Notes under the pieces: generated by a model
What the model was told of the DNA's origin: nothing
The model's database searches: none
Seen by the model: the letters and a program-made list of their open reading frames with translations, nothing else
Translations under genes and position numbers: made by a program
Shown: positions 1 through 64,000 of the stretch, piece after piece
Layout of the letters: every line of letters starts with the position of its first letter
How positions within the stretch are numbered: position 1 is the first letter of the stretch
NCBI RefSeq assembly: GCF_001975225.1
Contig: NZ_CP019445.1
Location: 620,001-684,000 of the forward strand
DNA: 64,000 nucleotides
From: Kosakonia cowanii JCM 10956 = DSM 18146
GTDB lineage: Bacteria > Pseudomonadota > Gammaproteobacteria > Enterobacterales > Enterobacteriaceae
Direction of reading: 5' to 3'

Positions 1-831
1 CAAGATAGCCAAAAAGCGTGGCAGCGTTTCGACTCGTATCGTCTTCAGTTAACTGACATTGAGCAACAACTAGAGCAAGCAGCCGCCAATATTGCGCGCG
101 CACCGGAAGACGACCAGTTAATGGATATCTTTGACAAGCTGCGCGAGCTTGATAAAGAGCGTGAGAAAAAACGCCAGGAATATATATCTCTGCTTGATGA
201 AGCCAGAAAAATAAAGCAACAACAGCTAGATTGCGTACGTAAAATCCAGAAAAACCATGATCTTGCGCGTAATCAGCATGGTTCTAACAGCGCATTGAGA
301 AACGCACAAGAAGCTATTAACTTGCTTAGCCGATACAGTGACGTCTTAACACAAGCACGAGTAAAAACGCTGGCAACAAACTTTGAAAATGCCTACAGAA
401 AATTAGCGCGGAAGGAAGATCTGCAATTAAATGCCCATATCAACCCAGATACATTTGATGTCGAATTGGTTGATGAAAATGGCTCAGTCATTAATCGCAA
501 ATTACTTTCTGCGGGCGAAAAGCAAATTTATGCCATTGCCATTCTTGAGGCGTTAGCAAAAACATCTGGGCGTGACTTGCCTGTGATTATTGATACGCCA
601 TTAGGCCGTCTTGACTCACAGCATAGGGATAAATTGATCAATCATTATTTCCCTGAAGCCAGCCATCAGGTCGTATTGTTATCAACAGATACCGAAGTGG
701 ATGAGCGCTATTTCGTTGACAGGCTGCGGGATGACATTTCGCATGCTTATGAAATTGTGTTTAACGCGCGTACCAAATCCTCTTCACTGAAACCAGGTTA
801 TTTCTGGGAATTAACTAAGGAGGCAATCTGA
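1..831 (+). CDS. dndD: DNA phosphorothioation protein DndD, C-terminal part
   Basis: The frame is open from the first base of the window, so this is the 3' part of a longer gene; the ATG at 121 is internal. DndD is the SMC/ABC-like ATPase of the DndBCDE machinery, which replaces a non-bridging phosphate oxygen by sulfur in the DNA backbone. The visible part has a charged coiled-coil stretch, then an ABC signature (LLSAGEKQ, about residues 169-176 counted from base 121), a Walker B strand (LPVIIDTPLGRLD) and a switch/H-loop region (VVLLSTDTE). Walker A and the N-terminal half lie outside the window. The stop overlaps the start of dndE by one base and an AAGGAGG sequence near the 3' end should serve dndE, so the two are translationally coupled. 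Base composition is more AT-rich than the core genes beyond leuX, as expected for an island gene. Confidence 0.9.
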   Translation, partial: QDSQKAWQRFDSYRLQLTDIEQQLEQAAANIARAPEDDQLMDIFDKLRELDKEREKKRQEYISLLDEARKIKQQQLDCVRKIQKNHDLARNQHGSNSALRNAQEAINLLSRYSDVLTQARVKTLATNFENAYRKLARKEDLQLNAHINPDTFDVELVDENGSVINRKLLSAGEKQIYAIAILEALAKTSGRDLPVIIDTPLGRLDSQHRDKLINHYFPEASHQVVLLSTDTEVDERYFVDRLRDDISHAYEIVFNARTKSSSLKPGYFWELTKEAI

Positions 832-1184
832 TGCTCCCTAATCGCATGCAACTGAGCCGCCAGACAGAAGAGCAGCTCAAAAGATTGAAAGGCTACACTG
901 GCGTCACCCCAAATGTGGCCGCACGTTTAGCTTTTTTTCGCTCAGTTGAGAGCGAATTTCGTTATTCACCAGAAAGAGATACTAAGAAACTAGATGGCTC
1001 TTTAGTGCTGGATAAAATAACGTGGTTAGGTGAGACCCTTCAGGCTACGGAATTAGTGCTTAAGATGTTATATCCACATATTGAGCAGAAAGAAGCTATT
1101 AAAGCATGGGCTGCCCATGTGGAAGACGGAATCTCAGCACTAAGAAATTATAAATCTATGAAAGAATTCAGCATTGCTTTATAA
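831..1184 (+). CDS. dndE: DNA phosphorothioation protein DndE
   Basis: A 117-residue protein of the usual DndE length and composition, placed directly after dndD with a one-base overlap (TGATG). DndE is the small partner of DndC and DndD that binds nicked DNA and is needed for sulfur insertion. The N-terminal half reads as the family's helical DNA-binding unit (LSRQTEEQLKRLK, then TGVTPNVAARLAF). It is the last gene of the modification operon here, followed within 5 bases by a strong bidirectional terminator, and nothing else on this strand follows before the tRNA gene. No premature stops or frameshifts are seen, so the modification side of the system appears functional in the visible part. 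Confidence 0.9.
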   Translation: MLPNRMQLSRQTEEQLKRLKGYTGVTPNVAARLAFFRSVESEFRYSPERDTKKLDGSLVLDKITWLGETLQATELVLKMLYPHIEQKEAIKAWAAHVEDGISALRNYKSMKEFSIAL

Positions 1185-1188
1185 GTAT

Positions 1189-1214
1189 AAAAAGCCCTCA
1201 TATGAGGGCTTTTT
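1189..1214. terminator. Bidirectional terminator between dndE and the DUF262 gene
   Basis: The perfect inverted repeat AAAAGCCCTCAT/ATGAGGGCTTTT gives a hairpin with A and T tracts on both sides. It lies between convergent genes and can end both transcripts. Confidence 0.85.
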
Positions 1215-1223
1215 AATTGATAG

Positions 1224-2987
1224 TTATGGATATGATAAAGGCCATATACTTGGCGCTTTATTAGCTAGCCGCGTTCCTCTTTCCTCAATAATATCCACTC
1301 CCCAATAACCACCAACTTCAGATAGCTTATATATTTCCTTGGTCTCAGGAAATATAGAATCTGAATAGTGATTTATTTTTTCAGAAAATATTTTGTTTTT
1401 AATACTCTGATTAATTTGTTTATGTAGTAATGTTAAATTGCCTAGACTATATATATAATCTTTTGCAAAAGTACCATACGGCAAGATGAATTTCGAATCT
1501 TTCTCCCAATGAGTACTGTTTTGGGGGAGTACGTGTTCTAAATGAACCTCGTTGTAATTAGGTATACTTTGATTTTTATTATCATAAAGATAACACTTTG
1601 AAAGAATATATTTAGCTATTTGATTATCTTGCGCCTTATATTGACGCATTGCCATAATAAAAGCATCATCTCCGACCTTATCATCGTGACTAAAGAAAGG
1701 TTCGATCGCATTTGCCACATCAGCTTTCGTTGATAAGCGTTTAATCACCTCGTCAAAAACTTTTTTAGCTCCACCAACTGAATAATCGCAGATTGTAATC
1801 CATCTAAAGAGGAACGATAGACTCAGCTTCGCTAACAACGTTACTAAGTCCCTCCTGGAATTATATGAATACATTAGCAACGGTAAACATGTGGTGTATT
1901 TCAATGTGTTAATCTCACCACAATATTTCAAAAAATCATCTTTACTAGATAGGTTAATACAAGAAGGAAAGCAAAGATCACTTGAGGCATAATTGGAGAA
2001 ATCGATCGCAGTATCTTTTAAATCTTTTGAAAACAGTAAAATATCCGTTGCGCTGTCGATATGAGCACCAATATTTTTGTACAATTCTTTTTTAGTGATA
2101 TTCGTACCTTGTATAGCTTCCCAATATACTCTAAGGAAATCCACAGGAGATAGTCTACTTGACTCCACTGCAGATATCATGGTTTCCCAATTATCAAGAA
2201 TAGTTTCATTTTTTTCTTCTGAACCACCACCCTTCATGAGTATTTTATTTTTAAGTAAATCTGCAACGCTTAGGTCCATACCTTTTGAATTCAAAGATTC
2301 AAATAATAAAAAAGCATCATAGTCATTTTCAACTTCAATGGTTATAAATTTTAACTTTTTCACCACATGAATCAATGTGCTATATATTTCTTGTAACGCA
2401 TTTTTCCCTGTGAAATCGCCGTTGATTTTCTTATTGAATGTTTTTTTTGTTTTGATAAGTCTACCATCGCTTTTATTAACTTTAAACTTCGACTCATCAA
2501 CCGGAAAGGTATCCTTACCTTCATCTCTGATAATGGACTCAAAGAGTTCATTATTTTTCTTATTTAATTTGAGGTAATAATTATCAGGTTCACTCGGTTC
2601 TCTTAACCGTGCCCTAGCGATCTTGGCAATTTTAGCAGACAATTCCATTGATGAATTATTACGCTCAACATCTTTCAATATATCTGGATTTACAGGGAAA
2701 GACTCTCCTAAGCAAGCAAGGACATAAAAAAGAATAGAAAAAGTAGCAAGTCGTTGCTGTCCATCAACTATATCGAATAGATCTGAATCTTTAGCATGTT
2801 TTTTTAAGACTATTGTTCCCATGAAATATTCTGATTGCTGCTTGTGGGAAATGACTATATCGTCCCATAAGGTCTCAACCTCATTTACCGACCATGAGTA
2901 ATCTCGCTGGTAATCAGGTACAATATATTTTGTTTCAAGACCAGTTAATATTTTTTCAAGGCTTTTGCTTTCAGGGGTTATATTCAT
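1224..2987 (-). CDS. DUF262-DUF1524 (GmrSD/SspE-like) restriction nuclease
   Basis: This 587-residue protein has the two-domain layout of GmrSD and SspE nucleases. The N-terminal DUF262 domain shows VPDYQRDYSW (about 23-32) and the nucleotide-binding DGQQR motif (75-79). The C-terminal DUF1524 HNH-type domain shows HLEHVLPQN (from 482) and SLGNLTLL (about 514-521). GmrSD uses NTP to cut glucosylated hydroxymethylcytosine DNA; SspE senses phosphorothioate DNA through its DUF262 domain and nicks invader DNA. The gene faces dndE across a shared terminator, in the place usually held by dptFGH/dndFGH, so I infer a restriction partner for the dnd modification. Which modification it senses cannot be read from the sequence. 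The gene is AT-rich, consistent with transfer. Both motif sets are intact. Confidence 0.82.
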   Translation of the reverse strand: MNITPESKSLEKILTGLETKYIVPDYQRDYSWSVNEVETLWDDIVISHKQQSEYFMGTIVLKKHAKDSDLFDIVDGQQRLATFSILFYVLACLGESFPVNPDILKDVERNNSSMELSAKIAKIARARLREPSEPDNYYLKLNKKNNELFESIIRDEGKDTFPVDESKFKVNKSDGRLIKTKKTFNKKINGDFTGKNALQEIYSTLIHVVKKLKFITIEVENDYDAFLLFESLNSKGMDLSVADLLKNKILMKGGGSEEKNETILDNWETMISAVESSRLSPVDFLRVYWEAIQGTNITKKELYKNIGAHIDSATDILLFSKDLKDTAIDFSNYASSDLCFPSCINLSSKDDFLKYCGEINTLKYTTCLPLLMYSYNSRRDLVTLLAKLSLSFLFRWITICDYSVGGAKKVFDEVIKRLSTKADVANAIEPFFSHDDKVGDDAFIMAMRQYKAQDNQIAKYILSKCYLYDNKNQSIPNYNEVHLEHVLPQNSTHWEKDSKFILPYGTFAKDYIYSLGNLTLLHKQINQSIKNKIFSEKINHYSDSIFPETKEIYKLSEVGGYWGVDIIEERGTRLANKAPSIWPLSYP

Positions 2988-3114
2988 TTAAACTAACACT
3001 CAAATATATTTTACGAAAATAAATTCCTCACTTTGAAACATGAGGGATTAATTAAACTAGCAAAATATGTGGTCATCGTATCAGGAAACATAATTCAATA
3101 TATTCCAAAATAGA

Positions 3115-3450
3115 CTACCTATATTTCGCTATAATTCTCATCACTTTAAAAAAAACAAAATTCGCAACATCCAGATGAAAATTAAGTCGCTTTCGATAAC
3201 GCGAATTTGCCTTAAAGTGCTTCAATATCTCTGGCTTCCCATCACCACCACCTCCACATAAAAAAATGATTTCTCCATCATCCGCTCGATCAAGATATCG
3301 TTGCAAATCGGATTCAATTTCCTGTTGAACAAAGAGTTGTTCCTTCAGTTTATCGAACTCATCTTTCTTACGCTCGGTGACAGTGGTAACGGAAAAGGAA
3401 GATGATTTTGCGAGTACATTCAAGGCGTTACGTAAAGTTATTGCGCCCAT
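3115..3450 (-). pseudogene. dptF: Truncated dptF (dndF) remnant
   Basis: The product starts MGAITLRNALNVLAKSS and contains a Walker A-like LCGGGGDGKPEIL followed by FHLD, which I recognise as the N-terminal ~95 residues of DptF, the ATPase of the DptFGH phosphorothioation-dependent restriction complex (family length near 550). Similarity stops after FHLD, and a short unrelated tail runs to a stop. The P-loop reads GDGKPE where the family normally has GDGKSE, so the Ser/Thr next to the lysine is lost. The open frame extends upstream to 3543, but the ATG at 3450 matches the family start. Being on the minus strand at the far side, it fits an ancestral order dndBCDE facing dptHGF in which dptG, dptH and most of dptF were lost. 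Family assignment rests on motif memory, not a search. Confidence 0.72.
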
Positions 3451-3543
3451 AACAACATTGTCCCTGGCAAAAAATGATAACCATTTTATATAAATGTGAG
3501 CTTTAACTCCACCCAACATTGTATATTTGAAGTGACATATCAC

Positions 3544-3805
3544 GCATATTTATATCTTACTGTCAGCTTTGGCTCATAAGTGCCTACTATTTTAAGGGGG
3601 GAGCGCATCCTTCTTGGATATATACTATTTCGCCAGATGACTATCACACGTTAGATATGTCTTAGAATCCAATATCGATTCGATTTTTATTTACGTTGCA
3701 GCGCCGTATCTGAACTAAAGCGAAATCATGCTTACAAGTAATAAAATCGGCGGTATGAAGAGCAAGAAGTTTGAAGGAACAGTAAGAAAATGCAGATTTC
3801 AGAAA
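3544..3805. other. AT-rich island margin without a gene
   Basis: I see no supportable gene, integrase remnant or inverted repeat in this stretch between the dptF scrap and the leuX terminator. A 94-codon open frame running into leuX has no family features and overlaps the tRNA. Confidence 0.5.
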
Positions 3806-3834
3806 CAAAAAAACCGCTTCAATGCGGCTTTTTT
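3806..3834 (-). terminator. leuX terminator
   Basis: Read on the minus strand, just after the tRNA CCA end, a GCCGC-ATTGAA-GCGG hairpin is followed by a run of seven T. This fits an intrinsic terminator for leuX. Confidence 0.75.
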
Positions 3835-3842
3835 ACATCTTT

Positions 3843-3927
3843 TGGTGCCGAAGGCCGGACTCGAACCGGCACGTATTTCTACGGTTGATTTTGAATCAAC
3901 TGCGTCTACCGATTTCGCCACTCCGGC
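3843..3927 (-). tRNA. leuX: tRNA-Leu (CAA), leuX
   Basis: An 85-base class II tRNA with encoded CCA. The acceptor stem GCCGGAG pairs with CTTCGGC (one G-T pair), the anticodon stem-loop is GTTGA-TTCAAAA-TCAAC with anticodon CAA, there is a long variable arm, and the T loop reads GGTTCGAGTCC. It reads UUG leucine codons. leuX is a well-known integration site for enterobacterial islands; its 3' end points toward the dnd/DUF262 region, exactly where an element would insert. No integrase gene is seen next to it on the island side. Confidence 0.97.
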
Positions 3928-3954
3928 ACGGAAGGGGATGCGGAAACGTGTTGG

Positions 3955-3982
3955 ATTATACCTGCCATCGAGGGCTATGCAA
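3955..3982 (-). promoter_or_regulatory. Probable leuX promoter
   Basis: On the minus strand TTGCAT and TATAAT are separated by 16 bases, and the -10 box lies 27 bases upstream of the mature tRNA end. Confidence 0.65.
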
Positions 3983-4110
3983 GTCACTATCCTGCAGCCC
4001 TCTGCTAAGTGATGAAAAAAACAGCGTAATAGTAAACTGCTGCGCCTGCCTCGTTAACCCGGCGGCATATCTTTTATATGCGACCATCACGAAAAATCGG
4101 CCTCTTCAGG

Positions 4111-4566
4111 CTAACCCGCCTGCAAAAAAAGCGCCCGCTCCGCTTCGCGCCGCCGTGTCAGGCCTGGCAGCACTCTGCCGCCCGCTTTGTTCCATCGCAG
4201 AAACTGGTCGGCGGCCTGCGTATATTCGCCCTGATTTAACAGCTTGAGCAGCGTTGAGCTCTGCAAGTTCCCGGCACCGAGATTGAAGGTAAACGACACC
4301 AGCGCGTCGAACTGATCCTGGTCGAGATCGACCGTCACCAGCCGGTGCACGCCGCGCTCGCTCGTCTGCAAATCCTTGCGCAGCAGCGCGTCAGCCTCCG
4401 CTTCGGTAATCGGGCGGGGAAAGTTCTCGTTCGGCAGGATCAGGTGCCCGTAACCAATGGTCCACTTGCCGACGGCATCGCGATACTTCTCCAGCCTTAG
4501 CCCTTCAAAGGATTTGATTAATGCGACGCCAGCATCGCCGGTGTGTTGCGGTTGATTCGCCATCAT
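4111..4566 (-). CDS. Phage-type lysozyme (glycoside hydrolase family 24)
   Basis: A 151-residue T4/P21-type endolysin that would hydrolyse the MurNAc-GlcNAc bond of peptidoglycan. The catalytic pattern is intact: E21 (SFEGLRL), D30 (YRDAVG) and T36 (KWTIGYGH) have the same spacing as the Glu11-Asp20-Thr26 triad of T4 lysozyme. The start was chosen at one of two adjacent ATG codons (4566 or 4563) because AGGAG precedes them; the longer open frame to 4644 lacks a ribosome site. There is no signal peptide or N-terminal signal-anchor, and no holin, spanin or other phage gene beside it, so export is unexplained. It sits between leuX and ahr and is probably a domesticated phage gene. Confidence 0.85.
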   Translation of the reverse strand: MMANQPQHTGDAGVALIKSFEGLRLEKYRDAVGKWTIGYGHLILPNENFPRPITEAEADALLRKDLQTSERGVHRLVTVDLDQDQFDALVSFTFNLGAGNLQSSTLLKLLNQGEYTQAADQFLRWNKAGGRVLPGLTRRREAERALFLQAG

Positions 4567-4811
4567 CGTTGCTCCTGTAGAGAGAGAATGGCGCTGAGCG
4601 TTGACTGCGCGTTGCGCCCTTATTTGAGGATGGTTCGGACACATCGTGTTGCAAAGTCGCCACGGCTTAATAAGAGGATGGAAAATCCTAAAAAACGCGG
4701 CTTTCAGAGCAATCGCTTAACGAAACGGGCGGTATGCACAGCCGCAGGCTGCCAGAGCGGCGGCAGATGCCCTACACTTCAAGCGTCTCCCTCAACATAA
4801 AGGAATCCGTG

Positions 4812-5831
4812 ATGAGCATCATCAAAAACTACGCCGCGCCACAGGCTGGCGCCGAGCTTGAGCTTCAGGAATACGATGCAGGCCCGCTGGCGGCTGAAGA
4901 TGTTGAAGTCGCCGTGGATTATTGCGGGATCTGCCACTCTGACCTGTCGATGATCGACAACGAATGGGGCTTCTCCCAGTATCCGCTGGTTGCCGGGCAT
5001 GAAGTGATTGGCCACGTGGTGGCACTGGGTGACGCCGCGCAGAACAAAGGGCTGAAAGTGGGCCAGCGCGTTGGTATCGGCTGGACAGCGCACAGCTGCG
5101 GCCACTGCGACGCCTGTATCGACGGTAACCAGATCAACTGCCTGGAAGGCGCGGTGCCGACCATTCTGAACCGCGGCGGCTTCGCTGATAAAATCCGCGC
5201 TGGCTGGCAGTGGGTGATTCCCCTGCCTGACAGCATTGATATTGAAACCGCCGGTCCGCTGCTGTGTGGCGGCATCACCGTCTTTAAACCGCTACTGATG
5301 CACAACGTCACCGCTACCAGCCGCGTTGGTGTGATCGGTATTGGTGGTCTGGGCCATATCGCCATCAAGCTGCTGCGCGCGATGGGCTGCGAAGTGACGG
5401 CGTTTAGCTCGAACCCGGCAAAAGAGGCGGAAGTGCGTCTGATGGGCGCGGATTATGTGGTCAACAGCCGCGATCCGGAAGCGCTGAAAGCGCGCGCGGG
5501 TCAGTACGATCTCATCATCAACACCGTTAACGTCGATCTTGACTGGCTGCCCTTCTTCGAAGCGCTGGCGCACGGCGGGCATTTCCACACCGTTGGTGCC
5601 GTGATGAAGCCGCTGGAAGTACCGGCCTTTACGCTGATTGGCGGCGATCGCAGCGTCTCCGGCTCCGCAACCGGTACGCCGTACGAGTTGCGTAAGCTGA
5701 TGAAGTTTGCCGGTCGTGCGAAGGTTGCGCCGACCATCGAGATGTTCCCGATGTCGCAGATCAACGAAGCGTTGCAGCATGTGCGCGACGGTAAAGCGCG
5801 TTACCGCGTGGTGTTGAAAGCGGATTTTTAA
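4812..5831 (+). CDS. ahr: NADPH-dependent aldehyde reductase Ahr (YjgB)
   Basis: A zinc-dependent medium-chain dehydrogenase, 339 residues, the same length as E. coli Ahr, which reduces a range of aldehydes to alcohols with NADPH. Visible signatures are the catalytic zinc site CGICHSD, then GHEVIGHV, the structural zinc cysteines in the [15 protein letters not shown] segment, and the Rossmann motif [11 protein letters not shown]. The start at 4812 was preferred over the upstream in-frame ATG at 4734 because it follows AGGAATCCGTG and matches the family N-terminus (MSIIKNYAA). Its position beside leuX is the conserved enterobacterial location. It appears monocistronic. Confidence 0.95.
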
Positions 5832-5910
5832 GCCGTTTAGCCCGGTGAGCGTCAATGCCGCCGGGCAGGTTTAACGCCGGACGGCACGTTGTTGAGCGTG
5901 CGGGTTAAAT

Positions 5911-6030
5911 GCCGGATGGCGCGTAAACGCTTATCCGGCCTACGCGGTTTCAGCCAGCCGCATAATCACATGCCGTTTGAGCAGGGCGCACAATCACGTA
6001 GGCCGGATAAGGCGAAGCCGCCATCCGGCA
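5911..6030. repeat. BIME: two REP units after ahr
   Basis: A forward unit (GCCGGATGGCGCGTAAACGC and following CTTATCCGGCCTAC) and an inverted unit (GTAGGCCGGATAAGGCGAAG and following CCGCCATCCGGCA) lie between convergent ahr and the dihydroxyacetone kinase gene. A separate perfect 10-bp hairpin (GTGCCCGGTG/CACCGGGCAC) follows at 6034-6056, without a T tract. Confidence 0.85.
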
Positions 6031-6062
6031 ACTGTGCCCGGTGAACCACCGGGCACCTCTTC

Positions 6063-7700
6063 CTATTTCCCTATCGCGGCAAACACTTCGGCAATCGCTA
6101 CTGCGCCGGGATCGGTCACGCCCTCAAGGTTCTCACTGTTGACGTAAGATGAACGCCCCGCGCCCGCTTTCTGCATGGTGGCGGTGCTCTCTGCCCCTTT
6201 CTGCGCGGCATCGATGGCAGCGGCTAATCCGCGATCGCGCAGGGCTTCCAGCGCCGGTTGTAGCGCATCGATCAGCGTGCGGTCGCCGAGATCCGCCCCG
6301 CCATAGTGTTTCATCTGCTTTAACCCCAGCAGCAGCGCGTCGGGCAACGGCGTGGCGTTATGCACCGCCTGGCCTGCGGCGGTAAAGAAGATCGACATCA
6401 GCACGCCGCTGGAGCCACCCATCACCGTCGCCAGCCGCTCGCCAATCAGTTGCAGCAGCTGCGCGGTGTTGTTCAGCGGCAGCGCGTTCTGCTCCAGCAG
6501 GCGCTTGATCTCGCGCGCACCTTCGGCAAAGGTCGAGCCGGTATCACCATCGCCCACTTTCGCATCCAGCGCGTTGAGGCGGTTTTCCAGGTCGATGAGC
6601 GTCTGCGCAGCAGTGCCGACCAGCGCTTTTACCTGCGGGTTATCGGAAGGCTCAATCTCCAGCCCGGTGTAAACGGCTTTGTGCGGCTGGGTTTTCATCG
6701 GCGCGAAGGCGACCGGTTTCTGCCAGCCAACGGTCTGCACCTCGGCGCAGAGCGCCTGCTCAAACTCATCCGTTAAGCGCAGCAGCGAAAGGGAGAAGCC
6801 TTTCATATCGAGCGAACTGACCAGCGGCGCGGGGCCAATCAGGTAGGCCAGTTGATCTTTCAGCGCCGAATGGGCCAGCTCTTTGGTCAGCAGCGCCATC
6901 TCCAGCGCGGAGACGCCGCCGAGGTTGTTAATCAGCACCGCCACACGATCGTTACCCACCGCCGCGCGCAGCGGTTCGACCAGCGTATCGATCAGCGATT
7001 TGCTGTTATGGGTCTCAAGGGTACTCGCGCCCGGCTCTCCGTGAATGCCGAGGCCAAGCTCAACGTGGCCCTGCTGAATGCGCCCCTCTTCGCTGTCGCT
7101 GCCCGGCAGGTTGCAGCTCTCCATCGCCAGACCGAGGCTGTAGACGTTGTCGCAGGCCTGCTGAGCGAGGTCGCGCACTTCGCTCAGGGATTTGCCCTGC
7201 TCTGCGGCGTAACCGGCAATTTTGTGCACCAGCGCCGTGCCGGCGATGCCGCGCGGCTGTTTGTTATCAGGCAGCGCGATGTCGTCGGCGACAATCACCA
7301 TCTCCACTTTCAGGCCGTAGCGCTTGGCTTTTTCCGCCGCGAGGCCGAAGTTGAGCCGGTCACCGGTGTAGTTTTTGACAATCAGCAGGCAGCCGCGATC
7401 GCCGGTCACTGCCACAATGGCGTTCAGCACCGCGTCTACGCTCGGTGAAGCAAAGAGATCGCCGCAGACGGCGGCGGTGAGCATGCCTTTGCCGACAAAC
7501 CCGGCGTGGGCCGGTTCATGGCCGGAGCCGCCGCCGGAGATAACCGCTACGCGGCTTTTATCCCAGTCGGCGCGGGCGACGATGCGGATCGCCGGATCGC
7601 TCTCAAGGCGTACAAGGTTGCCATGCGGGGCGGAGATCACCAGCCCTTCGATGGCGTCGTTGACCAGCTGTTTGCGGTCGTTGAAAAAGAATCTGGACAT
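6063..7700 (-). CDS. ATP-dependent dihydroxyacetone kinase, single-chain DhaK-DhaL
   Basis: A 545-residue one-chain kinase phosphorylating dihydroxyacetone (and usually glyceraldehyde) with ATP, as in the Citrobacter freundii enzyme, not the three-part PTS-dependent DhaKLM enzyme. The N-terminal K domain shows GGGSGHEPAHAGFVG and the substrate-binding histidine in LGLGIHGEPG; the C-terminal L domain shows DGDTGSTFAEGA and GGSSGVLMS, the Mg-ATP site. The start at 7700 gives the family N-terminus (MSRFFFND) and follows a GGAAG ribosome site; the open frame extends a further 21 codons upstream without support. A small membrane-protein gene lies 86 bases upstream on the same strand. No glycerol dehydrogenase or DhaR regulator is nearby, so its substrate supply is not evident. 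Confidence 0.9.
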   Translation of the reverse strand: MSRFFFNDRKQLVNDAIEGLVISAPHGNLVRLESDPAIRIVARADWDKSRVAVISGGGSGHEPAHAGFVGKGMLTAAVCGDLFASPSVDAVLNAIVAVTGDRGCLLIVKNYTGDRLNFGLAAEKAKRYGLKVEMVIVADDIALPDNKQPRGIAGTALVHKIAGYAAEQGKSLSEVRDLAQQACDNVYSLGLAMESCNLPGSDSEEGRIQQGHVELGLGIHGEPGASTLETHNSKSLIDTLVEPLRAAVGNDRVAVLINNLGGVSALEMALLTKELAHSALKDQLAYLIGPAPLVSSLDMKGFSLSLLRLTDEFEQALCAEVQTVGWQKPVAFAPMKTQPHKAVYTGLEIEPSDNPQVKALVGTAAQTLIDLENRLNALDAKVGDGDTGSTFAEGAREIKRLLEQNALPLNNTAQLLQLIGERLATVMGGSSGVLMSIFFTAAGQAVHNATPLPDALLLGLKQMKHYGGADLGDRTLIDALQPALEALRDRGLAAAIDAAQKGAESTATMQKAGAGRSSYVNSENLEGVTDPGAVAIAEVFAAIGK

Positions 7701-7786
7701 AATCTTCCGGGAGTGTAGTGAAACATCCCTCAAGCATAGCCCGCACCGGGCGCAGCGGGGCAAAGACCAGATTTTACTGAAAGGTA

Positions 7787-8278
7787 TCAGGGCGTGGTGC
7801 GGCCAAAACCGGCGTGGTAACCGTGGGTATTACGCAACTTGTCGAGGCGGTTGCCCTGCCAGAAGGTCATAGCAATCGCCAGCACCAGCAGGCCGCCGTG
7901 CAGGTACATCGCAAGGTGCGTATCAAGGAGGAAAAACCCGGCAATCACCGGTAGCAGTGCGCTCATCCAGAGCTGATCGAGCAGAGTCTCCGCCGCGTTA
8001 AAGCGTGCCAGCACACGATCCGCCTGCGCCTCTTCGGGCGAGCCGCGGCGCACCGTACCAACGGCTTGCGCCAGCGCACCAGCACGGCGGATAAGCCACT
8101 GCACCAGCAGCAGCGCCAGCACCACCACGGCGGCTTCAAAAGCCAGCAGCGCACTGTCGCCCGCAGAAGAGGTCAGCCACTGCCCGCTCAATACGGCCAT
8201 GGTGAAAAGGGCGTTGAGGATGCCGAACAGCAGTGCGGTAGAGAAACGGAGCGCAAAGCGCCTGGCGAGGGAAAACAT
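7787..8278 (-). CDS. Predicted small inner-membrane protein, unknown function
   Basis: I do not recognise this 163-residue protein. Hydrophobic segments are seen at about 12-32, 43-65 and 105-142 (the last could be two helices), separated by a basic, Ala-rich loop (about 66-104). That suggests a three- or four-helix membrane protein with a cytoplasmic loop. The start ATG is preceded by AAGGAGCAC. It sits between the lptG terminator and the dihydroxyacetone kinase gene, on the same strand as both, with 86 bases to the kinase, so cotranscription with the kinase is possible. It is absent from this position in E. coli. Confidence 0.65.
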   Translation of the reverse strand: MFSLARRFALRFSTALLFGILNALFTMAVLSGQWLTSSAGDSALLAFEAAVVVLALLLVQWLIRRAGALAQAVGTVRRGSPEEAQADRVLARFNAAETLLDQLWMSALLPVIAGFFLLDTHLAMYLHGGLLVLAIAMTFWQGNRLDKLRNTHGYHAGFGRTTP

Positions 8279-8292
8279 CGTGTGCTCCTTGC

Positions 8293-8320
8293 AAAAAAGA
8301 AGAGAGGCCGCAGCCTCTCT
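8293..8320 (-). terminator. lptG terminator
   Basis: On the minus strand an AGAGAGGC-TGCG-GCCTCTCT hairpin is followed by C and a run of six T, just after the lptG stop. Confidence 0.85.
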
Positions 8321-8327
8321 TGGGGAT

Positions 8328-9413
8328 TTACTGACTCTTGCGTGACATTAGCCACAGGCTCAGCAGGAAGAAGGATGCGCTTGGCAGCAGCGCCCCGACC
8401 ACCGGCGGAATGCCGTAGACCAGCGTCAGCGGGCCGAAAATCTGATCCAGCACGTAGAAGACAAAGCCGAAGCTGATGCCGGTGATAACGCGCACGCCCA
8501 TCGCCACGCTACGCAGCGGGCCAAAGATAAACGACAGCGCCATCAGCATCATCACCGCCACGGAGAGCGGCTGGAAGATCTTGCTCCACATATTGAGCTG
8601 GTAACGCCCGGCGTCCTGGCCGCTCGATTTCAGGTACTTCACGTAGTTGTGCAGACCGCTGATGGAGAGTGCATCGGGATCGAGCGCCACCACGCCGAGC
8701 TTGTCCGGCGTCAGGTTGGTTTTCCAGGTCCCGCTCACGGTCTGCGAGCCGGTCACCTGTTTCGGGTCGGTCAGGTTAGACTCGTCGACCTGCGACAGAT
8801 TCCAGATTTTGTGCTCGGCGTCGAACTTCGCCGACGCCGCATAGCGCACCGACTGCAAACGGCGCTCTTTGTTGAACGCATAGATACTGACGCCACCCAG
8901 CTCGGTGTCGCTCTTCACGCGTTCAATGTAAACAAAGTTACTGCCATCTTTCGCCCACAGGCCAGACTGGGTCGAAAGCAGCGAGCCGCCGTACATCGAC
9001 TGCGCACGCTGGTTACGCGCCATCTGCTCACCCTGCGGCGCAACCCACTCGCCAATCGCCATGGTCAGCAGCACCAGCGGGATCGCGGTTTTCATCACCG
9101 CCAGCGCAACCTGCATACGGGTGAAGCCAGAGGCCTGCATTACCACCAGCTCGCTGCGCTGCGCCAGCATGCCGAGGCCGAGCAGTGCGCCAAGCAGCGC
9201 CGCCATCGGGAAGAAGATCTGGATATCTTTCGGCATGCTAAGCAGGGTATAGAGACCCGCGCCGAGGGCATCGTAGCTCCCCTGCCCGGCCTTTTTCAGC
9301 TGGTCGACAAACTTGATGATGCCCGAGAGCGACACCAGCATGAACAGCGTCATCATGATGGTGGTAAAAATGGTTTTACCGATATAGCGGTCGAGAACGC
9401 CAAAAGCCTGCAT
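8328..9413 (-). CDS. lptG: LPS export permease LptG
   Basis: Inner-membrane permease of the LptB2FGC transporter that extracts lipopolysaccharide from the inner membrane and pushes it along the Lpt bridge. At 361 residues it matches the family (360 in E. coli). Predicted helices lie near residues 15-35, 60-85 and 100-120, and three more near the C-terminus (about 270-355), flanking a periplasmic beta-jellyroll. It opens MQAFGVLDRYIGKTIF, as in orthologues. The start overlaps the lptF stop by one base (TAATG), so translation is coupled. It is followed by an intrinsic terminator, making lptFG a two-gene unit divergent from pepA. Confidence 0.95.
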   Translation of the reverse strand: MQAFGVLDRYIGKTIFTTIMMTLFMLVSLSGIIKFVDQLKKAGQGSYDALGAGLYTLLSMPKDIQIFFPMAALLGALLGLGMLAQRSELVVMQASGFTRMQVALAVMKTAIPLVLLTMAIGEWVAPQGEQMARNQRAQSMYGGSLLSTQSGLWAKDGSNFVYIERVKSDTELGGVSIYAFNKERRLQSVRYAASAKFDAEHKIWNLSQVDESNLTDPKQVTGSQTVSGTWKTNLTPDKLGVVALDPDALSISGLHNYVKYLKSSGQDAGRYQLNMWSKIFQPLSVAVMMLMALSFIFGPLRSVAMGVRVITGISFGFVFYVLDQIFGPLTLVYGIPPVVGALLPSASFFLLSLWLMSRKSQ

Positions 9414-10513
9414 TATACCGCTCCTCTACGGGTAAAACGGGCACGAACCCGGCGCATCGGCACCGTATCCCACAGGTTCAGCACCACGGCCAGCGCCAGA
9501 TAGAGCAGGTTAACCGCCCACATCCAGATCATCGGGTCGAGCTTCCCTTTCGCGCCATTGGAACGCAGGGTGGTCTGCAACAGGAAGAAGATGAGATAGA
9601 GCAGCATTGCCGGCAGCATCGAGAGCACGCGGCCCTGACGCGGGTTGACCACGCTCAGCGGAACCACCATCAGCGCCATCATCACCACGGCGAAAATCAG
9701 CGTTAAACGCCAGTGCAGCTCGGCGCTTGCGCGCGGGTTGTCAGTATTGAACAGCGTACGCATGTTCATCTGCTCGGTATCCGTCGGGTCAAGCGCCACG
9801 GCTTGATGACCAATAACGGCCTGGTAGTTCTGGAAATCGGTAATGCGGAAGTCGCGCAGCATCGCAGTGCCTTCAAAGCGCGTACCGCTGTTGAGGGTCA
9901 CTACCTGCGAACCATCTTTATGCTGGGAGAGCTGCCCGGAGTCCGCCAGCACCACAGAAGGACGGGCGTTGCCTTTTGGACGCAGCTGGGCAAGGAAGAC
10001 GTTGGTGAAGTTCTTACCGTCCACGCCTTCGATAAAGAGCACCGAGTTGCCATCCGTCGCCTGCTGGAACTGGCCCTGCGCCAGCGCAGCCATGCCGGGG
10101 TTGGCTTTGGCATCAGCCAAAACCTGATCCTGATGGCGCGAAGACCACGGCCCGGCCCACATCACGTTGACCGCCGCCACGACACCGGTAAACAGCGCCA
10201 GCACCAGTGCCGCTTTCACCAGCACCGCCCGGCTCAGGCCGCAGGCGTGCATCACCGTAATTTCACTTTCTGTATAAAGTTTACCCAGCGTCATCAACAG
10301 ACCCAGGAAGAGGCTCAGCGGCAGGATAAGCTGCGCCATCTCTGGCACGCCAAGCCCGAGCAGAGAGAGAACGAGGTTCGTGGGGATTTCGCCGTCAGCG
10401 GCTGCGCCTAAAATCCTGACCAATTTCTGACAAAAGAAAATCAGAAGCAGGATGAATAGGATTGCAAGCTGGCTTTTCAGCGTCTCCCGCACCAGATATC
10501 TTGTGATTATCAC
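9413..10513 (-). CDS. lptF: LPS export permease LptF
   Basis: The partner permease of LptG in the LptB2FGC ABC transporter; 366 residues, identical in length to E. coli LptF. It begins MIITRYLVRETLKSQ, followed by a first membrane helix (about 15-32) and the coupling-helix region after GKLYTESEITVMHACG (about 82-95) that contacts LptB. A large periplasmic domain precedes the last three helices (about 270-350). It is the first gene of the lptFG operon and shares a 267-base divergent regulatory region with pepA. Essential in relatives. Confidence 0.95.
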   Translation of the reverse strand: MIITRYLVRETLKSQLAILFILLLIFFCQKLVRILGAAADGEIPTNLVLSLLGLGVPEMAQLILPLSLFLGLLMTLGKLYTESEITVMHACGLSRAVLVKAALVLALFTGVVAAVNVMWAGPWSSRHQDQVLADAKANPGMAALAQGQFQQATDGNSVLFIEGVDGKNFTNVFLAQLRPKGNARPSVVLADSGQLSQHKDGSQVVTLNSGTRFEGTAMLRDFRITDFQNYQAVIGHQAVALDPTDTEQMNMRTLFNTDNPRASAELHWRLTLIFAVVMMALMVVPLSVVNPRQGRVLSMLPAMLLYLIFFLLQTTLRSNGAKGKLDPMIWMWAVNLLYLALAVVLNLWDTVPMRRVRARFTRRGAV

Positions 10514-10780
10514 TTTAATTACGCCCGTAAAAACCAGTCTTTTTCCTGGAAAATCGCTTGTTTCATGGCTTAAACGTCATTTATTCTCTTGAGTCGTCGA
10601 AATGATCGCTAAGATTAATATACTCAGCGGATACGTGCGTGAGACCCGATTCTGACGTGCCGAAACCGCAGTAACGTTAAGATTAACACGAAGTCACCGC
10701 AACAGCGGACCTGAGTTACGAAAGCTTGCAATTCTATCCGTAGCCGCCGCCGTTGTCTTTAAGATTCAGGAGCGTAGTGC

Positions 10781-12292
10781 ATGGAGTTCAGTGTAAAAAG
10801 CGGTAGCCCGGAGAAACAGCGGAGTGCCTGCATCGTTGTTGGCGTCTTTGAACCGCGCCGGCTCTCTCCGATTGCCGAGCAGCTGGATAAAATCAGCGAC
10901 GGTTATATCAGTGCGCTGCTGCGTCGCGGCGAACTGGAAGGCAAGCCGGGTCAAACCCTGCTGCTGCACCATGTGCCAAATGTGCTTTCCGAACGTATTT
11001 TGCTGATTGGTTGCGGAAAAGAGCGTGAATTGGATGAGCGTCAGTACAAGCAGGTCATTCAGAAAACGATAAATACGCTGAATGATACCGGCTCGATGGA
11101 AGCGGTCTGCTTCCTGACCGAACTGCACGTTAAAGGGCGCAACACCTACTGGAAAGTGCGCCAGGCCGTTGAGACGGCGAAAGAGACGCTCTACAGCTTC
11201 GATCAGCTGAAGACCACCAAAAGCGAGCCGCGTCGCCCGCTGCGTAAAATGGTCTTCAACGTGCCGACCCGTCGCGAGCTGACCAGCGGCGAGCGCGCGA
11301 TCCAGCATGGTCTGGCGATCTCCGCCGGTATCAAAGCGGCGAAAGATCTTGGCAATATGCCGCCAAATATCTGTAACCCGGCCTATCTCGCCTCCCACGC
11401 GCGCCAGCTGGCGGACTCCTACAGCAAAAACGTCACCACCCGCGTGATTGGCGAACAGCAGATGCGCGAGCTGGGCATGTGCTCCTATCTCGCCGTCGGC
11501 CAGGGTTCGCAGAACGAATCACTGATGTCGGTGATTGAGTACAAAGGCAACCCGTCTGAAGACGCGCGCCCGATTGTGCTGGTCGGCAAAGGGCTGACCT
11601 TTGACTCCGGCGGTATCTCGCTCAAGCCTGGCGAAGGCATGGATGAGATGAAGTACGACATGTGCGGCGCGGCGGCAGTGTATGGCGTGATGCGCATGGT
11701 TGCTGAACTGCAACTGCCGATCAACGTCACCGGCGTGCTAGCGGGCTGTGAAAACATGCCTGGCGGACGCGCGTACCGCCCGGGCGACGTGCTCACCACC
11801 ATGTCCGGTCAGACGGTTGAAGTGCTGAACACCGACGCTGAAGGCCGCCTGGTGCTGTGCGATGTGCTGACTTACGTTGAGCGTTTCGAGCCGGAAGCGG
11901 TGATCGACGTGGCGACGTTAACCGGTGCCTGCGTGATTGCGCTGGGCCACCACATTACCGGCCTGCTGTCGAACCACAATCCGCTGGCCCATGAGCTGAT
12001 TGGTGCCTCCGAGCAGGCGGGCGATCGCGCATGGCGTCTGCCGATGAGCGATGAGTATCAGGAGCAGTTAGAGTCCAATTTTGCGGATATGGCGAATATC
12101 GGTGGCCGTCCTGGTGGTGCAATCACCGCAGGCTGCTTCCTCGCGCGCTTTACCCGCAAGTACAATTGGGCGCACCTGGATATCGCCGGCACCGCGTGGC
12201 GTTCCGGTAAAGCGAAAGGCGCCACCGGGCGTCCGGTCGCCATGCTGTCGCAGTTCCTGCTCAATCGCGCCGGGTTTAACGGCGAAGAGTAA
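10781..12292 (+). CDS. pepA: Leucyl aminopeptidase A (PepA/XerB/CarP)
   Basis: A 503-residue M17 family cytosol aminopeptidase, the same length as E. coli PepA. The C-terminal catalytic domain shows [18 protein letters not shown] and [10 protein letters not shown], which supply the two-metal ligands and catalytic residues. In E. coli PepA also binds DNA as an accessory factor in XerCD recombination at cer and in pyrimidine control of carAB, so its closeness to pyrBI is suggestive but is the ordinary conserved gene order. The start follows TTCAGGAGCG. Divergent from lptF, followed by a REP unit. Confidence 0.96.
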
Positions 12293-12305
12293 CATGTGAC
12301 TTTGT

Positions 12306-12339
12306 GCGCCGGATGGCGGCTGCGCCTTATCCGGCCTAC
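12306..12339. repeat. REP unit between pepA and holC
   Basis: One palindromic unit, GCCGGATGGCGGCTGCGCCT then TATCCGGCCTAC, immediately after pepA. Confidence 0.85.
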
Positions 12340-12411
12340 AAAACAGCGTAGGCCCGGTAAGCGTAGCGCCACCGGGCTTTGCATTTAAAACCTCAACCAA
12401 AAGCCCCATAT

Positions 12412-12855
12412 ATGAAAAATGCGACGTTCTATCTTCTCGACAATGACAGCACTGCGGATGGCTTAAGCGCCGTCGAACAGCTGGTGTGTGAGATTGCCGC
12501 AGAACGTTGGCGTCATGGCAAACGCGTGCTGATCGCCTGCGTCGATGAGCAGCAGGCCATTCGTCTTGATGAAGCGCTGTGGGCGCGACCGGCGGAGAGT
12601 TTTGTGCCGCACAACCTGGCCGGTGAAGGCCCGCGCGGCGGTGCGCCAGTCGAGATTGCCTGGCCGGCGAAACGTAACAGCAGCCCGCGCGACATCTTGA
12701 TCAGCCTGCGCGCGGAATTTGCAGATTTTGCCACCGCTTTCACAGAAGTGATAGACTTCGTCCCTCACGAAGACTCTCTGAAACAACTGGCTCGCGAACG
12801 CTATAAAGCCTACCGCGTGGCCGGTTTTAACCTGAACACGGCAACCTGGAAATAA
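12412..12855 (+). CDS. holC: DNA polymerase III chi subunit HolC
   Basis: The 147-residue chi subunit, same length as in E. coli; it links the clamp loader (through psi) to single-strand binding protein at the replication fork. The start at 12412 ([12 protein letters not shown]) matches orthologues; an in-frame ATG 33 bases upstream would add an unsupported extension out of the REP-derived spacer. There is no strong ribosome site, as for many holC genes. The stop overlaps the valS start by one base (TAATG), so holC and valS are coupled. Confidence 0.95.
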
Positions 12856-15710
12856 TGGAAAAGACATACAACCCCAAAGATATCGAACAGCCGCTGTACG
12901 AGCAGTGGGAAAAGCAGGGCTATTTCAAACCGAACGGTGATGAAAGCCAGGAAAGCTTCTGCATCATGATCCCGCCGCCGAACGTCACCGGCAGTTTGCA
13001 TATGGGCCACGCCTTCCAGCAGACCATCATGGACACCATGATCCGCTACCAGCGCATGCAGGGGAAAAACACCCTCTGGCAGGCCGGTACTGACCACGCG
13101 GGTATCGCCACCCAGATGGTGGTGGAGCGTAAGATTGCCGCTGAAGAGGGTAAAACCCGCCACGATTACGGCCGCGACGCCTTTATCGACAAAATCTGGC
13201 AGTGGAAAGCGGAATCCGGCGGCACCATCACCCGCCAGATGCGCCGTCTCGGCAACTCCGTAGACTGGGAGCGCGAGCGCTTCACCATGGATGAAGGCCT
13301 CTCCAATGCCGTGAAAGAGGTGTTCGTCCGTCTCTATAAAGAGGATCTGATTTACCGTGGCAAACGCCTGGTAAACTGGGACCCGAAACTGCGCACCGCG
13401 ATCTCCGATCTGGAAGTGGAAAACCGCGAGTCTAAAGGCTCGATGTGGCACATCCGCTACCCGCTGGCTGACGGCGCAAAAACCGCCGACGGTAAAGATT
13501 ACCTGGTGGTTGCTACTACCCGTCCGGAAACCCTGCTCGGCGATACCGGTGTCGCGGTAAACCCGGAAGATCCGCGCTACAAAGATCTGATTGGCAAATT
13601 CGTGCTGCTGCCGCTGGTTAACCGCCGCATTCCGATTGTTGGTGACGAACACGCCGATATGGAAAAAGGCACCGGCTGCGTGAAGATCACCCCGGCGCAC
13701 GACTTTAACGACTACGAAGTGGGCCGTCGTCACGCCCTGCCGATGATCAACATTCTGACCTTCGACGGTGATATCCGTGAAAGCGCAGAAGTGTATGACA
13801 CCAAAGGCAATGAATCCGACGTCTACGCCAGCGACATCCCGGCGGAGTTCCAGAAACTGGAGCGCTTTGCCGCGCGTAAAGCGATCGTTGCTGCCGTTGA
13901 CGCCCTTGGCCTGCTGGAAGAGATCAAACCGCACGACCTGACCGTTCCGTATGGCGATCGCGGCGGCGTGGTGATCGAACCGATGCTCACCGATCAGTGG
14001 TACGTGCGCGCCGATGTGCTGGCGAAACCGGCCGTTGAAGCGGTCGAGAACGGCGATATCCAGTTCGTGCCGAAGCAGTATGAAAACATGTACTTCTCCT
14101 GGATGCGCGACATTCAGGACTGGTGTATCTCCCGCCAGCTGTGGTGGGGCCACCGCATTCCGGCGTGGTACGACAACGACGGCAACGTCTACGTTGGCCG
14201 CAGCGAAGAGGAAGTGCGCCAGGAGAACAACCTCTCTGCGGATGTCGCGCTGCGCCAGGACGACGACGTGCTCGACACCTGGTTCTCTTCCGCGCTGTGG
14301 ACCTTCTCTACCCTCGGCTGGCCGGAAAACACCGACGCGCTGCGTCAGTTCCACCCGACCAGCGTGATGGTGAGCGGCTTCGACATCATCTTCTTCTGGA
14401 TCGCGCGCATGATCATGATGACCATGCACTTCATCAAAGATGAGAACGGCAAACCGCAGGTGCCGTTCAAGACCGTCTATATGACCGGTCTTATCCGCGA
14501 TGACGAAGGGCAAAAGATGTCGAAATCGAAAGGCAACGTTATCGATCCGCTGGATATGGTTGACGGTATTTCGCTGCCGGATCTGCTGGAAAAACGCACC
14601 GGGAACATGATGCAGCCGCAGCTGGCGGAAAAAATTCGCAAACGCACCGAGAAGCAGTTCCCGGATGGCATCGAGCCGCACGGCACCGACGCCCTGCGTT
14701 TCACCCTCGCGGCACTGGCCTCAACCGGCCGTGATATCAACTGGGATATGAAGCGCCTCGAAGGTTACCGTAACTTCTGTAACAAGCTGTGGAACGCCAG
14801 CCGCTTTGTGCTGATGAACACCGAAGAGCAGGATTGCGGCTTCAACGGCGGCGAAATGGTGCTGTCGCTGGCGGATCGCTGGATCCTCGCCGAGTTCAAC
14901 CAGACCATCAAAGCGTACCGCGATGCGCTGGACAGCTACCGCTTCGATATTGCAGCCGGCATTCTGTATGAGTTCACCTGGAACCAGTTCTGTGACTGGT
15001 ACCTGGAGCTGACCAAGCCGGTAATGAACGGCGGTTCTGAAGCCGAACTGCGCGGCACGCGCAACACGCTGGTAACGGTGCTGGAAGGTCTGCTGCGCCT
15101 GGCGCACCCGATCATTCCGTTTATCACCGAAACCATCTGGCAGCGCGTGAAAGTGCTGAAAGGTATTGATGCCGATACCATCATGCTGCAACCGTTCCCG
15201 AGCTTTGACGCCGCCCAGGTGGATGAGCAGGCCGTGGCCGATACCGAGTGGCTGAAGCAGGCGATCGTTGCGGTGCGTAATATCCGCGCCGAAATGAACA
15301 TCGCGCCGGGTAAACCGCTTGAGCTGCTGCTGCGTAGCGCCAGCCCTGAAGCGCAGCGTCGCGTAAACGACAACCTGAGCTTCCTGAAGACGCTGGCGCG
15401 TCTGGAGAGCATCACACTGCTCTCTGCCGACGAGAAAGGGCCGGTTTCCGTCACCAAGATCGTTGATGGCGCTGAGCTGCTGATCCCGATGGCCGGTCTT
15501 ATCGACAAAGAGGCCGAGCTGGCGCGTCTGGCGAAAGAGGTGGCGAAGGTTGAGCAGGAGATTGGCCGCATCGAAAGCAAGCTGGGTAACGAAGGCTTTG
15601 TTGCCCGCGCGCCGGAAGCAGTGATCGCCAAAGAGCGTGAGAAGCTCGACGGCTACGCGCAGACCAAAGCGAAGCTGATTGAGCAGCAGGCGGTTATCGC
15701 CGCGCTGTAA
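12855..15710 (+). CDS. valS: Valyl-tRNA synthetase
   Basis: A 951-residue class Ia aminoacyl-tRNA synthetase, the same length as E. coli ValS, charging tRNA-Val and editing mischarged threonine. The HIGH-type motif appears as [13 protein letters not shown] near residues 41-53 and the KMSKS motif as [13 protein letters not shown] near 551-563. A C-terminal coiled coil ([20 protein letters not shown] and following, about 888-950) is the tRNA-binding arm. It is translationally coupled to holC and ends at a strong terminator. Confidence 0.97.
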
Positions 15711-15721
15711 TGTTCAGCACG

Positions 15722-15753
15722 AAAAAAAGCCGGGCATCGCGCCCGGCTTTTTT
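15722..15753. terminator. valS terminator
   Basis: AAGCCGGGC-ATCGC-GCCCGGCTT hairpin flanked by A and T runs, 18 bases after the valS stop. Confidence 0.9.
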
Positions 15754-15795
15754 ATTGGCTGCGGGATAAGAAGATTCCCCTACCCAACTGCTTTT

Positions 15796-15868
15796 GTCGG
15801 CCGGATGAGGCAACTTCTCTGCCCGACCGCTTTTGTAGGCCGGATAAGGCGTAGCCGCCATCCGGCAC
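15796..15868. repeat. REP element, one full and one partial unit
   Basis: A degenerate half unit (GTCGGCCGGATGAGGCAAC) and a complete unit (GTAGGCCGGATAAGGCGTAG then CCGCCATCCGGCA) lie between convergent valS and yjgN, each preceded by the same CCnACTGCTTTTGT/GACCGCTTTTGT lead. Confidence 0.8.
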
Positions 15869-15880
15869 TCTCTACCGAAC

Positions 15881-17083
15881 TTAAATCGCCGCCGGATAGA
15901 ACGACAAACCACGCGCCAGCAGGTTAGCCGGATCTTTCGCCGGCTGCACGCCGTGATCTTCCAGCGTCAGCGCTTCCAGGTTGCCATGCACATGGGTATT
16001 TTCCAGCAGGTAGCGGGTCATACGCACTTTCGCCCACGGCCACGCCAGGAACAGCGTCACCAGGCACACCGCCATATTACTGATGGCGATCCACAGCATG
16101 CGCCCAACGGTCACCGTGGAAGAGAAGCGAATATCCCCTTCCAGCGCCAGCTGGCTGTAGAGGTAAGCGCGCAGCTTCACGAAAGCAAAGGTAAAGCAGA
16201 CAATCGCGCCGAGAATATAGATCAGATAGGTCAGCATGATTTTGCCGTACATCGGGCCCATCATCATCGCCATCTGCTCCGGATCGCCCTGCAGCAAATA
16301 GGCGGACTGCATCAGTTCAATCATCGCCGGCACAATCAATACCATCACCAGCGCGATAAACGGAATAAACAGCAGCATCGACAGCAGCACAATACCGATG
16401 CATTTTTTCATTGAGAAACTGCCGGAGAATTTTAATTTGCCGTACTGCAAATTATTCGCCAGCATGCCATACCACTGCGCGGCAAATACGCCCTGCATCA
16501 CGCCAATACCCAGCAATACGGCCAGCGATCCCACGATGCTCACCGTAACAATGGCGCTAATTGAGCCGCTGCTTGCCGCCATGGTCGCGAAGATAGAGAA
16601 AATAATCCCCACGCCAACCATAATCAGCAACGGGCAGCCCATCATCACCCACCACGCGCGCAGCGGGCTGGCGTAAAAGTTAAAGCGCACGCCGTTAATC
16701 TCGGTCATCAGCATCTGATAACGCAGACCCTGCGTAATTAACCATGGGAAGAAGAGAATAAATAAACCCATCATGCAGAGTTGCAGAATAACGTTCCCAT
16801 GTACCACGTTAATTAAAAAAATCACATACAGCGCCAGCAGGCAGAGCCAGCCAACAAAAATGGAGCTGCCGGTCGCGTGGTAAGAGAAACGCGCCCCCTC
16901 CAGATCGGTGTTTTCGTAGAAATAACGACGCGCGCGAATTAACGCCCACGGTAAATAAATCCCCAGCGTTATTAAGGTCAGCAGAATATTAACCAGCCAA
17001 ACAACGAAATAGCCTTTCCCGCTACCCTGAAAGCGGAAATGGCGCACGGGAGCCGCCACAGAAGCATGAATGTCGGAAGTCAT
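15881..17083 (-). CDS. yjgN: DUF898 inner-membrane protein YjgN
   Basis: A 400-residue polytopic membrane protein of the DUF898/YjgN family, close to the 398 residues of the E. coli protein. It begins with a short soluble leader, then FRFQGSGKGYFVVWLVNILL, the family's repeated motif; a related FSGSFSMKKCIGIVLLSML occurs mid-protein, indicating an internal duplication. About eight hydrophobic segments are visible. The function is unknown; the fold resembles membrane proteins that shape or transport, but nothing in the sequence gives a substrate. Monocistronic, divergent from yjgM. Confidence 0.9.
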   Translation of the reverse strand: MTSDIHASVAAPVRHFRFQGSGKGYFVVWLVNILLTLITLGIYLPWALIRARRYFYENTDLEGARFSYHATGSSIFVGWLCLLALYVIFLINVVHGNVILQLCMMGLFILFFPWLITQGLRYQMLMTEINGVRFNFYASPLRAWWVMMGCPLLIMVGVGIIFSIFATMAASSGSISAIVTVSIVGSLAVLLGIGVMQGVFAAQWYGMLANNLQYGKLKFSGSFSMKKCIGIVLLSMLLFIPFIALVMVLIVPAMIELMQSAYLLQGDPEQMAMMMGPMYGKIMLTYLIYILGAIVCFTFAFVKLRAYLYSQLALEGDIRFSSTVTVGRMLWIAISNMAVCLVTLFLAWPWAKVRMTRYLLENTHVHGNLEALTLEDHGVQPAKDPANLLARGLSFYPAAI

Positions 17084-17274
17084 AACAATCCTTATTGTAA
17101 AAAAGAGGTGCTAACGGAGTTAACCACAGCAATATTGCTTAAGAATTATCTCCACTGTGCAGTGTAAATACCTTACGGTCAAAAAAATAGCGCCCAATAT
17201 TCCTGGTCTTGCCAGATGGGCCCTGTAGTGGTATTAACCAGGATCCCCGAAAAAGCAACAGACAGAGTGCGAAA

Positions 17275-17778
17275 ATGAATGTAACCGCGCCGGTAGAGGT
17301 CAAAATGCGCCGCATTGCCGCGACAGATAATGCGGCTATCGCCTCGGTGATCCGTCAGGTGTCAGCCGAATATGGCCTGACGGCTGATAAAGGCTACACC
17401 GTTGCCGATCCTGAACTGGACGAGCTTTATCAGTTATATAGCCGCGAAGGCTGCGCTTACTGGGTCGTTGAATTGAATGGCGACGTGGTGGGCGGCGGCG
17501 GCGTAGCACCGTTGAAGTGCAGCGAGCCGGATATCTGCGAACTGCAAAAGATGTATTTTCTGCCCTGCGCGCGCGGCCAAGGGCTGGCGAAAAAGCTGGC
17601 GCTGATGGCGCTCGACCACGCGAAAAAAAGCGGCTTCACGCGCTGCTATTTAGAGACCACCGCCTTTTTAACTGACGCCATCGGTCTGTATGAGCACCTG
17701 GGGTTTGCGCATATCGACGGCCCGCTGGGCTGCACCGGGCACGTCGATTGCGAAGTGCGGATGTTAAAAACGCTCTAA
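17275..17778 (+). CDS. yjgM: GNAT N-acetyltransferase YjgM
   Basis: A 167-residue GNAT-fold acetyltransferase that matches E. coli YjgM in length and along most of its sequence. The acetyl-CoA motif A region reads [20 protein letters not shown] (about 101-120), followed by CYLETTAF and YEHLGF. The E. coli enzyme has been linked to amino-acid acetylation; the substrate here is inferred only from homology. The start at 17275 aligns with orthologues, and the earlier in-frame ATG at 17209 lies in the leader. The ribosome site is weak. Confidence 0.9.
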
Positions 17779-17806
17779 TCAAGTGCGGGCGCATCGGCCC
17801 GCGCCA

Positions 17807-18628
17807 TCACTGCTCTTCCGACGCCAGCACCAGCCGTACAATCGCGGCGGCTTTCTGCGGCGGTAGCGCCAGTACATCACCCCAAAGCTGTTGCAGCATA
17901 TCGCAGACCAGCTTCTCTTTGCCGATGGCATTTTGCGGCGCATCCAGCAGTTGCAGATCCTGACCATACTTCTGCGCCATCGGCTGTACCACAATCGCGA
18001 CATCCCGCTGCGCATTGGCCCGCTCTTCGGCTGTCACCGTGTGTTTATTGGGCCCGTAAGAGGCGTTGAGCATGGCGGCTTCAGTGTCGAGGCGGCGTTT
18101 TAACATCTCCGGGGAGATAAAGCGCACCGGGTTAATGCCCCCTTTTACCGCCGGGTATTGAAAGCGGAAGCAGGCATCATCGCTCTTGGCCTGAATTTCG
18201 GCGGCCTGCTCCATCATCACGCGCATTTCGGCGACCACCAGGTCGTCCGGCGCAAACTGCAAACGCTGCATCTGCACCGCGAGGATTTGCGGCTGAATGG
18301 CGTCGATCACCTTCTGCTCATTCGCCCCCTCTTTCATCATCACCATCACCTGGGCGCGCAGTTTCGCCATCAGGGTGGGATCGTGTTCGGCGATAAATTT
18401 CCACGCCGGGACCTGCTGCACCGTCGCGTCAAACTTCTCATCCGCGGTCTGGGCTAACTTCTCTCCCTGCAAATATTTAATGTCGATCACGTTCCACAGG
18501 GCGATAAATACCACCACCAGCACGATCGCGCTTCCTTTGCTCAGCCACCCTTTTTTACGCAGCAGGCTGGCGACCACGGCGATCGCCATCCCGGCGTAGC
18601 CCGCCATCAGGATATGTGTCCAGTTCAT
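17807..18628 (-). CDS. Membrane-anchored protein of unknown function
   Basis: I do not recognise this 273-residue protein. Two hydrophobic segments (about 6-22 and 33-48, separated by a basic turn RKKGWLSKG) are followed by a soluble, mainly helical and charged domain of about 220 residues with many Met and Gln. The likely topology is two helices with a soluble C-terminal domain. A KEKLVCDMLQQLWGDVLALP stretch lies near the C-terminus. It replaces yjgL of E. coli at this spot and ends 28 bases beyond the convergent yjgM stop. It is the gene after miaE on the minus strand (20-base gap), so it may be cotranscribed with miaE. Confidence 0.7.
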   Translation of the reverse strand: MNWTHILMAGYAGMAIAVVASLLRKKGWLSKGSAIVLVVVFIALWNVIDIKYLQGEKLAQTADEKFDATVQQVPAWKFIAEHDPTLMAKLRAQVMVMMKEGANEQKVIDAIQPQILAVQMQRLQFAPDDLVVAEMRVMMEQAAEIQAKSDDACFRFQYPAVKGGINPVRFISPEMLKRRLDTEAAMLNASYGPNKHTVTAEERANAQRDVAIVVQPMAQKYGQDLQLLDAPQNAIGKEKLVCDMLQQLWGDVLALPPQKAAAIVRLVLASEEQ

Positions 18629-18648
18629 TATTTTCCTTTGATCTCAAA

Positions 18649-19407
18649 TCAGGCCGGTACGCCGCTGTGAAAACGGAACTCCGTATCCGGTGAGCTAATC
18701 AGCGCCGCTTCCACTTCGCCGAAATGGCGCACGCGCGGCGCAATATCGGTGGCCGAAATCTGCTGCGCCAGCGCGAGGTAATCCTGGTAGTGGCGCGCTT
18801 CGGATCGCAGGAGCGACAGGTAAAATTTTTGCAAATCCGCGTCAAGACACGGCGCAAGTGCGGCGAAGCGTTCGCAGGAGCGCGCTTCGATATAGGCACC
18901 GCAAATTAATTTATCGACCAGAGTCAGCGGTTCATGAGTGCGAACTTCTTTCAGCATCCCTTTGGCATAACGGCTGGCGGTAATTTTGACATAGGGAATA
19001 TTGCGGGCGAGCATCGCTTCGCGCACCTGCCAGAAGTGGTGCAGCTCCTCTTTGATCAGCAGCACCATGCTGTCGATCAGCGCCTGGCCCCAGGCATCAT
19101 CGGTCTGTGGCATCACGCTTTTGCCGATCTGCTTATGCAGGGCGACAAAGTCCGGTTCCGGGCCTTCGCGGAAGGTAAATGCTTCATAGGGCGTCAGCCA
19201 GGCCAGCAGCGCTTCTGAGCCGGTTTTATCGGCAACATAGCGGCGCACCAGCAGCATGGCGGTTTGGGCGGCCTTCAGTTCGCAAACCAGATGATCGGTG
19301 AGCAGCAGCGGCAGCATCTCGGGCTGACGGGCTTTTTCTATCCAGGCGGTGGGGGTTGGGCAGTGCAGAAAAGCGCGAACCGGGGCGAGTAGTTGCGGGT
19401 AATCCAT
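18649..19407 (-). CDS. miaE: tRNA ms2io6A37 hydroxylase MiaE
   Basis: A 252-residue ferritin-like diiron monooxygenase that hydroxylates ms2i6A at position 37 of tRNAs reading U-initial codons, as in Salmonella; E. coli K-12 lacks it. Iron ligands are visible as the paired ExxH motifs EELHHFWQV and SEARHYQDY, with further glutamates in LVCELKAAQ and YIEARSCERF. The start at 19407 follows an AAGGAA ribosome site; the 13 extra codons upstream are unsupported. Somewhat shorter than the ~270-residue Salmonella protein. It lies between rraB and the unknown membrane-anchored gene, the same strand order as in Salmonella relatives. Confidence 0.9.
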   Translation of the reverse strand: MDYPQLLAPVRAFLHCPTPTAWIEKARQPEMLPLLLTDHLVCELKAAQTAMLLVRRYVADKTGSEALLAWLTPYEAFTFREGPEPDFVALHKQIGKSVMPQTDDAWGQALIDSMVLLIKEELHHFWQVREAMLARNIPYVKITASRYAKGMLKEVRTHEPLTLVDKLICGAYIEARSCERFAALAPCLDADLQKFYLSLLRSEARHYQDYLALAQQISATDIAPRVRHFGEVEAALISSPDTEFRFHSGVPA

Positions 19408-19453
19408 GACATTTCCTTGCTTTGCGGCAGCATGGCGCTGCCGCAACGTTCAC

Positions 19454-19879
19454 TTAGTGACGGACACCGTCATCTTCTTCGTCAACGTAATCTTCGTCGT
19501 CTTCGTCGTCGCCCTCTTCGCCGTTCGGGTCTTCGTAGTAGGTGCCCCAACCGTCGTACTCAACGTCGAATTTCTCTGCCAGATTGATCAGCTGCTCAAC
19601 CTGCGCGTCGATCAGATCGGCATTCAGCGCGCTTTCGCTCAGCACGTCGCAGCAGATGACCACTTCGCCCTCTTCCAGCTCCAGCTCTTCCGGCTCGGTC
19701 ACTTCGTAGCCGAGTTTGAAGGCTTCAACGGCCGCTTTTTCCAGCGTTTCGAAATCATCTGCCGACAGGTGATGCTCAATGGTGTAGAGCGCATCAGGAT
19801 CGCTGCCATCTTCCAGCAACTCTTCAATAATCAAACGCGTCTCTTCGCGCTGCTCTTCCAGGTGTTCCGGGTTTGCCAT
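19454..19879 (-). CDS. rraB: Ribonuclease E inhibitor RraB
   Basis: A 141-residue acidic protein that binds the C-terminal scaffold of RNase E and inhibits or redirects mRNA decay (E. coli RraB has 138 residues). The body is well conserved ([24 protein letters not shown]) and the C-terminus is an acidic Asp/Glu run typical of the family. The start at 19879 ([10 protein letters not shown]) is supported by orthologues and an AGGAACGACCC ribosome site; the open frame extends 38 codons upstream toward the divergent argI promoter without support. Confidence 0.95.
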
Positions 19880-19976
19880 GGGTCGTTCCTCATCAAAGTG
19901 GCAGATACTCTTATTGTCACACACCGCCGCCGTTGCCTCCACTCTTCGCCGAAAAGATTTATCCATCAGGGTTGCA

Positions 19977-20015
19977 AATGAATATTCATCCATATAGATT
20001 GAATTTTAATTCAAT
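19977..20015. promoter_or_regulatory. Tandem ARG boxes, ArgR operator of argI
   Basis: Two 18-bp boxes separated by 3 bp: AATGAATATTCATCCATA (19977-19994) and ATTGAATTTTAATTCAAT (19998-20015). The second matches the TGAAT-N4-ATTCA consensus perfectly. The 3-bp spacing is that bound by one ArgR hexamer, so arginine repression of argI is expected. Confidence 0.9.
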
Positions 20016-20042
20016 AAGTGGCGTTCGCCATGCGAGGAAAAA

Positions 20043-21047
20043 ATGTCACCTTTTTACCAGAAACATTTTCTGAAACTGCTCGATTTTACCCCTGCTGAAA
20101 TCCACGCTCTGCTGCAACTTGCCGCGCAACTCAAATCTGATAAGAAAAAAGGCCAGGAAGTCCAGAAGCTTACCGGCAAAAACATCGCGCTCATCTTCGA
20201 AAAAGACTCTACCCGCACACGATGCTCTTTCGAAGTTGCCGCTTACGATCAGGGCGCTCGCGTCACCTACCTCGGCCCAAGCGGTAGTCAAATCGGGCAT
20301 AAAGAGTCAATTAAAGATACCGCGCGCGTACTGGGCCGGATGTATGACGGCATTCAGTATCGCGGCTACGGCCAGGAGATTGTTGAAACCCTGGCGCGCT
20401 TCGCGGGCGTGCCGGTGTGGAACGGCTTAACCGATGAGTTTCACCCCACGCAGCTGCTGGCGGATCTGCTCACCATGCGCGAGCACCTGCCGGGCAAAGC
20501 CTTTAACCAGATGACGCTGGTTTATGCAGGCGATGCGCGTAACAACATGGGCAACTCAATGCTGGAAGCCGCCGCGCTGGTGGGCCTCGATCTACGCCTT
20601 GTAGCACCGAAAGCCTGCTGGCCGGAGGCGAGCCTGGTGGCAGAGTGCCAGGCGCAGGCGGTGAAAAACGGCGGCAATATTCTGCTGACCGAAGATGTCG
20701 CCGTCGGCGTGAAAGATGCGGACTTTATCTACACCGATGTCTGGGTATCGATGGGTGAAGCGAAAGAGAAGTGGGCGGAGCGCATCGCCCTGCTGCGTCC
20801 TTACCAGGTCAACAGCAAAATGCTGTCGCTGACCGGCAACCCCCAGGTGAAGTTTCTCCACTGTCTGCCGGCGTTTCATGACGATCAGACCGCGCTTGGC
20901 AAGCAGATGGCGCAGGAGTTCGGCCTGCACGGCGGGATGGAAGTGACGGATGAAGTGTTTGAATCGCGGGCAAGCGTGGTGTTTGATCAGGCGGAAAACC
21001 GCATGCACACCATTAAAGCGGTGATGGTCGCCACGCTCAGCGAGTAA
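20043..21047 (+). CDS. argI: Ornithine carbamoyltransferase ArgI
   Basis: A 334-residue OTCase that condenses carbamoyl phosphate with ornithine to give citrulline. The carbamoyl-phosphate site is DSTRTRCSF (from residue 55) and FHPTQ, and the ornithine loop is HCLPAFHDD. The length equals the E. coli enzyme. It lies directly downstream of paired ARG boxes, and a GAGGAAAAA ribosome site precedes the ATG. It ends before a CCCCTCTC/GAGAGGGG hairpin that lacks a clear T run. Its neighbour pyrBI uses the same carbamoyl phosphate pool. Confidence 0.97.
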
Positions 21048-21082
21048 CGCGTTTCCCCTCTCCTCGCAGAGAGGGGGAGCAA

Positions 21083-21562
<480 letters not shown>

Positions 21563-21722
21563 TCATTTCCACCATTTATACGAGGATTCCCCCGCGCCTG
21601 CTACCCCTATCTGCCTGAGTTTTGCGTTAACGCATGTTTCAACGCTGGCGCGTAAGCGGCGTTTAAAACGCATTACTATTCATAGAGAACCGTTTGCACT
21701 GCGTAAAGTGTGCATCAAACGC

Positions 21723-21750
21723 TTGATCCGCGAAAACAGCTGCGTATAAT
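21723..21750 (+). promoter_or_regulatory. pyrLBI promoter
   Basis: TTGATC and a perfect TATAAT are spaced by 16 bases, about 25 bases upstream of pyrL. Confidence 0.75.
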
Positions 21751-21775
21751 CCGGGACAATTTGCCGGGAGGAAGC

Positions 21776-21922
21776 ATGGTCCAGTGTGTTCGAGAGTCTC
21801 TCTTACCGCGTCTTAACAAAGGCGCCGGCCTGCCGTTTTTCGCTCCCGTGGCTTACCCCATATCCAGCCCCTCTTTTGAGGGGCTTTTTTTTGCGCCGTC
21901 GTCAGGAGATAACCATGGCTAA
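21776..21922 (+). CDS. pyrL: pyrBI operon leader peptide PyrL
   Basis: A 48-codon leader beginning [20 protein letters not shown], clearly related to the 44-residue E. coli PyrL. It is preceded by GGGAGGAAGC. Its 3' part passes through the attenuator hairpin and, unusually close, runs eight bases into pyrB in another frame. When UTP is low, RNA polymerase pauses, the ribosome translating pyrL catches up and blocks the terminator, and pyrBI is transcribed. Confidence 0.9.
21866..21892 (+). terminator. pyrBI attenuator
   Basis: AGCCCCTC-TTTT-GAGGGGCT hairpin directly followed by eight T, inside pyrL and 23 bases before pyrB. Confidence 0.92.
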
Positions 21923-22850
21923 TCCGCTATATCAGAAACATATCATTTCCATAAACGATCTCAGCCGCGAAGAACTTGAACTGGTACTCCATACGGCGGC
22001 GAGCCTAAAAGCCAACCCGCAGCCGGAGCTGCTGAAGCATAAAGTGATCGCCAGCTGCTTCTTTGAAGCCTCCACCCGCACACGTCTATCTTTTGAAACC
22101 GCGATGCACCGCTTAGGCGCAAGCGTGGTTGGCTTCTCCGACAGCAGCAACACCTCGCTCGGCAAGAAGGGCGAAACGCTGGCGGACACCATTTCGGTAA
22201 TTAGCACCTATGTCGATGCGATTGTGATGCGCCATCCGCAGGAGGGCGCGGCGCGCCTGGCGACGGAGTTCTCCGGCGGCATTCCAATCCTCAACGCCGG
22301 TGACGGTGCGAATCAGCATCCGACGCAGACGCTGCTGGATCTCTTCACCATTCAGGAGACCCAGGGTCGGCTGGAAAATCTCAATATCGCGATGGTGGGC
22401 GACCTGAAATATGGCCGTACCGTGCACTCGCTGGCGCAGGCGCTGGCGAAATTCAACGGCAACCGCTTCTACTTTATCGCCCCGGACGCGCTGGCAATGC
22501 CGCAGTACATCCTCGATATGCTGGATGAAAAAGGGATCGCCTGGAGCCTGCACGCCAGCATCGACGAGGTGATGGCCGAGGTCGATATTCTCTATATGAC
22601 GCGCGTACAGAAAGAGCGCCTCGATCCGTCAGAGTATGCCAACGTCAAAGCGCAGTTTGTGCTGCGCGCCGCCGACCTTGAGGGCGCACGCAGCAATATG
22701 AAAGTGCTGCACCCGCTGCCGCGCGTCGATGAGATCACCACCGATGTCGATAAAACCCCGCACGCCTGGTACTTCCAGCAGGCCGGGAACGGTATTTACG
22801 CCCGCCAGGCGCTGCTGGCGCTGGTTCTGAATCGCGATTTGGCTCTGTAA
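21915..22850 (+). CDS. pyrB: Aspartate carbamoyltransferase catalytic chain
   Basis: The 311-residue catalytic chain of ATCase, same length as E. coli. It makes carbamoyl aspartate, the first committed step of pyrimidine synthesis. The carbamoyl-phosphate motif STRTRLSF and HPTQTLLDL are visible, as is [10 protein letters not shown] near the aspartate site. The start at 21915 follows AGGAGATAACC and matches the family N-terminus ([10 protein letters not shown]). It overlaps the pyrL stop by eight bases, and pyrI follows 13 bases after its stop. Confidence 0.97.
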
Positions 22851-22863
22851 GAGGGAAACGACA

Positions 22864-23325
22864 ATGACGCATGACAACAAACTTCAGGTCGAAGCCATCA
22901 AACGTGGCACCGTGATTGACCATATTCCGGCGCGTATCGGCTTTAAGCTGCTGACGCTGTTCAAGCTGACGGAAACGGATCAGCGCATCACCATCGGCCT
23001 GAACCTGCCTTCCGGTGAAATGGGCCGTAAAGATCTGATTAAAATCGAGAATACCTTTCTGACCGACGAGCAGGTGAACCAGCTGGCGCTCTATGCGCCG
23101 CAGGCGACGGTGAATCGTATTGATGAGTATGAAGTGGTGGGCAAATCTCGCCCAAGCCTGCCGGAGCGCATCAGCGGCGTGCTCACCTGCCCGAACAGCA
23201 ACTGCATCAGCCACGCCGAGCCGGTATCGTCGAGTTTTGCGGTGAAAAAGCGCGAAAACGACATCGCGCTGAAGTGCAAATATTGTGAAAAAGAGTTCTC
23301 GCACCACGTGGTGCTGGCTAACTAA
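22864..23325 (+). CDS. pyrI: Aspartate carbamoyltransferase regulatory chain
   Basis: The 153-residue regulatory chain that binds CTP and ATP and confers allostery on the ATCase dodecamer. The structural zinc site has its four cysteines in CPNSNC and CKYC near the C-terminus. Same length as E. coli PyrI, with a GAGGGAAACGACA ribosome region between pyrB and pyrI. Cotranscribed with pyrB; ridA follows with its own leader. Confidence 0.97.
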
Positions 23326-23400
23326 TTGCGGCTGGTAAAGCCGGGTGCCCTCCCTATAATGGATCGGCATCCCTTTTACCGCAGATTACAGGAGTGATTT

Positions 23401-23787
23401 ATGACTAAAGTTATCGCCACGGAAAACGCACCAGCCGCTATTGGTCCTTATGTGCAGGCCGTCGATCTTGGCAATATGATCCTGACTTCCGGTCAGATCC
23501 CGGTCGATCCGAAAACCGGCAGCGTGCCGGATGCGATCGATGCCCAAGCGCGCCAGTCGCTGGAGAACGTGAAAGCGATCGTTGAAGCGGCAGGTTTGAC
23601 CGTGGGTGACATCGTGAAAACCACCGTTTTCGTCAAAGATCTCAACGATTTCGCCACCGTTAACGCCACCTACGAAGCCTTTTTCACCGAGCATAACGCC
23701 TCCTTCCCGGCGCGCTCCTGTGTCGAAGTGGCCCGCCTGCCGAAAGATGTGAAAATCGAAATCGAAGCCATCGCCGTTCGTCGTTAA
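23401..23787 (+). CDS. ridA: Enamine/imine deaminase RidA
   Basis: A 128-residue YjgF/YER057c/UK114 protein, identical in length to E. coli RidA. It hydrolyses the reactive 2-aminoacrylate released by PLP dehydratases. The active-site arginine lies in the signature [16 protein letters not shown] near residues 101-116, and [11 protein letters not shown] is typical of the family. Preceded by CAGGAGTGATTT. It follows pyrI by 75 bases, and a BIME cluster separates it from convergent mgtA. Confidence 0.96.
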
Positions 23788-23816
23788 TGCCTTCAGCCGC
23801 CATCAGCGCTCCTGCC

Positions 23817-24045
23817 TGATGGCGGCTTCGCCTTATCAGGCCTACAAAACCAGACCACAAACCGCATTCCCGTAGGCCGGATAAGCGCAGCGCCATCCGG
23901 CAAACAGCCCGCACATCACCCTCCGACGCAATGCCTGATGGCGGCTTCGCCTTATTAGGCCTACGAAACTGCGCCTTATCAGGCCTACAAAACCAGACCA
24001 CAAACCGCATTCCCGTAGGCCGGATAAGCGTAGCGCCATCCGGCA
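23817..24045. repeat. BIME cluster with a duplicated 74-bp unit
   Basis: Five REP units alternate in orientation between ridA and mgtA. A 74-bp block (23829-23902) recurs at 23972-24045 with a single C/T difference, offset by 143 bp, showing recent local duplication. Confidence 0.9.
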
Positions 24046-24055
24046 CTTATCCGCG

Positions 24056-26764
24056 CTACTGCCAGCCATAGCGGCGGTAAAAGATCCCCTTCACGCACTG
24101 GGTCAAAATCATATACCCCGCCAGGATCGCCACCAGCCACGGGAAATACCCGAGCGGCAATGCCTGTAATTGCAGGTAACCCGCCAGCGGTGAGAAGGGC
24201 AGCGCAATGCCAACGCAGATGCCCATCAGCGTCATCGCCACCAGCGGCCAGGCGGGGCGGCTCTGAATAAACGGCACACGGCGGGTGCGGATCATATGCA
24301 CAATCAGCGTTTGCGACAGCACGCCCACCACAAACCAGCCGGACTGGAACAGGGTTTGCGCCTCCACCGTATTGGCCTTAAACACCCACCACATTACGGC
24401 GAAGGTAATAATGTCGAAAATGGAGCTGATCGGCCCGAAAAAGACCATAAAACGCCCCAGATCCGCCGGGTTCCAGCGCTGCGGTTTAGCGATCTGCTCC
24501 TCGTCGACGTTATCAAACGGGATCGCCACCTGCGACACATCATAAATCAGGTTCTGAATCAGCAAGTGCAGCGGCAGCATCGGCAAGAAGGGCAGAAACG
24601 CACTGGCCACCAGCACGCTAAAGACGTTCCCGAAGTTCGAGCTGGCGGTGATTTTGATGTACTTGAGCATATTGGCAAAGGTGCGACGCCCTTCGATTAC
24701 CCCCTGCTCCAGCACCATCAGGCTCTTCTCCAGCAGGATGATATCCGCCGCTTCACGGGCGATATCGACCGCGCCATCCACCGAGATACCAATATCCGCC
24801 GCCCGCAGCGCAGGCGCATCGTTAATGCCGTCGCCCATAAAGCCCACCACGTGCCCTTCGCGCTTCAGCAGGCGCACAATGCGCTCTTTGTGCATCGGCG
24901 TCAGGCGGGCAAACAGCGTCACATGCTGCGCCACGTGCGCCAGCTCGTTGTCGCTCATGCGTTCGATTTCGCTACCAATCAGCACATCACCCACCGCTAA
25001 GCCCACTTCGTGACACACTTTGCCAGCAACCAGTTCGCTGTCGCCGGTAAGGATTTTGACGGTGATGCCACTGGCTTTCAGCGCCTTTAACGCCGGGGCG
25101 GTGCTCTCTTTCGGCGGATCGAGAAACGCGATATAGCCTTCGAGGATCAGATCCGACTCATCAATCCGCTGATAGTCACCGCTACGCGCGGGCAGATACT
25201 TGGTCGCCACCGCCACGACGCGCAATCCCTGGCGGTTAAGGGTGCTGGTGACGCGCTCAATGCGCCGTAGCATGCTGTTATCCAGCGGCACAATCTCGCC
25301 GTTGTAGCGCACATGGCCGCAGACGCTGAGCATCTCGCTGAGCGCGCCTTTGCAAATCAGCTGATGGGCATCCGCATCCTGCGCCACCACCACCGACATG
25401 CGGCGGCGCTCGAAATCAAAGGGGATCTCATCCACTTTGCGCCACTGTGTGGCAAGCGTCTGCGCCATCTCCGCCTCGACGCTCTCCAGCACTGCGGTAT
25501 CGAGCAGGTTTTTCAGCCCGGTCTGGTAGTGGCTGTTGAGCCACGCGCAGTGCAGCACGCGCTCGCTCACTCTGCCGCTGATATCGGTGTGGTTCTCCAG
25601 CACGATTTTGTCCTGCGTCAGCGTGCCGGTTTTATCGGTGCAGAGAATATCCATCGCGCCAAAGTTCTGAATGGCGTCGAGGTGTTTCACAATCACTTTC
25701 TGTTTTGACAATTTCACCGCGCCGCGCGCCAGCGTCGAGGTGACAATCATCGGCAGCATCTCCGGCGTCAGCCCAACGGCGACAGAGAGGGCAAACAGCG
25801 CCGCTTCCCACCAGTCGCCTTTGGTAAAACCGTTAATCAGCAAGACGATGGGCGTCATCACCAGCATAAAGCGGATCAGCAGCAGGCTGACGCGGCCGAT
25901 CCCCTTCTGGAAGGCGTTGGGTTCGCTCTCCTGCTCGCCGACCCGGCTGGCAAGCTGGCCAAACCAGGTCTGGCCGCCGGTAGCAATTACCAATGCCTGC
26001 GCGGTGCCGCTGACCACGTTGGTGCCCATAAAGCAGAGGGTGTCGCACTCCAGCGGGTTGCTCTGCGCTACCTGACGGGTGATGGCGCTCTTCTCAACCG
26101 GCAGCGATTCGCCGGTCAGCGACGCCTGGGCGACAAAGAGATCCCGCGCCTGCACGATGCGCAGATCCGCCGGGATCATATCCCCGGCGGAGAGCTTGAC
26201 GATATCGCCCGGCACCAGCTGATCGATCGGCAGCTCGCACCAGTCGCTCTCGCCACTATCACCCATCACGCGCCGCACCGTCGCGGTGTTGGTGACCATC
26301 GCTTTTAACGCATCTGCCGCTTTGGTCGAGCGCGCTTCCTGCAACCAGTTCAGCAAGGTGGAGATCGCCACCATCAGCGCGATCACCCCTGCGCCAAAGA
26401 GATCTTCCGAAGCATAAGAGATGATGCCGAGCACGGTGAGCAGCAGGTTGAACGGGTTGCGGTAGCAGAGCCAGAGATGCACCCACCACGGCGACGGTTT
26501 CTGCGCCGGAATCAGGTTTTCTCCGTGGATCTCCCGCGCCAGCCGCACCTCCTGCGCGTTTAACCCCTCCGGGTGGCTGTTAAAGGTTTCCCACAGCTGC
26601 GGCTGCTCCATCAGCGCCGTTTGCAGGCAGCGTTCACTCATTGAGGGCGGGATCTCGCCCTGGGTGGCGCTACGCACGCCGGGGAGCGGATCGCGCGCCA
26701 CCAGGCGGCGCGGTAAGTGGCGATTCAGGCGAGCAAAAAGCTGCCGGGTAAATGTTTTCAGCAT
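24056..26764 (-). CDS. mgtA: Magnesium-importing P-type ATPase MgtA
   Basis: A 902-residue P3B-type ATPase (898 in E. coli) that brings Mg2+ across the inner membrane. The phosphorylation motif DKTGTLTQD, the TGES motif of the actuator domain (LTGESLPVEK) and the hinge GDGINDAPALR are intact, and about ten membrane helices are visible. The N-terminus is close to the family (PRRLVARDPLPG). The 5' leader of roughly 225 bases carries a PhoP box, the mgtL leader peptide and a strong stem-loop, so dual control by PhoPQ and by leader translation/Mg2+ is expected. Divergent from treR. Confidence 0.96.
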   Translation of the reverse strand: MLKTFTRQLFARLNRHLPRRLVARDPLPGVRSATQGEIPPSMSERCLQTALMEQPQLWETFNSHPEGLNAQEVRLAREIHGENLIPAQKPSPWWVHLWLCYRNPFNLLLTVLGIISYASEDLFGAGVIALMVAISTLLNWLQEARSTKAADALKAMVTNTATVRRVMGDSGESDWCELPIDQLVPGDIVKLSAGDMIPADLRIVQARDLFVAQASLTGESLPVEKSAITRQVAQSNPLECDTLCFMGTNVVSGTAQALVIATGGQTWFGQLASRVGEQESEPNAFQKGIGRVSLLLIRFMLVMTPIVLLINGFTKGDWWEAALFALSVAVGLTPEMLPMIVTSTLARGAVKLSKQKVIVKHLDAIQNFGAMDILCTDKTGTLTQDKIVLENHTDISGRVSERVLHCAWLNSHYQTGLKNLLDTAVLESVEAEMAQTLATQWRKVDEIPFDFERRRMSVVVAQDADAHQLICKGALSEMLSVCGHVRYNGEIVPLDNSMLRRIERVTSTLNRQGLRVVAVATKYLPARSGDYQRIDESDLILEGYIAFLDPPKESTAPALKALKASGITVKILTGDSELVAGKVCHEVGLAVGDVLIGSEIERMSDNELAHVAQHVTLFARLTPMHKERIVRLLKREGHVVGFMGDGINDAPALRAADIGISVDGAVDIAREAADIILLEKSLMVLEQGVIEGRRTFANMLKYIKITASSNFGNVFSVLVASAFLPFLPMLPLHLLIQNLIYDVSQVAIPFDNVDEEQIAKPQRWNPADLGRFMVFFGPISSIFDIITFAVMWWVFKANTVEAQTLFQSGWFVVGVLSQTLIVHMIRTRRVPFIQSRPAWPLVAMTLMGICVGIALPFSPLAGYLQLQALPLGYFPWLVAILAGYMILTQCVKGIFYRRYGWQ

Positions 26765-26865
26765 AGCGATGTCCTTGCCCCCGCCTCACGCGGGTGCGTT
26801 AACTACGGGCGCGACAATGCCGCACCAGCAGGTGTTAATAACTCGGGCAGGGACGAGATGACGTC

Positions 26866-26892
26866 GCTGCCTTACGCATCCGGTAAGGCAGC
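26866..26892 (-). promoter_or_regulatory. Stem-loop in the mgtA leader
   Basis: A perfect 10-bp stem (GCTGCCTTAC/GTAAGGCAGC) with a 7-base loop lies just after mgtL in the mgtA 5' untranslated region. The complement of part of this stem (TTACCGG) also occurs around the mgtL stop and near 26966, which would allow alternative pairing, the basis of leader switching in the E. coli and Salmonella mgtA leaders. Confidence 0.65.
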
Positions 26893-26902
26893 AAATGCGG
26901 GC

Positions 26903-26953
26903 TTACCGGAAGGGTCTTCTCCATCGGGGATGAGGGGTGGGATCGGGATCCAT
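26903..26953 (-). CDS. mgtL: mgtA leader peptide MgtL
   Basis: A 16-codon open frame, MDPDPTPHPRWRRPFR, in the mgtA leader. It keeps the start and proline pattern of E. coli MgtL (MEPDPTPLPRR...), with prolines at 3, 5, 7, 9 and 14, but the C-terminal half is diverged. Preceded by CCGGAGGCGCT. In E. coli and Salmonella, slow translation of the proline codons or ribosome destabilisation at low Mg2+ favours elongation into mgtA. Confidence 0.85.
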   Translation of the reverse strand: MDPDPTPHPRWRRPFR

Positions 26954-26996
26954 AGCGCCTCCGGTAAGGGTTAAAAGGGAATGATTACGCAGCGGT

Positions 26997-27031
26997 ATCA
27001 TATACCCCGAAATGTAAACCGAACGTATACG
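26997..27031 (-). promoter_or_regulatory. PhoP box and -10 of mgtA
   Basis: On the minus strand, CGTATA-CGTTC-GGTTTA (27031-27015) fits the PhoP direct repeat (T/G)GTTTA-N5-(T/G)GTTTA with two mismatches in the distal half. TATGAT (27002-26997) follows 12 bases later as the -10 box, the spacing expected for PhoP-activated promoters. Confidence 0.75.
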
Positions 27032-27146
27032 ACCCCCACTCGCGCCGCGCAGGGATAAACCAGACTTTACTCATTGTTGTTATTTGCTCTGAAGTGCAAC
27101 ACTTTCTGACTCTGCCAACCCCCATCGCCAGTATCAGGAGTGCTGC

Positions 27147-28091
27147 ATGCCAAACCGGCTGACCATTAATGACATCGCGCGTTTAAGCGGCGTGGGAAAA
27201 TCGACCGTCTCGCGCGTGCTGAACAATGAAAATGGCGTCAGCCAGCAGACGCGCGAACGGGTGGCGGCGGTGGTCAATCAGCATGGCTTCTCCCCTTCCC
27301 GCTCCGCACGCGCCATGCGCGGGCAGAGTGACAAAGTGGTGGCGATTATCGTGACGCGGCTCGACTCCCGCGCCGAAAACCTGGCAGTACAAACCATGCT
27401 CCCGGCCTTTTATGAGCAGGGCTACGACCCGATCATGATGGAGAGCCGCTTTCAGCCGGAGCTGGTGGCGGAGCATTTGCAGATGTTGAGCCAGCGTAAT
27501 ATCGACGGCGTGGTGCTGTTTGGCTTTACCGGCATTACCCCCTGCCTGCTTGCCGCCTGGCGCGACTCGCTGGTGGTGATGGCGCGCGACGTCAGCGGCT
27601 TTTCCTCCGTCAGCTATGACGATGAGGGTGCCATTGAACTGCTGATGGCGAAGCTCTATGCCGAAGGCCACCGGCAGATCGGTTTTATTGGCGTCCCGCA
27701 CAGCGATGTCACCACCGGAAAGCGTCGCCACCAGGCTTATGAGACCTTTTGCCGCCAGCACGATTTGACGCCGCGCGCGGTGCTGCCCGGCCTGGGTATG
27801 CAGCCGGGTTACGATCATGTCGCGCAGGTGCTGACACCCGAGACCACGGCGCTGCTCTGCGCCAGCGACAGCCTGGCCCTGGGTGCCAGCAAATATCTGC
27901 AGGAGCGGCGCATCGCGCTTCAGCTTGCCAGCGTCGGCAACACGTCCCTTATCAATTTTCTCCACCCGGAGATCCTCACCGTCGATCCGGGTTATGCCGA
28001 AGCCGGTCGTCAGGCGGCGGCGCAGCTGATCGCCCAGGTGACCGACGTTGACGCCCCCCACCAGCACGTCATCCCTGCCCGTCTGGTTTAA
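27147..28091 (+). CDS. treR: Trehalose operon repressor TreR
   Basis: A 314-residue LacI-family repressor matching E. coli TreR (315 residues) almost throughout. The helix-turn-helix is LTINDIARLSGVGKSTVSRVLN (5-26, with the hinge SPSRSARAMRG), and the periplasmic-binding-like domain contains GVPHSDVTTGKRRH, a TreR-specific stretch that binds trehalose-6-phosphate. A CAGGAGTGCTGC sequence precedes the ATG. In E. coli treB and treC follow; here nrdD comes next, so the repressor lacks its target operon at this locus. Confidence 0.93.
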   Translation: MPNRLTINDIARLSGVGKSTVSRVLNNENGVSQQTRERVAAVVNQHGFSPSRSARAMRGQSDKVVAIIVTRLDSRAENLAVQTMLPAFYEQGYDPIMMESRFQPELVAEHLQMLSQRNIDGVVLFGFTGITPCLLAAWRDSLVVMARDVSGFSSVSYDDEGAIELLMAKLYAEGHRQIGFIGVPHSDVTTGKRRHQAYETFCRQHDLTPRAVLPGLGMQPGYDHVAQVLTPETTALLCASDSLALGASKYLQERRIALQLASVGNTSLINFLHPEILTVDPGYAEAGRQAAAQLIAQVTDVDAPHQHVIPARLV

Positions 28092-28221
28092 CTTTTGCGC
28101 GCTTTTTTGATGCATTTTTAATCATCATAAAAGCGTGAAATTTTATATCTCCCCTGAATGCCCCGCCCGCTGTAGCGTCAGATTTTTACTTTGTCCTGAG
28201 TCAAAAAAGACGTAAACATCT

Positions 28222-28279
28222 TTGATGCAAATCACTATATATAGAAATTAGAATGCCACTCGGCCCTACATGTTGTAGT
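28222..28279 (+). promoter_or_regulatory. FNR-like and NrdR-like sites upstream of nrdD
   Basis: TTGAT-GCAA-ATCAC (28222-28235) matches the FNR consensus at nine of ten positions. TCACTATATATAGAAA (28232-28247) and CCCTACATGTTGTAGT (28264-28279) resemble a pair of NrdR boxes spaced by about three helical turns, the arrangement in E. coli nrdDG. The rest of the 347-base gap holds no gene. Confidence 0.65.
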
Positions 28280-28438
28280 TCTTGACTATTATACGAACAA
28301 ACCTACCGCCCGGAATGCAGGTCATTCTGTGGATAATCGGGGCCAGAACGGGACGAACTTATTGGTTTTAATAATGAATAACCAACCGATGGGACGTCTT
28401 TATCGTGTGGATAACCTGTTTTGCAGAAGGGAGTGATC

Positions 28439-30574
28439 ATGACACCGCATGTGATGAAACGAGATGGCTGTAAAGTGCCTTTCAGCTCGGCGCGGATCCA
28501 GGAGGCAATCTGGCGCGCCGCAACCGCAGCGGGAGTCGATGACGCAGACTATTGCGCCACCGTCGCAGCAGTTATCAGTAGCCAGATGCAGGATCGCGCG
28601 CAGGTCGATATCAGTGAAATCCAGACCGCCGTTGAAAATCAGCTGATGTCTGGCCCTTATAAGCAGCTGGCGCGCGCCTATATTGAGTACCGTCACGATC
28701 GCGATATCGCCCGCGAAAAGCGTGGCCGCCTGAACCAGGAGATCCGCGGCCTGGTGGAGCAGACCAACTCGGCGCTGCTCAACGAGAACGCTAACAAAGA
28801 CAGTAAAGTGATCCCGACCCAGCGCGACCTGCTGGCGGGTATTGTCGCTAAACACTATGCCCGTCAGCATCTGCTGCCGCGCGATGTGGTGCAGGCCCAT
28901 GAGCGCGGCGAGATTCACTACCACGATCTCGACTACTCACCCTTCTTCCCGATGTTCAACTGCATGTTGATCGACCTGAAAGGGATGTTGACTCACGGCT
29001 TTAAGATGGGCAATGCGGAGATTGAGCCGCCGAAATCGATCTCCACCGCCACGGCGGTGACCGCGCAGATTATCGCCCAGGTCGCCAGCCATATTTATGG
29101 CGGCACGACCATCAACCGCATTGATGAAGTGCTGGCACCGTTTGTTACTGAAAGCTTTGAAAAGCATCGCAAAGTGGCAAACGAGTGGCAGATCGCGGAC
29201 GCCGACGCCTACGCCCGCTCGCGCACCGAGAAAGAGTGCTACGACGCGTTTCAGTCGCTGGAGTATGAAGTCAACACGCTGCATACCGCCAACGGTCAGA
29301 CGCCGTTTGTCACCTTCGGCTTTGGCCTTGGTACCAGCTGGGAATCGCGGCTGATCCAGCAATCGATTCTGCGTAACCGCATCGCAGGCTTAGGTAAAAA
29401 CCGCAAAACCGCAGTGTTCCCGAAACTGGTGTTTGCCATTCGCGACGGGCTGAACCACAAGTTCAGCGACCCGAATTACGACATCAAACAGCTGGCGCTG
29501 GAGTGCGCGAGCAAGCGCATGTACCCGGACATTCTCAACTATGACCAGGTCGTGAAAGTGACCGGTTCGTTTAAAACCCCGATGGGCTGCCGCAGCTTCC
29601 TTGGCGTGTATGAAGAGAACGGTGAGCAGATCCACGACGGGCGTAACAACCTTGGCGTTATCAGCCTCAACCTGCCGCGCATCGCGCTGGAGGCGAAAGG
29701 GGATGAAGCCGCTTTCTGGAAGCTGCTGGATAGCCGCTTAGCGCTGGCGCGCAAAGCGCTGATGACCCGTATCGCCCGCCTCGAAGGGGTGAAAGCGCGC
29801 GTAGCGCCGATCCTCTATATGGAGGGGGCGTGCGGCGTGCGTCTGCAAGCGGATGACGATATTGCGCCGATTTTCAAAAATGGCCGCGCGTCGATCTCGC
29901 TGGGCTATATCGGCATTCATGAGACCATCAATGCCCTTTCCGGCAATAAACATATTTACGACAGCGAAACCCTGCGTGCGAAAGGGGTGGCGATTGTTGA
30001 GCGCCTGCGCCAGGCGGTGGATCAGTGGAAAGAGGAGACCGGCTACGGCTTCAGCCTCTACAGCACGCCGAGCGAAAACCTCTGCGACCGCTTCTGCCGC
30101 ATCGATACCGCCGATTTTGGCGTGGTCGATGGCGTGACCGATAAAGGGTATTACACCAACAGCTTCCACCTCGACGTGGAGAAGAAGGTGAACCCGTACG
30201 ACAAAATCGACTTCGAAGCGCCCTATCCGCCGTTAGCCAGCGGCGGGTTTATCTGTTACGGCGAGTACCCGAACATTCAGCACAACCTGCGCGCGCTGGA
30301 GGATGTGTGGGATTACAGCTATCAGCATGTGCCCTATTACGGCACCAATACGCCGATTGATGAGTGTTATGAGTGTGGTTTTACCGGCGAGTTTGCCTGC
30401 ACCAGCAAAGGCTTTACCTGCCCGAAATGCGGCAACCATGACGCCTCCCGCGTGTCGGTCACCCGCCGCGTGTGCGGTTATCTCGGCAGCCCGGACGCGC
30501 GCCCGTTCAACGCTGGCAAGCAGGAAGAGGTAAAACGCCGCGTGAAACACCTTGGTAATGGGCAGATTGGCTAA
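28439..30574 (+). CDS. nrdD: Anaerobic ribonucleoside-triphosphate reductase
   Basis: A 711-residue class III ribonucleotide reductase (712 in E. coli) that reduces NTPs to dNTPs under anoxia using a glycyl radical. An N-terminal ATP-cone (about 3-92) is followed by the barrel; the glycyl-radical motif RRVCGYLG lies near 675-682, and the zinc site is formed by CYECG and CPKCG. The start at 28439 (MTPHVMKRDG) follows AAGGGAGTGATC; the in-frame codon at 28421 is unsupported. FNR- and NrdR-like sites lie upstream. nrdG is 245 bases away instead of adjacent. Confidence 0.97.
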   Translation: MTPHVMKRDGCKVPFSSARIQEAIWRAATAAGVDDADYCATVAAVISSQMQDRAQVDISEIQTAVENQLMSGPYKQLARAYIEYRHDRDIAREKRGRLNQEIRGLVEQTNSALLNENANKDSKVIPTQRDLLAGIVAKHYARQHLLPRDVVQAHERGEIHYHDLDYSPFFPMFNCMLIDLKGMLTHGFKMGNAEIEPPKSISTATAVTAQIIAQVASHIYGGTTINRIDEVLAPFVTESFEKHRKVANEWQIADADAYARSRTEKECYDAFQSLEYEVNTLHTANGQTPFVTFGFGLGTSWESRLIQQSILRNRIAGLGKNRKTAVFPKLVFAIRDGLNHKFSDPNYDIKQLALECASKRMYPDILNYDQVVKVTGSFKTPMGCRSFLGVYEENGEQIHDGRNNLGVISLNLPRIALEAKGDEAAFWKLLDSRLALARKALMTRIARLEGVKARVAPILYMEGACGVRLQADDDIAPIFKNGRASISLGYIGIHETINALSGNKHIYDSETLRAKGVAIVERLRQAVDQWKEETGYGFSLYSTPSENLCDRFCRIDTADFGVVDGVTDKGYYTNSFHLDVEKKVNPYDKIDFEAPYPPLASGGFICYGEYPNIQHNLRALEDVWDYSYQHVPYYGTNTPIDECYECGFTGEFACTSKGFTCPKCGNHDASRVSVTRRVCGYLGSPDARPFNAGKQEEVKRRVKHLGNGQIG

Positions 30575-30587
30575 GCCCGGAGATGTG

Positions 30588-30615
30588 CCCGATGGCGCGA
30601 CGCTTATCGGGCCTA
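30588..30615. repeat. Degenerate REP unit after nrdD
   Basis: TGCCCGATGGCGCGACGCTT then ATCGGGCCTAC is a REP palindrome with CCGGA replaced by CCCGA. Confidence 0.6.
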
Positions 30616-30662
30616 CGGTTGCCCCATCCTGGTTTTTTGCAAAGTCACTCTGAAGCAATTTC

Positions 30663-30817
30663 GCAACACAGTTATGGCGTCAAGTGGGAAGCGATTTCGC
30701 AAAGCAATTGGCGTCATAACAAGGCGGCAAACGAAGGAATCCCGGGGAGCTTACAAAAGTAAGTGACCCGGGTGAGTGAGAGCAGCCAACACAGTTATGG
30801 CGGCAAGTGGGAAGCGA
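30663..30817. repeat. ERIC (IRU) element between nrdD and nrdG
   Basis: GGAATCCCGGGGAGCTTACA followed by AAAGTAAGTGACCCGGGTGA and GAGCAGCCAAC (30738-30789) is the central inverted-repeat core of the enterobacterial ERIC consensus. The flank CAACACAGTTATGGCGTCAA (from 30664) recurs as CAACACAGTTATGGCGGCAA from 30788, a direct repeat of about 31 bp with one mismatch. The element ends three bases before the nrdG ATG, so it provides the nrdG ribosome-binding region. Confidence 0.75.
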
Positions 30818-30819
30818 AA

Positions 30820-31284
30820 ATGAAATATCATCAATACTACCCTGTCGACATCGTCAACGGCCCCGGAACCCGCTGCACCCTGTTCGTCTCCGGCTGCGTG
30901 CATGAGTGCCCAGGCTGCTACAACAAAAGCACCTGGCGGCTGAACTCCGGCCTGCCGTTCACGCAGGAGATGGAGGATCGGATCATCGCCGATCTCAACG
31001 ACACGCGCATTAAGCGCCAGGGGATCTCGCTCTCCGGCGGCGATCCGCTGCATCCGCAAAACGTGCCCGATATTTTAAAGTTGGTGAAGCGCATCCGCAC
31101 CGAGTGCCCCGGCAAAGATATCTGGGTGTGGACCGGCTACAAAATCGATGAGCTGAACGCCGCGCAGCAGGAGGTTGTGGAGCTGATCAATGTGCTGATC
31201 GACGGCAAGTTTATGCAGGATCTAAAAGACCCGATGCTGATCTGGCGCGGCAGTAGCAATCAGGTAGTGCACCACTTGCGGTGA
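30820..31284 (+). CDS. nrdG: Anaerobic ribonucleotide reductase activase
   Basis: A 154-residue radical SAM protein, the same length as E. coli NrdG, that generates the glycyl radical on NrdD. The 4Fe-4S cysteines lie in CVHECPGCYNK (the radical SAM CxxxCxxC, from residue 26), and the SAM-binding SLSGGDPL follows. The start matches orthologues; the preceding GTG-initiated extension lies in the ERIC element. Unlike E. coli, nrdG is separated from nrdD by REP and ERIC sequences, which must be transcribed through if the two remain one operon. Confidence 0.96.
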   Translation: MKYHQYYPVDIVNGPGTRCTLFVSGCVHECPGCYNKSTWRLNSGLPFTQEMEDRIIADLNDTRIKRQGISLSGGDPLHPQNVPDILKLVKRIRTECPGKDIWVWTGYKIDELNAAQQEVVELINVLIDGKFMQDLKDPMLIWRGSSNQVVHHLR

Positions 31285-31289
31285 TGGGG

Positions 31290-31574
31290 TTACAGGCGGT
31301 GATTAGCGCTGTGGTAAGCCGCCTCTTTTTCACGTTTACCAATCGCCACGACAAACACCGTCACCACGTTGTCTCTGACCTGGTAAATCAACCGATAGCC
31401 CGAGGCGCGAAGCTTTATCTTGTAGCAATCCGGCAAGCCGTGCAGCCGGGCTTTTTCCACTCTCGGCTGAACCAGCACCTCTGCGAGCTTCTTTTTAAAC
31501 TGCGCCTGAACCGTCACGCCCAGTTTTTTCCACTCTTTCAATGCGCGCGGATCAAACGCCAGCTCATAGATCAT
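31290..31574 (-). CDS. relE: RelE-family toxin
   Basis: A 94-residue RelE/ParE-superfamily protein beginning MIYELAFDPRALKEWKKL, with the central HGLPDCYKIKLRASGYRLIY and C-terminal VVAIGKREKEAAY, which give the basic and aromatic residues (R, K, Y) used by RelE to cut mRNA in the ribosomal A site. The start lies inside the last codons of the antitoxin gene (11-base overlap), the classic coupling. Complete and apparently intact. The symbol reflects family, not proven orthology with the K-12 relE. Confidence 0.87.
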   Translation of the reverse strand: MIYELAFDPRALKEWKKLGVTVQAQFKKKLAEVLVQPRVEKARLHGLPDCYKIKLRASGYRLIYQVRDNVVTVFVVAIGKREKEAAYHSANHRL

Positions 31575-31806
31575 CCAGCCTGACCTTGATCCCTTTTTGC
31601 GGGTTCGCCAGGCGCTCTCTGACCACCTCCAGCAGCGCCGCTTCGTCTTCGCTCACCGTTACGGTTTTAACCGGCATGCGGCCATTCTCGGCAACGTATT
31701 GAAACAGCAGGCGCACCGCTTCGGTGGGCGTGATGTCGAGTTTCTCCAGCACTTTCCAGGCCTCCTCTTTGAGCTTGTCATCCAGTCGAACATTGAGCGT
31801 TGCCAT
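31564..31806 (-). CDS. relB: RelB-family antitoxin
   Basis: An 80-residue RelB/DinJ antitoxin. The N-terminus MATLNVRLDDKLKEEAWKVL is the ribbon-helix-helix DNA-binding part, followed by the dimerisation helix (TPTEAVRLLFQYVAENGRMP), and the C-terminal half should wrap the toxin. The start at 31806 follows GGAGGCATA. Two further inverted half-sites just upstream fit an autoregulatory operator. The pair sits between nrdG and the regulator of the DUF43xx cassette. Confidence 0.87.
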   Translation of the reverse strand: MATLNVRLDDKLKEEAWKVLEKLDITPTEAVRLLFQYVAENGRMPVKTVTVSEDEAALLEVVRERLANPQKGIKVRLDDL

Positions 31807-31831
31807 TATGCCTCCGGGCAGGTGGGAATGT

Positions 31832-31862
31832 GTAATGCAATATAGCATTACATTGGCATTAC
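31832..31862 (-). promoter_or_regulatory. Probable relBE operator
   Basis: Inverted half-sites GTAATGC (31832-31838) and GCATTAC (31845-31851), plus a third copy GCATTAC (31856-31862) spaced 11 bases on, lie 26 bases upstream of relB. This fits binding by ribbon-helix-helix dimers on one DNA face. Confidence 0.7.
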
Positions 31863-31884
31863 ATCTGTTTTTGGATAACCGCTC

Positions 31885-33795
31885 TCAAAACCGGCTTACG
31901 CAGGCCATCGCCACGCGTTGAAAGGTGTCGAAATCGGCGCAGGCGCAGAGCCTGGCGGTGGCGCGTTCGCGCAGGAAGGTGACAAAAATATCGTAGATTG
32001 CCATCGCTTCTTCATACTCACTTTTGCTGATCGCCAGTAAAAAGATGACGTGCGCCGTCTCCTCGCCCCAGGCGATGCCCTGCGGGGCCAGCACGGTGTA
32101 AACCACGGTTTTCTTTGCCAGCAGGCCAAGGGCGTGCGGCAGCGCGATGCCTTCACCGAGCAGGGTGCTGACAATCGCTTCGCGCTCCACCACCGAATCG
32201 AGGAACTCGCCATCGACAAACCCCTCCTGCTGTAGCTCGGCGCAGAGGGTGCGGAACAGGGTTTGCTGATCCATCGCCTCATCGATAATGCGAAAGTGGG
32301 CGGCGTCGAAATATTTCTTCAGCATCCACGGGCGGGTGCGATCCACCAGCACCAGTTTGCCAATCTGCTCCAGCTGGTAGTCGCTGGGGAACGGCGCGAT
32401 GGTCACCACCGGTTTATCTTTTTCGCTGATGCGTGCGGTAGAGATAACAAAATCTTCCGCCAGCGTGTCGCACTGCTCGTAGTCGCGCAGCGTCACGGTG
32501 CGGGTAATGACGATTTGCGGATATTTGCGCGCCAGCACCGCTTCAATCATCCGCACCATCGCATTCCCGGCATCGCACACCAGCAGCACGCGCGGCTGGC
32601 GCTGGTAGCCAACGTTGTAGTGCCGCTCCAGCCCGACACCGATATGCAGCACCAGAAAACCGATCTCATTTTCGCTGATGGTATAGGGCGTATATTTCCC
32701 CCAGCTCGACACCGCCGCCAGCGTCATATCCCACGCCATCGGGTAGTGCTGTTTAATGTTATCCAGCAAGGGGTTAGGGATCATGATCTGGTAGCGCACG
32801 CGGGTGATCATGGTTTTGATATGGGTCAGCAGGTCGGCATGCAGCTGCGCATCGCCCTGCAGGTTGTAGTTATAGTGGGTATTGATATAGCCGAGGATGT
32901 AGTTCACCAGCGTTTCGTCATCATCAGCACTGATGGCGCTGGGCGCCGGATCCTGCACCCGCCGGGCGGCGATATGCACCCGCAGCCAGTGCTCTTCCGC
33001 CTCTGCCAGCGGTTTGCCCGCCAGCTGCTGCAACGCACTGGCAATATCCCGCGCGGCGTGGTGCACCTGCTCGTCGCCATCGTCGGCGGTGAACTCCGAG
33101 AGCGGAAACCCTTCGCTGATGCGCCGCACGGCAACGGCGCAGTAGAGCTGAATAAAGCGATCGCCCTCATCGGTAAGGCGAATATGGTAGCGGCTGAAGC
33201 AGTCGTGCAGAAACGGCGCCAGCGCCTCGGGCACGCCCGCGTTAAGCGCATCTTCGGTAATCAGCGGGTTATGAGCGTTGTGCTGCGCCAGTTCCCACAG
33301 CAGATCGGTGAGGCAGGCGCGCAGCGCCATCTCGCTGCCGAAGAGCTTCATGCCGTGGCGCGGCCGGGTCTCCAGCGTCAGGCGGTAGCGGGAGAACCAC
33401 TCGCGCACCTCGGTCATATCGTTTTGCAGCGTGGCGCGGCTGACAAACCACTCGTCAGCCAGATCCTCCAGCTTGAGGGAGAAGGCCGAGGTGAGAAAGC
33501 GCACCACCAGATAGTGCACCCGCTCCGGCCCGGTGCGCGGAATGCGCAGCGCGCGCGGGCGGGTGGCTTGCAGCGCGTGATAAAGCGCGGCATCGAGCAC
33601 CTTCAACTGATAACCGCTGCCGCGGCTCAAAATAAACTGCGCGCCGTGGTTCTCCAGCAACGCATTGAGCGCAGTGATATCAGCGCGAACGGTACGCGTG
33701 GAGACCGACAGCCGCTGCGCCAGCTCATCCTGCGGCAGCGTCTCGTTCTGCAGCAGGGTGAAGAGTTGCGCTAAACGTTGGTTCGGAAATCGCAC
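31885..33795 (-). CDS. BglG/LicR-type transcription activator with PRD, EIIB and EIIA domains
   Basis: A 636-residue multidomain regulator. Two N-terminal HTH modules (about 5-45, SVSTRTVRADITALNALL; and 108-135, ADEWFVSRATLQNDM) bind DNA. Two PTS regulation domains span about 165-275 and 290-395, with candidate phospho-histidines H319 and H384. A GatB-like EIIB domain starts at 401 with Cys407 (VLLVCDAGNAM), and a mannitol/fructose-type EIIA domain carries His554 (GIALPHAL). Its activity should thus respond to PTS phosphorylation. It is the last gene on the minus strand, 83 bases after the DgaF-like aldolase, and is the likely regulator of the cassette. It is not the sigma-54-dependent LevR-type regulator of the Salmonella dga operon. 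Confidence 0.85.
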   Translation of the reverse strand: MRFPNQRLAQLFTLLQNETLPQDELAQRLSVSTRTVRADITALNALLENHGAQFILSRGSGYQLKVLDAALYHALQATRPRALRIPRTGPERVHYLVVRFLTSAFSLKLEDLADEWFVSRATLQNDMTEVREWFSRYRLTLETRPRHGMKLFGSEMALRACLTDLLWELAQHNAHNPLITEDALNAGVPEALAPFLHDCFSRYHIRLTDEGDRFIQLYCAVAVRRISEGFPLSEFTADDGDEQVHHAARDIASALQQLAGKPLAEAEEHWLRVHIAARRVQDPAPSAISADDDETLVNYILGYINTHYNYNLQGDAQLHADLLTHIKTMITRVRYQIMIPNPLLDNIKQHYPMAWDMTLAAVSSWGKYTPYTISENEIGFLVLHIGVGLERHYNVGYQRQPRVLLVCDAGNAMVRMIEAVLARKYPQIVITRTVTLRDYEQCDTLAEDFVISTARISEKDKPVVTIAPFPSDYQLEQIGKLVLVDRTRPWMLKKYFDAAHFRIIDEAMDQQTLFRTLCAELQQEGFVDGEFLDSVVEREAIVSTLLGEGIALPHALGLLAKKTVVYTVLAPQGIAWGEETAHVIFLLAISKSEYEEAMAIYDIFVTFLRERATARLCACADFDTFQRVAMACVSRF

Positions 33796-33878
33796 GTCGT
33801 TACCTCATGGTTAAAAGTGGCGTAAGGGGTTGAAGCCTATGCAGATAATCAAAGCGCAGCCGCCATCCGGCGATGGCC

Positions 33879-34616
33879 TTACACCAGCGCTTTAGTCATC
33901 ATAAGCAGCTGGCGGACATCCGCCGGGCGGGTCTCGCCACTCACCTTATCAATAATTGAACTATAAATGTGCGGAATGATTTTGCTGACGCCCGCCGCCA
34001 GCGCGATCTCGACGATCTCGCTGAAATTCTCCAGATCGATGCCGCCGGTCGGTTCCAGCCAGAAGTCGTGTCGCGCGCAGGCTTCGGCAACGGCTTTGTA
34101 CTCCTCGCGGCATTGCAGCCCGCCCATCGGGAAATATTTGATTGAGCTGCCGCCCATATCTTTCAGCAAAGCAATCGCCGTCTCCACCGGCACAATCGCG
34201 TCGGCGGCCTGGCTGCTAAGCGGCCCGGTGGAGATTTTCACCTGCCCTGGCGTGCCGGTGGGCGAGACCAGACCGTTAACCACCGTCTCGTTCTGCCCGA
34301 GCAGCGCGCGGCTAGTGCCCACGCCGGTAAAGACCTGGTTCACATGCTGCGGCTGCACTTCGCGGGAGATGGCGCTGACCATCGCCGACTGGTTCGGATC
34401 GCCAGCACCAAGGCCGACGGAGAGCGCGTTATCAATCCTCAGCGCATACTGGCGCATATCGGCCACCGCTGAGTCGATATCCGGGTAGTTTTTTGACAGC
34501 ACGCCGACCAGCACATGCCCTTCCGCCGCTTCATAGATGGCGCTGGCGTTATCAATACTGCCTGCCAGCACGTTCAGGCAGACGCGGTCGTGGTAAAAGT
34601 TGGGGGTCAGTTTCAT
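33879..34616 (-). CDS. dgaF: DgaF-like 2-keto-3-deoxy-6-phosphogluconate aldolase (EF_0839 family)
   Basis: A 245-residue class I aldolase-type protein. In the Salmonella glucosaminate pathway DgaF splits KDG-6-phosphate into pyruvate and glyceraldehyde-3-phosphate. The likely Schiff-base lysine is K160 in SSIKYFPMGG, the position used by KDPG aldolases, with a phosphate-binding PTGGIDLENF segment downstream. The ATG overlaps the dgaE stop by four bases (ATGA), so the two enzymes are coupled. The substrate is inferred from family; stereochemistry cannot be read. Confidence 0.83.
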   Translation of the reverse strand: MKLTPNFYHDRVCLNVLAGSIDNASAIYEAAEGHVLVGVLSKNYPDIDSAVADMRQYALRIDNALSVGLGAGDPNQSAMVSAISREVQPQHVNQVFTGVGTSRALLGQNETVVNGLVSPTGTPGQVKISTGPLSSQAADAIVPVETAIALLKDMGGSSIKYFPMGGLQCREEYKAVAEACARHDFWLEPTGGIDLENFSEIVEIALAAGVSKIIPHIYSSIIDKVSGETRPADVRQLLMMTKALV

Positions 34617-35731
34617 GGGCGTGGCTCCTTATTCAGTTCCTCGGCGATGCGTTGCGCGATGATGGTCAGTTGCTCGGCGCTGACGCTGCGCACATCGGCT
34701 TCGATAATCCCTTCATTGGCTTTGTAGCCGCGAAAATAGATGGCGTACTCCCCCTGCTTGAGGGCCTCGACCAGTTCGCCGGTGGCGATGCCGGTGATGG
34801 CTTCGTCAAATTTGATTTCACTGCGGGCAATGTCGCGCCCGGCGCTGTCCCACACCACGCGGGCGCTGACGCCATTGAGGCTATTGAGCTGCTCAATAAA
34901 GGGGGTCATTTTGGCGACCATCTCCGCCCCGCTCTCCTTTTTCGCGCTGAGATAGTGCTCAATGGCACAGGTGAGGCCAAGAATGCCCTCTTTGCCCACC
35001 TTCATAGCGCGGCCAATACCCGCCGTCTGGCGTTTCACCCACTCGACATACTGCGTTTTGCCAATCACCAGCCCGCTGGTTGGTCCTTCAATCGCTTTCG
35101 CGCCGCTGTAGATCACCAGATCCGCCCCGGCGCGGTAGTAGCACTGCAGATCCTCTTCGGCAGCGGCATCGACAATCAGCGGCAGGTTATGTTTACGTGC
35201 TACCACGGCGGCCTGCTCAACGCTGAGCATGCTCTTCTGCACACAGTGGTGGGACTTGATAAAGAGGATCGCCGCAGTGCGTGGGGAGATCGCCGCTGCC
35301 AGCTGATCGGCGGAGCATTCGTTGGCGTAACCGGCTTCAACCACTTTGCCGCCGCCAAGCGCCACCATCGTGCCGACCGGTGCGCCGTAGTTCACGTTGT
35401 GCCCGCGCGGCAGCACGATCTCACTGTTTTCGATCTTTGTGCTGTGCAGGTTCTCCAGCAGCCAGTCGCTCTCTTTCACCAGCACGGCGGCCACGGCTTG
35501 CGCCAGCCCGGCCGAGGCGCAGGAGACGACGGTCGCGCCTTCCACATCCAGCAGCTTCGCAATGTAGTCGCCGGTTTTATTCACCAGGTCTTTCATTTCA
35601 AAGTAGTGGTTCATGCCCTGCAACGCCGCCTCAACCACTTCCGGGCGCGGGGTCGAGACGCCGAGCGCCGTCATGCGCCCGGAGGCGTTAATCACCTGTT
35701 TTAACTGGTACTTCTCATAAATCGAAGACAT
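34613..35731 (-). CDS. dgaE: DgaE-like PLP-dependent ammonia lyase
   Basis: A 372-residue fold-type I PLP enzyme of the SelA-like branch. The PLP lysine is K212 in LVIYSGAKAIEGPTSG, and D188 (LIVDAAAEED) would contact the pyridine nitrogen. DgaE in Salmonella removes ammonia from D-glucosaminate-6-phosphate to give KDG-6-phosphate, the substrate of DgaF. It overlaps the upstream amidohydrolase by 17 bases and the downstream aldolase by four, an organisation that implies equal expression. The phosphorylated amino-acid substrate in this cassette is an inference from the family. Confidence 0.83.
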   Translation of the reverse strand: MSSIYEKYQLKQVINASGRMTALGVSTPRPEVVEAALQGMNHYFEMKDLVNKTGDYIAKLLDVEGATVVSCASAGLAQAVAAVLVKESDWLLENLHSTKIENSEIVLPRGHNVNYGAPVGTMVALGGGKVVEAGYANECSADQLAAAISPRTAAILFIKSHHCVQKSMLSVEQAAVVARKHNLPLIVDAAAEEDLQCYYRAGADLVIYSGAKAIEGPTSGLVIGKTQYVEWVKRQTAGIGRAMKVGKEGILGLTCAIEHYLSAKKESGAEMVAKMTPFIEQLNSLNGVSARVVWDSAGRDIARSEIKFDEAITGIATGELVEALKQGEYAIYFRGYKANEGIIEADVRSVSAEQLTIIAQRIAEELNKEPRP

Positions 35732-36848
35732 GCTCTGCCCTCCCTTGTTCGGTCAGATAGCCCCGGCCCGCGCGAATGGCGGCCAGCGGCGTAAGTAACT
35801 GGTCAGCCTGCAAGGCGCTGTTCTCTGCATCGGTGAACAGCACCGGCTGGCGGCGAAGATCGAAAATTGTCAGATCGGCATCAAAGCCCACGGCCAGCCG
35901 CCCCTTTTTCGCCAGGCGCAGGCCGTTGGCGGCGTGGTCGGTCACGCAGGCGATCACCTGCGGCAGCGAGAGGCCGATGGCGAGAAATTTGGACATCACG
36001 TTCGCCAGAGAGCGCACCGGGCCATCGATGCGGTTGCGGCAGTAGATATCGGAACTGATGGTATGCGGCAGAATGCCGAGGCCGATGGCCTGCTTCGCCA
36101 CCGCAAAGCTGAAGCTGGCGCTACCGTGGCCGACATCGAGGCGCACGCCGCGCGTAATGGCGCGGGTCACCGCAGCGCGCAGTTCGCCGCCCGGCGTCAG
36201 AATGCGGTTCGGCTTGCCGTTATAGCAGTGAGTGATGATGTCTCCGGCGCTCAGCAGGTCGGCAATCTCATCGAGGTTCGGTGGGTTATTGCCGATGTGC
36301 ACCATCAGCGGCAAATCGCCATTCTCCTGCTGCATCGCCTTCGCGCGCTCCAGCGGCGTGATGCCGTTGTCGCCAACCACGCTGCTGCTCATGCGTGCTT
36401 TCAGGCCAACAACAAAATCGGGGTGGCGCTGCACGGCGTCGCGCACGGCACGGGCGTCGATATTGTCGAGGTTCGCCAGCTCGTTCTGGGCAATCAGCCC
36501 GACGCGGGAGATATTGAGCAGGGCGTAAACGTCGGTCGTTGCCTGGCGGGTGATGGCGTAGAAGTCATCAATATCATCTGCGCCGGTGCTGCCGGCATCG
36601 ATAACCGTGGTGACGCCGGTTTCAATCCCGACGCTGTCCGGTTGGTCATAGTAAATTGGTGAGTTGGGGTAGCAGTGGACATGGGAGTCGATCCACCCGG
36701 CGCTGACATAGTGTTTGCCCGCCAGATCGACGGTTTTCACCGCCGGGCCGCTAATCTCGCCAAGTGCGGCGATTTTCCCGTCGCTGAGGGCAATATCCGT
36801 TACCGTATCGTCCACCAGACGCGCCCGGCGCAGGAGTAAATCAAACAT
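35715..36848 (-). CDS. Amidohydrolase/deacetylase family metalloenzyme (EF_0837 family)
   Basis: A 377-residue amidohydrolase-superfamily protein. Metal ligands are visible as H56 and H58 (DSHVHCYP), a lysine suited to carboxylation in VVGLKARMSSS, then MVHIGN, THCYNG and the terminal Asp in CVTDHAANG, the dihydroorotase-like set. It could remove an acyl group from an amino-sugar acid or open a lactam before DgaE acts; the reaction is unknown. The start at 36848 follows GGAGAGAGAT and gives the family N-terminus; 11 further codons upstream are unsupported. It lies between the membrane genes and the PLP enzyme. Confidence 0.82.
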   Translation of the reverse strand: MFDLLLRRARLVDDTVTDIALSDGKIAALGEISGPAVKTVDLAGKHYVSAGWIDSHVHCYPNSPIYYDQPDSVGIETGVTTVIDAGSTGADDIDDFYAITRQATTDVYALLNISRVGLIAQNELANLDNIDARAVRDAVQRHPDFVVGLKARMSSSVVGDNGITPLERAKAMQQENGDLPLMVHIGNNPPNLDEIADLLSAGDIITHCYNGKPNRILTPGGELRAAVTRAITRGVRLDVGHGSASFSFAVAKQAIGLGILPHTISSDIYCRNRIDGPVRSLANVMSKFLAIGLSLPQVIACVTDHAANGLRLAKKGRLAVGFDADLTIFDLRRQPVLFTDAENSALQADQLLTPLAAIRAGRGYLTEQGRAEHVFDL

Positions 36849-36890
36849 ATCTCTCTCCAGAAGTGACGGGTGCCGCAGCACCCGTATCGA

Positions 36891-37532
36891 TCAGAGTGCG
36901 ACCGGGAAGATCGCGCCCAGCAACATTGCGCCGAGGATAGCGCCGCCGGTAATCGGCTTTTGCCAGAGGTAAAAGAGCAGCGCGCCCACCAACGAGCCAA
37001 TGCCAATCGGAATCGAGGCGGTCATCGCGCTTAAGATAATCAGCGGGCCAAGAAAACGGCCGGAAGCGTTACCCGCGCCCATCATCACGTCTGCGCCGTA
37101 GGTGGAGTCGCTCTGATTAATGGTGAATTTACGCGCCAGAATGATCAGGTAACCAATCGCCAGGCCAATCACCAGCCCGGTGGCCAGCGAGGCAACAAAG
37201 TTGGCGACCGGGAAGACAAAGCCCGCGCCGAGCAGCAGCGCCGGGACGCCAAGACCAACGCCGGTCTGGATCGCGCCGCCGATATCGAGAATACCGACCA
37301 GCGACCCTTCGATAATGCGCGCAAACAGGAAGCTGGCACCGAAGGCGGCGACCGCGCCGTAAACGCCGGTGTCCATCCCCGCGCGCAGCATCGAGACAAA
37401 CGCCACTTCGTTAAACGCGCCGATGCCGTAGAGGTAGTACATGTGCGTTCCGGCAAAGACGCCGGAGGAGAGCAGGCCAACGAAGATCGGGAATGACCAG
37501 TCGGCGTACCAGAAGCCTTTATTCTCTTCCAT
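36891..37532 (-). CDS. DUF4310 membrane protein (EF_0832 family)
   Basis: A 213-residue hydrophobic protein of a family described only as part of this cassette. About six hydrophobic segments rich in Gly and Ala are visible (for example PIFVGLLSSGVFAGTHMYYL, GVPALLLGAGFVFPV, GAILGAMLLGAIFP), and the N-terminus is a short soluble leader, MEENKGFWYADW. It ends 42 bases before the amidohydrolase and starts nine bases after the DUF4311 stop. With DUF4311 it probably forms a membrane transporter or channel. It is not an EIIC, EIID or major-facilitator protein as far as I can see. Confidence 0.8.
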   Translation of the reverse strand: MEENKGFWYADWSFPIFVGLLSSGVFAGTHMYYLYGIGAFNEVAFVSMLRAGMDTGVYGAVAAFGASFLFARIIEGSLVGILDIGGAIQTGVGLGVPALLLGAGFVFPVANFVASLATGLVIGLAIGYLIILARKFTINQSDSTYGADVMMGAGNASGRFLGPLIILSAMTASIPIGIGSLVGALLFYLWQKPITGGAILGAMLLGAIFPVAL

Positions 37533-37541
37533 TGCAGATCC

Positions 37542-38318
37542 TTATTTGCCGCTCAGCGAGTTGTGGATGAGCTCCAGCCAGTTCGGCGCGCTCAGGTGGA
37601 ACGACTCAATCATTTTCAGATCGAAGCCGCGGAAGAAGGCGCTCAGCACAAACAGGGCGACAATGGCGCTCATCATCACTTTGGTGACGCGGTTCCAGCC
37701 GCTCTCTTCCACCCCTTTACCAATCAGGATGCCGAGCACCAGGCCCGGTACGGCGTTGCCCATAATCAGCTGCGCTGCGCCGCCGAACACCGTCGCCCAG
37801 AAGCCTGATTTTTTGCCCGCGTCGATCGCCGCCAGCCAGAAGATCACCGGCATGATGGTGTTGACCAGCAGGTTAGCGGCGGGTACCAGCACTTTCACGG
37901 CGGTGACTTGCAGCGCTGCCGGAACGGAGGAAGCCGTAAGGTTAAGGAAGGTGACGACTACCATGCCGATCACGCCACAGGCAATCGCCATCTTTTTCGG
38001 ATTGTGCAGGGTTTCGCCGACGTTGCGGTTTTTGACCATCAGCGCCGCCGCGCCCCAGTTCGGGATGATGCGGTGGTCAACGTCCTGGGTAAACGAACCC
38101 GCCGCTACCGACGAAGCCCAGGCGTTAAAGAAGAAGCCTAAACCAAAGGAGAAGTGCGAAGCCGGATCTCCTTCGCAGGAGTTCAGCTCGCCCAGTGTAC
38201 GAAATGCGCCCATTCCCTGAGTGGTTGGCGCGTGAAACATGCGTGCAGCCCCGGCGCCCACACCGACGCCGACCAGGCCGCCGATAATGAGCGATTTTAT
38301 TAGTATGAGTAAGAACAT
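37542..38318 (-). CDS. DUF4311 membrane protein (EF_0833 family)
   Basis: A 258-residue polytopic protein of the cassette-specific DUF4311 family. It opens with a helix (LLILIKSLIIGGLVGVGVGA), then a conserved polar stretch containing TLGELNSCEGDPASHFSFGL and DVDHRIIPNWGAAAL, and about five further helices. The polar His/Asp/Glu-rich loop is the most distinctive part and could line a substrate path. The gene is nine bases from DUF4310. The function is not established. Confidence 0.8.
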   Translation of the reverse strand: MFLLILIKSLIIGGLVGVGVGAGAARMFHAPTTQGMGAFRTLGELNSCEGDPASHFSFGLGFFFNAWASSVAAGSFTQDVDHRIIPNWGAAALMVKNRNVGETLHNPKKMAIACGVIGMVVVTFLNLTASSVPAALQVTAVKVLVPAANLLVNTIMPVIFWLAAIDAGKKSGFWATVFGGAAQLIMGNAVPGLVLGILIGKGVEESGWNRVTKVMMSAIVALFVLSAFFRGFDLKMIESFHLSAPNWLELIHNSLSGK

Positions 38319-38369
38319 CAGTCTGCCCTCTTCTACCCTGCCAGCAACGCCTGCGGGGTATGCGGTAAG

Positions 38370-38666
38370 TTAGTGCGTGACGAACTCCACCTTATCGAGA
38401 TTGATGGCGGTCACGTTGACGGTCACGTCCAGCTCCACACTGTACGAGCGTCTTTCCCGACGCAGAAAGAGGAACAGAAAGGCCTCTTTGCGCGTCGTTT
38501 CCTGCGCCTGAACGACCTGCACATCCTGTGGCTCAATACGCAGTAAAATGTGCGGCGACGCCTTCATCACCGCGGCCTGAACATGGTTCAGCGCGTCAGC
38601 AAAGGCGCGCGTTTTGGCGTCGCCCTTGCCCTTCACCCTGACCGTGGTGGTGAACTGTTCTTTCAT
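38370..38666 (-). CDS. DUF4312 cassette protein (EF_0831 family)
   Basis: A 98-residue soluble protein of the DUF4312 family. It has no signal peptide, no cysteine and one internal histidine (SPHILLRI); a basic RRERRS patch follows a FLFLFL stretch. The start at 38666 lies two bases after the SFCGS gene stop; the nine codons upstream in frame overlap that gene without a ribosome site. By size and position it could be a cytoplasmic accessory subunit of the DUF4310/4311 membrane pair. The role is unknown. Confidence 0.8.
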   Translation of the reverse strand: MKEQFTTTVRVKGKGDAKTRAFADALNHVQAAVMKASPHILLRIEPQDVQVVQAQETTRKEAFLFLFLRRERRSYSVELDVTVNVTAINLDKVEFVTH

Positions 38667-38668
38667 GG

Positions 38669-39031
38669 TTATGCGCCGTGTTTTTTCTGCCACGCCTGCA
38701 CCAGGCGCTCGCCTAACTCTTCTTTATCCATAAAGCCGAAACCGAGCACTTTGCACCCTTCGTTGATGGCGGTGACGCCCTCGTCGATGGAGCGCATGCC
38801 GTGTTTCGCTTTATAGCCATATTTGTTCTGCGCGGTGATGGCGCCTGCGCCGCCGCTGCCGCAGAAAGAGATGCCGAAGGTGGCGTTTTCTGCGTTCATC
38901 ACATCGCCGAGTTTCATATCCGCCGCCACGCCCGGTACCACTACCGCGCGCCCGCCCGCTTTCTCCACGCCTGCCGCAACTTTCTGCCCTTTGCCCAGCC
39001 GGTCGCCAATCACTACGGTAATCTGTTCCAT
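38669..39031 (-). CDS. SFCGS-family glycine-rich protein (EF_0830 family)
   Basis: A 120-residue soluble protein named after its SFCGSGGAGAITAQNKYGYK segment (about 67-86), with an N-terminal nucleotide-binding-like strand-loop, VVIGDRLGKGQKVA. The invariant-looking cysteine beside a glycine-rich loop recalls PTS EIIB or phosphosugar-binding sites, but this is inference. It loosely resembles the DUF2620/YhfU type. The start at 39031 follows AAGGAGCAAACC, 10 bases after the PRD gene stop; the 49 extra codons upstream overlap the PRD gene and are rejected. Confidence 0.8.
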   Translation of the reverse strand: MEQITVVIGDRLGKGQKVAAGVEKAGGRAVVVPGVAADMKLGDVMNAENATFGISFCGSGGAGAITAQNKYGYKAKHGMRSIDEGVTAINEGCKVLGFGFMDKEELGERLVQAWQKKHGA

Positions 39032-39041
39032 GGTTTGCTCC

Positions 39042-39362
39042 TTAAAGGTTCTCTTTTGCCACTTCGAAGTGCACTGACAGCAGCCAGGCCTCTTCTTCCG
39101 GGAGATTGCCAAACGCCGCCACCACGTCGTGGGCGAGGCGCATCGATTCAGGCGAGATCTCATCAAACAGGCTGGCATCCACTTCCGGCAGCGGCTCGCC
39201 GGTCACCGACCGGTGCGCCATCGCGCGAAGATGGGAGGTCAGCATCTGCTGCTGCACCGCATTCGGCGTGATGTTCTGCGCATGAAGCAAGGTGTAGACC
39301 TGCGACAGCATGCGCTCCGCCAGGGTTGCCGTTTGCGCCGCCTGCATGGTCGCATCGTTCAT
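39042..39362 (-). CDS. Small PRD-domain protein (EF_0829 family)
   Basis: A 106-residue protein consisting of a single PTS-regulation-domain-like helical bundle with histidines in TSHLRAMAHRS, RLAHDV and SVHFEVAK. Such a stand-alone PRD could be a phosphorylation-responsive partner or anti-activator of the large PRD regulator at the other end of the cassette. The ATG at 39362 was chosen because GGAG lies seven bases upstream; a GTG at 39380 would add six codons. It is the first gene of the cassette, directly downstream of the palindrome and CRP-like site. Confidence 0.75.
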   Translation of the reverse strand: MNDATMQAAQTATLAERMLSQVYTLLHAQNITPNAVQQQMLTSHLRAMAHRSVTGEPLPEVDASLFDEISPESMRLAHDVVAAFGNLPEEEAWLLSVHFEVAKENL

Positions 39363-39448
39363 TACCGCTCCGTTATTCACTCGTCGTACCCCGTTGATGG
39401 CTCAGGAGTAAAGCTAACGGCGCGAAGGCAGAGTTTGTAGCGAGGAGT

Positions 39449-39468
39449 TTTCCACTTCGAAGTGGAAA
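39449..39468. promoter_or_regulatory. Perfect 20-bp palindrome, candidate cassette operator
   Basis: TTTCCACTTCGAAGTGGAAA lies 87 bases upstream of the first cassette gene. Its 12-bp core CACTTCGAAGTG recurs at 39060-39071, inside the end of that gene. It is a candidate binding site for the cassette regulator. Confidence 0.65.
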
Positions 39469-39479
39469 CCGGGAGGGCG

Positions 39480-39499
39480 TTAGTGATCTGCGCCACAAA
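39480..39499 (-). promoter_or_regulatory. CRP-like site upstream of the cassette
   Basis: On the minus strand TGTGG-CGCAGA-TCACT matches TGTGA-N6-TCACA at eight of ten core positions. It lies just upstream of the 20-bp palindrome, a layout expected for catabolite-activated sugar genes. Confidence 0.55.
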
Positions 39500-39500
39500 A

Positions 39501-40045
39501 AAAGCCTACAGAGGGATTTTTCACTGAACGGCGGTCACAACGTTGGGTAATGCGCGAGGGATTTGGCGCGCAATGGCGCAGAAAAAAAGGGGCAGCCAAG
39601 AGGAGAAAGTGTGAGGGGGATAAGGTTTACTTATTGGGGGGCTGCTGGGGTTACGGAACCGCTGAAACCGCGTAGGCCGGATAAGGCGGAGCCGCCATCC
39701 GGCAATGGGGTTTGCATGTGGCTTTGGTGGAATGGTTCCGTTCACCAGGCGCTGGAGAGTTTCATTAATCTCTTATGCGGTGAACGGGATAAGGGGAGCG
39801 GCCGCGCTCCCCTTATCAATCCCCGCGGCCCCGCGAGGAAATCGGTGCTGCGCACTGCGCTCACCTCCCGCGTGCCTGACTGCGGCCGGCTCGACTCGAC
39901 ATCCTGTCTCGGTTCGCCTCTGTCCGCCATCCATGGCGTCCAGACCTTGTCATTCACGCTCCGGTTCGCCGATTTCAGCGGGGACACAACCCCTCGCTAT
40001 TAGATTGAATGTAAAGGGAAAATATGTGTTGCTGAAGGAGTGCCT
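39501..40045. other. Long non-coding spacer with a REP unit and strong hairpin
   Basis: No supportable gene was found. A REP unit lies at 39672-39704 (GTAGGCCGGATAAGGCGGAG then CCGCCATCCGGCA). A perfect 12-bp stem with a GCCG loop (ATAAGGGGAGCG/CGCTCCCCTTAT) lies at 39789-39816 and is followed to about 40000 by GC-rich, low-coding-potential sequence. It could be a structured RNA or the scar of a lost element. Confidence 0.5.
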
Positions 40046-40183
40046 GATGGCGGCTTCGCCTTATCAGGCCTACGAAACCCATGTTGCTGAAACGGAGTAG
40101 GCCGGATAAGCGTGTAACGCGCCATCCGGCAATTGTGCCGCGGAGATAATGCCGGATGGCGGCTGCGCCTTATCCGGCCTACC
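40046..40183. repeat. BIME upstream of the cybC 3' end
   Basis: Three REP units in alternating orientation: CTGATGGCGGCTTCGCCTTA with CAGGCCTAC, GTAGGCCGGATAAGCGTGTA with CGCCATCCGGCA, and TGCCGGATGGCGGCTGCGCC with TTATCCGGCCTAC. Confidence 0.85.
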
Positions 40184-40210
40184 ACGGCACGTCACCTATG
40201 CCGGAAAACG

Positions 40211-40249
40211 GCATAAAAAAAGAGCCGCGACGGTGAGGTGGCGGCCCTT
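40211..40249 (-). terminator. cybC terminator
   Basis: On the minus strand a GGGCCGC...GCGGCTC hairpin is followed by a run of seven T, 17 bases beyond the cybC stop. Confidence 0.75.
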
Positions 40250-40265
40250 TCCTGATGGAATTCGG

Positions 40266-40652
40266 TTAGCGGAATTTCTGATGATAGGTATTGCGGGTAC
40301 CAGCAATATCCTTCGCTGCGGCCTTCGCTTCTTTCACTTTACCTTCGTTCGCCAGCTTCATCGCGCCGTCGATCTGGGCAATCAAAATATCAAAACCGTG
40401 GCGGAAATCTTTCATCTCCGGGCTGTCCGGCGCTTTGCCTTCCAGCTTCGGCGGGGTCTCTTTCTGGGCGTCCTGCGCGGCAGTGCGCATTTTTCCTAAC
40501 GCCTCTTTCAACTCAGAAGCATCGTCGGTTTTCTGCACCACTTTGTAGTTGTCATTCAGCGTTTCCATATCATCTTCAAGGTCAGCGGCAAACACCGCTG
40601 AACCCACAAACAACGACGACACCGCGAGGATCGCTAACAGGTTTTTACGCAT
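40266..40652 (-). CDS. cybC: Soluble cytochrome b562
   Basis: A 128-residue periplasmic four-helix-bundle haem protein. A signal peptide ([20 protein letters not shown] then FA, cleaved before ADLEDDM) is followed by a mature part of 106 residues. The haem ligands are Met7 of the mature chain (ADLEDDM) and the histidine in [10 protein letters not shown] at mature position 102, the classic pair. Many E. coli strains have a defective signal sequence in this gene; here it is intact. It is followed by its own terminator and preceded at 55 bases by pmbA on the same strand. Confidence 0.95.
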
Positions 40653-40707
40653 TGCTCATTTCCTTTTTTATTATCACGCTTAAAGGCGCAGAACGCCGCG
40701 CCACGAA

Positions 40708-42060
40708 TTATTGTCCGGCGATCTTCATCTCCGGCAGCAACACTGAACCACACTGGATGTTACTGCGCTGTTCAATATCGTCACCGACAGTAACAATATT
40801 GCGCCACATATCCTTCAGGTTGCCGGCAATGGTAATTTCGCTCACTGGATACTGAATTTCACCGTTTTCAACCCAGAAACCAGACGCGCCTCGCGAATAA
40901 TCCCCGGTGATGCCGCTCACGCCCTGGCCCATCAGCTCGGTGACCACCAGACCGGTGCCCATCTCTTTCAGCATCTGCTCAAAGCTCAGGCCGCGCCCGG
41001 CAATGCGCCAGTTGTGAATGCCGCCCGCGTGACCGGTGCTCTTCAGCCCCAGTTTGCGCGCCGCGTAGCTGGTCAGCAGCCACTGCATCAGCACGCCCTC
41101 TTTGACGATATCGCGGCGCTCGGTGCGCACGCCTTCGCTGTCGAACGGCGTGGAGGCCAGCCCTTTACGCAGGTGCGGGTGCTCTTCAATGGTTAACCAC
41201 TCCGGCAGGATCTGCTTGCCGAGGTAATCGAGTAAAAAGGTCGATTTGCGGTAGACCGCGCCGCCAGCAATGGCGCCGACCAGGTGACCAAACAGCCCGG
41301 TCGCCACTTCATTAGCGAAAATGACCGGCGCTTTCATGGTCGACAATTTACGCGGCGAGAGGCGCGACAGCGTGCGGCGGGCGCACTCTTCACCCACCCA
41401 CTCCGGCGTTTTTAACTCGTTGATATCACGGCTAATGGTGTAGGCGTAATCGCGCTCCATATCGCCATTCGCTTCGGCAATCACGCTGCTCGACAGCGAG
41501 TGGCGGCTGGAGCAGTAGCTCTGCAACATGCCGTGGCTGTTGCCGAAGACTTTAATGCCGTAGTGGCTGTTGAAGCTGCCGCCTTCGGTGTTGCTGATGC
41601 GTTTGTCCGCTTTCAGCGCCGCCTGCTCGGCGCGTGCCGCCCACTCAATTGCTTCATCGGGGGTCACTTCCGCCGGGTGGAAAAGATCGAGATCCGGCGC
41701 GTCAAAGGCCAGCAGCTCTTTTTCTGCCACGCCAGCGAACGGGTCTGGCGAGGTATAGCGGGCAATATCAAGCGCCGCCTGCACCGTGCGGGCAATCGCC
41801 TCCGGGCTTAGATCCGTCGACGAAGCGCTGCCTTTGCGGTTCTGGTGATAAACGGTGATGCCTAAAGCACCATCGCTGTTAAATTCGACATTCTCCACTT
41901 CACCATAGCGGGTACTGACGCCGATACCGGTGGTTTTGCTGACCGCCACTTCCGCGCCATCCGAACGGCCTGAGGCCAGATCAAGCGCGGTTGCGACCGC
42001 TTCTTCCAGAACTTTGCGCTGTTGTGCCACTTGTGTGATTACTTTCATCGCCAATGCCAT
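40708..42060 (-). CDS. pmbA: Metalloprotease PmbA/TldE
   Basis: The 450-residue TldE subunit of the TldD-TldE protease, same length as E. coli, required for maturation of microcin B17 and degradation of the CcdA antitoxin. Conserved stretches are [33 protein letters not shown] and [18 protein letters not shown]. TldE itself lacks the HExxxH metal site, which is in TldD, consistent with none being visible here. The start at 42060 (MALAMKV) is the family start; the frame continues 105 codons upstream through the divergent darP gene and is rejected. Divergent from darP. Confidence 0.95.
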
Positions 42061-42154
42061 AATTAAGGGAGAGAATCTTTGAAGTCTAACAGAGAACCGT
42101 TTTTCAGTGCGCGCCTTAACTGGTAACATTAGCCTCTTTTTTAAGGAGCCTGAG

Positions 42155-42712
42155 ATGACAAAGCAGCCCGACGACTGGCTCGACGACGTGCCCGGTAACG
42201 AGAGCGAAGACGAAGATGATGAGATCATCTGGGTCAGTAAGAGTGAAATTAAGCGCGATGCTGAAGAGTTAAAGCAGCTTGGCGCTGAAATGGTAGAGCT
42301 GGGAAAAAACGCGCTGGATAAAATCCCGCTCGACCAGGATCTGCGCGACGCCATTGAGCTGGCGCAGCGCATCAAGAAAGAGGGTCGCCGCCGTCAGTTG
42401 CAGTTGATCGGTAAAATGCTGCGTCAACGCGATGTCGAGCCGATTCGCCAGGCGCTGGATAAGCTGAAAAACCGCCATAACCAGCAGGTTGCCTTCTTCC
42501 ATAAGCTTGAACACCTGCGCGATCGCCTGATTGAAGAGGGTGATGACGCGGTGCCGGACGTGCTGAATCTGTGGCCGAATGCTGATCGCCAGCAACTGCG
42601 CTCGCTGATCCGCAACGCCAAGAAAGAGAAAGAGAGCAACAAGCCGCCAAAAACCGCGCGTTTAATCTTCCAGTATCTGCGTGAGCTCGCAGAGAGCAGC
42701 GAAGAGAGCTAA
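42155..42712 (+). CDS. darP: Ribosome biogenesis factor DarP (YjgA)
   Basis: A 185-residue helical, charged protein (183 in E. coli) that associates with late 50S ribosomal precursors. It has an acidic N-terminus ([17 protein letters not shown]), then the helical bundle with [17 protein letters not shown], and a basic C-terminal segment ([19 protein letters not shown]). The ATG at 42155 follows AAGGAGCCTGAG. It ends at a strong terminator. Confidence 0.94.
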
Positions 42713-42721
42713 ACCGCACAG

Positions 42722-42750
42722 AACCCTCTTTACCCGAAGAGGGTTTTTTT
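42722..42750 (+). terminator. darP terminator
   Basis: AACCCTCTT-TACCCG-AAGAGGGTT followed by a T run, directly after darP. Confidence 0.9.
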
Positions 42751-42880
42751 ATTCCCTTTTAGCTGAAACGTTAAAGCTAAAAGCACGCCACTTCACATAT
42801 TCACACCATCCATTAGTTTCATTTCATCAATAAACGAGATCAATATCTCCCTTTCCGCCTCTGCCCGACGCTCATTTTCA

Positions 42881-42902
42881 GCAGATGAAACGGATCACAT
42901 TT
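42881..42902 (+). promoter_or_regulatory. CRP-like site upstream of the DUF4432 gene
   Basis: GATGA-AACGGA-TCACA matches the CRP core at eight of ten positions, with the right half perfect, 70 bases upstream of the ATG. Confidence 0.45.
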
Positions 42903-42971
42903 TCCTGGCGACGCAAAACGTAGATTCCTGCTGTAACGCAGGTAATCGATTCAGCTAAAAAGGAAAATAAG

Positions 42972-44180
42972 ATGAAAAATACCGTGATGCTCTCCGCTAT
43001 TGCGCTGCTGGTTTCCGCGCCGGTGATGGCAAAAACCTGGGTGCTGAAAAGTGCTGAAGGCAATATCGAGCAGGGAAACTGGCGTATCACCAGCGATCAG
43101 CTGAACATTAAAGATCAGCAGTTCAGCATTGAGCAGGTGGTGCTACACGGCGGCAAGCAGGAGGGGAGCAAAGTCATCAAGCTGACCAGCAAAAACGGCC
43201 TGACCATTGCCCTTAGCCCAACGCGCGGCATGAATTTGCTCTACGCCGATGGTTTTGGTGTGCATATGGGCTGGAGTTCGCCGGTGAAAGAGGTGGTGAA
43301 CCCGGCGTTTATGAACCTGGAGAGCCGCAACGGGCTTGGCTGGCTGGAAGGCTTCAACGAAATGGTGGTGCGCTGCGGCTATGAGTGGACGGGTCACCCG
43401 GTCACCGCTGACGGGCAGCTTTACACCCTGCATGGTAAAGCGGGCAATACGCCAGCCTCGCAGGTTTCCGTCGATGTCAGCGAAAAAGCGCCGTATGAGA
43501 TCCGCATTCGCGGGCTGGTGAAAGAGAGCACCTTCAAAAAAGCCGATCTGCAAACCGAGATGGAACTGCGCTACATTCCGGGCAGCAACAGCTTCAGCCT
43601 GCATGATGTGCTGACCAACCACGCCGACTAACCGCATGATTACCAGATCATCTATCACAGCAACTTCAGCAAACCGATCCTCGAAGAGAGCGCGCGCTTT
43701 ATCACGCCGCTGGAGAGCGTCAGCCCGTTCAATGACTACGCCAAAGGCGGCATGAAAACGTGGCAAACCTATGCCGGGCCGACCAAAGGCTTCGACGAAA
43801 TGGTCTTTAATATCAAACCGCTGGCCGATGCGAACAAGCAGACCGTCGCCGCGCTGCTGAATAAAGCGGGCGATAAAGGCGTGGCGATTGACTACAACAC
43901 CGATCAGCTGCCGGTGCTGACGCTGTGGAAAAATACCGATACCGAAAAACAGGGGTACGTTACCGGCATCGAGCCGGGCACCAGCTACGCCTACCCGGTC
44001 ACCATCGAGCGCGAGCAGAAACGCGTTAAGCAACTTCAGGCAGGCCAGAGCACCCGCTTCGACCTCACCTATACCCTGCTGCACAACCGCGATCAGGTGG
44101 CGAAAGTTGAAGAGCGCGTGAAAACCATTCAGGGCGACAAAGCGCCGCAATCCATTGATACGCCGATGGCGAAAGAGTAA
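42972..44180 (+). pseudogene. Secreted DUF4432 (aldose-epimerase-like) gene split by one in-frame TAA
   Basis: Two open frames in the same phase, 42972-43631 and the segment from 43632, form one gene of 402 codons interrupted only by a TAA at 43629-43631. The first part has a signal peptide (MKNTVMLSAIALLVSAPVMA) and a galactose-mutarotase-like beta-sandwich with LALSPTRGMNLLYADG-type sequence; after the stop, PHDYQIIYHSNFSKPILEE continues the family with no frame change. The TAA stands where a single base change from TAT/TAC (Tyr) or another sense codon suffices. Downstream codon use and length are intact, so the mutation is recent or an error in the sequence. The product would be a periplasmic carbohydrate-binding or epimerase-like protein; its substrate is unknown. 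Confidence 0.82.
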
Positions 44181-44190
44181 CGCCAGGCAT

Positions 44191-44228
44191 AAAAAAAACC
44201 GCGCCGGTCGCCCGTGCGCGGTTTTTTT
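44191..44228. terminator. Bidirectional terminator between the DUF4432 gene and mpl
   Basis: ACCGCGC...GCGCGGT hairpin flanked by runs of A and T on both sides, between convergent genes. Confidence 0.88.
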
Positions 44229-44240
44229 ACGCCTCAGCTA

Positions 44241-45623
44241 TCAGGCTTTTTCAGCCGCGAGCTGCGCTTTCTTCTCCAGCTTATCGAGCAGCTTCTGATG
44301 AATGCCGCCGAAGCCGCCGTTGCTCATCACCAGAATGTGATCGCCCGGCTGGGCGCTTTTCACAATCTGATCCGCCAGCGTATCGACATCCGCGCTCCAG
44401 TGCGCAGGCTGGATACAGGCCTCCGCCACTTCCGCGACCTGCCACGGAATATGCTGCGGTTGCAGGAGGAAGACTTCATCGGCGCGGCCCAGCGACGGCG
44501 CGAGATCATCTTTGCACAGCCCCATCTTCATGGTGTTGGAGCGCGGCTCCAGCACGGCAATGATCTTCGCCGTCCCGCCCACTTTACCGCGCAGCGCGGC
44601 GAGTGTGGCGAGGATTGCCGTCGGGTGGTGCGCGAAATCGTCATACACGCAGACGCCGTGCGCTTCACCGCGCAGCTCAAGGCGGCGGCGGGCGTTGATA
44701 AACGAACCGAGCGCATTGGCGGCATCCGCAGGCGTAACGCCAACATGACGCGCAGCGGCGATCGCCATCAGACCGTTATGCATGTTGTGCTCGCCCACCA
44801 GGCCCCAGTTGACCTGGCCGACGCATTCACCATCCAGCCACACTTCCCAGCTTGAAGCGTCGGTGGTCAGCTTCTTCGCCTGCCAGTGGCCCTGATCGCC
44901 CACCAGCTCCTGCTCGCTCCAGCAGCCCATCGCCATCGTCTGTTTCAGGTTGATGTCGTTTTCCGGCCAGATGATTTTCCCCTGCCCCGGCACGATGCGA
45001 ACCAGGTGGTGGAACTGCTTCTGGATCGCTTTCAGATCGTCAAAAATGTCCGCGTGATCGAACTCAAGGTTGTTGAGGATCAGCGTGCGCGGGCAGTAGT
45101 GGACGAATTTGGAGCGCTTATCGAAGAAGGCACAGTCGTATTCGTCAGCTTCGATAACGAAAAAATCGCTCTCGCCGAGGCGCGCGGAAACATCGAAATT
45201 GCCCGGCACGCCGCCGATGACAAAACCGGGTTTATAGCCGCAGGCTTCGAGGATCCAGGTCGCCATCCCGGCAGTGGTGGTCTTGCCGTGCGTACCGGCA
45301 ACCGCCACAACCCAGCGGTCGCGCAGCACAAAATCATGCAGCCATTGCGGGCCGGACATAAACGGAATGTTCTTCTCCAGCACCGCTTCGACACACGGGT
45401 TTCCGCGGGTCATCGCATTGCCGATGATCACCAAATCCGGCGCGGGATCGAGCTGGCTTGCGTCATATCCCTGAATTAAATCAATGCCTTGCTTCTCAAG
45501 CAGCGTGCTCATCGGCGGATAGACATTGGCATCCGAACCCGTTACCTGGTGGCCCAGCGAGCGCGCCAGCATTGCCAGCCCGCCCATGAAAGTGCCACAA
45601 ATCCCCAAAATATGAATGCGCAT
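44241..45623 (-). CDS. mpl: UDP-MurNAc:L-Ala-gamma-D-Glu-meso-A2pm ligase
   Basis: A 460-residue Mur-family ligase that reattaches recycled murein tripeptide to UDP-N-acetylmuramate. The ATP P-loop is AGTHGKTTTAGM (about 108-119), the N-terminal Rossmann-like motif is ILGICGTFMGG, and ELRGEAHGVCVYDDFAHHPT contains the Mur-ligase C-terminal signature. Monocistronic on the minus strand, divergent from fbp across 279 bases. Confidence 0.95.
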   Translation of the reverse strand: MRIHILGICGTFMGGLAMLARSLGHQVTGSDANVYPPMSTLLEKQGIDLIQGYDASQLDPAPDLVIIGNAMTRGNPCVEAVLEKNIPFMSGPQWLHDFVLRDRWVVAVAGTHGKTTTAGMATWILEACGYKPGFVIGGVPGNFDVSARLGESDFFVIEADEYDCAFFDKRSKFVHYCPRTLILNNLEFDHADIFDDLKAIQKQFHHLVRIVPGQGKIIWPENDINLKQTMAMGCWSEQELVGDQGHWQAKKLTTDASSWEVWLDGECVGQVNWGLVGEHNMHNGLMAIAAARHVGVTPADAANALGSFINARRRLELRGEAHGVCVYDDFAHHPTAILATLAALRGKVGGTAKIIAVLEPRSNTMKMGLCKDDLAPSLGRADEVFLLQPQHIPWQVAEVAEACIQPAHWSADVDTLADQIVKSAQPGDHILVMSNGGFGGIHQKLLDKLEKKAQLAAEKA

Positions 45624-45902
45624 ACGTCATTATCCTTGCTTAACCTGGCGCACATTTTACGCATATGTTTAACGTCTGAGAAATGCATTTCAGGATAATC
45701 CGTACCCCGCTGGCGCGATTCACCTGTGCGCGAAGTTTTGAATGTTTGTTAGTATTGTTGCATGTCCGCTGCGTTTTCGTTTGCGAAAGCTCGGGTTGTT
45801 ACCGTTTCGTTGGTTAACGACCCTGAACTTCTCCGTCAAACACGCTGAAAACCGCAGGCTACAATCGCTTTACTCCATATTCAAAAATGCAGGGAAAGTG
45901 TT

Positions 45903-46901
45903 ATGAAAACGTTAGGTGAATTTATTGTCGAAAAGCAGCATGAGTTCTCGCATGCCACGGGTGAACTAACTGCTTTACTGTCGGCGATAAAACTGGGCGC
46001 CAAGATCATTCATCGCGATATCAATAAGGCCGGTCTGGTCGATATCCTGGGTGCCAGCGGTGCTGAGAACGTACAGGGCGAAGTGCAGCAAAAACTCGAC
46101 CTGTTTGCGAACGAGAAACTGAAATCCGCGCTGCGCGCCCGCGATATCGTCGCCGGTATCGCCTCTGAAGAAGAAGATGAGATCGTCGTTTTCGAAGGGT
46201 GCGAGCACGCTAAATACGTGGTGTTGATGGATCCGCTGGATGGCTCCTCCAACATCGACGTTAACGTCTCTGTTGGCACCATCTTCTCTATCTACCGCCG
46301 CGTTACGCCTGTTGGCACGCCGGTCACCGAAGAGGATTTCCTGCAACCGGGCAACAAACAGGTTGCTGCCGGTTATGTGGTTTACGGCTCGTCGACAATG
46401 CTGGTCTACACCACCGGCTGCGGCGTTCACGCCTTCACCTACGATCCGTCACTCGGCGTCTTCTGTCTCTCCCAGGAGCGCATGCGCTTCCCGGAACGCG
46501 GCAACACCTACTCGATTAACGAAGGGAACTACATCAAATTCCCGCAGGGCGTGAAGAAGTATCTCAAGTTCTGCCAGGAAGAGGATAAAGCAACCCACCG
46601 CCCTTACACCTCGCGCTACATCGGTTCACTGGTGGCGGATTTCCACCGTAACCTGCTGAAAGGCGGCATCTACCTCTACCCGAGCACCGCCAGCCACCCG
46701 CAAGGGAAACTGCGCCTGCTGTATGAGTGCAACCCGATGGCCTTCCTCGCGGAACAGGCCGGCGGCAAAGCGAGCGACGGTAAAGAGCGTATTCTTGATA
46801 TTCAGCCAGAGAGCCTGCACCAGCGCCGTCCGTTCTTCGTCGGCAATGAGCATATGGTGGATGATGTTGAGCGTTATATGCGTGAGTATCCGGACGCATA
46901 A
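45903..46901 (+). CDS. fbp: Fructose-1,6-bisphosphatase class 1
   Basis: A 332-residue enzyme, same length as E. coli Fbp, that hydrolyses fructose-1,6-bisphosphate in gluconeogenesis. The metal site is [10 protein letters not shown] (from residue 110), the substrate loop is [13 protein letters not shown], and GGIYLYPST is typical. Preceded by CAGGGAAAGTGTT. It ends at a strong GC-rich hairpin. Confidence 0.97.
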
Positions 46902-46912
46902 CAAGTTGTGAT

Positions 46913-46940
46913 GGCCGGAGGGCGCGATGGCCCTCCGGCC
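46913..46940. terminator. Hairpin between fbp and the DUF2569 gene
   Basis: Perfect 10-bp stem GGCCGGAGGG/CCCTCCGGCC with an 8-base loop. It lies six bases from the end of the convergent DUF2569 gene; the T run after it is short. Confidence 0.6.
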
Positions 46941-46945
46941 AATCT

Positions 46946-47443
46946 TTACTTCACAAAGGTACGCTTCACGCGTTCGGACACGATGAAGTAAGGGATCCAG
47001 ATACAGGCGTTCAGCACATTGCGCACCAGCGGTTTCACCGTCTCAAAGACATAAGGCACATTCAGATAGTGGTGCCCCAACAGCAGATCGACGGCGACAA
47101 AGGCCGTACCCACCCCCACCAGTACAATGTAATGCCGCGGCAGCTGACGCTTTTTACGGAAAAAGAGGCTGCTGACAAACAGCGCATAGGCAAACATGCC
47201 GACAAACGACGCCAGCTCGAAAAAGAGGATCCCTTTCTGCCCCGAGCCAATCAGCGCGAAGTTCTCCATTAAAAAGCGCAGCGTAAAGTTAATGGATATC
47301 AGGTTGACGATGATCGACGCAACCAACCCCAGCGCCGGAAGATAGAGCCAGCCGCGGATCTTTTTAAACTCGCGCTCCTCGCAGATGGCACAATAGTCGC
47401 TGCCCTTCAGCGCCTCGCTATCACATTGAATACATACAGCCAT
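46946..47443 (-). CDS. Zinc-ribbon DUF2569 membrane protein
   Basis: A 165-residue protein with an N-terminal zinc-ribbon (CIQC and CAIC, residues 4-21) followed by a basic linker and four hydrophobic segments of DUF2569 type (about 31-52, 68-93, 105-122 and 138-156). The function is unknown; a metal or redox-sensing cytoplasmic tip on a membrane bundle is an inference. It starts 16 bases after the chemoreceptor stop on the same strand and is most simply read as the second gene of that unit. A GGTAAGGTGTT stretch precedes the ATG. Confidence 0.75.
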   Translation of the reverse strand: MAVCIQCDSEALKGSDYCAICEEREFKKIRGWLYLPALGLVASIIVNLISINFTLRFLMENFALIGSGQKGILFFELASFVGMFAYALFVSSLFFRKKRQLPRHYIVLVGVGTAFVAVDLLLGHHYLNVPYVFETVKPLVRNVLNACIWIPYFIVSERVKRTFVK

Positions 47444-47459
47444 AACACCTTACCTTTGA

Positions 47460-49025
47460 TTATGCTTGCGTCTGCAAACGGAACGACGCCATCGCTTCAA
47501 GCAGCTCTCGTGATTGCTGCTCCAGCGAGCGCGTCGCCGCAGACGATTGTTGTACCAGCGCCGCATTCTGCTGCGCCGTTTCATCCATCTGACTTACTGC
47601 AATATTAACCTGCTCAATACCGCGACTCTGCTCTTGCGAGGCGTTAGCAATTTCGCGCATCAATTTAGTCATGCGCAACACCTCTTCGGCGATCTCATCC
47701 ATCGTTTCACCGGCCTGCATCGCCAGATCGCTGCCTTCGGAGACCTGCGCCTGCGAGCTGCTGATAAGCTGGCGGATCTCTTTCGCGGAGTCGGCGCTGC
47801 GGCTGGCGAGGCTGCGTACTTCGCCCGCCACTACCGCAAAGCCTCTGCCCTGCTCACCCGCGCGCGCCGCTTCGACGGCGGCGTTGAGCGCCAGAATATT
47901 GGTCTGGAAAGCAATGGCGTCGATCACGCTAAGAATATCGGCGATGCGATCGGAACTGCCAGCGATATCGCGCATTTTCTCAATCACATAGCAGACCATT
48001 TCGCTGCCGCGATCGGCGGTCTCGGAGACGGTTTTCGCCAGCTTATGCGCCTGCTCGGCGTTGTCGGCATTGAGTTTCACCGTGGCGGTGATCTGCTCCA
48101 TGCTGGCGGCGGTCTGCTCAAGCGAAGTGGCGGTGGATTCGGTGCGCTGCGAGAGATCGAGGTTGCCTGCCGCCAGCTCCCGGCTACCGGTATCAATCTG
48201 CGAACTGGCATCGCGCACGCGCATCACGGAGCCGATCAGCGCATGGCGCATCTCCTCAATCGCCGCGTTCAGGCGGTTAAACTCTTTTCCCGTCACTTCG
48301 GTTTTCGCGGCAATCAGGTTGCCCGCCGCCACCTGTTCCAGCTGTTGAATCGAGGTATCGAGGGGTTTAAGCAGCATATGGCGCAGCGCCAGCCAGGCCA
48401 GCACGATAATCCCGGCCACCAGCAGGGCAACCACAGAAATTAGCGACATAACAAAGCGCTTACTGCTCTGCACGGCTGCCACTTCGGTTTTACCGCGCGC
48501 TTCGCCCCACGCCTGGAAGGCCTGCATATCGTTATCGAACTGGCGGGAGACAGGGATCAGTTTGCTTTCGAGGAGTTCGTAATAGGCATCAGCGCTCTGT
48601 TGGTTGAGCGCGTCCTGCATCGGCTTAATGCCCTGGCTGACGTAATCGCCATAGCTTTTCGCCACCTTTGCCAGCAACACCGCGCCCTGCTCATCATCAA
48701 CGCCCGCGCTGATAACGCCAGTGAGGGACTGCTCGCCGAGCGCGATTTCGTTATTAATCAGTTTTACGGAGTTGGCTGCATCATCAAGCAGCCCCACCTC
48801 CATCATGCGCACCGCCTGGCCGGCTTCGTTGCGCGCGCGCAGAATCATGGTGTAGCCGCTGTTAAGGCGCGCCATCTTTTCGCCCTGAAGCTGGTTGATT
48901 CGCGCCAGCGAAGCGGAGCTCTTATTGAGCGCATAAATACCGATGCCGCTGACCAGCAGCAGCAGAAGAGTCATAACAGCCAGCAGAGAAAGTAAGCCCG
49001 TACGGATCGAAAGCGTTTTAAGCAT
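47460..49025 (-). CDS. Methyl-accepting chemotaxis protein
   Basis: A 521-residue chemoreceptor of the Tar/Tsr layout: transmembrane helix 1 (about 10-32), a periplasmic ligand-binding four-helix domain of about 155 residues, helix 2 (about 190-213), a HAMP domain, and a cytoplasmic coiled coil whose hairpin tip reads [20 protein letters not shown]. The C-terminus ends in RLQTQA with no NWETF-type pentapeptide, so CheR/CheB tethering is not expected and it may depend on major receptors for adaptation. The ligand is unknown. A good sigma-28 promoter precedes it. The start at 49025 ([10 protein letters not shown]) was chosen over an in-frame ATG 48 bases upstream. Confidence 0.92.
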
Positions 49026-49080
49026 GATGTGGATTCCGGTAGCGAAGAACTTTTTGGCGTAAATTAAGCCCATTCGTCAG

Positions 49081-49107
49081 TTATCGACCGCTACCGGAAT
49101 TCCTTTA
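49081..49107 (-). promoter_or_regulatory. Sigma-28 (FliA) promoter of the chemoreceptor
   Basis: On the minus strand TAAAGGAA-N11-GTCGATAA matches the TAAAGTTT-N11-GCCGATAA consensus at 12 of 16 positions with exact spacing, 56 bases upstream of the chosen ATG. Confidence 0.8.
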
Positions 49108-49135
49108 GAAGAAAAATAGCAATTTCAATATCTTG

Positions 49136-50134
49136 TTACTTTGTTGCCGTTGGGCTTACTCGCGTCACCGGCGAGTTCTGTCGGCTCTCCCACAGCACCG
49201 TCAGGCCGCGTTGCAGAGCGATAAAGATAAACAGCAGGATGCCGATGGCGATCTTCGTCCACCATGAGCTGAGCGTACCGTCGAAGTTGATATAGGTCTG
49301 AATCAGCCCCTGAATCCCCACGCCGAACAGCGTGCCAAGCACCGTGCCAACGCCGCCGCTGAGCAGCGTGCCGCCGATCACCACCGAGGCAATCGCATCC
49401 AGCTCGACGCCCACGCCCGCCAGCGCATAGCCCGCCTGGGTGTAGATGGAGAAGACAATCCCGGCAAGCGTTGCCAGCCCCGTTGAGAGCATATAGATGC
49501 GAATGGTGGTGCTGCGCGTCGAGATGCCCATCAGGTTCGCCGAGGTAGCGTTACCGCCAATGGCGTACACTTCGTTGCCAAAACGGGTGCGGTGAGCAAG
49601 GAAAATACCGACCACCACCACCATCAGCATCAGCAGCCCCATCGCGCTCAGCCGCCCGCCGCCGGGGATGGTCCAGGCGAGGCTGGAGAGGGTGTCATAC
49701 ATCGGGTGGTTAATGGGAATCGACTCTTCCGACAGCAGATAACTAACCCCGCGCAGGAAGAACATCCCGGCGAGGGTGATGATAAAGGCCGGGATTTTCA
49801 GCGCGTCGATCAAAAGCCCCATAAAGGCACCGAAAGCGCAGCCCATCAGCAAAATCAGCGGGAAGGCGAGCAGCGGCGAGATGCCCCAGGCACCAATCGC
49901 TTTTGCCAGGAAGACGCCGGTAAAAGCAATCACCGAGCCGACGGAGAGATCGATACCGCCGGAGAGGATCACAAAGGTCATACCGACGGCGATAATGCCG
50001 AGAAAGGCGTTATCCGTCAGGATATTACAGATGACGCGCGTCGAGGCGAAGCCGGGAAACTGCGTCAGGCAGTAGAGATAGCCGAGCACGAAAACGCCCA
50101 GCGTGATCATCAACGGCAGGTTACGTTTTATCAT
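49136..50134 (-). CDS. yjfF: Galactofuranose ABC transporter permease YjfF
   Basis: A 332-residue permease of the RbsC/ribose family (331 in E. coli), one of two membrane subunits of the YtfQRT-YjfF importer for galactofuranose. The conserved coupling region VILSGGIDLSVGSVIAF and later GGTLLSGGVGTVLG are visible among about ten helices. The start at 50134 (MIKRNLP) overlaps the ytfT 3' end by 14 bases; the longer open frame is unsupported. Last gene of its operon. Confidence 0.94.
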   Translation of the reverse strand: MIKRNLPLMITLGVFVLGYLYCLTQFPGFASTRVICNILTDNAFLGIIAVGMTFVILSGGIDLSVGSVIAFTGVFLAKAIGAWGISPLLAFPLILLMGCAFGAFMGLLIDALKIPAFIITLAGMFFLRGVSYLLSEESIPINHPMYDTLSSLAWTIPGGGRLSAMGLLMLMVVVVGIFLAHRTRFGNEVYAIGGNATSANLMGISTRSTTIRIYMLSTGLATLAGIVFSIYTQAGYALAGVGVELDAIASVVIGGTLLSGGVGTVLGTLFGVGIQGLIQTYINFDGTLSSWWTKIAIGILLFIFIALQRGLTVLWESRQNSPVTRVSPTATK

Positions 50135-51146
50135 GACCGCGCACTCCTTTAAGCAACGCAATAAAGCGCGGCGACTGGACAATCAGCACACACATCACCA
50201 CCACCGCTTTCACTACCTGGTTAAGCTCCGGTTGAAAACCGGAGAGCAGGATGCCGGTGTTCATGCCCTGAATAATCAGCGCCCCCACCACCGACAGCAC
50301 AATGTTGAAACGCCCACCCATCAGCGAGCCGCCGCCAATCACCACCGCCAGAATGGCGTCCAGCTCCAGCCACAGCCCGGCGTTGTTGGCATCCGCGCCG
50401 CGAATATCCGCGGTGACAATCACCCCGGCGATGGCCGCGCAAACGCCGCTCAGCACGTAGGTCAGCATCACCACCAGCCGCGTATTCACCCCGGCGTTTT
50501 TTGCCGCGCGGATATTAATCCCCACCGCTTCGATAAACATGCCCAGCGCCGTTTTGCGGGTAAACAGCCAGAAGATGAGTAACGTCACCAGCGCGATGAT
50601 CACCGGCGTCGGGAAGAGCAGCAGCGAGCCGCTGCCGAGCCACGCCAGCGACGGCGCATTAAAGGTGACGATCTGCCCGGAGGTGATCAACTGCGCCACC
50701 CCGCGCCCGGCGACCATCAGGATCAGCGTGGCAACAAAGGGCTGGATCTTGAGGATCGCCACCAGAATGCCGTTCCACAGCCCGGCCAGCACGCCGGTGG
50801 CCAGCGCCGCCAGCAACACTACCGTCAGGCTATGGCCGGAGACGGTTAATGATGCCGCCGTCGCGCCGGCAATCGCCATCACCGCGCCGACCGAGAGATC
50901 GATGCCGCCGGTGGCAATCACCAGCGTCATGCCGATGGCCAGCAGCGCGACCGGCGCTGCGCGGTTAAGAATATCGATCGGGCTGCCAAACAGGCGGCCA
51001 TCCTGCAACACCACCTGGTAAAAATGGGGCGCGACCAGGCTGTCCACCAGTAAAACCAGCAGCAGGGCTAAGATCTGCGGCGTGCCGGTCGGCCAGCTAA
51101 AACGGCGCTTCGGCTGCGCCTGTTGGCCCAGTGATTGAGGCATCAC
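50121..51146 (-). CDS. ytfT: Galactofuranose ABC transporter permease YtfT
   Basis: A 341-residue RbsC-family permease, same length as in E. coli, paired with YjfF. The N-terminal soluble stretch (QAQPKRRFSWPTGTPQ) is followed by helices carrying LVIATGGIDLSVGAVMAIAG and GGGSLMGGRF. It starts 10 bases after ytfR and overlaps yjfF. Functions with YtfR (ATPase) and YtfQ (binding protein). Confidence 0.95.
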   Translation of the reverse strand: MMPQSLGQQAQPKRRFSWPTGTPQILALLLVLLVDSLVAPHFYQVVLQDGRLFGSPIDILNRAAPVALLAIGMTLVIATGGIDLSVGAVMAIAGATAASLTVSGHSLTVVLLAALATGVLAGLWNGILVAILKIQPFVATLILMVAGRGVAQLITSGQIVTFNAPSLAWLGSGSLLLFPTPVIIALVTLLIFWLFTRKTALGMFIEAVGINIRAAKNAGVNTRLVVMLTYVLSGVCAAIAGVIVTADIRGADANNAGLWLELDAILAVVIGGGSLMGGRFNIVLSVVGALIIQGMNTGILLSGFQPELNQVVKAVVVMCVLIVQSPRFIALLKGVRGHDKT

Positions 51147-51156
51147 ACTCTACTCC

Positions 51157-52659
51157 TTACGCCGCAATGGCATTCATGATCGCCGGAACGGAAAGCTCGG
51201 CGAGCGGGATCTCGGCGACCTGCTTGCGATCGCGCATGATGATCACCCGATCCGCATAGCCCACCAGCTCCTCCAGCTCAGAAGAGATCACCAGCAGCGC
51301 CAGCCCGTCGGCGCAGAGGGTCTCGATCAGGCGGATGATTTCAGCATGCGCGCCAACATCAATCCCGCGCGTGGGTTCATCGAGGATCAGGAACTGCGGG
51401 CGCGTCAGCAGCCAGCGCGAGAGCAGCACTTTTTGCTGATTGCCGCCGGAGAGAAACTCAATCGGCTGTTCGGCGCTCGGCGTGCGAATGCCCAGCTGGC
51501 GGATAAAGCGCTCGGCAATCGCGTTCTGCTCTTTACGCGGGATTGGACGCAGCCAGCCGCGCTGGGCCTGTAGCGCCAGTACGATATTCTCGCGTACCGA
51601 AGCGGCGGCAATAATGCCGTCGGTTTTGCGATCTTCCGGACAGAAACCGATCCCAAGACAGGAGGCGCGATGGGGCGAGCGCAGGGTTTGCGGCTGGCCT
51701 TTGATCATCGCGCTGCCGCTGTCGGCGGGCTTAATGCCGAATATCACCTCTGCCGTTTCGGTGCGCCCGGAGCCTAGCAGCCCGGCAAGACCGACGATCT
51801 CACCGGGGCGAACCTCAAGATCGAACGGAGCAATGACCCCTTTCTTGCCGTAGTTGTTAAAGGCGGCCACCGGCTTGTTGCTGAGCAGCGTGCGCCCGGC
51901 GCGTTGCAGGGCGTTACTCTCCAGCTCGCGGCCCAGCATCATCTTCACCAGATCAATTTGCGGCAGCTCGCGCGTTTCGCGACAGCCGACAAAGCTGCCG
52001 TTGCGCAGCACGGTGATGCGGTCGCAAACGGTGTAAACCTGGTCGAGAAAGTGGGTCACGAAGATGAGGCTGACGCCCTGATCGCGCAACTGGCGCATCA
52101 GGGTGAAGAGCATCTCCACTTCCTGGGTATCAAGACTGGCGGTTGGCTCATCGAGGATCAGCACTTTTGCCGAGAGATCGATAGCACGGCAGATGGCGAC
52201 AATCTGCTGCATCGCCACGGAGAAGCGGTTAAGCGGCTCGCGCACGTCGAGCGAGAAGCCGTAAGATTGCATCAGTTCGCTGGCGCGCTGCTCCATCTCT
52301 TTGCGGCGCAGCAGGCCGAAGCGGCGCGGCTCACGGCCAATAAACAGGTTATCCGCCACCGACATATTCGGTAGCAGGTTCACTTCCTGGTAAACGGTGC
52401 CAATCCCCAGTTGTTGGGCATGGGCGGTATTTTTGGGATTGATGGCCTGGCCTTCAAGCCAGATGGTGCCCTTATCCGCGTGGTAAACCCCGGTCAGCGC
52501 TTTGATAAGCGTCGATTTTCCCGCGCCGTTCTCACCGAGCAGGGCCATGATTTCACCGCGTCGCAGCGAGAAATCCACGTTATCGAGCGCTTTTACGCCG
52601 GGAAAGAATTTACTTAAGCCTTCGGTACGCAGGATTTCCTGGTGTGCTTCCGCGTTCAT
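51157..52659 (-). CDS. ytfR: Galactofuranose ABC transporter ATPase YtfR
   Basis: A 500-residue double ATPase of the sugar-ABC (RbsA/MglA) type. The first cassette has Walker A GENGAGKSTLIK and Walker B VLILDEPTASLD; the second has the signature LSGGNQQKVLLSRW and LILDEPTRGIDVGAH, while its Walker A is degenerate (LAGLLGSGRTETAEVI), as usual for this family. It lies between ytfQ and ytfT in the operon. Confidence 0.96.
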   Translation of the reverse strand: MNAEAHQEILRTEGLSKFFPGVKALDNVDFSLRRGEIMALLGENGAGKSTLIKALTGVYHADKGTIWLEGQAINPKNTAHAQQLGIGTVYQEVNLLPNMSVADNLFIGREPRRFGLLRRKEMEQRASELMQSYGFSLDVREPLNRFSVAMQQIVAICRAIDLSAKVLILDEPTASLDTQEVEMLFTLMRQLRDQGVSLIFVTHFLDQVYTVCDRITVLRNGSFVGCRETRELPQIDLVKMMLGRELESNALQRAGRTLLSNKPVAAFNNYGKKGVIAPFDLEVRPGEIVGLAGLLGSGRTETAEVIFGIKPADSGSAMIKGQPQTLRSPHRASCLGIGFCPEDRKTDGIIAAASVRENIVLALQAQRGWLRPIPRKEQNAIAERFIRQLGIRTPSAEQPIEFLSGGNQQKVLLSRWLLTRPQFLILDEPTRGIDVGAHAEIIRLIETLCADGLALLVISSELEELVGYADRVIIMRDRKQVAEIPLAELSVPAIMNAIAA

Positions 52660-52713
52660 TGTTGACCCCTTACACAGATGCCCTCTCCCCGGCGGGGAGA
52701 GGGACGACAGGAC

Positions 52714-53670
52714 TCAGTAACCCATGTTTTTCTTCTTCTCCAGCTCCTCTTTCGCCGTATCCGGCAGATAGAGGGTGGATTTGGTAATGGTCAACTTCGG
52801 CGGCTCGGTGCCGTCCTTTTTGAATTTCTCCAGCGCGTCGAATGCCGGGCCAGCCATGTTCGGCGTCAGCTCGACGCTGGCATTGGCTTCGCCATCGTTC
52901 ATCGCTTTATAGATATCCGGTACGCCGTCGATAGAGCCGGTGAGGATATCTTTGCCCGGTTTCAGGCCCGCTTCTTTAATGGCCTGAATGGCACCAATCG
53001 CCATGTCGTCGTTATGGGCGTAAACCATGCAGATGTTTTTGCCGTTGTTCTCGGCTTTGATAAAGCTCTCCATCACCTCTTTGCCTTTACTGCGGGTAAA
53101 GTCACCGGACTGAGAGCGGATAATTTTGATGTTAGAGGCTTTAGAGATCGCTTCTGCGAACCCTTTCTTACGGTCGATGGCGACGCTTGCACCAACGGTG
53201 CCCTGCAGCTCAACCACGTTACACGGTTTGCCTGCGACGGTTTTCACCAGCCATTCACCAATCAGCTTCCCTTCGAGGACGTTGTCAGCGGTAACGGTAG
53301 TCATATAGAGCGATTTGTCTTTCACATCGATGGAGCGGTCGAGCAGAAAGACCGGGATCTTCGCCTCTTTCGCTTCTTTCAGCACCGGCTCCCAGCCTGT
53401 GGCAACCACCGGGGCGATGAAGATGGCGTCAACGCCCTGCGCGATAAAGGAGCGCACCGCTTTAAGCTGGTTCTCCTGCTTTTGCTGACCGTCAGCAATC
53501 TTCAGCGTAATGCCGCGTTTGCTGGCTTCGCTTTTCGCGACGTTGGTTTCAGCGGCACGCCAGCCGGACTCCGAACCGACCTGCGAAAATCCCACGGTTA
53601 ACGACGCAGCCATCGCCATAGACGACATAGCTGCCGAAACTGCTGTGACAAGAAGTAAACGCTTCCACAT
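52714..53670 (-). CDS. ytfQ: Galactofuranose-binding periplasmic protein YtfQ
   Basis: A 318-residue periplasmic binding protein, same length as E. coli YtfQ, that binds galactofuranose (and pyranose). A signal peptide (MWKRLLLVTAVSAAMSSMAM, then AA) is followed by SLTVGFSQVGSESGWRAAE, the typical family start, and DMAIGAIQAIKEAGLKPGKD in the C-terminal lobe. First gene of the operon; a galactose-type operator and a CRP-like site lie upstream. Confidence 0.95.
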   Translation of the reverse strand: MWKRLLLVTAVSAAMSSMAMAASLTVGFSQVGSESGWRAAETNVAKSEASKRGITLKIADGQQKQENQLKAVRSFIAQGVDAIFIAPVVATGWEPVLKEAKEAKIPVFLLDRSIDVKDKSLYMTTVTADNVLEGKLIGEWLVKTVAGKPCNVVELQGTVGASVAIDRKKGFAEAISKASNIKIIRSQSGDFTRSKGKEVMESFIKAENNGKNICMVYAHNDDMAIGAIQAIKEAGLKPGKDILTGSIDGVPDIYKAMNDGEANASVELTPNMAGPAFDALEKFKKDGTEPPKLTITKSTLYLPDTAKEELEKKKNMGY

Positions 53671-53743
53671 AAGAGCATCCTCGTAGGGTTATTGTTGGCT
53701 ACTACTTCGCCTGCGGGGAAACTATAGACAATCGGAGATGTAA

Positions 53744-53765
53744 CAAAATGAGTTACATCACAAAT
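53744..53765. promoter_or_regulatory. CRP-like site upstream of ytfQ
   Basis: AATGA-GTTACA-TCACA matches the CRP core at eight of ten positions, with a perfect right half. Confidence 0.5.
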
Positions 53766-53891
53766 CGGAAAAGTGAATGAATTGTTAGTTATCAGTTGCG
53801 ATCTGGCGCGCGAAAAGGGGAGGCGAAACACAGCAGGAATCTCCCTTGAAATTGCAGAAATTTACTGGCGCAGCAAAAACGCATTTTTACG

Positions 53892-53907
53892 CTGTAACCG
53901 CTTACAC
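53892..53907. promoter_or_regulatory. GalR/GalS-type operator
   Basis: CTGTAACCGCTTACAC matches GTGTAAnCGnTTACAC at all but the first position. It lies in the divergent ytfQ-ppa region, 222 bases upstream of ytfQ, and suits galactose control of the galactofuranose importer. The remaining 400-base spacer holds no gene. Confidence 0.75.
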
Positions 53908-54070
53908 AAAATTATTCAGTATGCTGCTATGGATATGGACAAAGTTGTCATTAAATGGCGCCGGTAAAGGCTCTTAAAAGTCGCTGGCGAGTAAAACAGC
54001 CCAAGACATTCACCGCCAGTTGGCTATAATACCCGGCACTTGTTTGCCACACATTTTAAAGGAAACAAAC

Positions 54071-54601
54071 ATGAGCTTACTCAACGTCCCGGCGGGTAAA
54101 GATCTGCCAGAAGATATCTATGTTGTTATCGAAATTCCGGCTAACGCTGACCCGATCAAATACGAAGTCGACAAAGAGAGCGGCGCGCTGTTCGTTGACC
54201 GCTTCATGTCCACCGCGATGTTCTATCCGTGCAACTACGGTTACATCAACCACACCCTCTCCCTGGATGGTGACCCGGTAGACGTGCTGGTGCCGACGCC
54301 GTACCCGCTGGAGCCAGGCTCTGTGATCCGCTGCCGTCCGGTTGGCGTGCTGAAAATGACCGACGAATCCGGTGAAGATGCCAAGCTGGTTGCGGTTCCG
54401 CACACCAAGCTGAGCAAAGAGTACGATCACATTAAAGATGTGAACGACCTGCCGGAACTGCTGAAAGCGCAGATCACCCACTTCTTCGAGCACTACAAAG
54501 ATCTCGAAAAAGGCAAATGGGTGAAAGTGGACGGTTGGGACAACGCTGAAGCGGCGAAAGCTGAAATCGTTGCCTCCTTCGAGCGCGCTGCCAAGAAGTA
54601 A
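54071..54601 (+). CDS. ppa: Inorganic pyrophosphatase
   Basis: A 176-residue family I pyrophosphatase, same length as in E. coli, hydrolysing PPi to phosphate. The signature DGDPVDVLV (about 66-74) holds the metal aspartates, with [18 protein letters not shown] and [12 protein letters not shown] also typical. The start at 54071 follows AAAGGAAACAAAC; the open frame upstream is unsupported. A TATAAT -10 box lies at 54025-54030. In E. coli chpBS follows; here it is absent. Confidence 0.97.
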
Positions 54602-54618
54602 GCCGTTTTTGTAAGAGA

Positions 54619-54655
54619 AGCCCTGTCGCGCGTTGAGCGCACAGGGCTTTTTTTA
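54619..54655 (+). terminator. ppa terminator
   Basis: AAGCCCTGT...ACAGGGCTT hairpin with an inner GCGC stem, followed by seven T. Confidence 0.9.
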
Positions 54656-54672
54656 TGTGTGCGGGTTGGGGT

Positions 54673-54900
54673 TGCCGGATGGCGGGTTAGCCCTCCGGCT
54701 TTCGGCGCTGGCCTGCTTTGCCGGATGGCGGCAATGCCTTATCCGGCCTACGACGTGCGCACGTCCGGCTTTCGGCGTCGGCCTGTTTTGCCGGATGGCG
54801 GCGATGTCTTATCCGGCCTACGAAGTTCGCCTTTGGCATGCGAGATAACAGTGGTTGCGGTTAAACGTAGGCCGGATAAGCGCAGCGCCATCCGGCAAAA
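54673..54900. repeat. BIME cluster between ppa and ytfP
   Basis: Four REP units at about 54673-54699 (partial), 54718-54752, 54787-54823 and 54866-54900 (inverted). A block of about 60 bp (54694-54753) recurs 70 bp later (54764-54823) with few mismatches, so it is a tandem duplication. It fills the ppa-ytfP spacer, where chpBS lies in E. coli; no gene is seen. Confidence 0.88.
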
Positions 54901-54953
54901 ATGCGCGGCGCAAAAAAAACCGCGCCATTGGCGCGGTTCTCTGTGACTGATTA

Positions 54954-55304
54954 CTACTTTTGATAATGGTCGCGGTCAAGCCAGTCGCCGCTTTCAATCA
55001 AGGTTTTCCCCTCAACAGAACGCTGGTAGACGTACATCCATGCGCCACCGTACGGCGTCTGGATCAACTGCCGTTTATACTCGCCGCCTGCGGTACGCAG
55101 GGCGTCCAGCTCACCGAGCGTTGAGGCGTCGATGCGATAGACTTCACCCAGCACGCTGCCGTTGCCCGGCACCGCGCCTGGGTAGTGCCCCAGGCTGTAC
55201 AGCTGATGATTTTCAACGCTGAAGTCGCCCAGCCACTGAGCGTTGGTCATCCAGTGGCTGTTGCCCTGCTTGCGTCGTAAACTGCCGTAGACAAATATTC
55301 GCAT
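54954..55304 (-). CDS. ytfP: Gamma-glutamylcyclotransferase-like protein YtfP
   Basis: A 116-residue AIG2/GGCT-fold protein (113 in E. coli). The substrate loop is VYGSLRRKQGNSHWM (about 5-19), followed by GHYPGAVPG and the acidic residue in LDALRTAGGEYKR expected of the fold. A gamma-glutamyl activity is inferred from family only. The ATG lies two bases beyond the tamB stop, placing it third in the tamA-tamB-ytfP unit. Confidence 0.92.
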   Translation of the reverse strand: MRIFVYGSLRRKQGNSHWMTNAQWLGDFSVENHQLYSLGHYPGAVPGNGSVLGEVYRIDASTLGELDALRTAGGEYKRQLIQTPYGGAWMYVYQRSVEGKTLIESGDWLDRDHYQK

Positions 55305-55306
55305 TG

Positions 55307-58300
55307 CTAAAACTCAAACTGATAGAGCAAATCAAGTGCCTGATCTACGCCAGACACCGCTTCAAGATACAGCTTAGGCATCAGGCGATAACGTAACGTG
55401 AGAGTCGCCAGTGAGTCAAAAATTCCTACACCATATTTTACTTGTAGACCCGGCAGCACATAGCCGCTGACCACCACTTGTGAGGAGTCGCCGACGCCCT
55501 GTGTGTCCAGCGCCAGGTTGCTGACGCCAAAGGTCTCGCCGATTTTACCCACAACCTGCCCACTTTGCGCAACCCCAAGACCAATTAACATCGACGTCAT
55601 TGCCGCACTATCGCTCTGTTCGCTCTCCAGCCCCTGCCCGCGCAGCAGGTAGGACAACGCTTCCTGCTGCGACATCGCCGGGTCGGAGAAGATCTCCGCT
55701 TTCGGTTCATCCGCAGAGCCGGTCACGCGCACCCCGGCAATCACATCGTTCTCCGTGGCTTCCGGGTTACGGATCGCTTCGAGGTTAAGCAGCGGCTGAT
55801 CCGGCGGGCCGGAGAAGAGCAGCTCACCTTTACGCACAATCAGATCCTGCCCGTATGCGCGGAAGCGCCCTTCCGGAATATTGATCTGCCCGTTCAGCCC
55901 AAGGCCCTGCTTATCCTGCGCCACTTTCAGATCGCCTGTCAGCCGCGCTTTCAGCCCGAAGGCCGAGAGCCGCACGTTGTTGCCGACATGCACCGTCACA
56001 TTGCTGTTGATCGGGATCGACGCCCGCTGCTCCTCTTCCGGTTGCAGCTGGTCGTTGAGCATCACCTCATCGCTGGAGACGCCGACCGCGCTCTCCGGCA
56101 CATCGTGCACCACAATGCGCGCCCACGGCACATCAACATCACCGTCCAGGGTAAACAGGCTCGGCGTCGCTTCAAACACTACATCCGGCGAGACATCAAG
56201 GCGCACCATCGGCGGCACGGTAATGCGCACCTTGCTGCCTTTCGCCGCAATGCGCGCGCGCCAGTTGTTGATCTGGCTCCAGTCCGCATCGCCGCTGAGG
56301 TTGATCTGCCCCTGGCTGGTACGTACCACGCCTTGCAACGTTGACGTTGTTCCGTTGAAGTTCATCGCCAATTGGCTCGGCTGCATGTCGAACGGCATAA
56401 AGTTGCCCTCAACATCCAGCGCATTCAGCCCAAGCTGCCCAAACAGCTGCGGGCTTTGAGCGTTGCCGCCAAGGCGTAGGTTGGCATTGAGCGTCCCCGC
56501 CGCTTTCTCGCCGCGGCTAAAGATGGCATTCGCCATCGCCAGCGAGAAGTTGCGAATGTTCACCGTCCCGCCGAGATTGCGTCGACCTTGCGGATCGGTG
56601 ACCTGAATCTGGCCGTCGAACTGGCCATTATTGGTCAGCCGCATCAGCCAGCCGAGATCGGCGCGATCGTTTTGCAGCTTCGCATTCAGGTTCAGCGTGT
56701 CGAAGGCGACCGGCAATGGCGCACCATTGACCTCCTGCGTCACTTTCACCCCACGACCAGCAAGTGTCACCTGCCCCTGCGGCAGCCCCGGTTTGGTGCT
56801 GTCCCAGCTGACATCCGCTTTGCCGCTAAAGACACCGCTCGCCTGCGTCGCTTCCGGCATAAACGGTTTCAGCATCGCAAGGTCGAAACGATTGAGATTG
56901 ACCACCGCGCGCCCTGCCGCACCGGCATCAATGGTTTGCGGCACGCACAGCTCGGCATTCGGGTTGAGCCAGCAGTGCGGGCCAATGGCGATCTTCTGCT
57001 CCTGGTTGCGGTAATCGAGCGCAATCGGGCGCGTCAGCGACCATGGCCCCACTGGCGTGGCGAAGCGCGTGTCGCTGAGCGTCCCTTTCCAGCGCTGCTG
57101 CTGGCGGTCCAAGCTGCCTGCCAGCGCCAGCTGACCGGAGACCGGTTCGCCCTGCACGCGCAGCTGCAATTTATGCTGCTTCTCATTGCCGTCGGCGGCC
57201 AGCGTCACCAGGCTGATGTTGACGCCAGGCTGGGCGATACGCTCAACGCGCACGTTCAGCTTGCCGCCAATCTGATCGCTGGATTTCACATCCCCTTCCA
57301 CACGCACGCGGGCGATGGAGAGCTCCTGCCAGCGCAGATTGTTGGCAGTAATGTCCGCCAGCGCCTGCGGCGCATCGACGGTGCCGCGCACTTTCACCAC
57401 CCCTTTCGCCGTGCCGCCAAGACCCGGCAGCGCGTTATCGAGGCCTGGCGCATCGATAGTGGCGTCAAGGTTGAGATCTTTTACCCCCAGCTCGCCTTTG
57501 ATATCAGCACTGTTTTTGCCCAGCTCAAGGTGCAGGCCGGGGATCACCCATTGCAAATAGCTGTTGCCTTTAAGCTGCCCGTCGACCTTGACCCGGTTCT
57601 GCTTAACGTTGCCGTTAAGCTTCAGCTCCGGTACATCCATCTGCCAGCTGCCGCCGTAAAGGCTGCCGCGGGTTTTCACCAGGCCATTGAGCTTCGCAGG
57701 CCACTCGGGGAAGGCTTTTGCCGTATCAATGCCGTTCAGCGTCAGCTCGCCGCGCCAGCTGATCGCCTGCTGCCAGTCGAGCAGCGCTTTCAGTTCGGTG
57801 GTGCCCTGCAGCGCAGCAATAGAGAGCTTATCGATGCTGATCTGCTGCTCGTTGCCTTTACCGTCCAGCGTGATGGTAGCCGGCGGAACCTGCTGCCCTT
57901 TTACCGCCGTACGGAACGAGAGCGCGTAGTCGGTCATTTTGCCGCTGAGCTTCAGCTTCAGGTTATCGGCCTGATACTGCTTCTCGCCGGTAAAGGGCCA
58001 GTAGAGCTGCTGGCTGGTGATATCAAGATTGAGCGGTAACCCCGCTTCTGCCAGCCGCGTCTGCGCCCGCAGCACCATATCCACCGGGCCAGAGAGGTTT
58101 ACGCCAAGCTCCAGCTGCTTGCGCAGTTCGCCGCCCACTTTCAGCTTCACCTTCTCGCCTTTCAGCGGATCGACATTCAGCGTCGAGTTGAGCGTGATAT
58201 CGACCGGCCAGCTATCGCGCAGCTGCGCGGTGCCGGTGGCGTTGACCTGGCCCTGATTCGAGTCGATATCGAAGGCGTCGAGCTTCATCTGCCCGTCAAT

Positions 58301-59083
58301 GCTGCTCACTTTCAGCAGCAGGCTGCGCACGAGGATATCGGTATCGCCGGTCAGGCGCAGCTGCTCACCGCGAAACTCTTCAATATTGAGGTTGAGCGGC
58401 AGATGCACATCCTGCATCTCCGGCAGCAGCGGCTTCTCAAACAACGCTTTCAGCGTTTCGCCCAGCGGTTTCTCTTCCGGCCTGGGGTTGTGCACCTTCG
58501 GATCGAGAACCTCTTCCTGCGCCACATCGGCCGCTTTCGGCAGCGCAATCAGCAAGCCCTGTAGCGAGGTCGGTTTCAGGGTCAGGTTTTTCTCCTGCCA
58601 GTTCAGGCCGGAGCTAAAATCCATCAGCGAGACGGTGGTGTCATCAATTTTGATATTGATGTTTTCCAGCGCCACCCGGCTCAGCATAATCGGATACGGC
58701 GTGGAGAGGTTCAGCGGCCCGCTATCTTCCTCTTCCACCTTCTGCGCAGGCGGCATCTTTTTGGTGTCGATCGCCACGTTGATATCTTTCAGCGACAGAT
58801 CGTTAACGCAAACACTGCTGTTGCGCAGGCAGCCGAGGTTAAGCGCAAAGTGGATCTGCCCCGCGTCGACCGCCACGCCCGGCTGGGTATAGCGGATATT
58901 TTTCAGCGACAGATCGCGCCAGCCGCCGGTGACCTGACCGATCTCCAGCCCCGGCACCCAGCGGTTCGCTGCTTTAAACAGCAGATGCAGGCCGCTGGTG
59001 GTGCCGACCAGAAAGATCGCCGTACCCAGCAGTAATACAAGAAACGCCACCACGCCGAGGCTGATCTTCTTCCATAAACTCAT
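55307..59083 (-). CDS. tamB: Translocation and assembly module protein TamB
   Basis: A 1258-residue AsmA-like protein (1259 in E. coli) that bridges inner and outer membranes and works with TamA in lipid transport and outer-membrane protein assembly. A signal anchor lies at about 7-27 ([21 protein letters not shown]), followed by a very long beta-rich groove domain and the C-terminal DUF490 domain, ending [20 protein letters not shown]. The start overlaps the tamA stop by four bases (ATGA), so the two are coupled. Confidence 0.96.
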
Positions 59084-60813
59084 AATTCTGGCCCCAACCC
59101 GATGTAAAACTGCAACCCGTGCTCCTCTTTATCGCCGACCGGTACCGCGAAATCGAGCTTGATCGGCCCGACCGGCGACTGCCAGCGCACGCCGACGCCG
59201 GTGCCGGTTTTAAAGTTGCTGCGGCGGATATCGCTCACCGCTTCGCCGCTGTCGACAAACACCGCGCCCCACCATTTACCAGTGACGTTGTACTGATACT
59301 CCAGCGAGCCGGTCGCCAGTTTTGAGGCACCAATCAGTTTGCCGCGTTCGTTCTCCGGGGAGATCGATTTGTATTTATAACCACGAATGCTGCGATCGCC
59401 CCCGGCGAAGAAGCGCAGATCCGGCGGCACGCGCTGGAAATCACCGGTTTCGATCCAGCCGAGGTTGCCGCGCGCGATAAAGCGATGGCGATCGTAGAGC
59501 GTACGAATCCAGACGTTTTGCGCCTGCAAGACGAGGAAGTCGACATCCGATCCCCAGGCGGTGTTGGAGTAATCGACCGAGTAGCGCTGGGAGTCGCCCC
59601 AGGTTGGCATCAGGCCGCCGCGCGAGCGGGTACGGCTAATCATCACGCCCGGATAGAGCAGCATGGTGGTGTTGGTGACGTTGGCCTGGGTAAAGTGATC
59701 GAGGCTCCAGCGCAGGTTGATCGCCCGCTGCCAGCCACTGGAGAGATCCCAGTAGCGCGACAGCGCGAGCGTCGTTGAGTCCGCTTCAGTATCGTTAAGA
59801 TCGGTACGCTTGAACCCGCCCTGCACCAGGTAATACTGCTCCAGCGGATTTTTCAGCAGCGGCATCTTGTAGCTGAAATCGAGTTGCTGCTCCGGCGCCG
59901 AGACGCTCATGCTGGTGGTAAAGCTGTGGCCGTAGGAGTTGACCCACGGTTTTTTCCACGTCGCTTTGACGCGCGGCCCGACATCGGTGGAGTAACCGAC
60001 GCCGGTCTCAATGGTGTTTTCCGTGCGCGGCGAAACCACGCCTCTCAGCGGCAGCACTTTGGTCTTACGCGCTTTATCGAACTCCGGCGCGACAATCACC
60101 GAGTTAAACCAGCCGGTGGCGGAGAGGCGGCGGTTAAGCTCCGCCAGATCCTGGGTCTGGTAATAGTCCCCCTCGTGGAAAGGGATAAGGTTTTGCAGAT
60201 ACTCGTCGCGAATTTGCGAGCCCTGGAAGGTAACATCACCGAAGCGGTAACGCTGACCGCTGTCATAATCGATATCCCAGAACGCCTGGCGGCGATCCAG
60301 CGCAATACCCAGCTGGCTTTTGTTGAACTGGCTGTCGAAGTAGCCTTTACGCAGCGCGACGCTGGTAAGGGATTTTTTAAAGCTGTCGTAGTCGTGATGG
60401 TTTAACACCGTGCCGATAGCCGGCCGCTTTTTCAGCAGCGAAAGGTAGTCGCTGTCGGTACGCGCGCCGCCGCGCAGGATCACGTTGTTGCCGCCGATGC
60501 GCACAGGCTCACCCGCCGTAACGCGGGCGATCAGCACCTGGCGCCCCTTCTCCGGCGGTGGACGCAGTTCGAAAACAATGGTTGGCTCGTAGTAGCCTAA
60601 CGCTTTTAGCCCTTCGCGGATGGCATCATCAACGCGCGCCTGGAAACGGCGGTCGGGCGTCACTTCATCACTCTGGATAGTCGACAGTTGGGCGCGCACA
60701 TTTTTCTGCAGTTGCCCGGTTAACCCCTCAAGTTGCAATCGCACATTGGCGGCGAATGCCGTTTCGCTCACCAGCAACAAACCGGCAAAACATAAAAGAC
60801 GGATCTTTGGCAC
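59080..60813 (-). CDS. tamA: Outer-membrane assembly factor TamA
   Basis: A 577-residue Omp85-family protein, exactly the length of E. coli TamA when a GTG start is used at 60813; AGGAGAGAAC precedes it, and upstream in-frame ATG codons would remove the signal peptide from the N-terminus. The signal peptide ([20 protein letters not shown], with AA) is followed by three POTRA domains and a 16-strand barrel with the Omp85 motif [16 protein letters not shown]. It ends [16 protein letters not shown], a typical C-terminal barrel strand. Overlaps tamB by four bases; divergent from msrA. Confidence 0.95.
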
Positions 60814-61059
60814 GTTCTCTCCTGAATATCCTCGCTCCCACTCCTGGAAGGAAACGTAAGCGCAGCTCCGCGCTGGGCCTGATTGTGCCACGACAGCAGC
60901 AGCCAGGCTGATAAAAACCCGCATTATCGGGTTGAAAAACGGACGACTAGCCCAAAATTTCTTATGTTTAAATCTAGTCTGATTTAGGTCGTACATTGTG
61001 TTAAAACACCATCCTTAACACAACCCTAACCGCAATGACACTCGCCGGGAGGTATTACC

Positions 61060-61704
61060 GTGAGCCTGTTCGATAAAAATAACCTTGTTTCTCAGTCTGA
61101 TGCTCTGCCCGGACGCCCGACGCCGATGCCTGTCGCCAGTTTACACGCTGTTAACGAGCACTCGATGACACATGTGCCGGAGGGCATGGAGGTGGCGATT
61201 TTCGCCATGGGTTGCTTCTGGGGCGTGGAACGCCTCTTCTGGCAGCGCGAAGGAGTCTACAGCACTGCCGCAGGCTACACCGGCGGCTATACGCCAAACC
61301 CAACCTACCGCGAAGTGTGCAGCGGCCAGACCGGGCATGCCGAAGCGGTACGCGTGGTTTACGATCCGAACGTGGTGAGCTACGAGCAGCTGTTGCAGAT
61401 TTTCTGGGAGAACCACGATCCGGCGCAGGGGATGCGTCAGGGCAACGATCGCGGCACGCAATACCGCTCCGCCATCTATCCGCTCACCCCGGAGCAGGAC
61501 GCCGCCGCCCGCGAAAGCCTGGCGCGCTTCCAGGCAGCAATGCGTGAAGCGGGTGACGCACGCACCGTCACCACTGAGATCGCCAGCGCCAAACCGTTCT
61601 ACTACGCGGAAGATGAGCACCAGCAATATCTCTATAAAAATCCGCAGGGCTATTGCGGGATCGGTGGTATCGGCGTGTGCTTGCCGCCGCAGCTTAACCC
61701 CTAA
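61060..61704 (+). CDS. msrA: Peptide methionine sulfoxide reductase MsrA
   Basis: A 214-residue MsrA (E. coli 212) that reduces methionine-S-sulfoxide. The catalytic motif [11 protein letters not shown] lies near residues 51-61 and the recycling cysteines are in the C-terminal [21 protein letters not shown] start is used at 61060, preceded by GGGAGGTATTACC, as in E. coli. Divergent from tamA; monocistronic. Confidence 0.96.
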
Positions 61705-61883
61705 ATAAAGGGGGGAATAGGCGACAAAAAGTGGCGAAATTAGCCGCTGGCAGGCTGTAACACGCTTACGCTATACTAACGGCGCAATTGCCGGTCCACC
61801 GCTTCGGGCCGGCATTCATTGTGTTTACCACATGGATATTCCAAAAAAACCTTCCGAGGATCCGGTTAACAGCTGGATAAATT

Positions 61884-63218
61884 ATGTTAAACAGTATCTT
61901 AGTCATACTCTGTCTGATCGCGGTGAGCGCGTTTTTCTCGTTATCTGAGATCTCGCTTGCCGCATCGCGAAAAATCAAACTTAAACTGCTTGCCGATGAT
62001 GGCAACATCAACGCCCAACGCATCCTGAAAATGCAGGAAAATCCCGGCACCTTCTTCACCGTGGTGCAGATCGGCCTGAACGCCGTCGCCATTTTGGGTG
62101 GTATCGTCGGTGACGCCGCCTTCTCCCCCGCGTTTTACAATCTGCTGCTCAATGTCGTTTCACCACAGCTTGCCGATCAGCTGAGCTTTATCATCTCGTT
62201 CACGCTGGTAACGAGTCTCTTCATCCTGTTTGCTGATTTGACCCCGAAACGCATCGGTATGATTGCGCCTGAAGTTGTGGCTTTGCGCATCATCAACCCG
62301 ATGCGCTTCTGTCTCTTCGTTTTCCGCCCGCTGGTGTGGTTCTTTAACGGCATGGCGAACGTCATTTTCCGCATCTTCAAACTGCCAATGGTGCGCAAAG
62401 ATGACATCACCTCTGACGATATCTACGCCGTGGTGGAAGCCGGTGCGTTAGCCGGGGTGCTGCGTAAGCAGGAGCATGAACTGATTGAGAACGTGTTTGA
62501 GCTGGAGTCACGCACTGTTCCCTCGTCGATGACTTCGCGTGAAAACGTGATTTGGTTCGATCTGCATGAAGATGAGCAGAGCCTGAAAAACAAGGTATCT
62601 GAGCATCCGCACTCGAAGTTTCTGGTCTGTAACGGTGATATTGACCATATCGTTGGTTATGTCGATTCGAAAGATCTGCTTAACCGCGTGCTGGCAAACC
62701 AGAGTATGGCCCTGAACAGCGGCGTGCAGATCCGCACGACGCTGATTGTGCCGGACACGTTGACGCTCTCTGAAGCGCTGGAAAGTTTCAAAACTGCGGG
62801 TGAAGATTTCGCGGTGATCATGAACGAATATGCGCTGGTGGTGGGGGTGATTACCCTGAACGACGTAATGACCACGCTGATGGGCGATCTGGTCGGCCAG
62901 GTGGAAGAGATGATCGTCGCCCGTGATGAAAACTCATGGCTGATTGACGGCGGTACGCCGATTGATGACGTGATGCGAGTGCTGGATATCGATGAGTTCC
63001 CGCAGTCCGGCAACTATGAAACCATCGGCGGGTTTATGATGTTTATGCTGCGTAAAATCCCGAAACGCACCGATGCGGTGAAGTTCTCCGGCTACAAGTT
63101 TGAAGTGGTGGATATTGATAACTACCGCATCGATCAGCTGCTGGTGACGCGTATTGATGCGCGCACCACGGTGCTGACGCCGAAACTACCGGATATGGAA
63201 GATAAAGGCGCGGCATAA
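61884..63218 (+). CDS. ytfL: CNNM/CorC-family membrane protein YtfL
   Basis: A 444-residue protein (447 in E. coli) with an N-terminal DUF21/CNNM transmembrane domain (helices near 3-22, 62-80, 94-116 and 130-147), two CBS domains (about 200-330; FAVIMNEYALVVGVITLNDV) and a C-terminal CorC/HlyC domain (about 350-430). Relatives have been linked to cation or polyamine tolerance; the substrate is uncertain. A TATACT -10 box lies near 61771-61776. Confidence 0.93.
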   Translation: MLNSILVILCLIAVSAFFSLSEISLAASRKIKLKLLADDGNINAQRILKMQENPGTFFTVVQIGLNAVAILGGIVGDAAFSPAFYNLLLNVVSPQLADQLSFIISFTLVTSLFILFADLTPKRIGMIAPEVVALRIINPMRFCLFVFRPLVWFFNGMANVIFRIFKLPMVRKDDITSDDIYAVVEAGALAGVLRKQEHELIENVFELESRTVPSSMTSRENVIWFDLHEDEQSLKNKVSEHPHSKFLVCNGDIDHIVGYVDSKDLLNRVLANQSMALNSGVQIRTTLIVPDTLTLSEALESFKTAGEDFAVIMNEYALVVGVITLNDVMTTLMGDLVGQVEEMIVARDENSWLIDGGTPIDDVMRVLDIDEFPQSGNYETIGGFMMFMLRKIPKRTDAVKFSGYKFEVVDIDNYRIDQLLVTRIDARTTVLTPKLPDMEDKGAA

Positions 63219-63238
63219 CGCCGGAAGCGGAAACATCA

Positions 63239-63262
63239 ACGGCCCCATTGGGGCCGTTTTTT
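63239..63262 (+). terminator. ytfL terminator
   Basis: ACGGCCCC-ATT-GGGGCCGT hairpin followed by six T. Confidence 0.93.
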
Positions 63263-63293
63263 ATAGGACTTTATTACTGCATAGCACAACAGA

Positions 63294-63500
63294 TTAAGCC
63301 ATTTCGGTCTGCAGGCGCAGAACCTGGCGGTTAACTTCAGACATAACAGAAAAGTGCTGTTTGTCTTTCACTTTCGGCAGAAGGATTTTGCCCTTATCAA
63401 ACTCGAAAGCGCCAACGTCCTTGATATACAACCGTCCACGGAACAGGATCTTGACGTACTTAGCCACCTGAAGTGGGTTGTAACGCTGGAAAATTTTCAT
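63294..63500 (-). CDS. ytfK: DUF1107 protein YtfK, SpoT-stimulating factor
   Basis: A 68-residue basic protein, the same length and nearly the same sequence as E. coli YtfK ([20 protein letters not shown] start), which binds SpoT and shifts it toward (p)ppGpp synthesis under phosphate and fatty-acid starvation. The start at 63500 follows AGGAGAGATAGAAGA. The in-frame extension to 63599 is unsupported. A TTGTCATC half-site in the upstream region could be part of a Pho box, but its second half is poor. Confidence 0.95.
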
Positions 63501-63836
63501 TCTTCTATCTCTCCTGTAAAACACATTACGCCCTTGCGGTGCCACATTTGGTCCGACGTTGATGAGCGCAAATTTTGATGCCCAGTGACTATAGTCCACA
63601 ACATGAGCGATACATAGTCTGAATGGGTTTATTTACCTTTTGATGACAATTAATCAGAATTTTCTTTTCAAACCCTGAAACTTCGCAGTATAAGCCTACG
63701 TTTTTTAACCGATATGTGCGTTAACCCGCAAACTGGCACCCCAATTGCGGGAAAAGCGTATTGATCGCACATATGATTAAACTGCCGTACCGAGTGGTCG
63801 GATCACCTGCATATAAACATGAGAGATGGAGACACC
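63501..63836. other. Divergent ytfK-ytfJ regulatory spacer
   Basis: No gene is seen in these 336 bases. They must hold the two divergent promoters; the sequence is AT-rich in the middle. No operator is clear enough to annotate. Confidence 0.5.
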
Positions 63837-64000
63837 ATGACCCTACGTAACATTCTGGCAGCGACATGCTTGTTACTGCCGCTGGTCGCTTCAGCGCATA
63901 ACTTTGAAACCAACCAGCGCGTGCCGCCTGTGGGCGTTGCCGACCGCGGGGAGTTGCTGCTGAATAACGACAAGTTTAGCTATAAAAACTGGAATAGCGC
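63837..64000 (+). CDS. ytfJ: YtfJ family periplasmic protein, N-terminal part
   Basis: The first 54 codons of YtfJ, cut by the end of the window. A signal peptide (MTLRNILAATCLLLPLVASA, cleaved before HNFETNQRV) is followed by the start of the thioredoxin-like fold domain (RVPPVGVADRGELLLNNDKF), which matches E. coli YtfJ well. The ATG follows GAGATGGAGACACC. The function is not established. Confidence 0.92.
   Translation, partial: MTLRNILAATCLLLPLVASAHNFETNQRVPPVGVADRGELLLNNDKFSYKNWNS

Follow-up and report, generated by a model that had tools for sequence, protein, structure and literature searches.

Which compound do the products of a nine-gene cassette of Kosakonia cowanii take up and degrade, and at which step is it phosphorylated? 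The window, a stretch of 64,000 nucleotides of strain JCM 10956 = DSM 18146 (NZ_CP019445.1, positions 620,001-684,000), contains nine reading frames on the minus strand between 31885 and 39380; all coordinates are window positions (Table 1). An earlier sequence-only reading described nine genes on one strand with gaps or overlaps of 2-83 bases, and both the order and the spacing hold when likely start codons are used. Eight of the nine proteins pass the cut-off of a named NCBI family. The models of the EF_0829-EF_0839 group (TIGR03577-TIGR03583) are classed as 'hypothetical equivalog' and state no function, and the same reading was right that these families have no assigned function. A search of mostly non-subscription literature returned no functional study under the names DUF4310, DUF4311, DUF4312, SFCGS or EF0829-EF0839 or the TIGR numbers; EF_0839 or EF_0838 appear in reported screens (PMC2912369, PMC11135667). 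With a confidence slightly short of even, we propose an inducible operon for the uptake and catabolism of an N-acylated 2-amino-2-deoxy-aldonate, phosphorylated at C6 via the phosphotransferase system (PTS) on or just after entry.

Table 1. Features of the cassette and its upstream region
Feature	Position	Strand	Profile match
Perfect palindrome of 20 bp, TTTCCACTTCGAAGTGGAAA; probable operator for the cassette regulator	39449..39468	none	
Small stand-alone PRD protein (EF_0829)	39042..39380	-	TIGR03582, 140.7 bits (cut-off 69.35)
SFCGS protein (EF_0830), predicted RpiB/LacAB fold, invariant Cys57	38669..39031	-	224 bits (cut-off 141.1)
DUF4312 (EF_0831), small soluble protein	38370..38666	-	TIGR03578, 137.2 bits (cut-off 89.65)
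DUF4311 (EF_0832), membrane protein, probable carrier subunit	37542..38318	-	TIGR03580, 513.1 bits (cut-off 301.1)
DUF4310 (EF_0833), membrane protein, probable carrier subunit	36891..37532	-	TIGR03579, 391.1 bits (cut-off 215.45)
Amidohydrolase/deacetylase (EF_0837)	35715..36848 (ORF listed from 36881)	-	TIGR03583, 564.8 bits (cut-off 432.15)
DgaE-family PLP ammonia lyase	34613..35731	-	TIGR01437, 604 bits (cut-off 385.3)
DgaF-family KDG-6-phosphate aldolase	33879..34616	-	TIGR03581, 408.7 bits (cut-off 222.4)
HTH-Mga-PRD-(EIIB)-EIIA regulator	31885..33795	-	Pfam: HTH_11, Mga, two PRD stretches, PTS_EIIA_2

Conservation and regulation of the cassette

All nine genes keep the same order on one strand in 80/80 compared loci (L002-L081), and the arrangement is therefore not a matter of chance; being the best-scoring 80 of 501 relatives and mostly from Enterobacteriaceae, these loci are close kin. 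The cassette is widespread, occurring in the window's family, in Firmicutes and in Bartonella: Enterococcus and plasmids of Bartonella retain the set with additions or rearrangement, and a Listeria-type contig also has it. Within the Enterobacteriaceae, DUF4311 is present in 70 of 149 sampled genomes, a count that includes two non-intact cases (stop codons in G766, a weak partial match in G842). No relatives were found among 385 genomes of the class of G035, which we take to be Alphaproteobacteria, or behind the 279 pattern matches in viral contigs. Eight records labelled as phage match DUF4311; two are large bacterial contigs, and the other six, unannotated contigs of 1.5 to 81 kb, are taken for host DNA. 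Elsewhere in Enterobacteriaceae, DUF4311 gave weak matches (E about 1e-4), which were set aside: the one read is a glycine-rich hydrophobic N-terminal stretch in an apparent J-domain protein, judged by eye. Over wide distances DUF4310, DUF4311 and SFCGS are conserved at 68-77%, against 48-61% for the deacylase and the lyase, with DgaF close behind the first three. The strong conservation of these three proteins fits the expectation for a single complex.

The palindrome upstream of the cassette was missing from the sequence-only reading and is added here as a correction. It recurs with 0 mismatches in 71 and with at most 3 in 95 of 98 upstream regions (the window and its own copy, L089, among them), whereas four regions, each shuffled 200 times, gave no match with fewer than 6 mismatches. 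The pattern TTTCCRN8YGGAAA fits two sites genome-wide, one of them the cassette palindrome, and a reversed control pattern fits one. Judged from sequence, the palindrome is probably an operator bound by the cassette regulator. Rfam yielded no match, and in a promoter and terminator scan shuffled sequences scored as well. The EIIB-like part of the regulator is read by eye from a CDAGN motif ('VLLVCDAGN') and has no profile match. The small PRD protein starts with GTG as listed, with an ATG at 39362 as a possible start; it scores 17.9 against the general Pfam PRD model, below the cut-off of 23, and has His50 and His104 in 74/74 aligned sequences. The PRD-EIIB-EIIA regulator would sense the phosphorylation state of the PTS and act at the palindrome, and the small PRD protein may do the same.

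Enzymes and the proposed pathway

The co-occurrence of a deacylase-family enzyme, a DgaE-type lyase and a DgaF-type aldolase, claimed earlier from the reading frames, is borne out by family profiles. The gene of the amidohydrolase stands as described, but its start is corrected from 36881 to, probably, 36848. The enzyme has solved relatives in 8wzy (696 bits) and 2ics (371 bits) and displays by eye the metal-site pattern HxH...K...H...H...D; we presume it to be COG3964-like. The lyase retains, in alignment to the Salmonella chain, the PLP lysine, His163 and the Arg301/332/346 cluster of DgaE, and has Lys at the position of Arg226, near the carboxylate. The PLP lysine was taken as residue 213 of the chain used, which the paper numbers Lys-217, and the three arginines are set around the phosphate in Salmonella DgaE by docking (PMC9529869); the distant 8t7j keeps them too, so they could reflect the fold and not the substrate. 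The aldolase exceeds the cut-off of the KDPG aldolase equivalog NF047796 (393 against 300), so the lyase product should be KDG-6-phosphate or an epimer. The pair is the sole DgaE/DgaF pair in this genome, where the second DgaE-family match is SelA. A lactonase with a predicted signal peptide is added in 44 of the 80 best-scoring cassettes of 501; the one scanned matches PF10282, and by a hydropathy rule the N terminus is signal-peptide-like in 45/45 examined.

The substrate would most likely be N-acetyl-D-glucosaminate or a close isomer. Where present, the secreted lactonase might open the aldonolactone ahead of uptake. On or just after entry the acid would be phosphorylated at C6, with the PTS phosphoryl chain as donor, and the amidohydrolase, judged by its family, would take off the acyl group. 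By established family chemistry, the lyase would then form 2-keto-3-deoxygluconate-6-phosphate, and DgaF would cleave this to pyruvate and glyceraldehyde-3-phosphate. If this is true, these bacteria have a pathway devoted to amino sugars that are oxidised and N-acetylated. Oxidised chitin as a source finds no support in the window's family: LPMO genes occur in 15/70 cassette genomes and 13/79 others (Fisher p 0.53) in a sample that includes tiny genomes and counts the non-intact G766 and G842 among the 70. The genome that holds the window does carry a single LPMO gene. A study of chitin use reports only distant homologues of OngB and OngC, or none, in two Aeromonas strains (PMC11653859).

The membrane proteins and SFCGS

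DUF4310 and DUF4311, with five and six hydropathy peaks, are the only membrane proteins among the nine and probably form the carrier; DUF4312 and SFCGS would be its cytoplasmic subunits. The predicted model of DUF4311 (pLDDT 70.5) gave no match in a fold search. Profile searches of the nine genes agree with the earlier statement that the cassette has no recognised EII set or kinase: the transport genes include no recognisable EIIA, EIIB or EIIC, and Pfam finds no EII domain in DUF4310, DUF4311, DUF4312 or SFCGS at E up to 1. Single-sequence hhalign comparisons of the four proteins with E. coli ManX/Y/Z, SrlA/E/B, UlaA and GatA/B and with an E. faecalis EIIC show no relation. If correct, the assignment defines a carrier class, maybe PTS-coupled, without any known Enzyme II.

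SFCGS had been described merely as a soluble subunit; a fold search with its predicted structure assigns it to the RpiB/LacAB fold. Cys57, present in 189/189 alignment rows and in 69/69 rows of a further alignment (A3), aligns to Cys66 of E. coli RpiB (hhalign score 30.4 at a probability of only 50%, and 35.6% in another alignment). SFCGS shares with these isomerases the fold and the catalytic cysteine loop, keeping the glycine-rich anion hole with Ser in place of Thr, but differs from them in its 10-20% identity to the structural matches, its shorter C terminus and its constant membrane-module neighbours. It also shows no conserved ring-opening histidine and lacks the two C-terminal phosphate-binding arginines of RpiB (residue roles, including that of the cysteine, as given in PMC4783025): histidine exceeds 54% in no column of the 189-row alignment, and the chain stops short of the positions of Arg133 and Arg137. 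An Asn seen by eye in place of the RpiB histidine was discarded, as two alignments disagree at that position. An EIIB identity was set aside: no relation to GatB, ManX or SrlE emerged from hhalign, the fold search led to RpiB/LacAB, and no EIIB family is among the 50 matches listed for either fold search.

The phosphorylation step and known systems

The absence of a phosphorylation step, noted from the outset, is a real puzzle given the retained phosphate arginines of the lyase and the cassettes of two near-identical Bartonella plasmids, which are directly followed by an HPr-Enzyme I fusion gene. The two plasmids amount to one observation, as their fusion proteins are identical at 669/671 residues. 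No other PTS genes are annotated on the plasmid that was fully read. The fusion speaks for a PTS link to some component of the cassette, although it could serve the PRD regulator alone. Alternatively, DUF4310 and DUF4311 might be an ordinary ion-coupled or facilitating carrier: the free acid would lose its acetyl and amino groups to give KDG, which a kinase encoded outside the cassette would convert to KDG-6-phosphate for DgaF, and the PTS would have a regulatory role only. This is a serious contender, if on balance doubtful. The marine ong pathway runs in this manner, with OngIT, OngB, OngC and KdgK (PMC9537276), and the lack of EII domains agrees with it. KdgK is encoded elsewhere in the window's genome (528 bits, cut-off 400), which leaves room for phosphorylation after deamination, and the E. 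faecalis cassette holds both a lactose/cellobiose-family EIIC and its own PfkB kinase, which among named models comes closest to KDG kinases, always under cut-off; this pair suits a route through the unphosphorylated acid. Such a carrier sits less well with the DgaE arginines and with the Bartonella cassettes, which have the fusion and no annotated kinase; moreover, the E. faecalis kinase has no match in any other compared locus, some of which span only 3.6 kb.

The role of SFCGS and the identity of the substrate allow further readings. SFCGS may act on an acyclic sugar acid as an isomerase or C2-epimerase, so that a rarer epimer, for example of the mannosaminate or galactosaminate type, is epimerised before DgaE. 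The fold, cysteine and anion-hole loop suit such an enzyme, an acyclic substrate would allow the absence of a conserved ring-opening histidine, and the uronate isomerase 4u8f is among the fold matches; but SFCGS accompanies the membrane proteins at all loci seen and matches them in conservation, unlike a free enzyme, and the C-terminal part that bears the phosphate arginines is missing, which makes this unlikely. We find it distinctly unlikely that the DgaE and DgaF names mislead and that the substrate is another 2-amino-3-hydroxy acid derivative (acyl, carbamoyl or ester). The lyase scores below the DgaE equivalog cut-off (379.3 bits against 600), COG3964 enzymes studied elsewhere reportedly hydrolyse acetyl-(R)-mandelate, and the LPMO association is absent, whereas the aldolase score speaks for KDG-6-phosphate or an epimer as the lyase product and the lactonase points to aldonic acids. 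A further reading, which we rate as very unlikely, makes the five genes from the small PRD protein to DUF4310 a group-translocating permease whose class has no kinship with known Enzymes II: the PRD histidine protein would replace EIIA, and the RpiB-fold protein, recruited from sugar-phosphate isomerases, would replace EIIB, carrying the phosphate on Cys57 in the anion-hole loop.

The Salmonella Dga pathway for D-glucosaminate relies on a PTS of the mannose family (DgaABCD) and on a sigma-54 activator. The cassette resembles it in combining a DgaE-type lyase, with its phosphate arginines, and a DgaF-type aldolase in one operon. It is distinguished by a deacylase, a PRD regulator and the DUF4310-4312/SFCGS set; no sigma-54 activator was found, and the nine genes lack the mannose-family EIIA/B/C/D that accompanies dgaE/dgaF in a canonical Dga operon. 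With the ong pathway of marine bacteria (GlcNAc1A) the cassette shares the proposed deacetylation and subsequent deamination of an N-acetyl amino-aldonate towards KDG-6-phosphate (PMC9537276). OngB is described as a subtype V Cys/His/His aminoacylase-like enzyme and OngIT as an SSS symporter (PMC12017989, PMC9537276), whereas the deacylase here is of the EF_0837 family by profile and by-eye pattern, the carrier candidates have no SSS match, and KdgK is encoded only in trans; the nine genes include no subtype V deacetylase. Seven EF_0829-EF_0839 families are matched here, every one above its cut-off, and to these models we add a predicted fold for SFCGS, the upstream palindrome, a lactonase in 44 of 80 cassettes and, in Bartonella, the HPr-Enzyme I fusion. 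The fold and the Bartonella fusion turn the DUF set into testable claims about the phosphorylated protein, the residue and the substrate.

Composition and distribution of the cassette

The cassette comprises nine contiguous genes on the minus strand of the window, and profile scans of all nine bore out the names they had received in the sequence-only reading. The small PRD protein and the four families at the centre match NCBI models classed as 'hypothetical equivalog', catalogued without a function. On one side the cassette borders nrdD/nrdG and a pair of RelB/ParE type, on the other cybC/pmbA; the pair was named by Pfam, and the remaining neighbours visually and from their counterparts in a K. 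pneumoniae record (L099). At the equivalent position that record carries a pair annotated RelB/DinJ and RelE/ParE.

A scan of genome contigs with the DUF4311 alignment found 501 relatives, the best 80 of which were returned and represent close kin; the top match is Kosakonia cowanii (DUF4311 99%). The cross-genome comparison advised by the sequence-only reading revealed the nine genes on one strand and in identical order in 80/80 of these best matches. Of 398 genomes sampled from the whole phylum, 12 have DUF4311; every one of these belongs to the window's family, and one is the window's own genome. Within that family the protein is present in 70 of 149 genomes (two of the 70 without intact copies), and it had no match among 385 genomes from a class presumed to be Alphaproteobacteria. 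Protein searches returned 1437 relatives of DUF4311, 1353 of DUF4310 and 896 of SFCGS, and the source names among the 120 relatives listed per protein include Vibrio, Aeromonas, Chromobacterium, Microvirga, Enterococcus, Listeria, Lactiplantibacillus and Bacillus. Four phage-labelled records (OR850993, OR845273, OR848318 and OR846593) also carry cassette-type DUF4311; their contigs are unannotated, 3.7 to 81 kb long, and may be host DNA within phage submissions.

Features of the cassette region and of related loci
Feature	Source	Coordinates	Remark
Perfect 20-bp palindrome	window	39449-39468	upstream of small PRD gene
Repeat of 13 bases of the palindrome core	window	39059-39071	CACTTCGAAGTGG; end of small PRD gene (HFEV codons)
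RelB-type antitoxin and ParE-type toxin pair	window	31290-31848	between nrdG and regulator gene (Pfam)
Several GCCGGAT...ATCCGGC-type palindromic repeats	window	39490-40230	spacer upstream of cassette; REP/BIME-like by eye
DUF4311 gene interrupted by stop codons	G766, genome of the window's family	C1:4582193-4582808	genome listed 49% complete
Missing segment from inside DUF4310 into DgaF	Aeromonas caviae KAM479 (L098)	10640-10860	includes amidohydrolase and DgaE genes; DUF4310 N terminus left in frame with DgaF; strain-specific deletion or assembly artefact
DgaF homologue as two reading frames	E. faecalis IDRL-9065 (L096)	18501-19240	omitted from gene table
Replication, toxin and partition genes present twice, as an inverted pair	Bartonella sp. 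HY761 plasmid (L138)	121-7085	beside cassette; 56-kb plasmid, also with type VI secretion genes

The putative carrier and its regulation

DUF4310 and DUF4311 are the only membrane proteins within the cassette, and are therefore assigned, by elimination, as its putative carrier. Neither protein has a Pfam match to EII domains, hhalign linked neither to any of the E. coli components compared, and the structure model of DUF4311 gave no usable fold. Four DUF4311 residues, His29, Cys48, His55 and His82, are conserved in 0.99-1.00 of 188 sequences. Across distant cassettes, conservation is higher in DUF4310, DUF4311 and SFCGS than in the deacylase (amidohydrolase) or the lyase (DgaE), with DgaF close behind the three. 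This pattern would suit a single tight complex.

Identity (%) of the window's cassette proteins to their counterparts
Protein	Bartonella	Listeria-type contig	E. faecalis
SFCGS	77	72	75
DUF4311	71	73	68
DUF4310	74	72	71
DgaF	69	68	68 (over 155 residues, gene split)
DgaE	61	53	56
Amidohydrolase	55	48	48
DUF4312	51	50	48
Small PRD	37	37	39
Regulator	51	24	23

The palindrome is exact in 71 of 98 upstream regions and has at most three mismatches in 95. The three exceptions are Bartonella (five mismatches, with the outer arms TTTCCG...CGGAAA retained), E. faecalis (seven) and the Listeria-type contig (eight). The best matches in shuffled controls (200 each) have 6 to 11 mismatches, most commonly 8 or 9, so that the counts in E. 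faecalis and the Listeria-type contig fall within the shuffle range and no palindrome copy is recognisable there. The same two cassettes have the most diverged regulators (23-24%), which fits the palindrome being a putative site of the cassette regulator. The loose form TTTCCRN8YGGAAA has only one other match in the genome; a reversed control pattern likewise fits a single place. The core repeat in the small PRD gene is either a chance occurrence or a second operator.

Proposed substrate and possible phosphorylation

In the preferred reading, an N-acyl-2-amino-aldonate would be taken up with PTS coupling and then undergo deacylation, deamination and aldol cleavage. The DgaE and DgaF of the cassette, the sole such pair in the genome, favour an amino-aldonate substrate together with the lactonase encoded between DgaF and the regulator in 44 of the best 80 of 501 relatives. 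The window's cassette does not have this extra gene, nor does that of L002, one of the 80; the K. pneumoniae lactonase, the sole one scanned, is PF10282. All 45 lactonases examined (the 44 and that of K. pneumoniae) have a signal-peptide-like N-terminal stretch by a hydropathy rule, so that their probable site of action is outside the cytoplasm, with an aldonolactone as substrate. The only other match to the DgaE model in the genome (77 bits) is, judged by eye, SelA beside SelB.

The main rival holds that the substrate enters unphosphorylated and that KdgK acts in trans, for which the ong pathway provides a model (PMC9537276); KdgK is encoded in the window's genome (528 bits). The lyase belongs to the DgaE subfamily, below the equivalog cut-off (379 vs 600), and keeps the PLP lysine and His162/His163 as well as the three arginines that docking positioned about the phosphate in Salmonella DgaE (PMC9529869); Arg226, near the carboxylate, is replaced by Lys. 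The same lysine, histidines and arginines are found in the E. faecalis and Listeria-type enzymes, and the Bartonella enzyme has Ala at position 162. The arginines are present in the distant structure 8t7j also, and thus argue weakly for a phosphorylated substrate.

PTS coupling of some cassette component is suggested by the cassettes of two Bartonella plasmids, where a 671-residue HPr-Enzyme I fusion lies 64 bases after the regulator; the two proteins are identical at 669/671 residues and are therefore counted as one observation. No further annotated PTS genes are found on the Bartonella plasmid examined in full. A PTS phosphoryl donor beside a cassette without Enzyme II suggests that some cassette component accepts phosphate; the regulator alone, however, could be the acceptor served by the fusion. 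The E. faecalis cassette also encodes an EIIC of the lactose/cellobiose family (393 bits against a cut-off of 236), a member of the MupG family and a PfkB kinase; among named models, this kinase comes closest to those of KDG kinases, with scores under their cut-offs. We infer that these genes give a disaccharide an additional way into the cell, and that its cleavage would yield an unphosphorylated acid needing the kinase; if so, the lyase and the deacylase may tolerate unphosphorylated substrates.

Relation to known systems

Against an amino-aldonate substrate, LPMO genes show no co-occurrence with the cassette in the window's family (15 of 70 genomes with the cassette, compared with 13 of 79 without). 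We found no account of a carrier with an RpiB-fold subunit, PTS-linked or of another unknown kind, in the open-access literature searched, and a categorically new permease is the bold reading of the cassette carrier. The protein families themselves are already catalogued, and the catabolism of amino-sugar acids by DgaE and DgaF is known.
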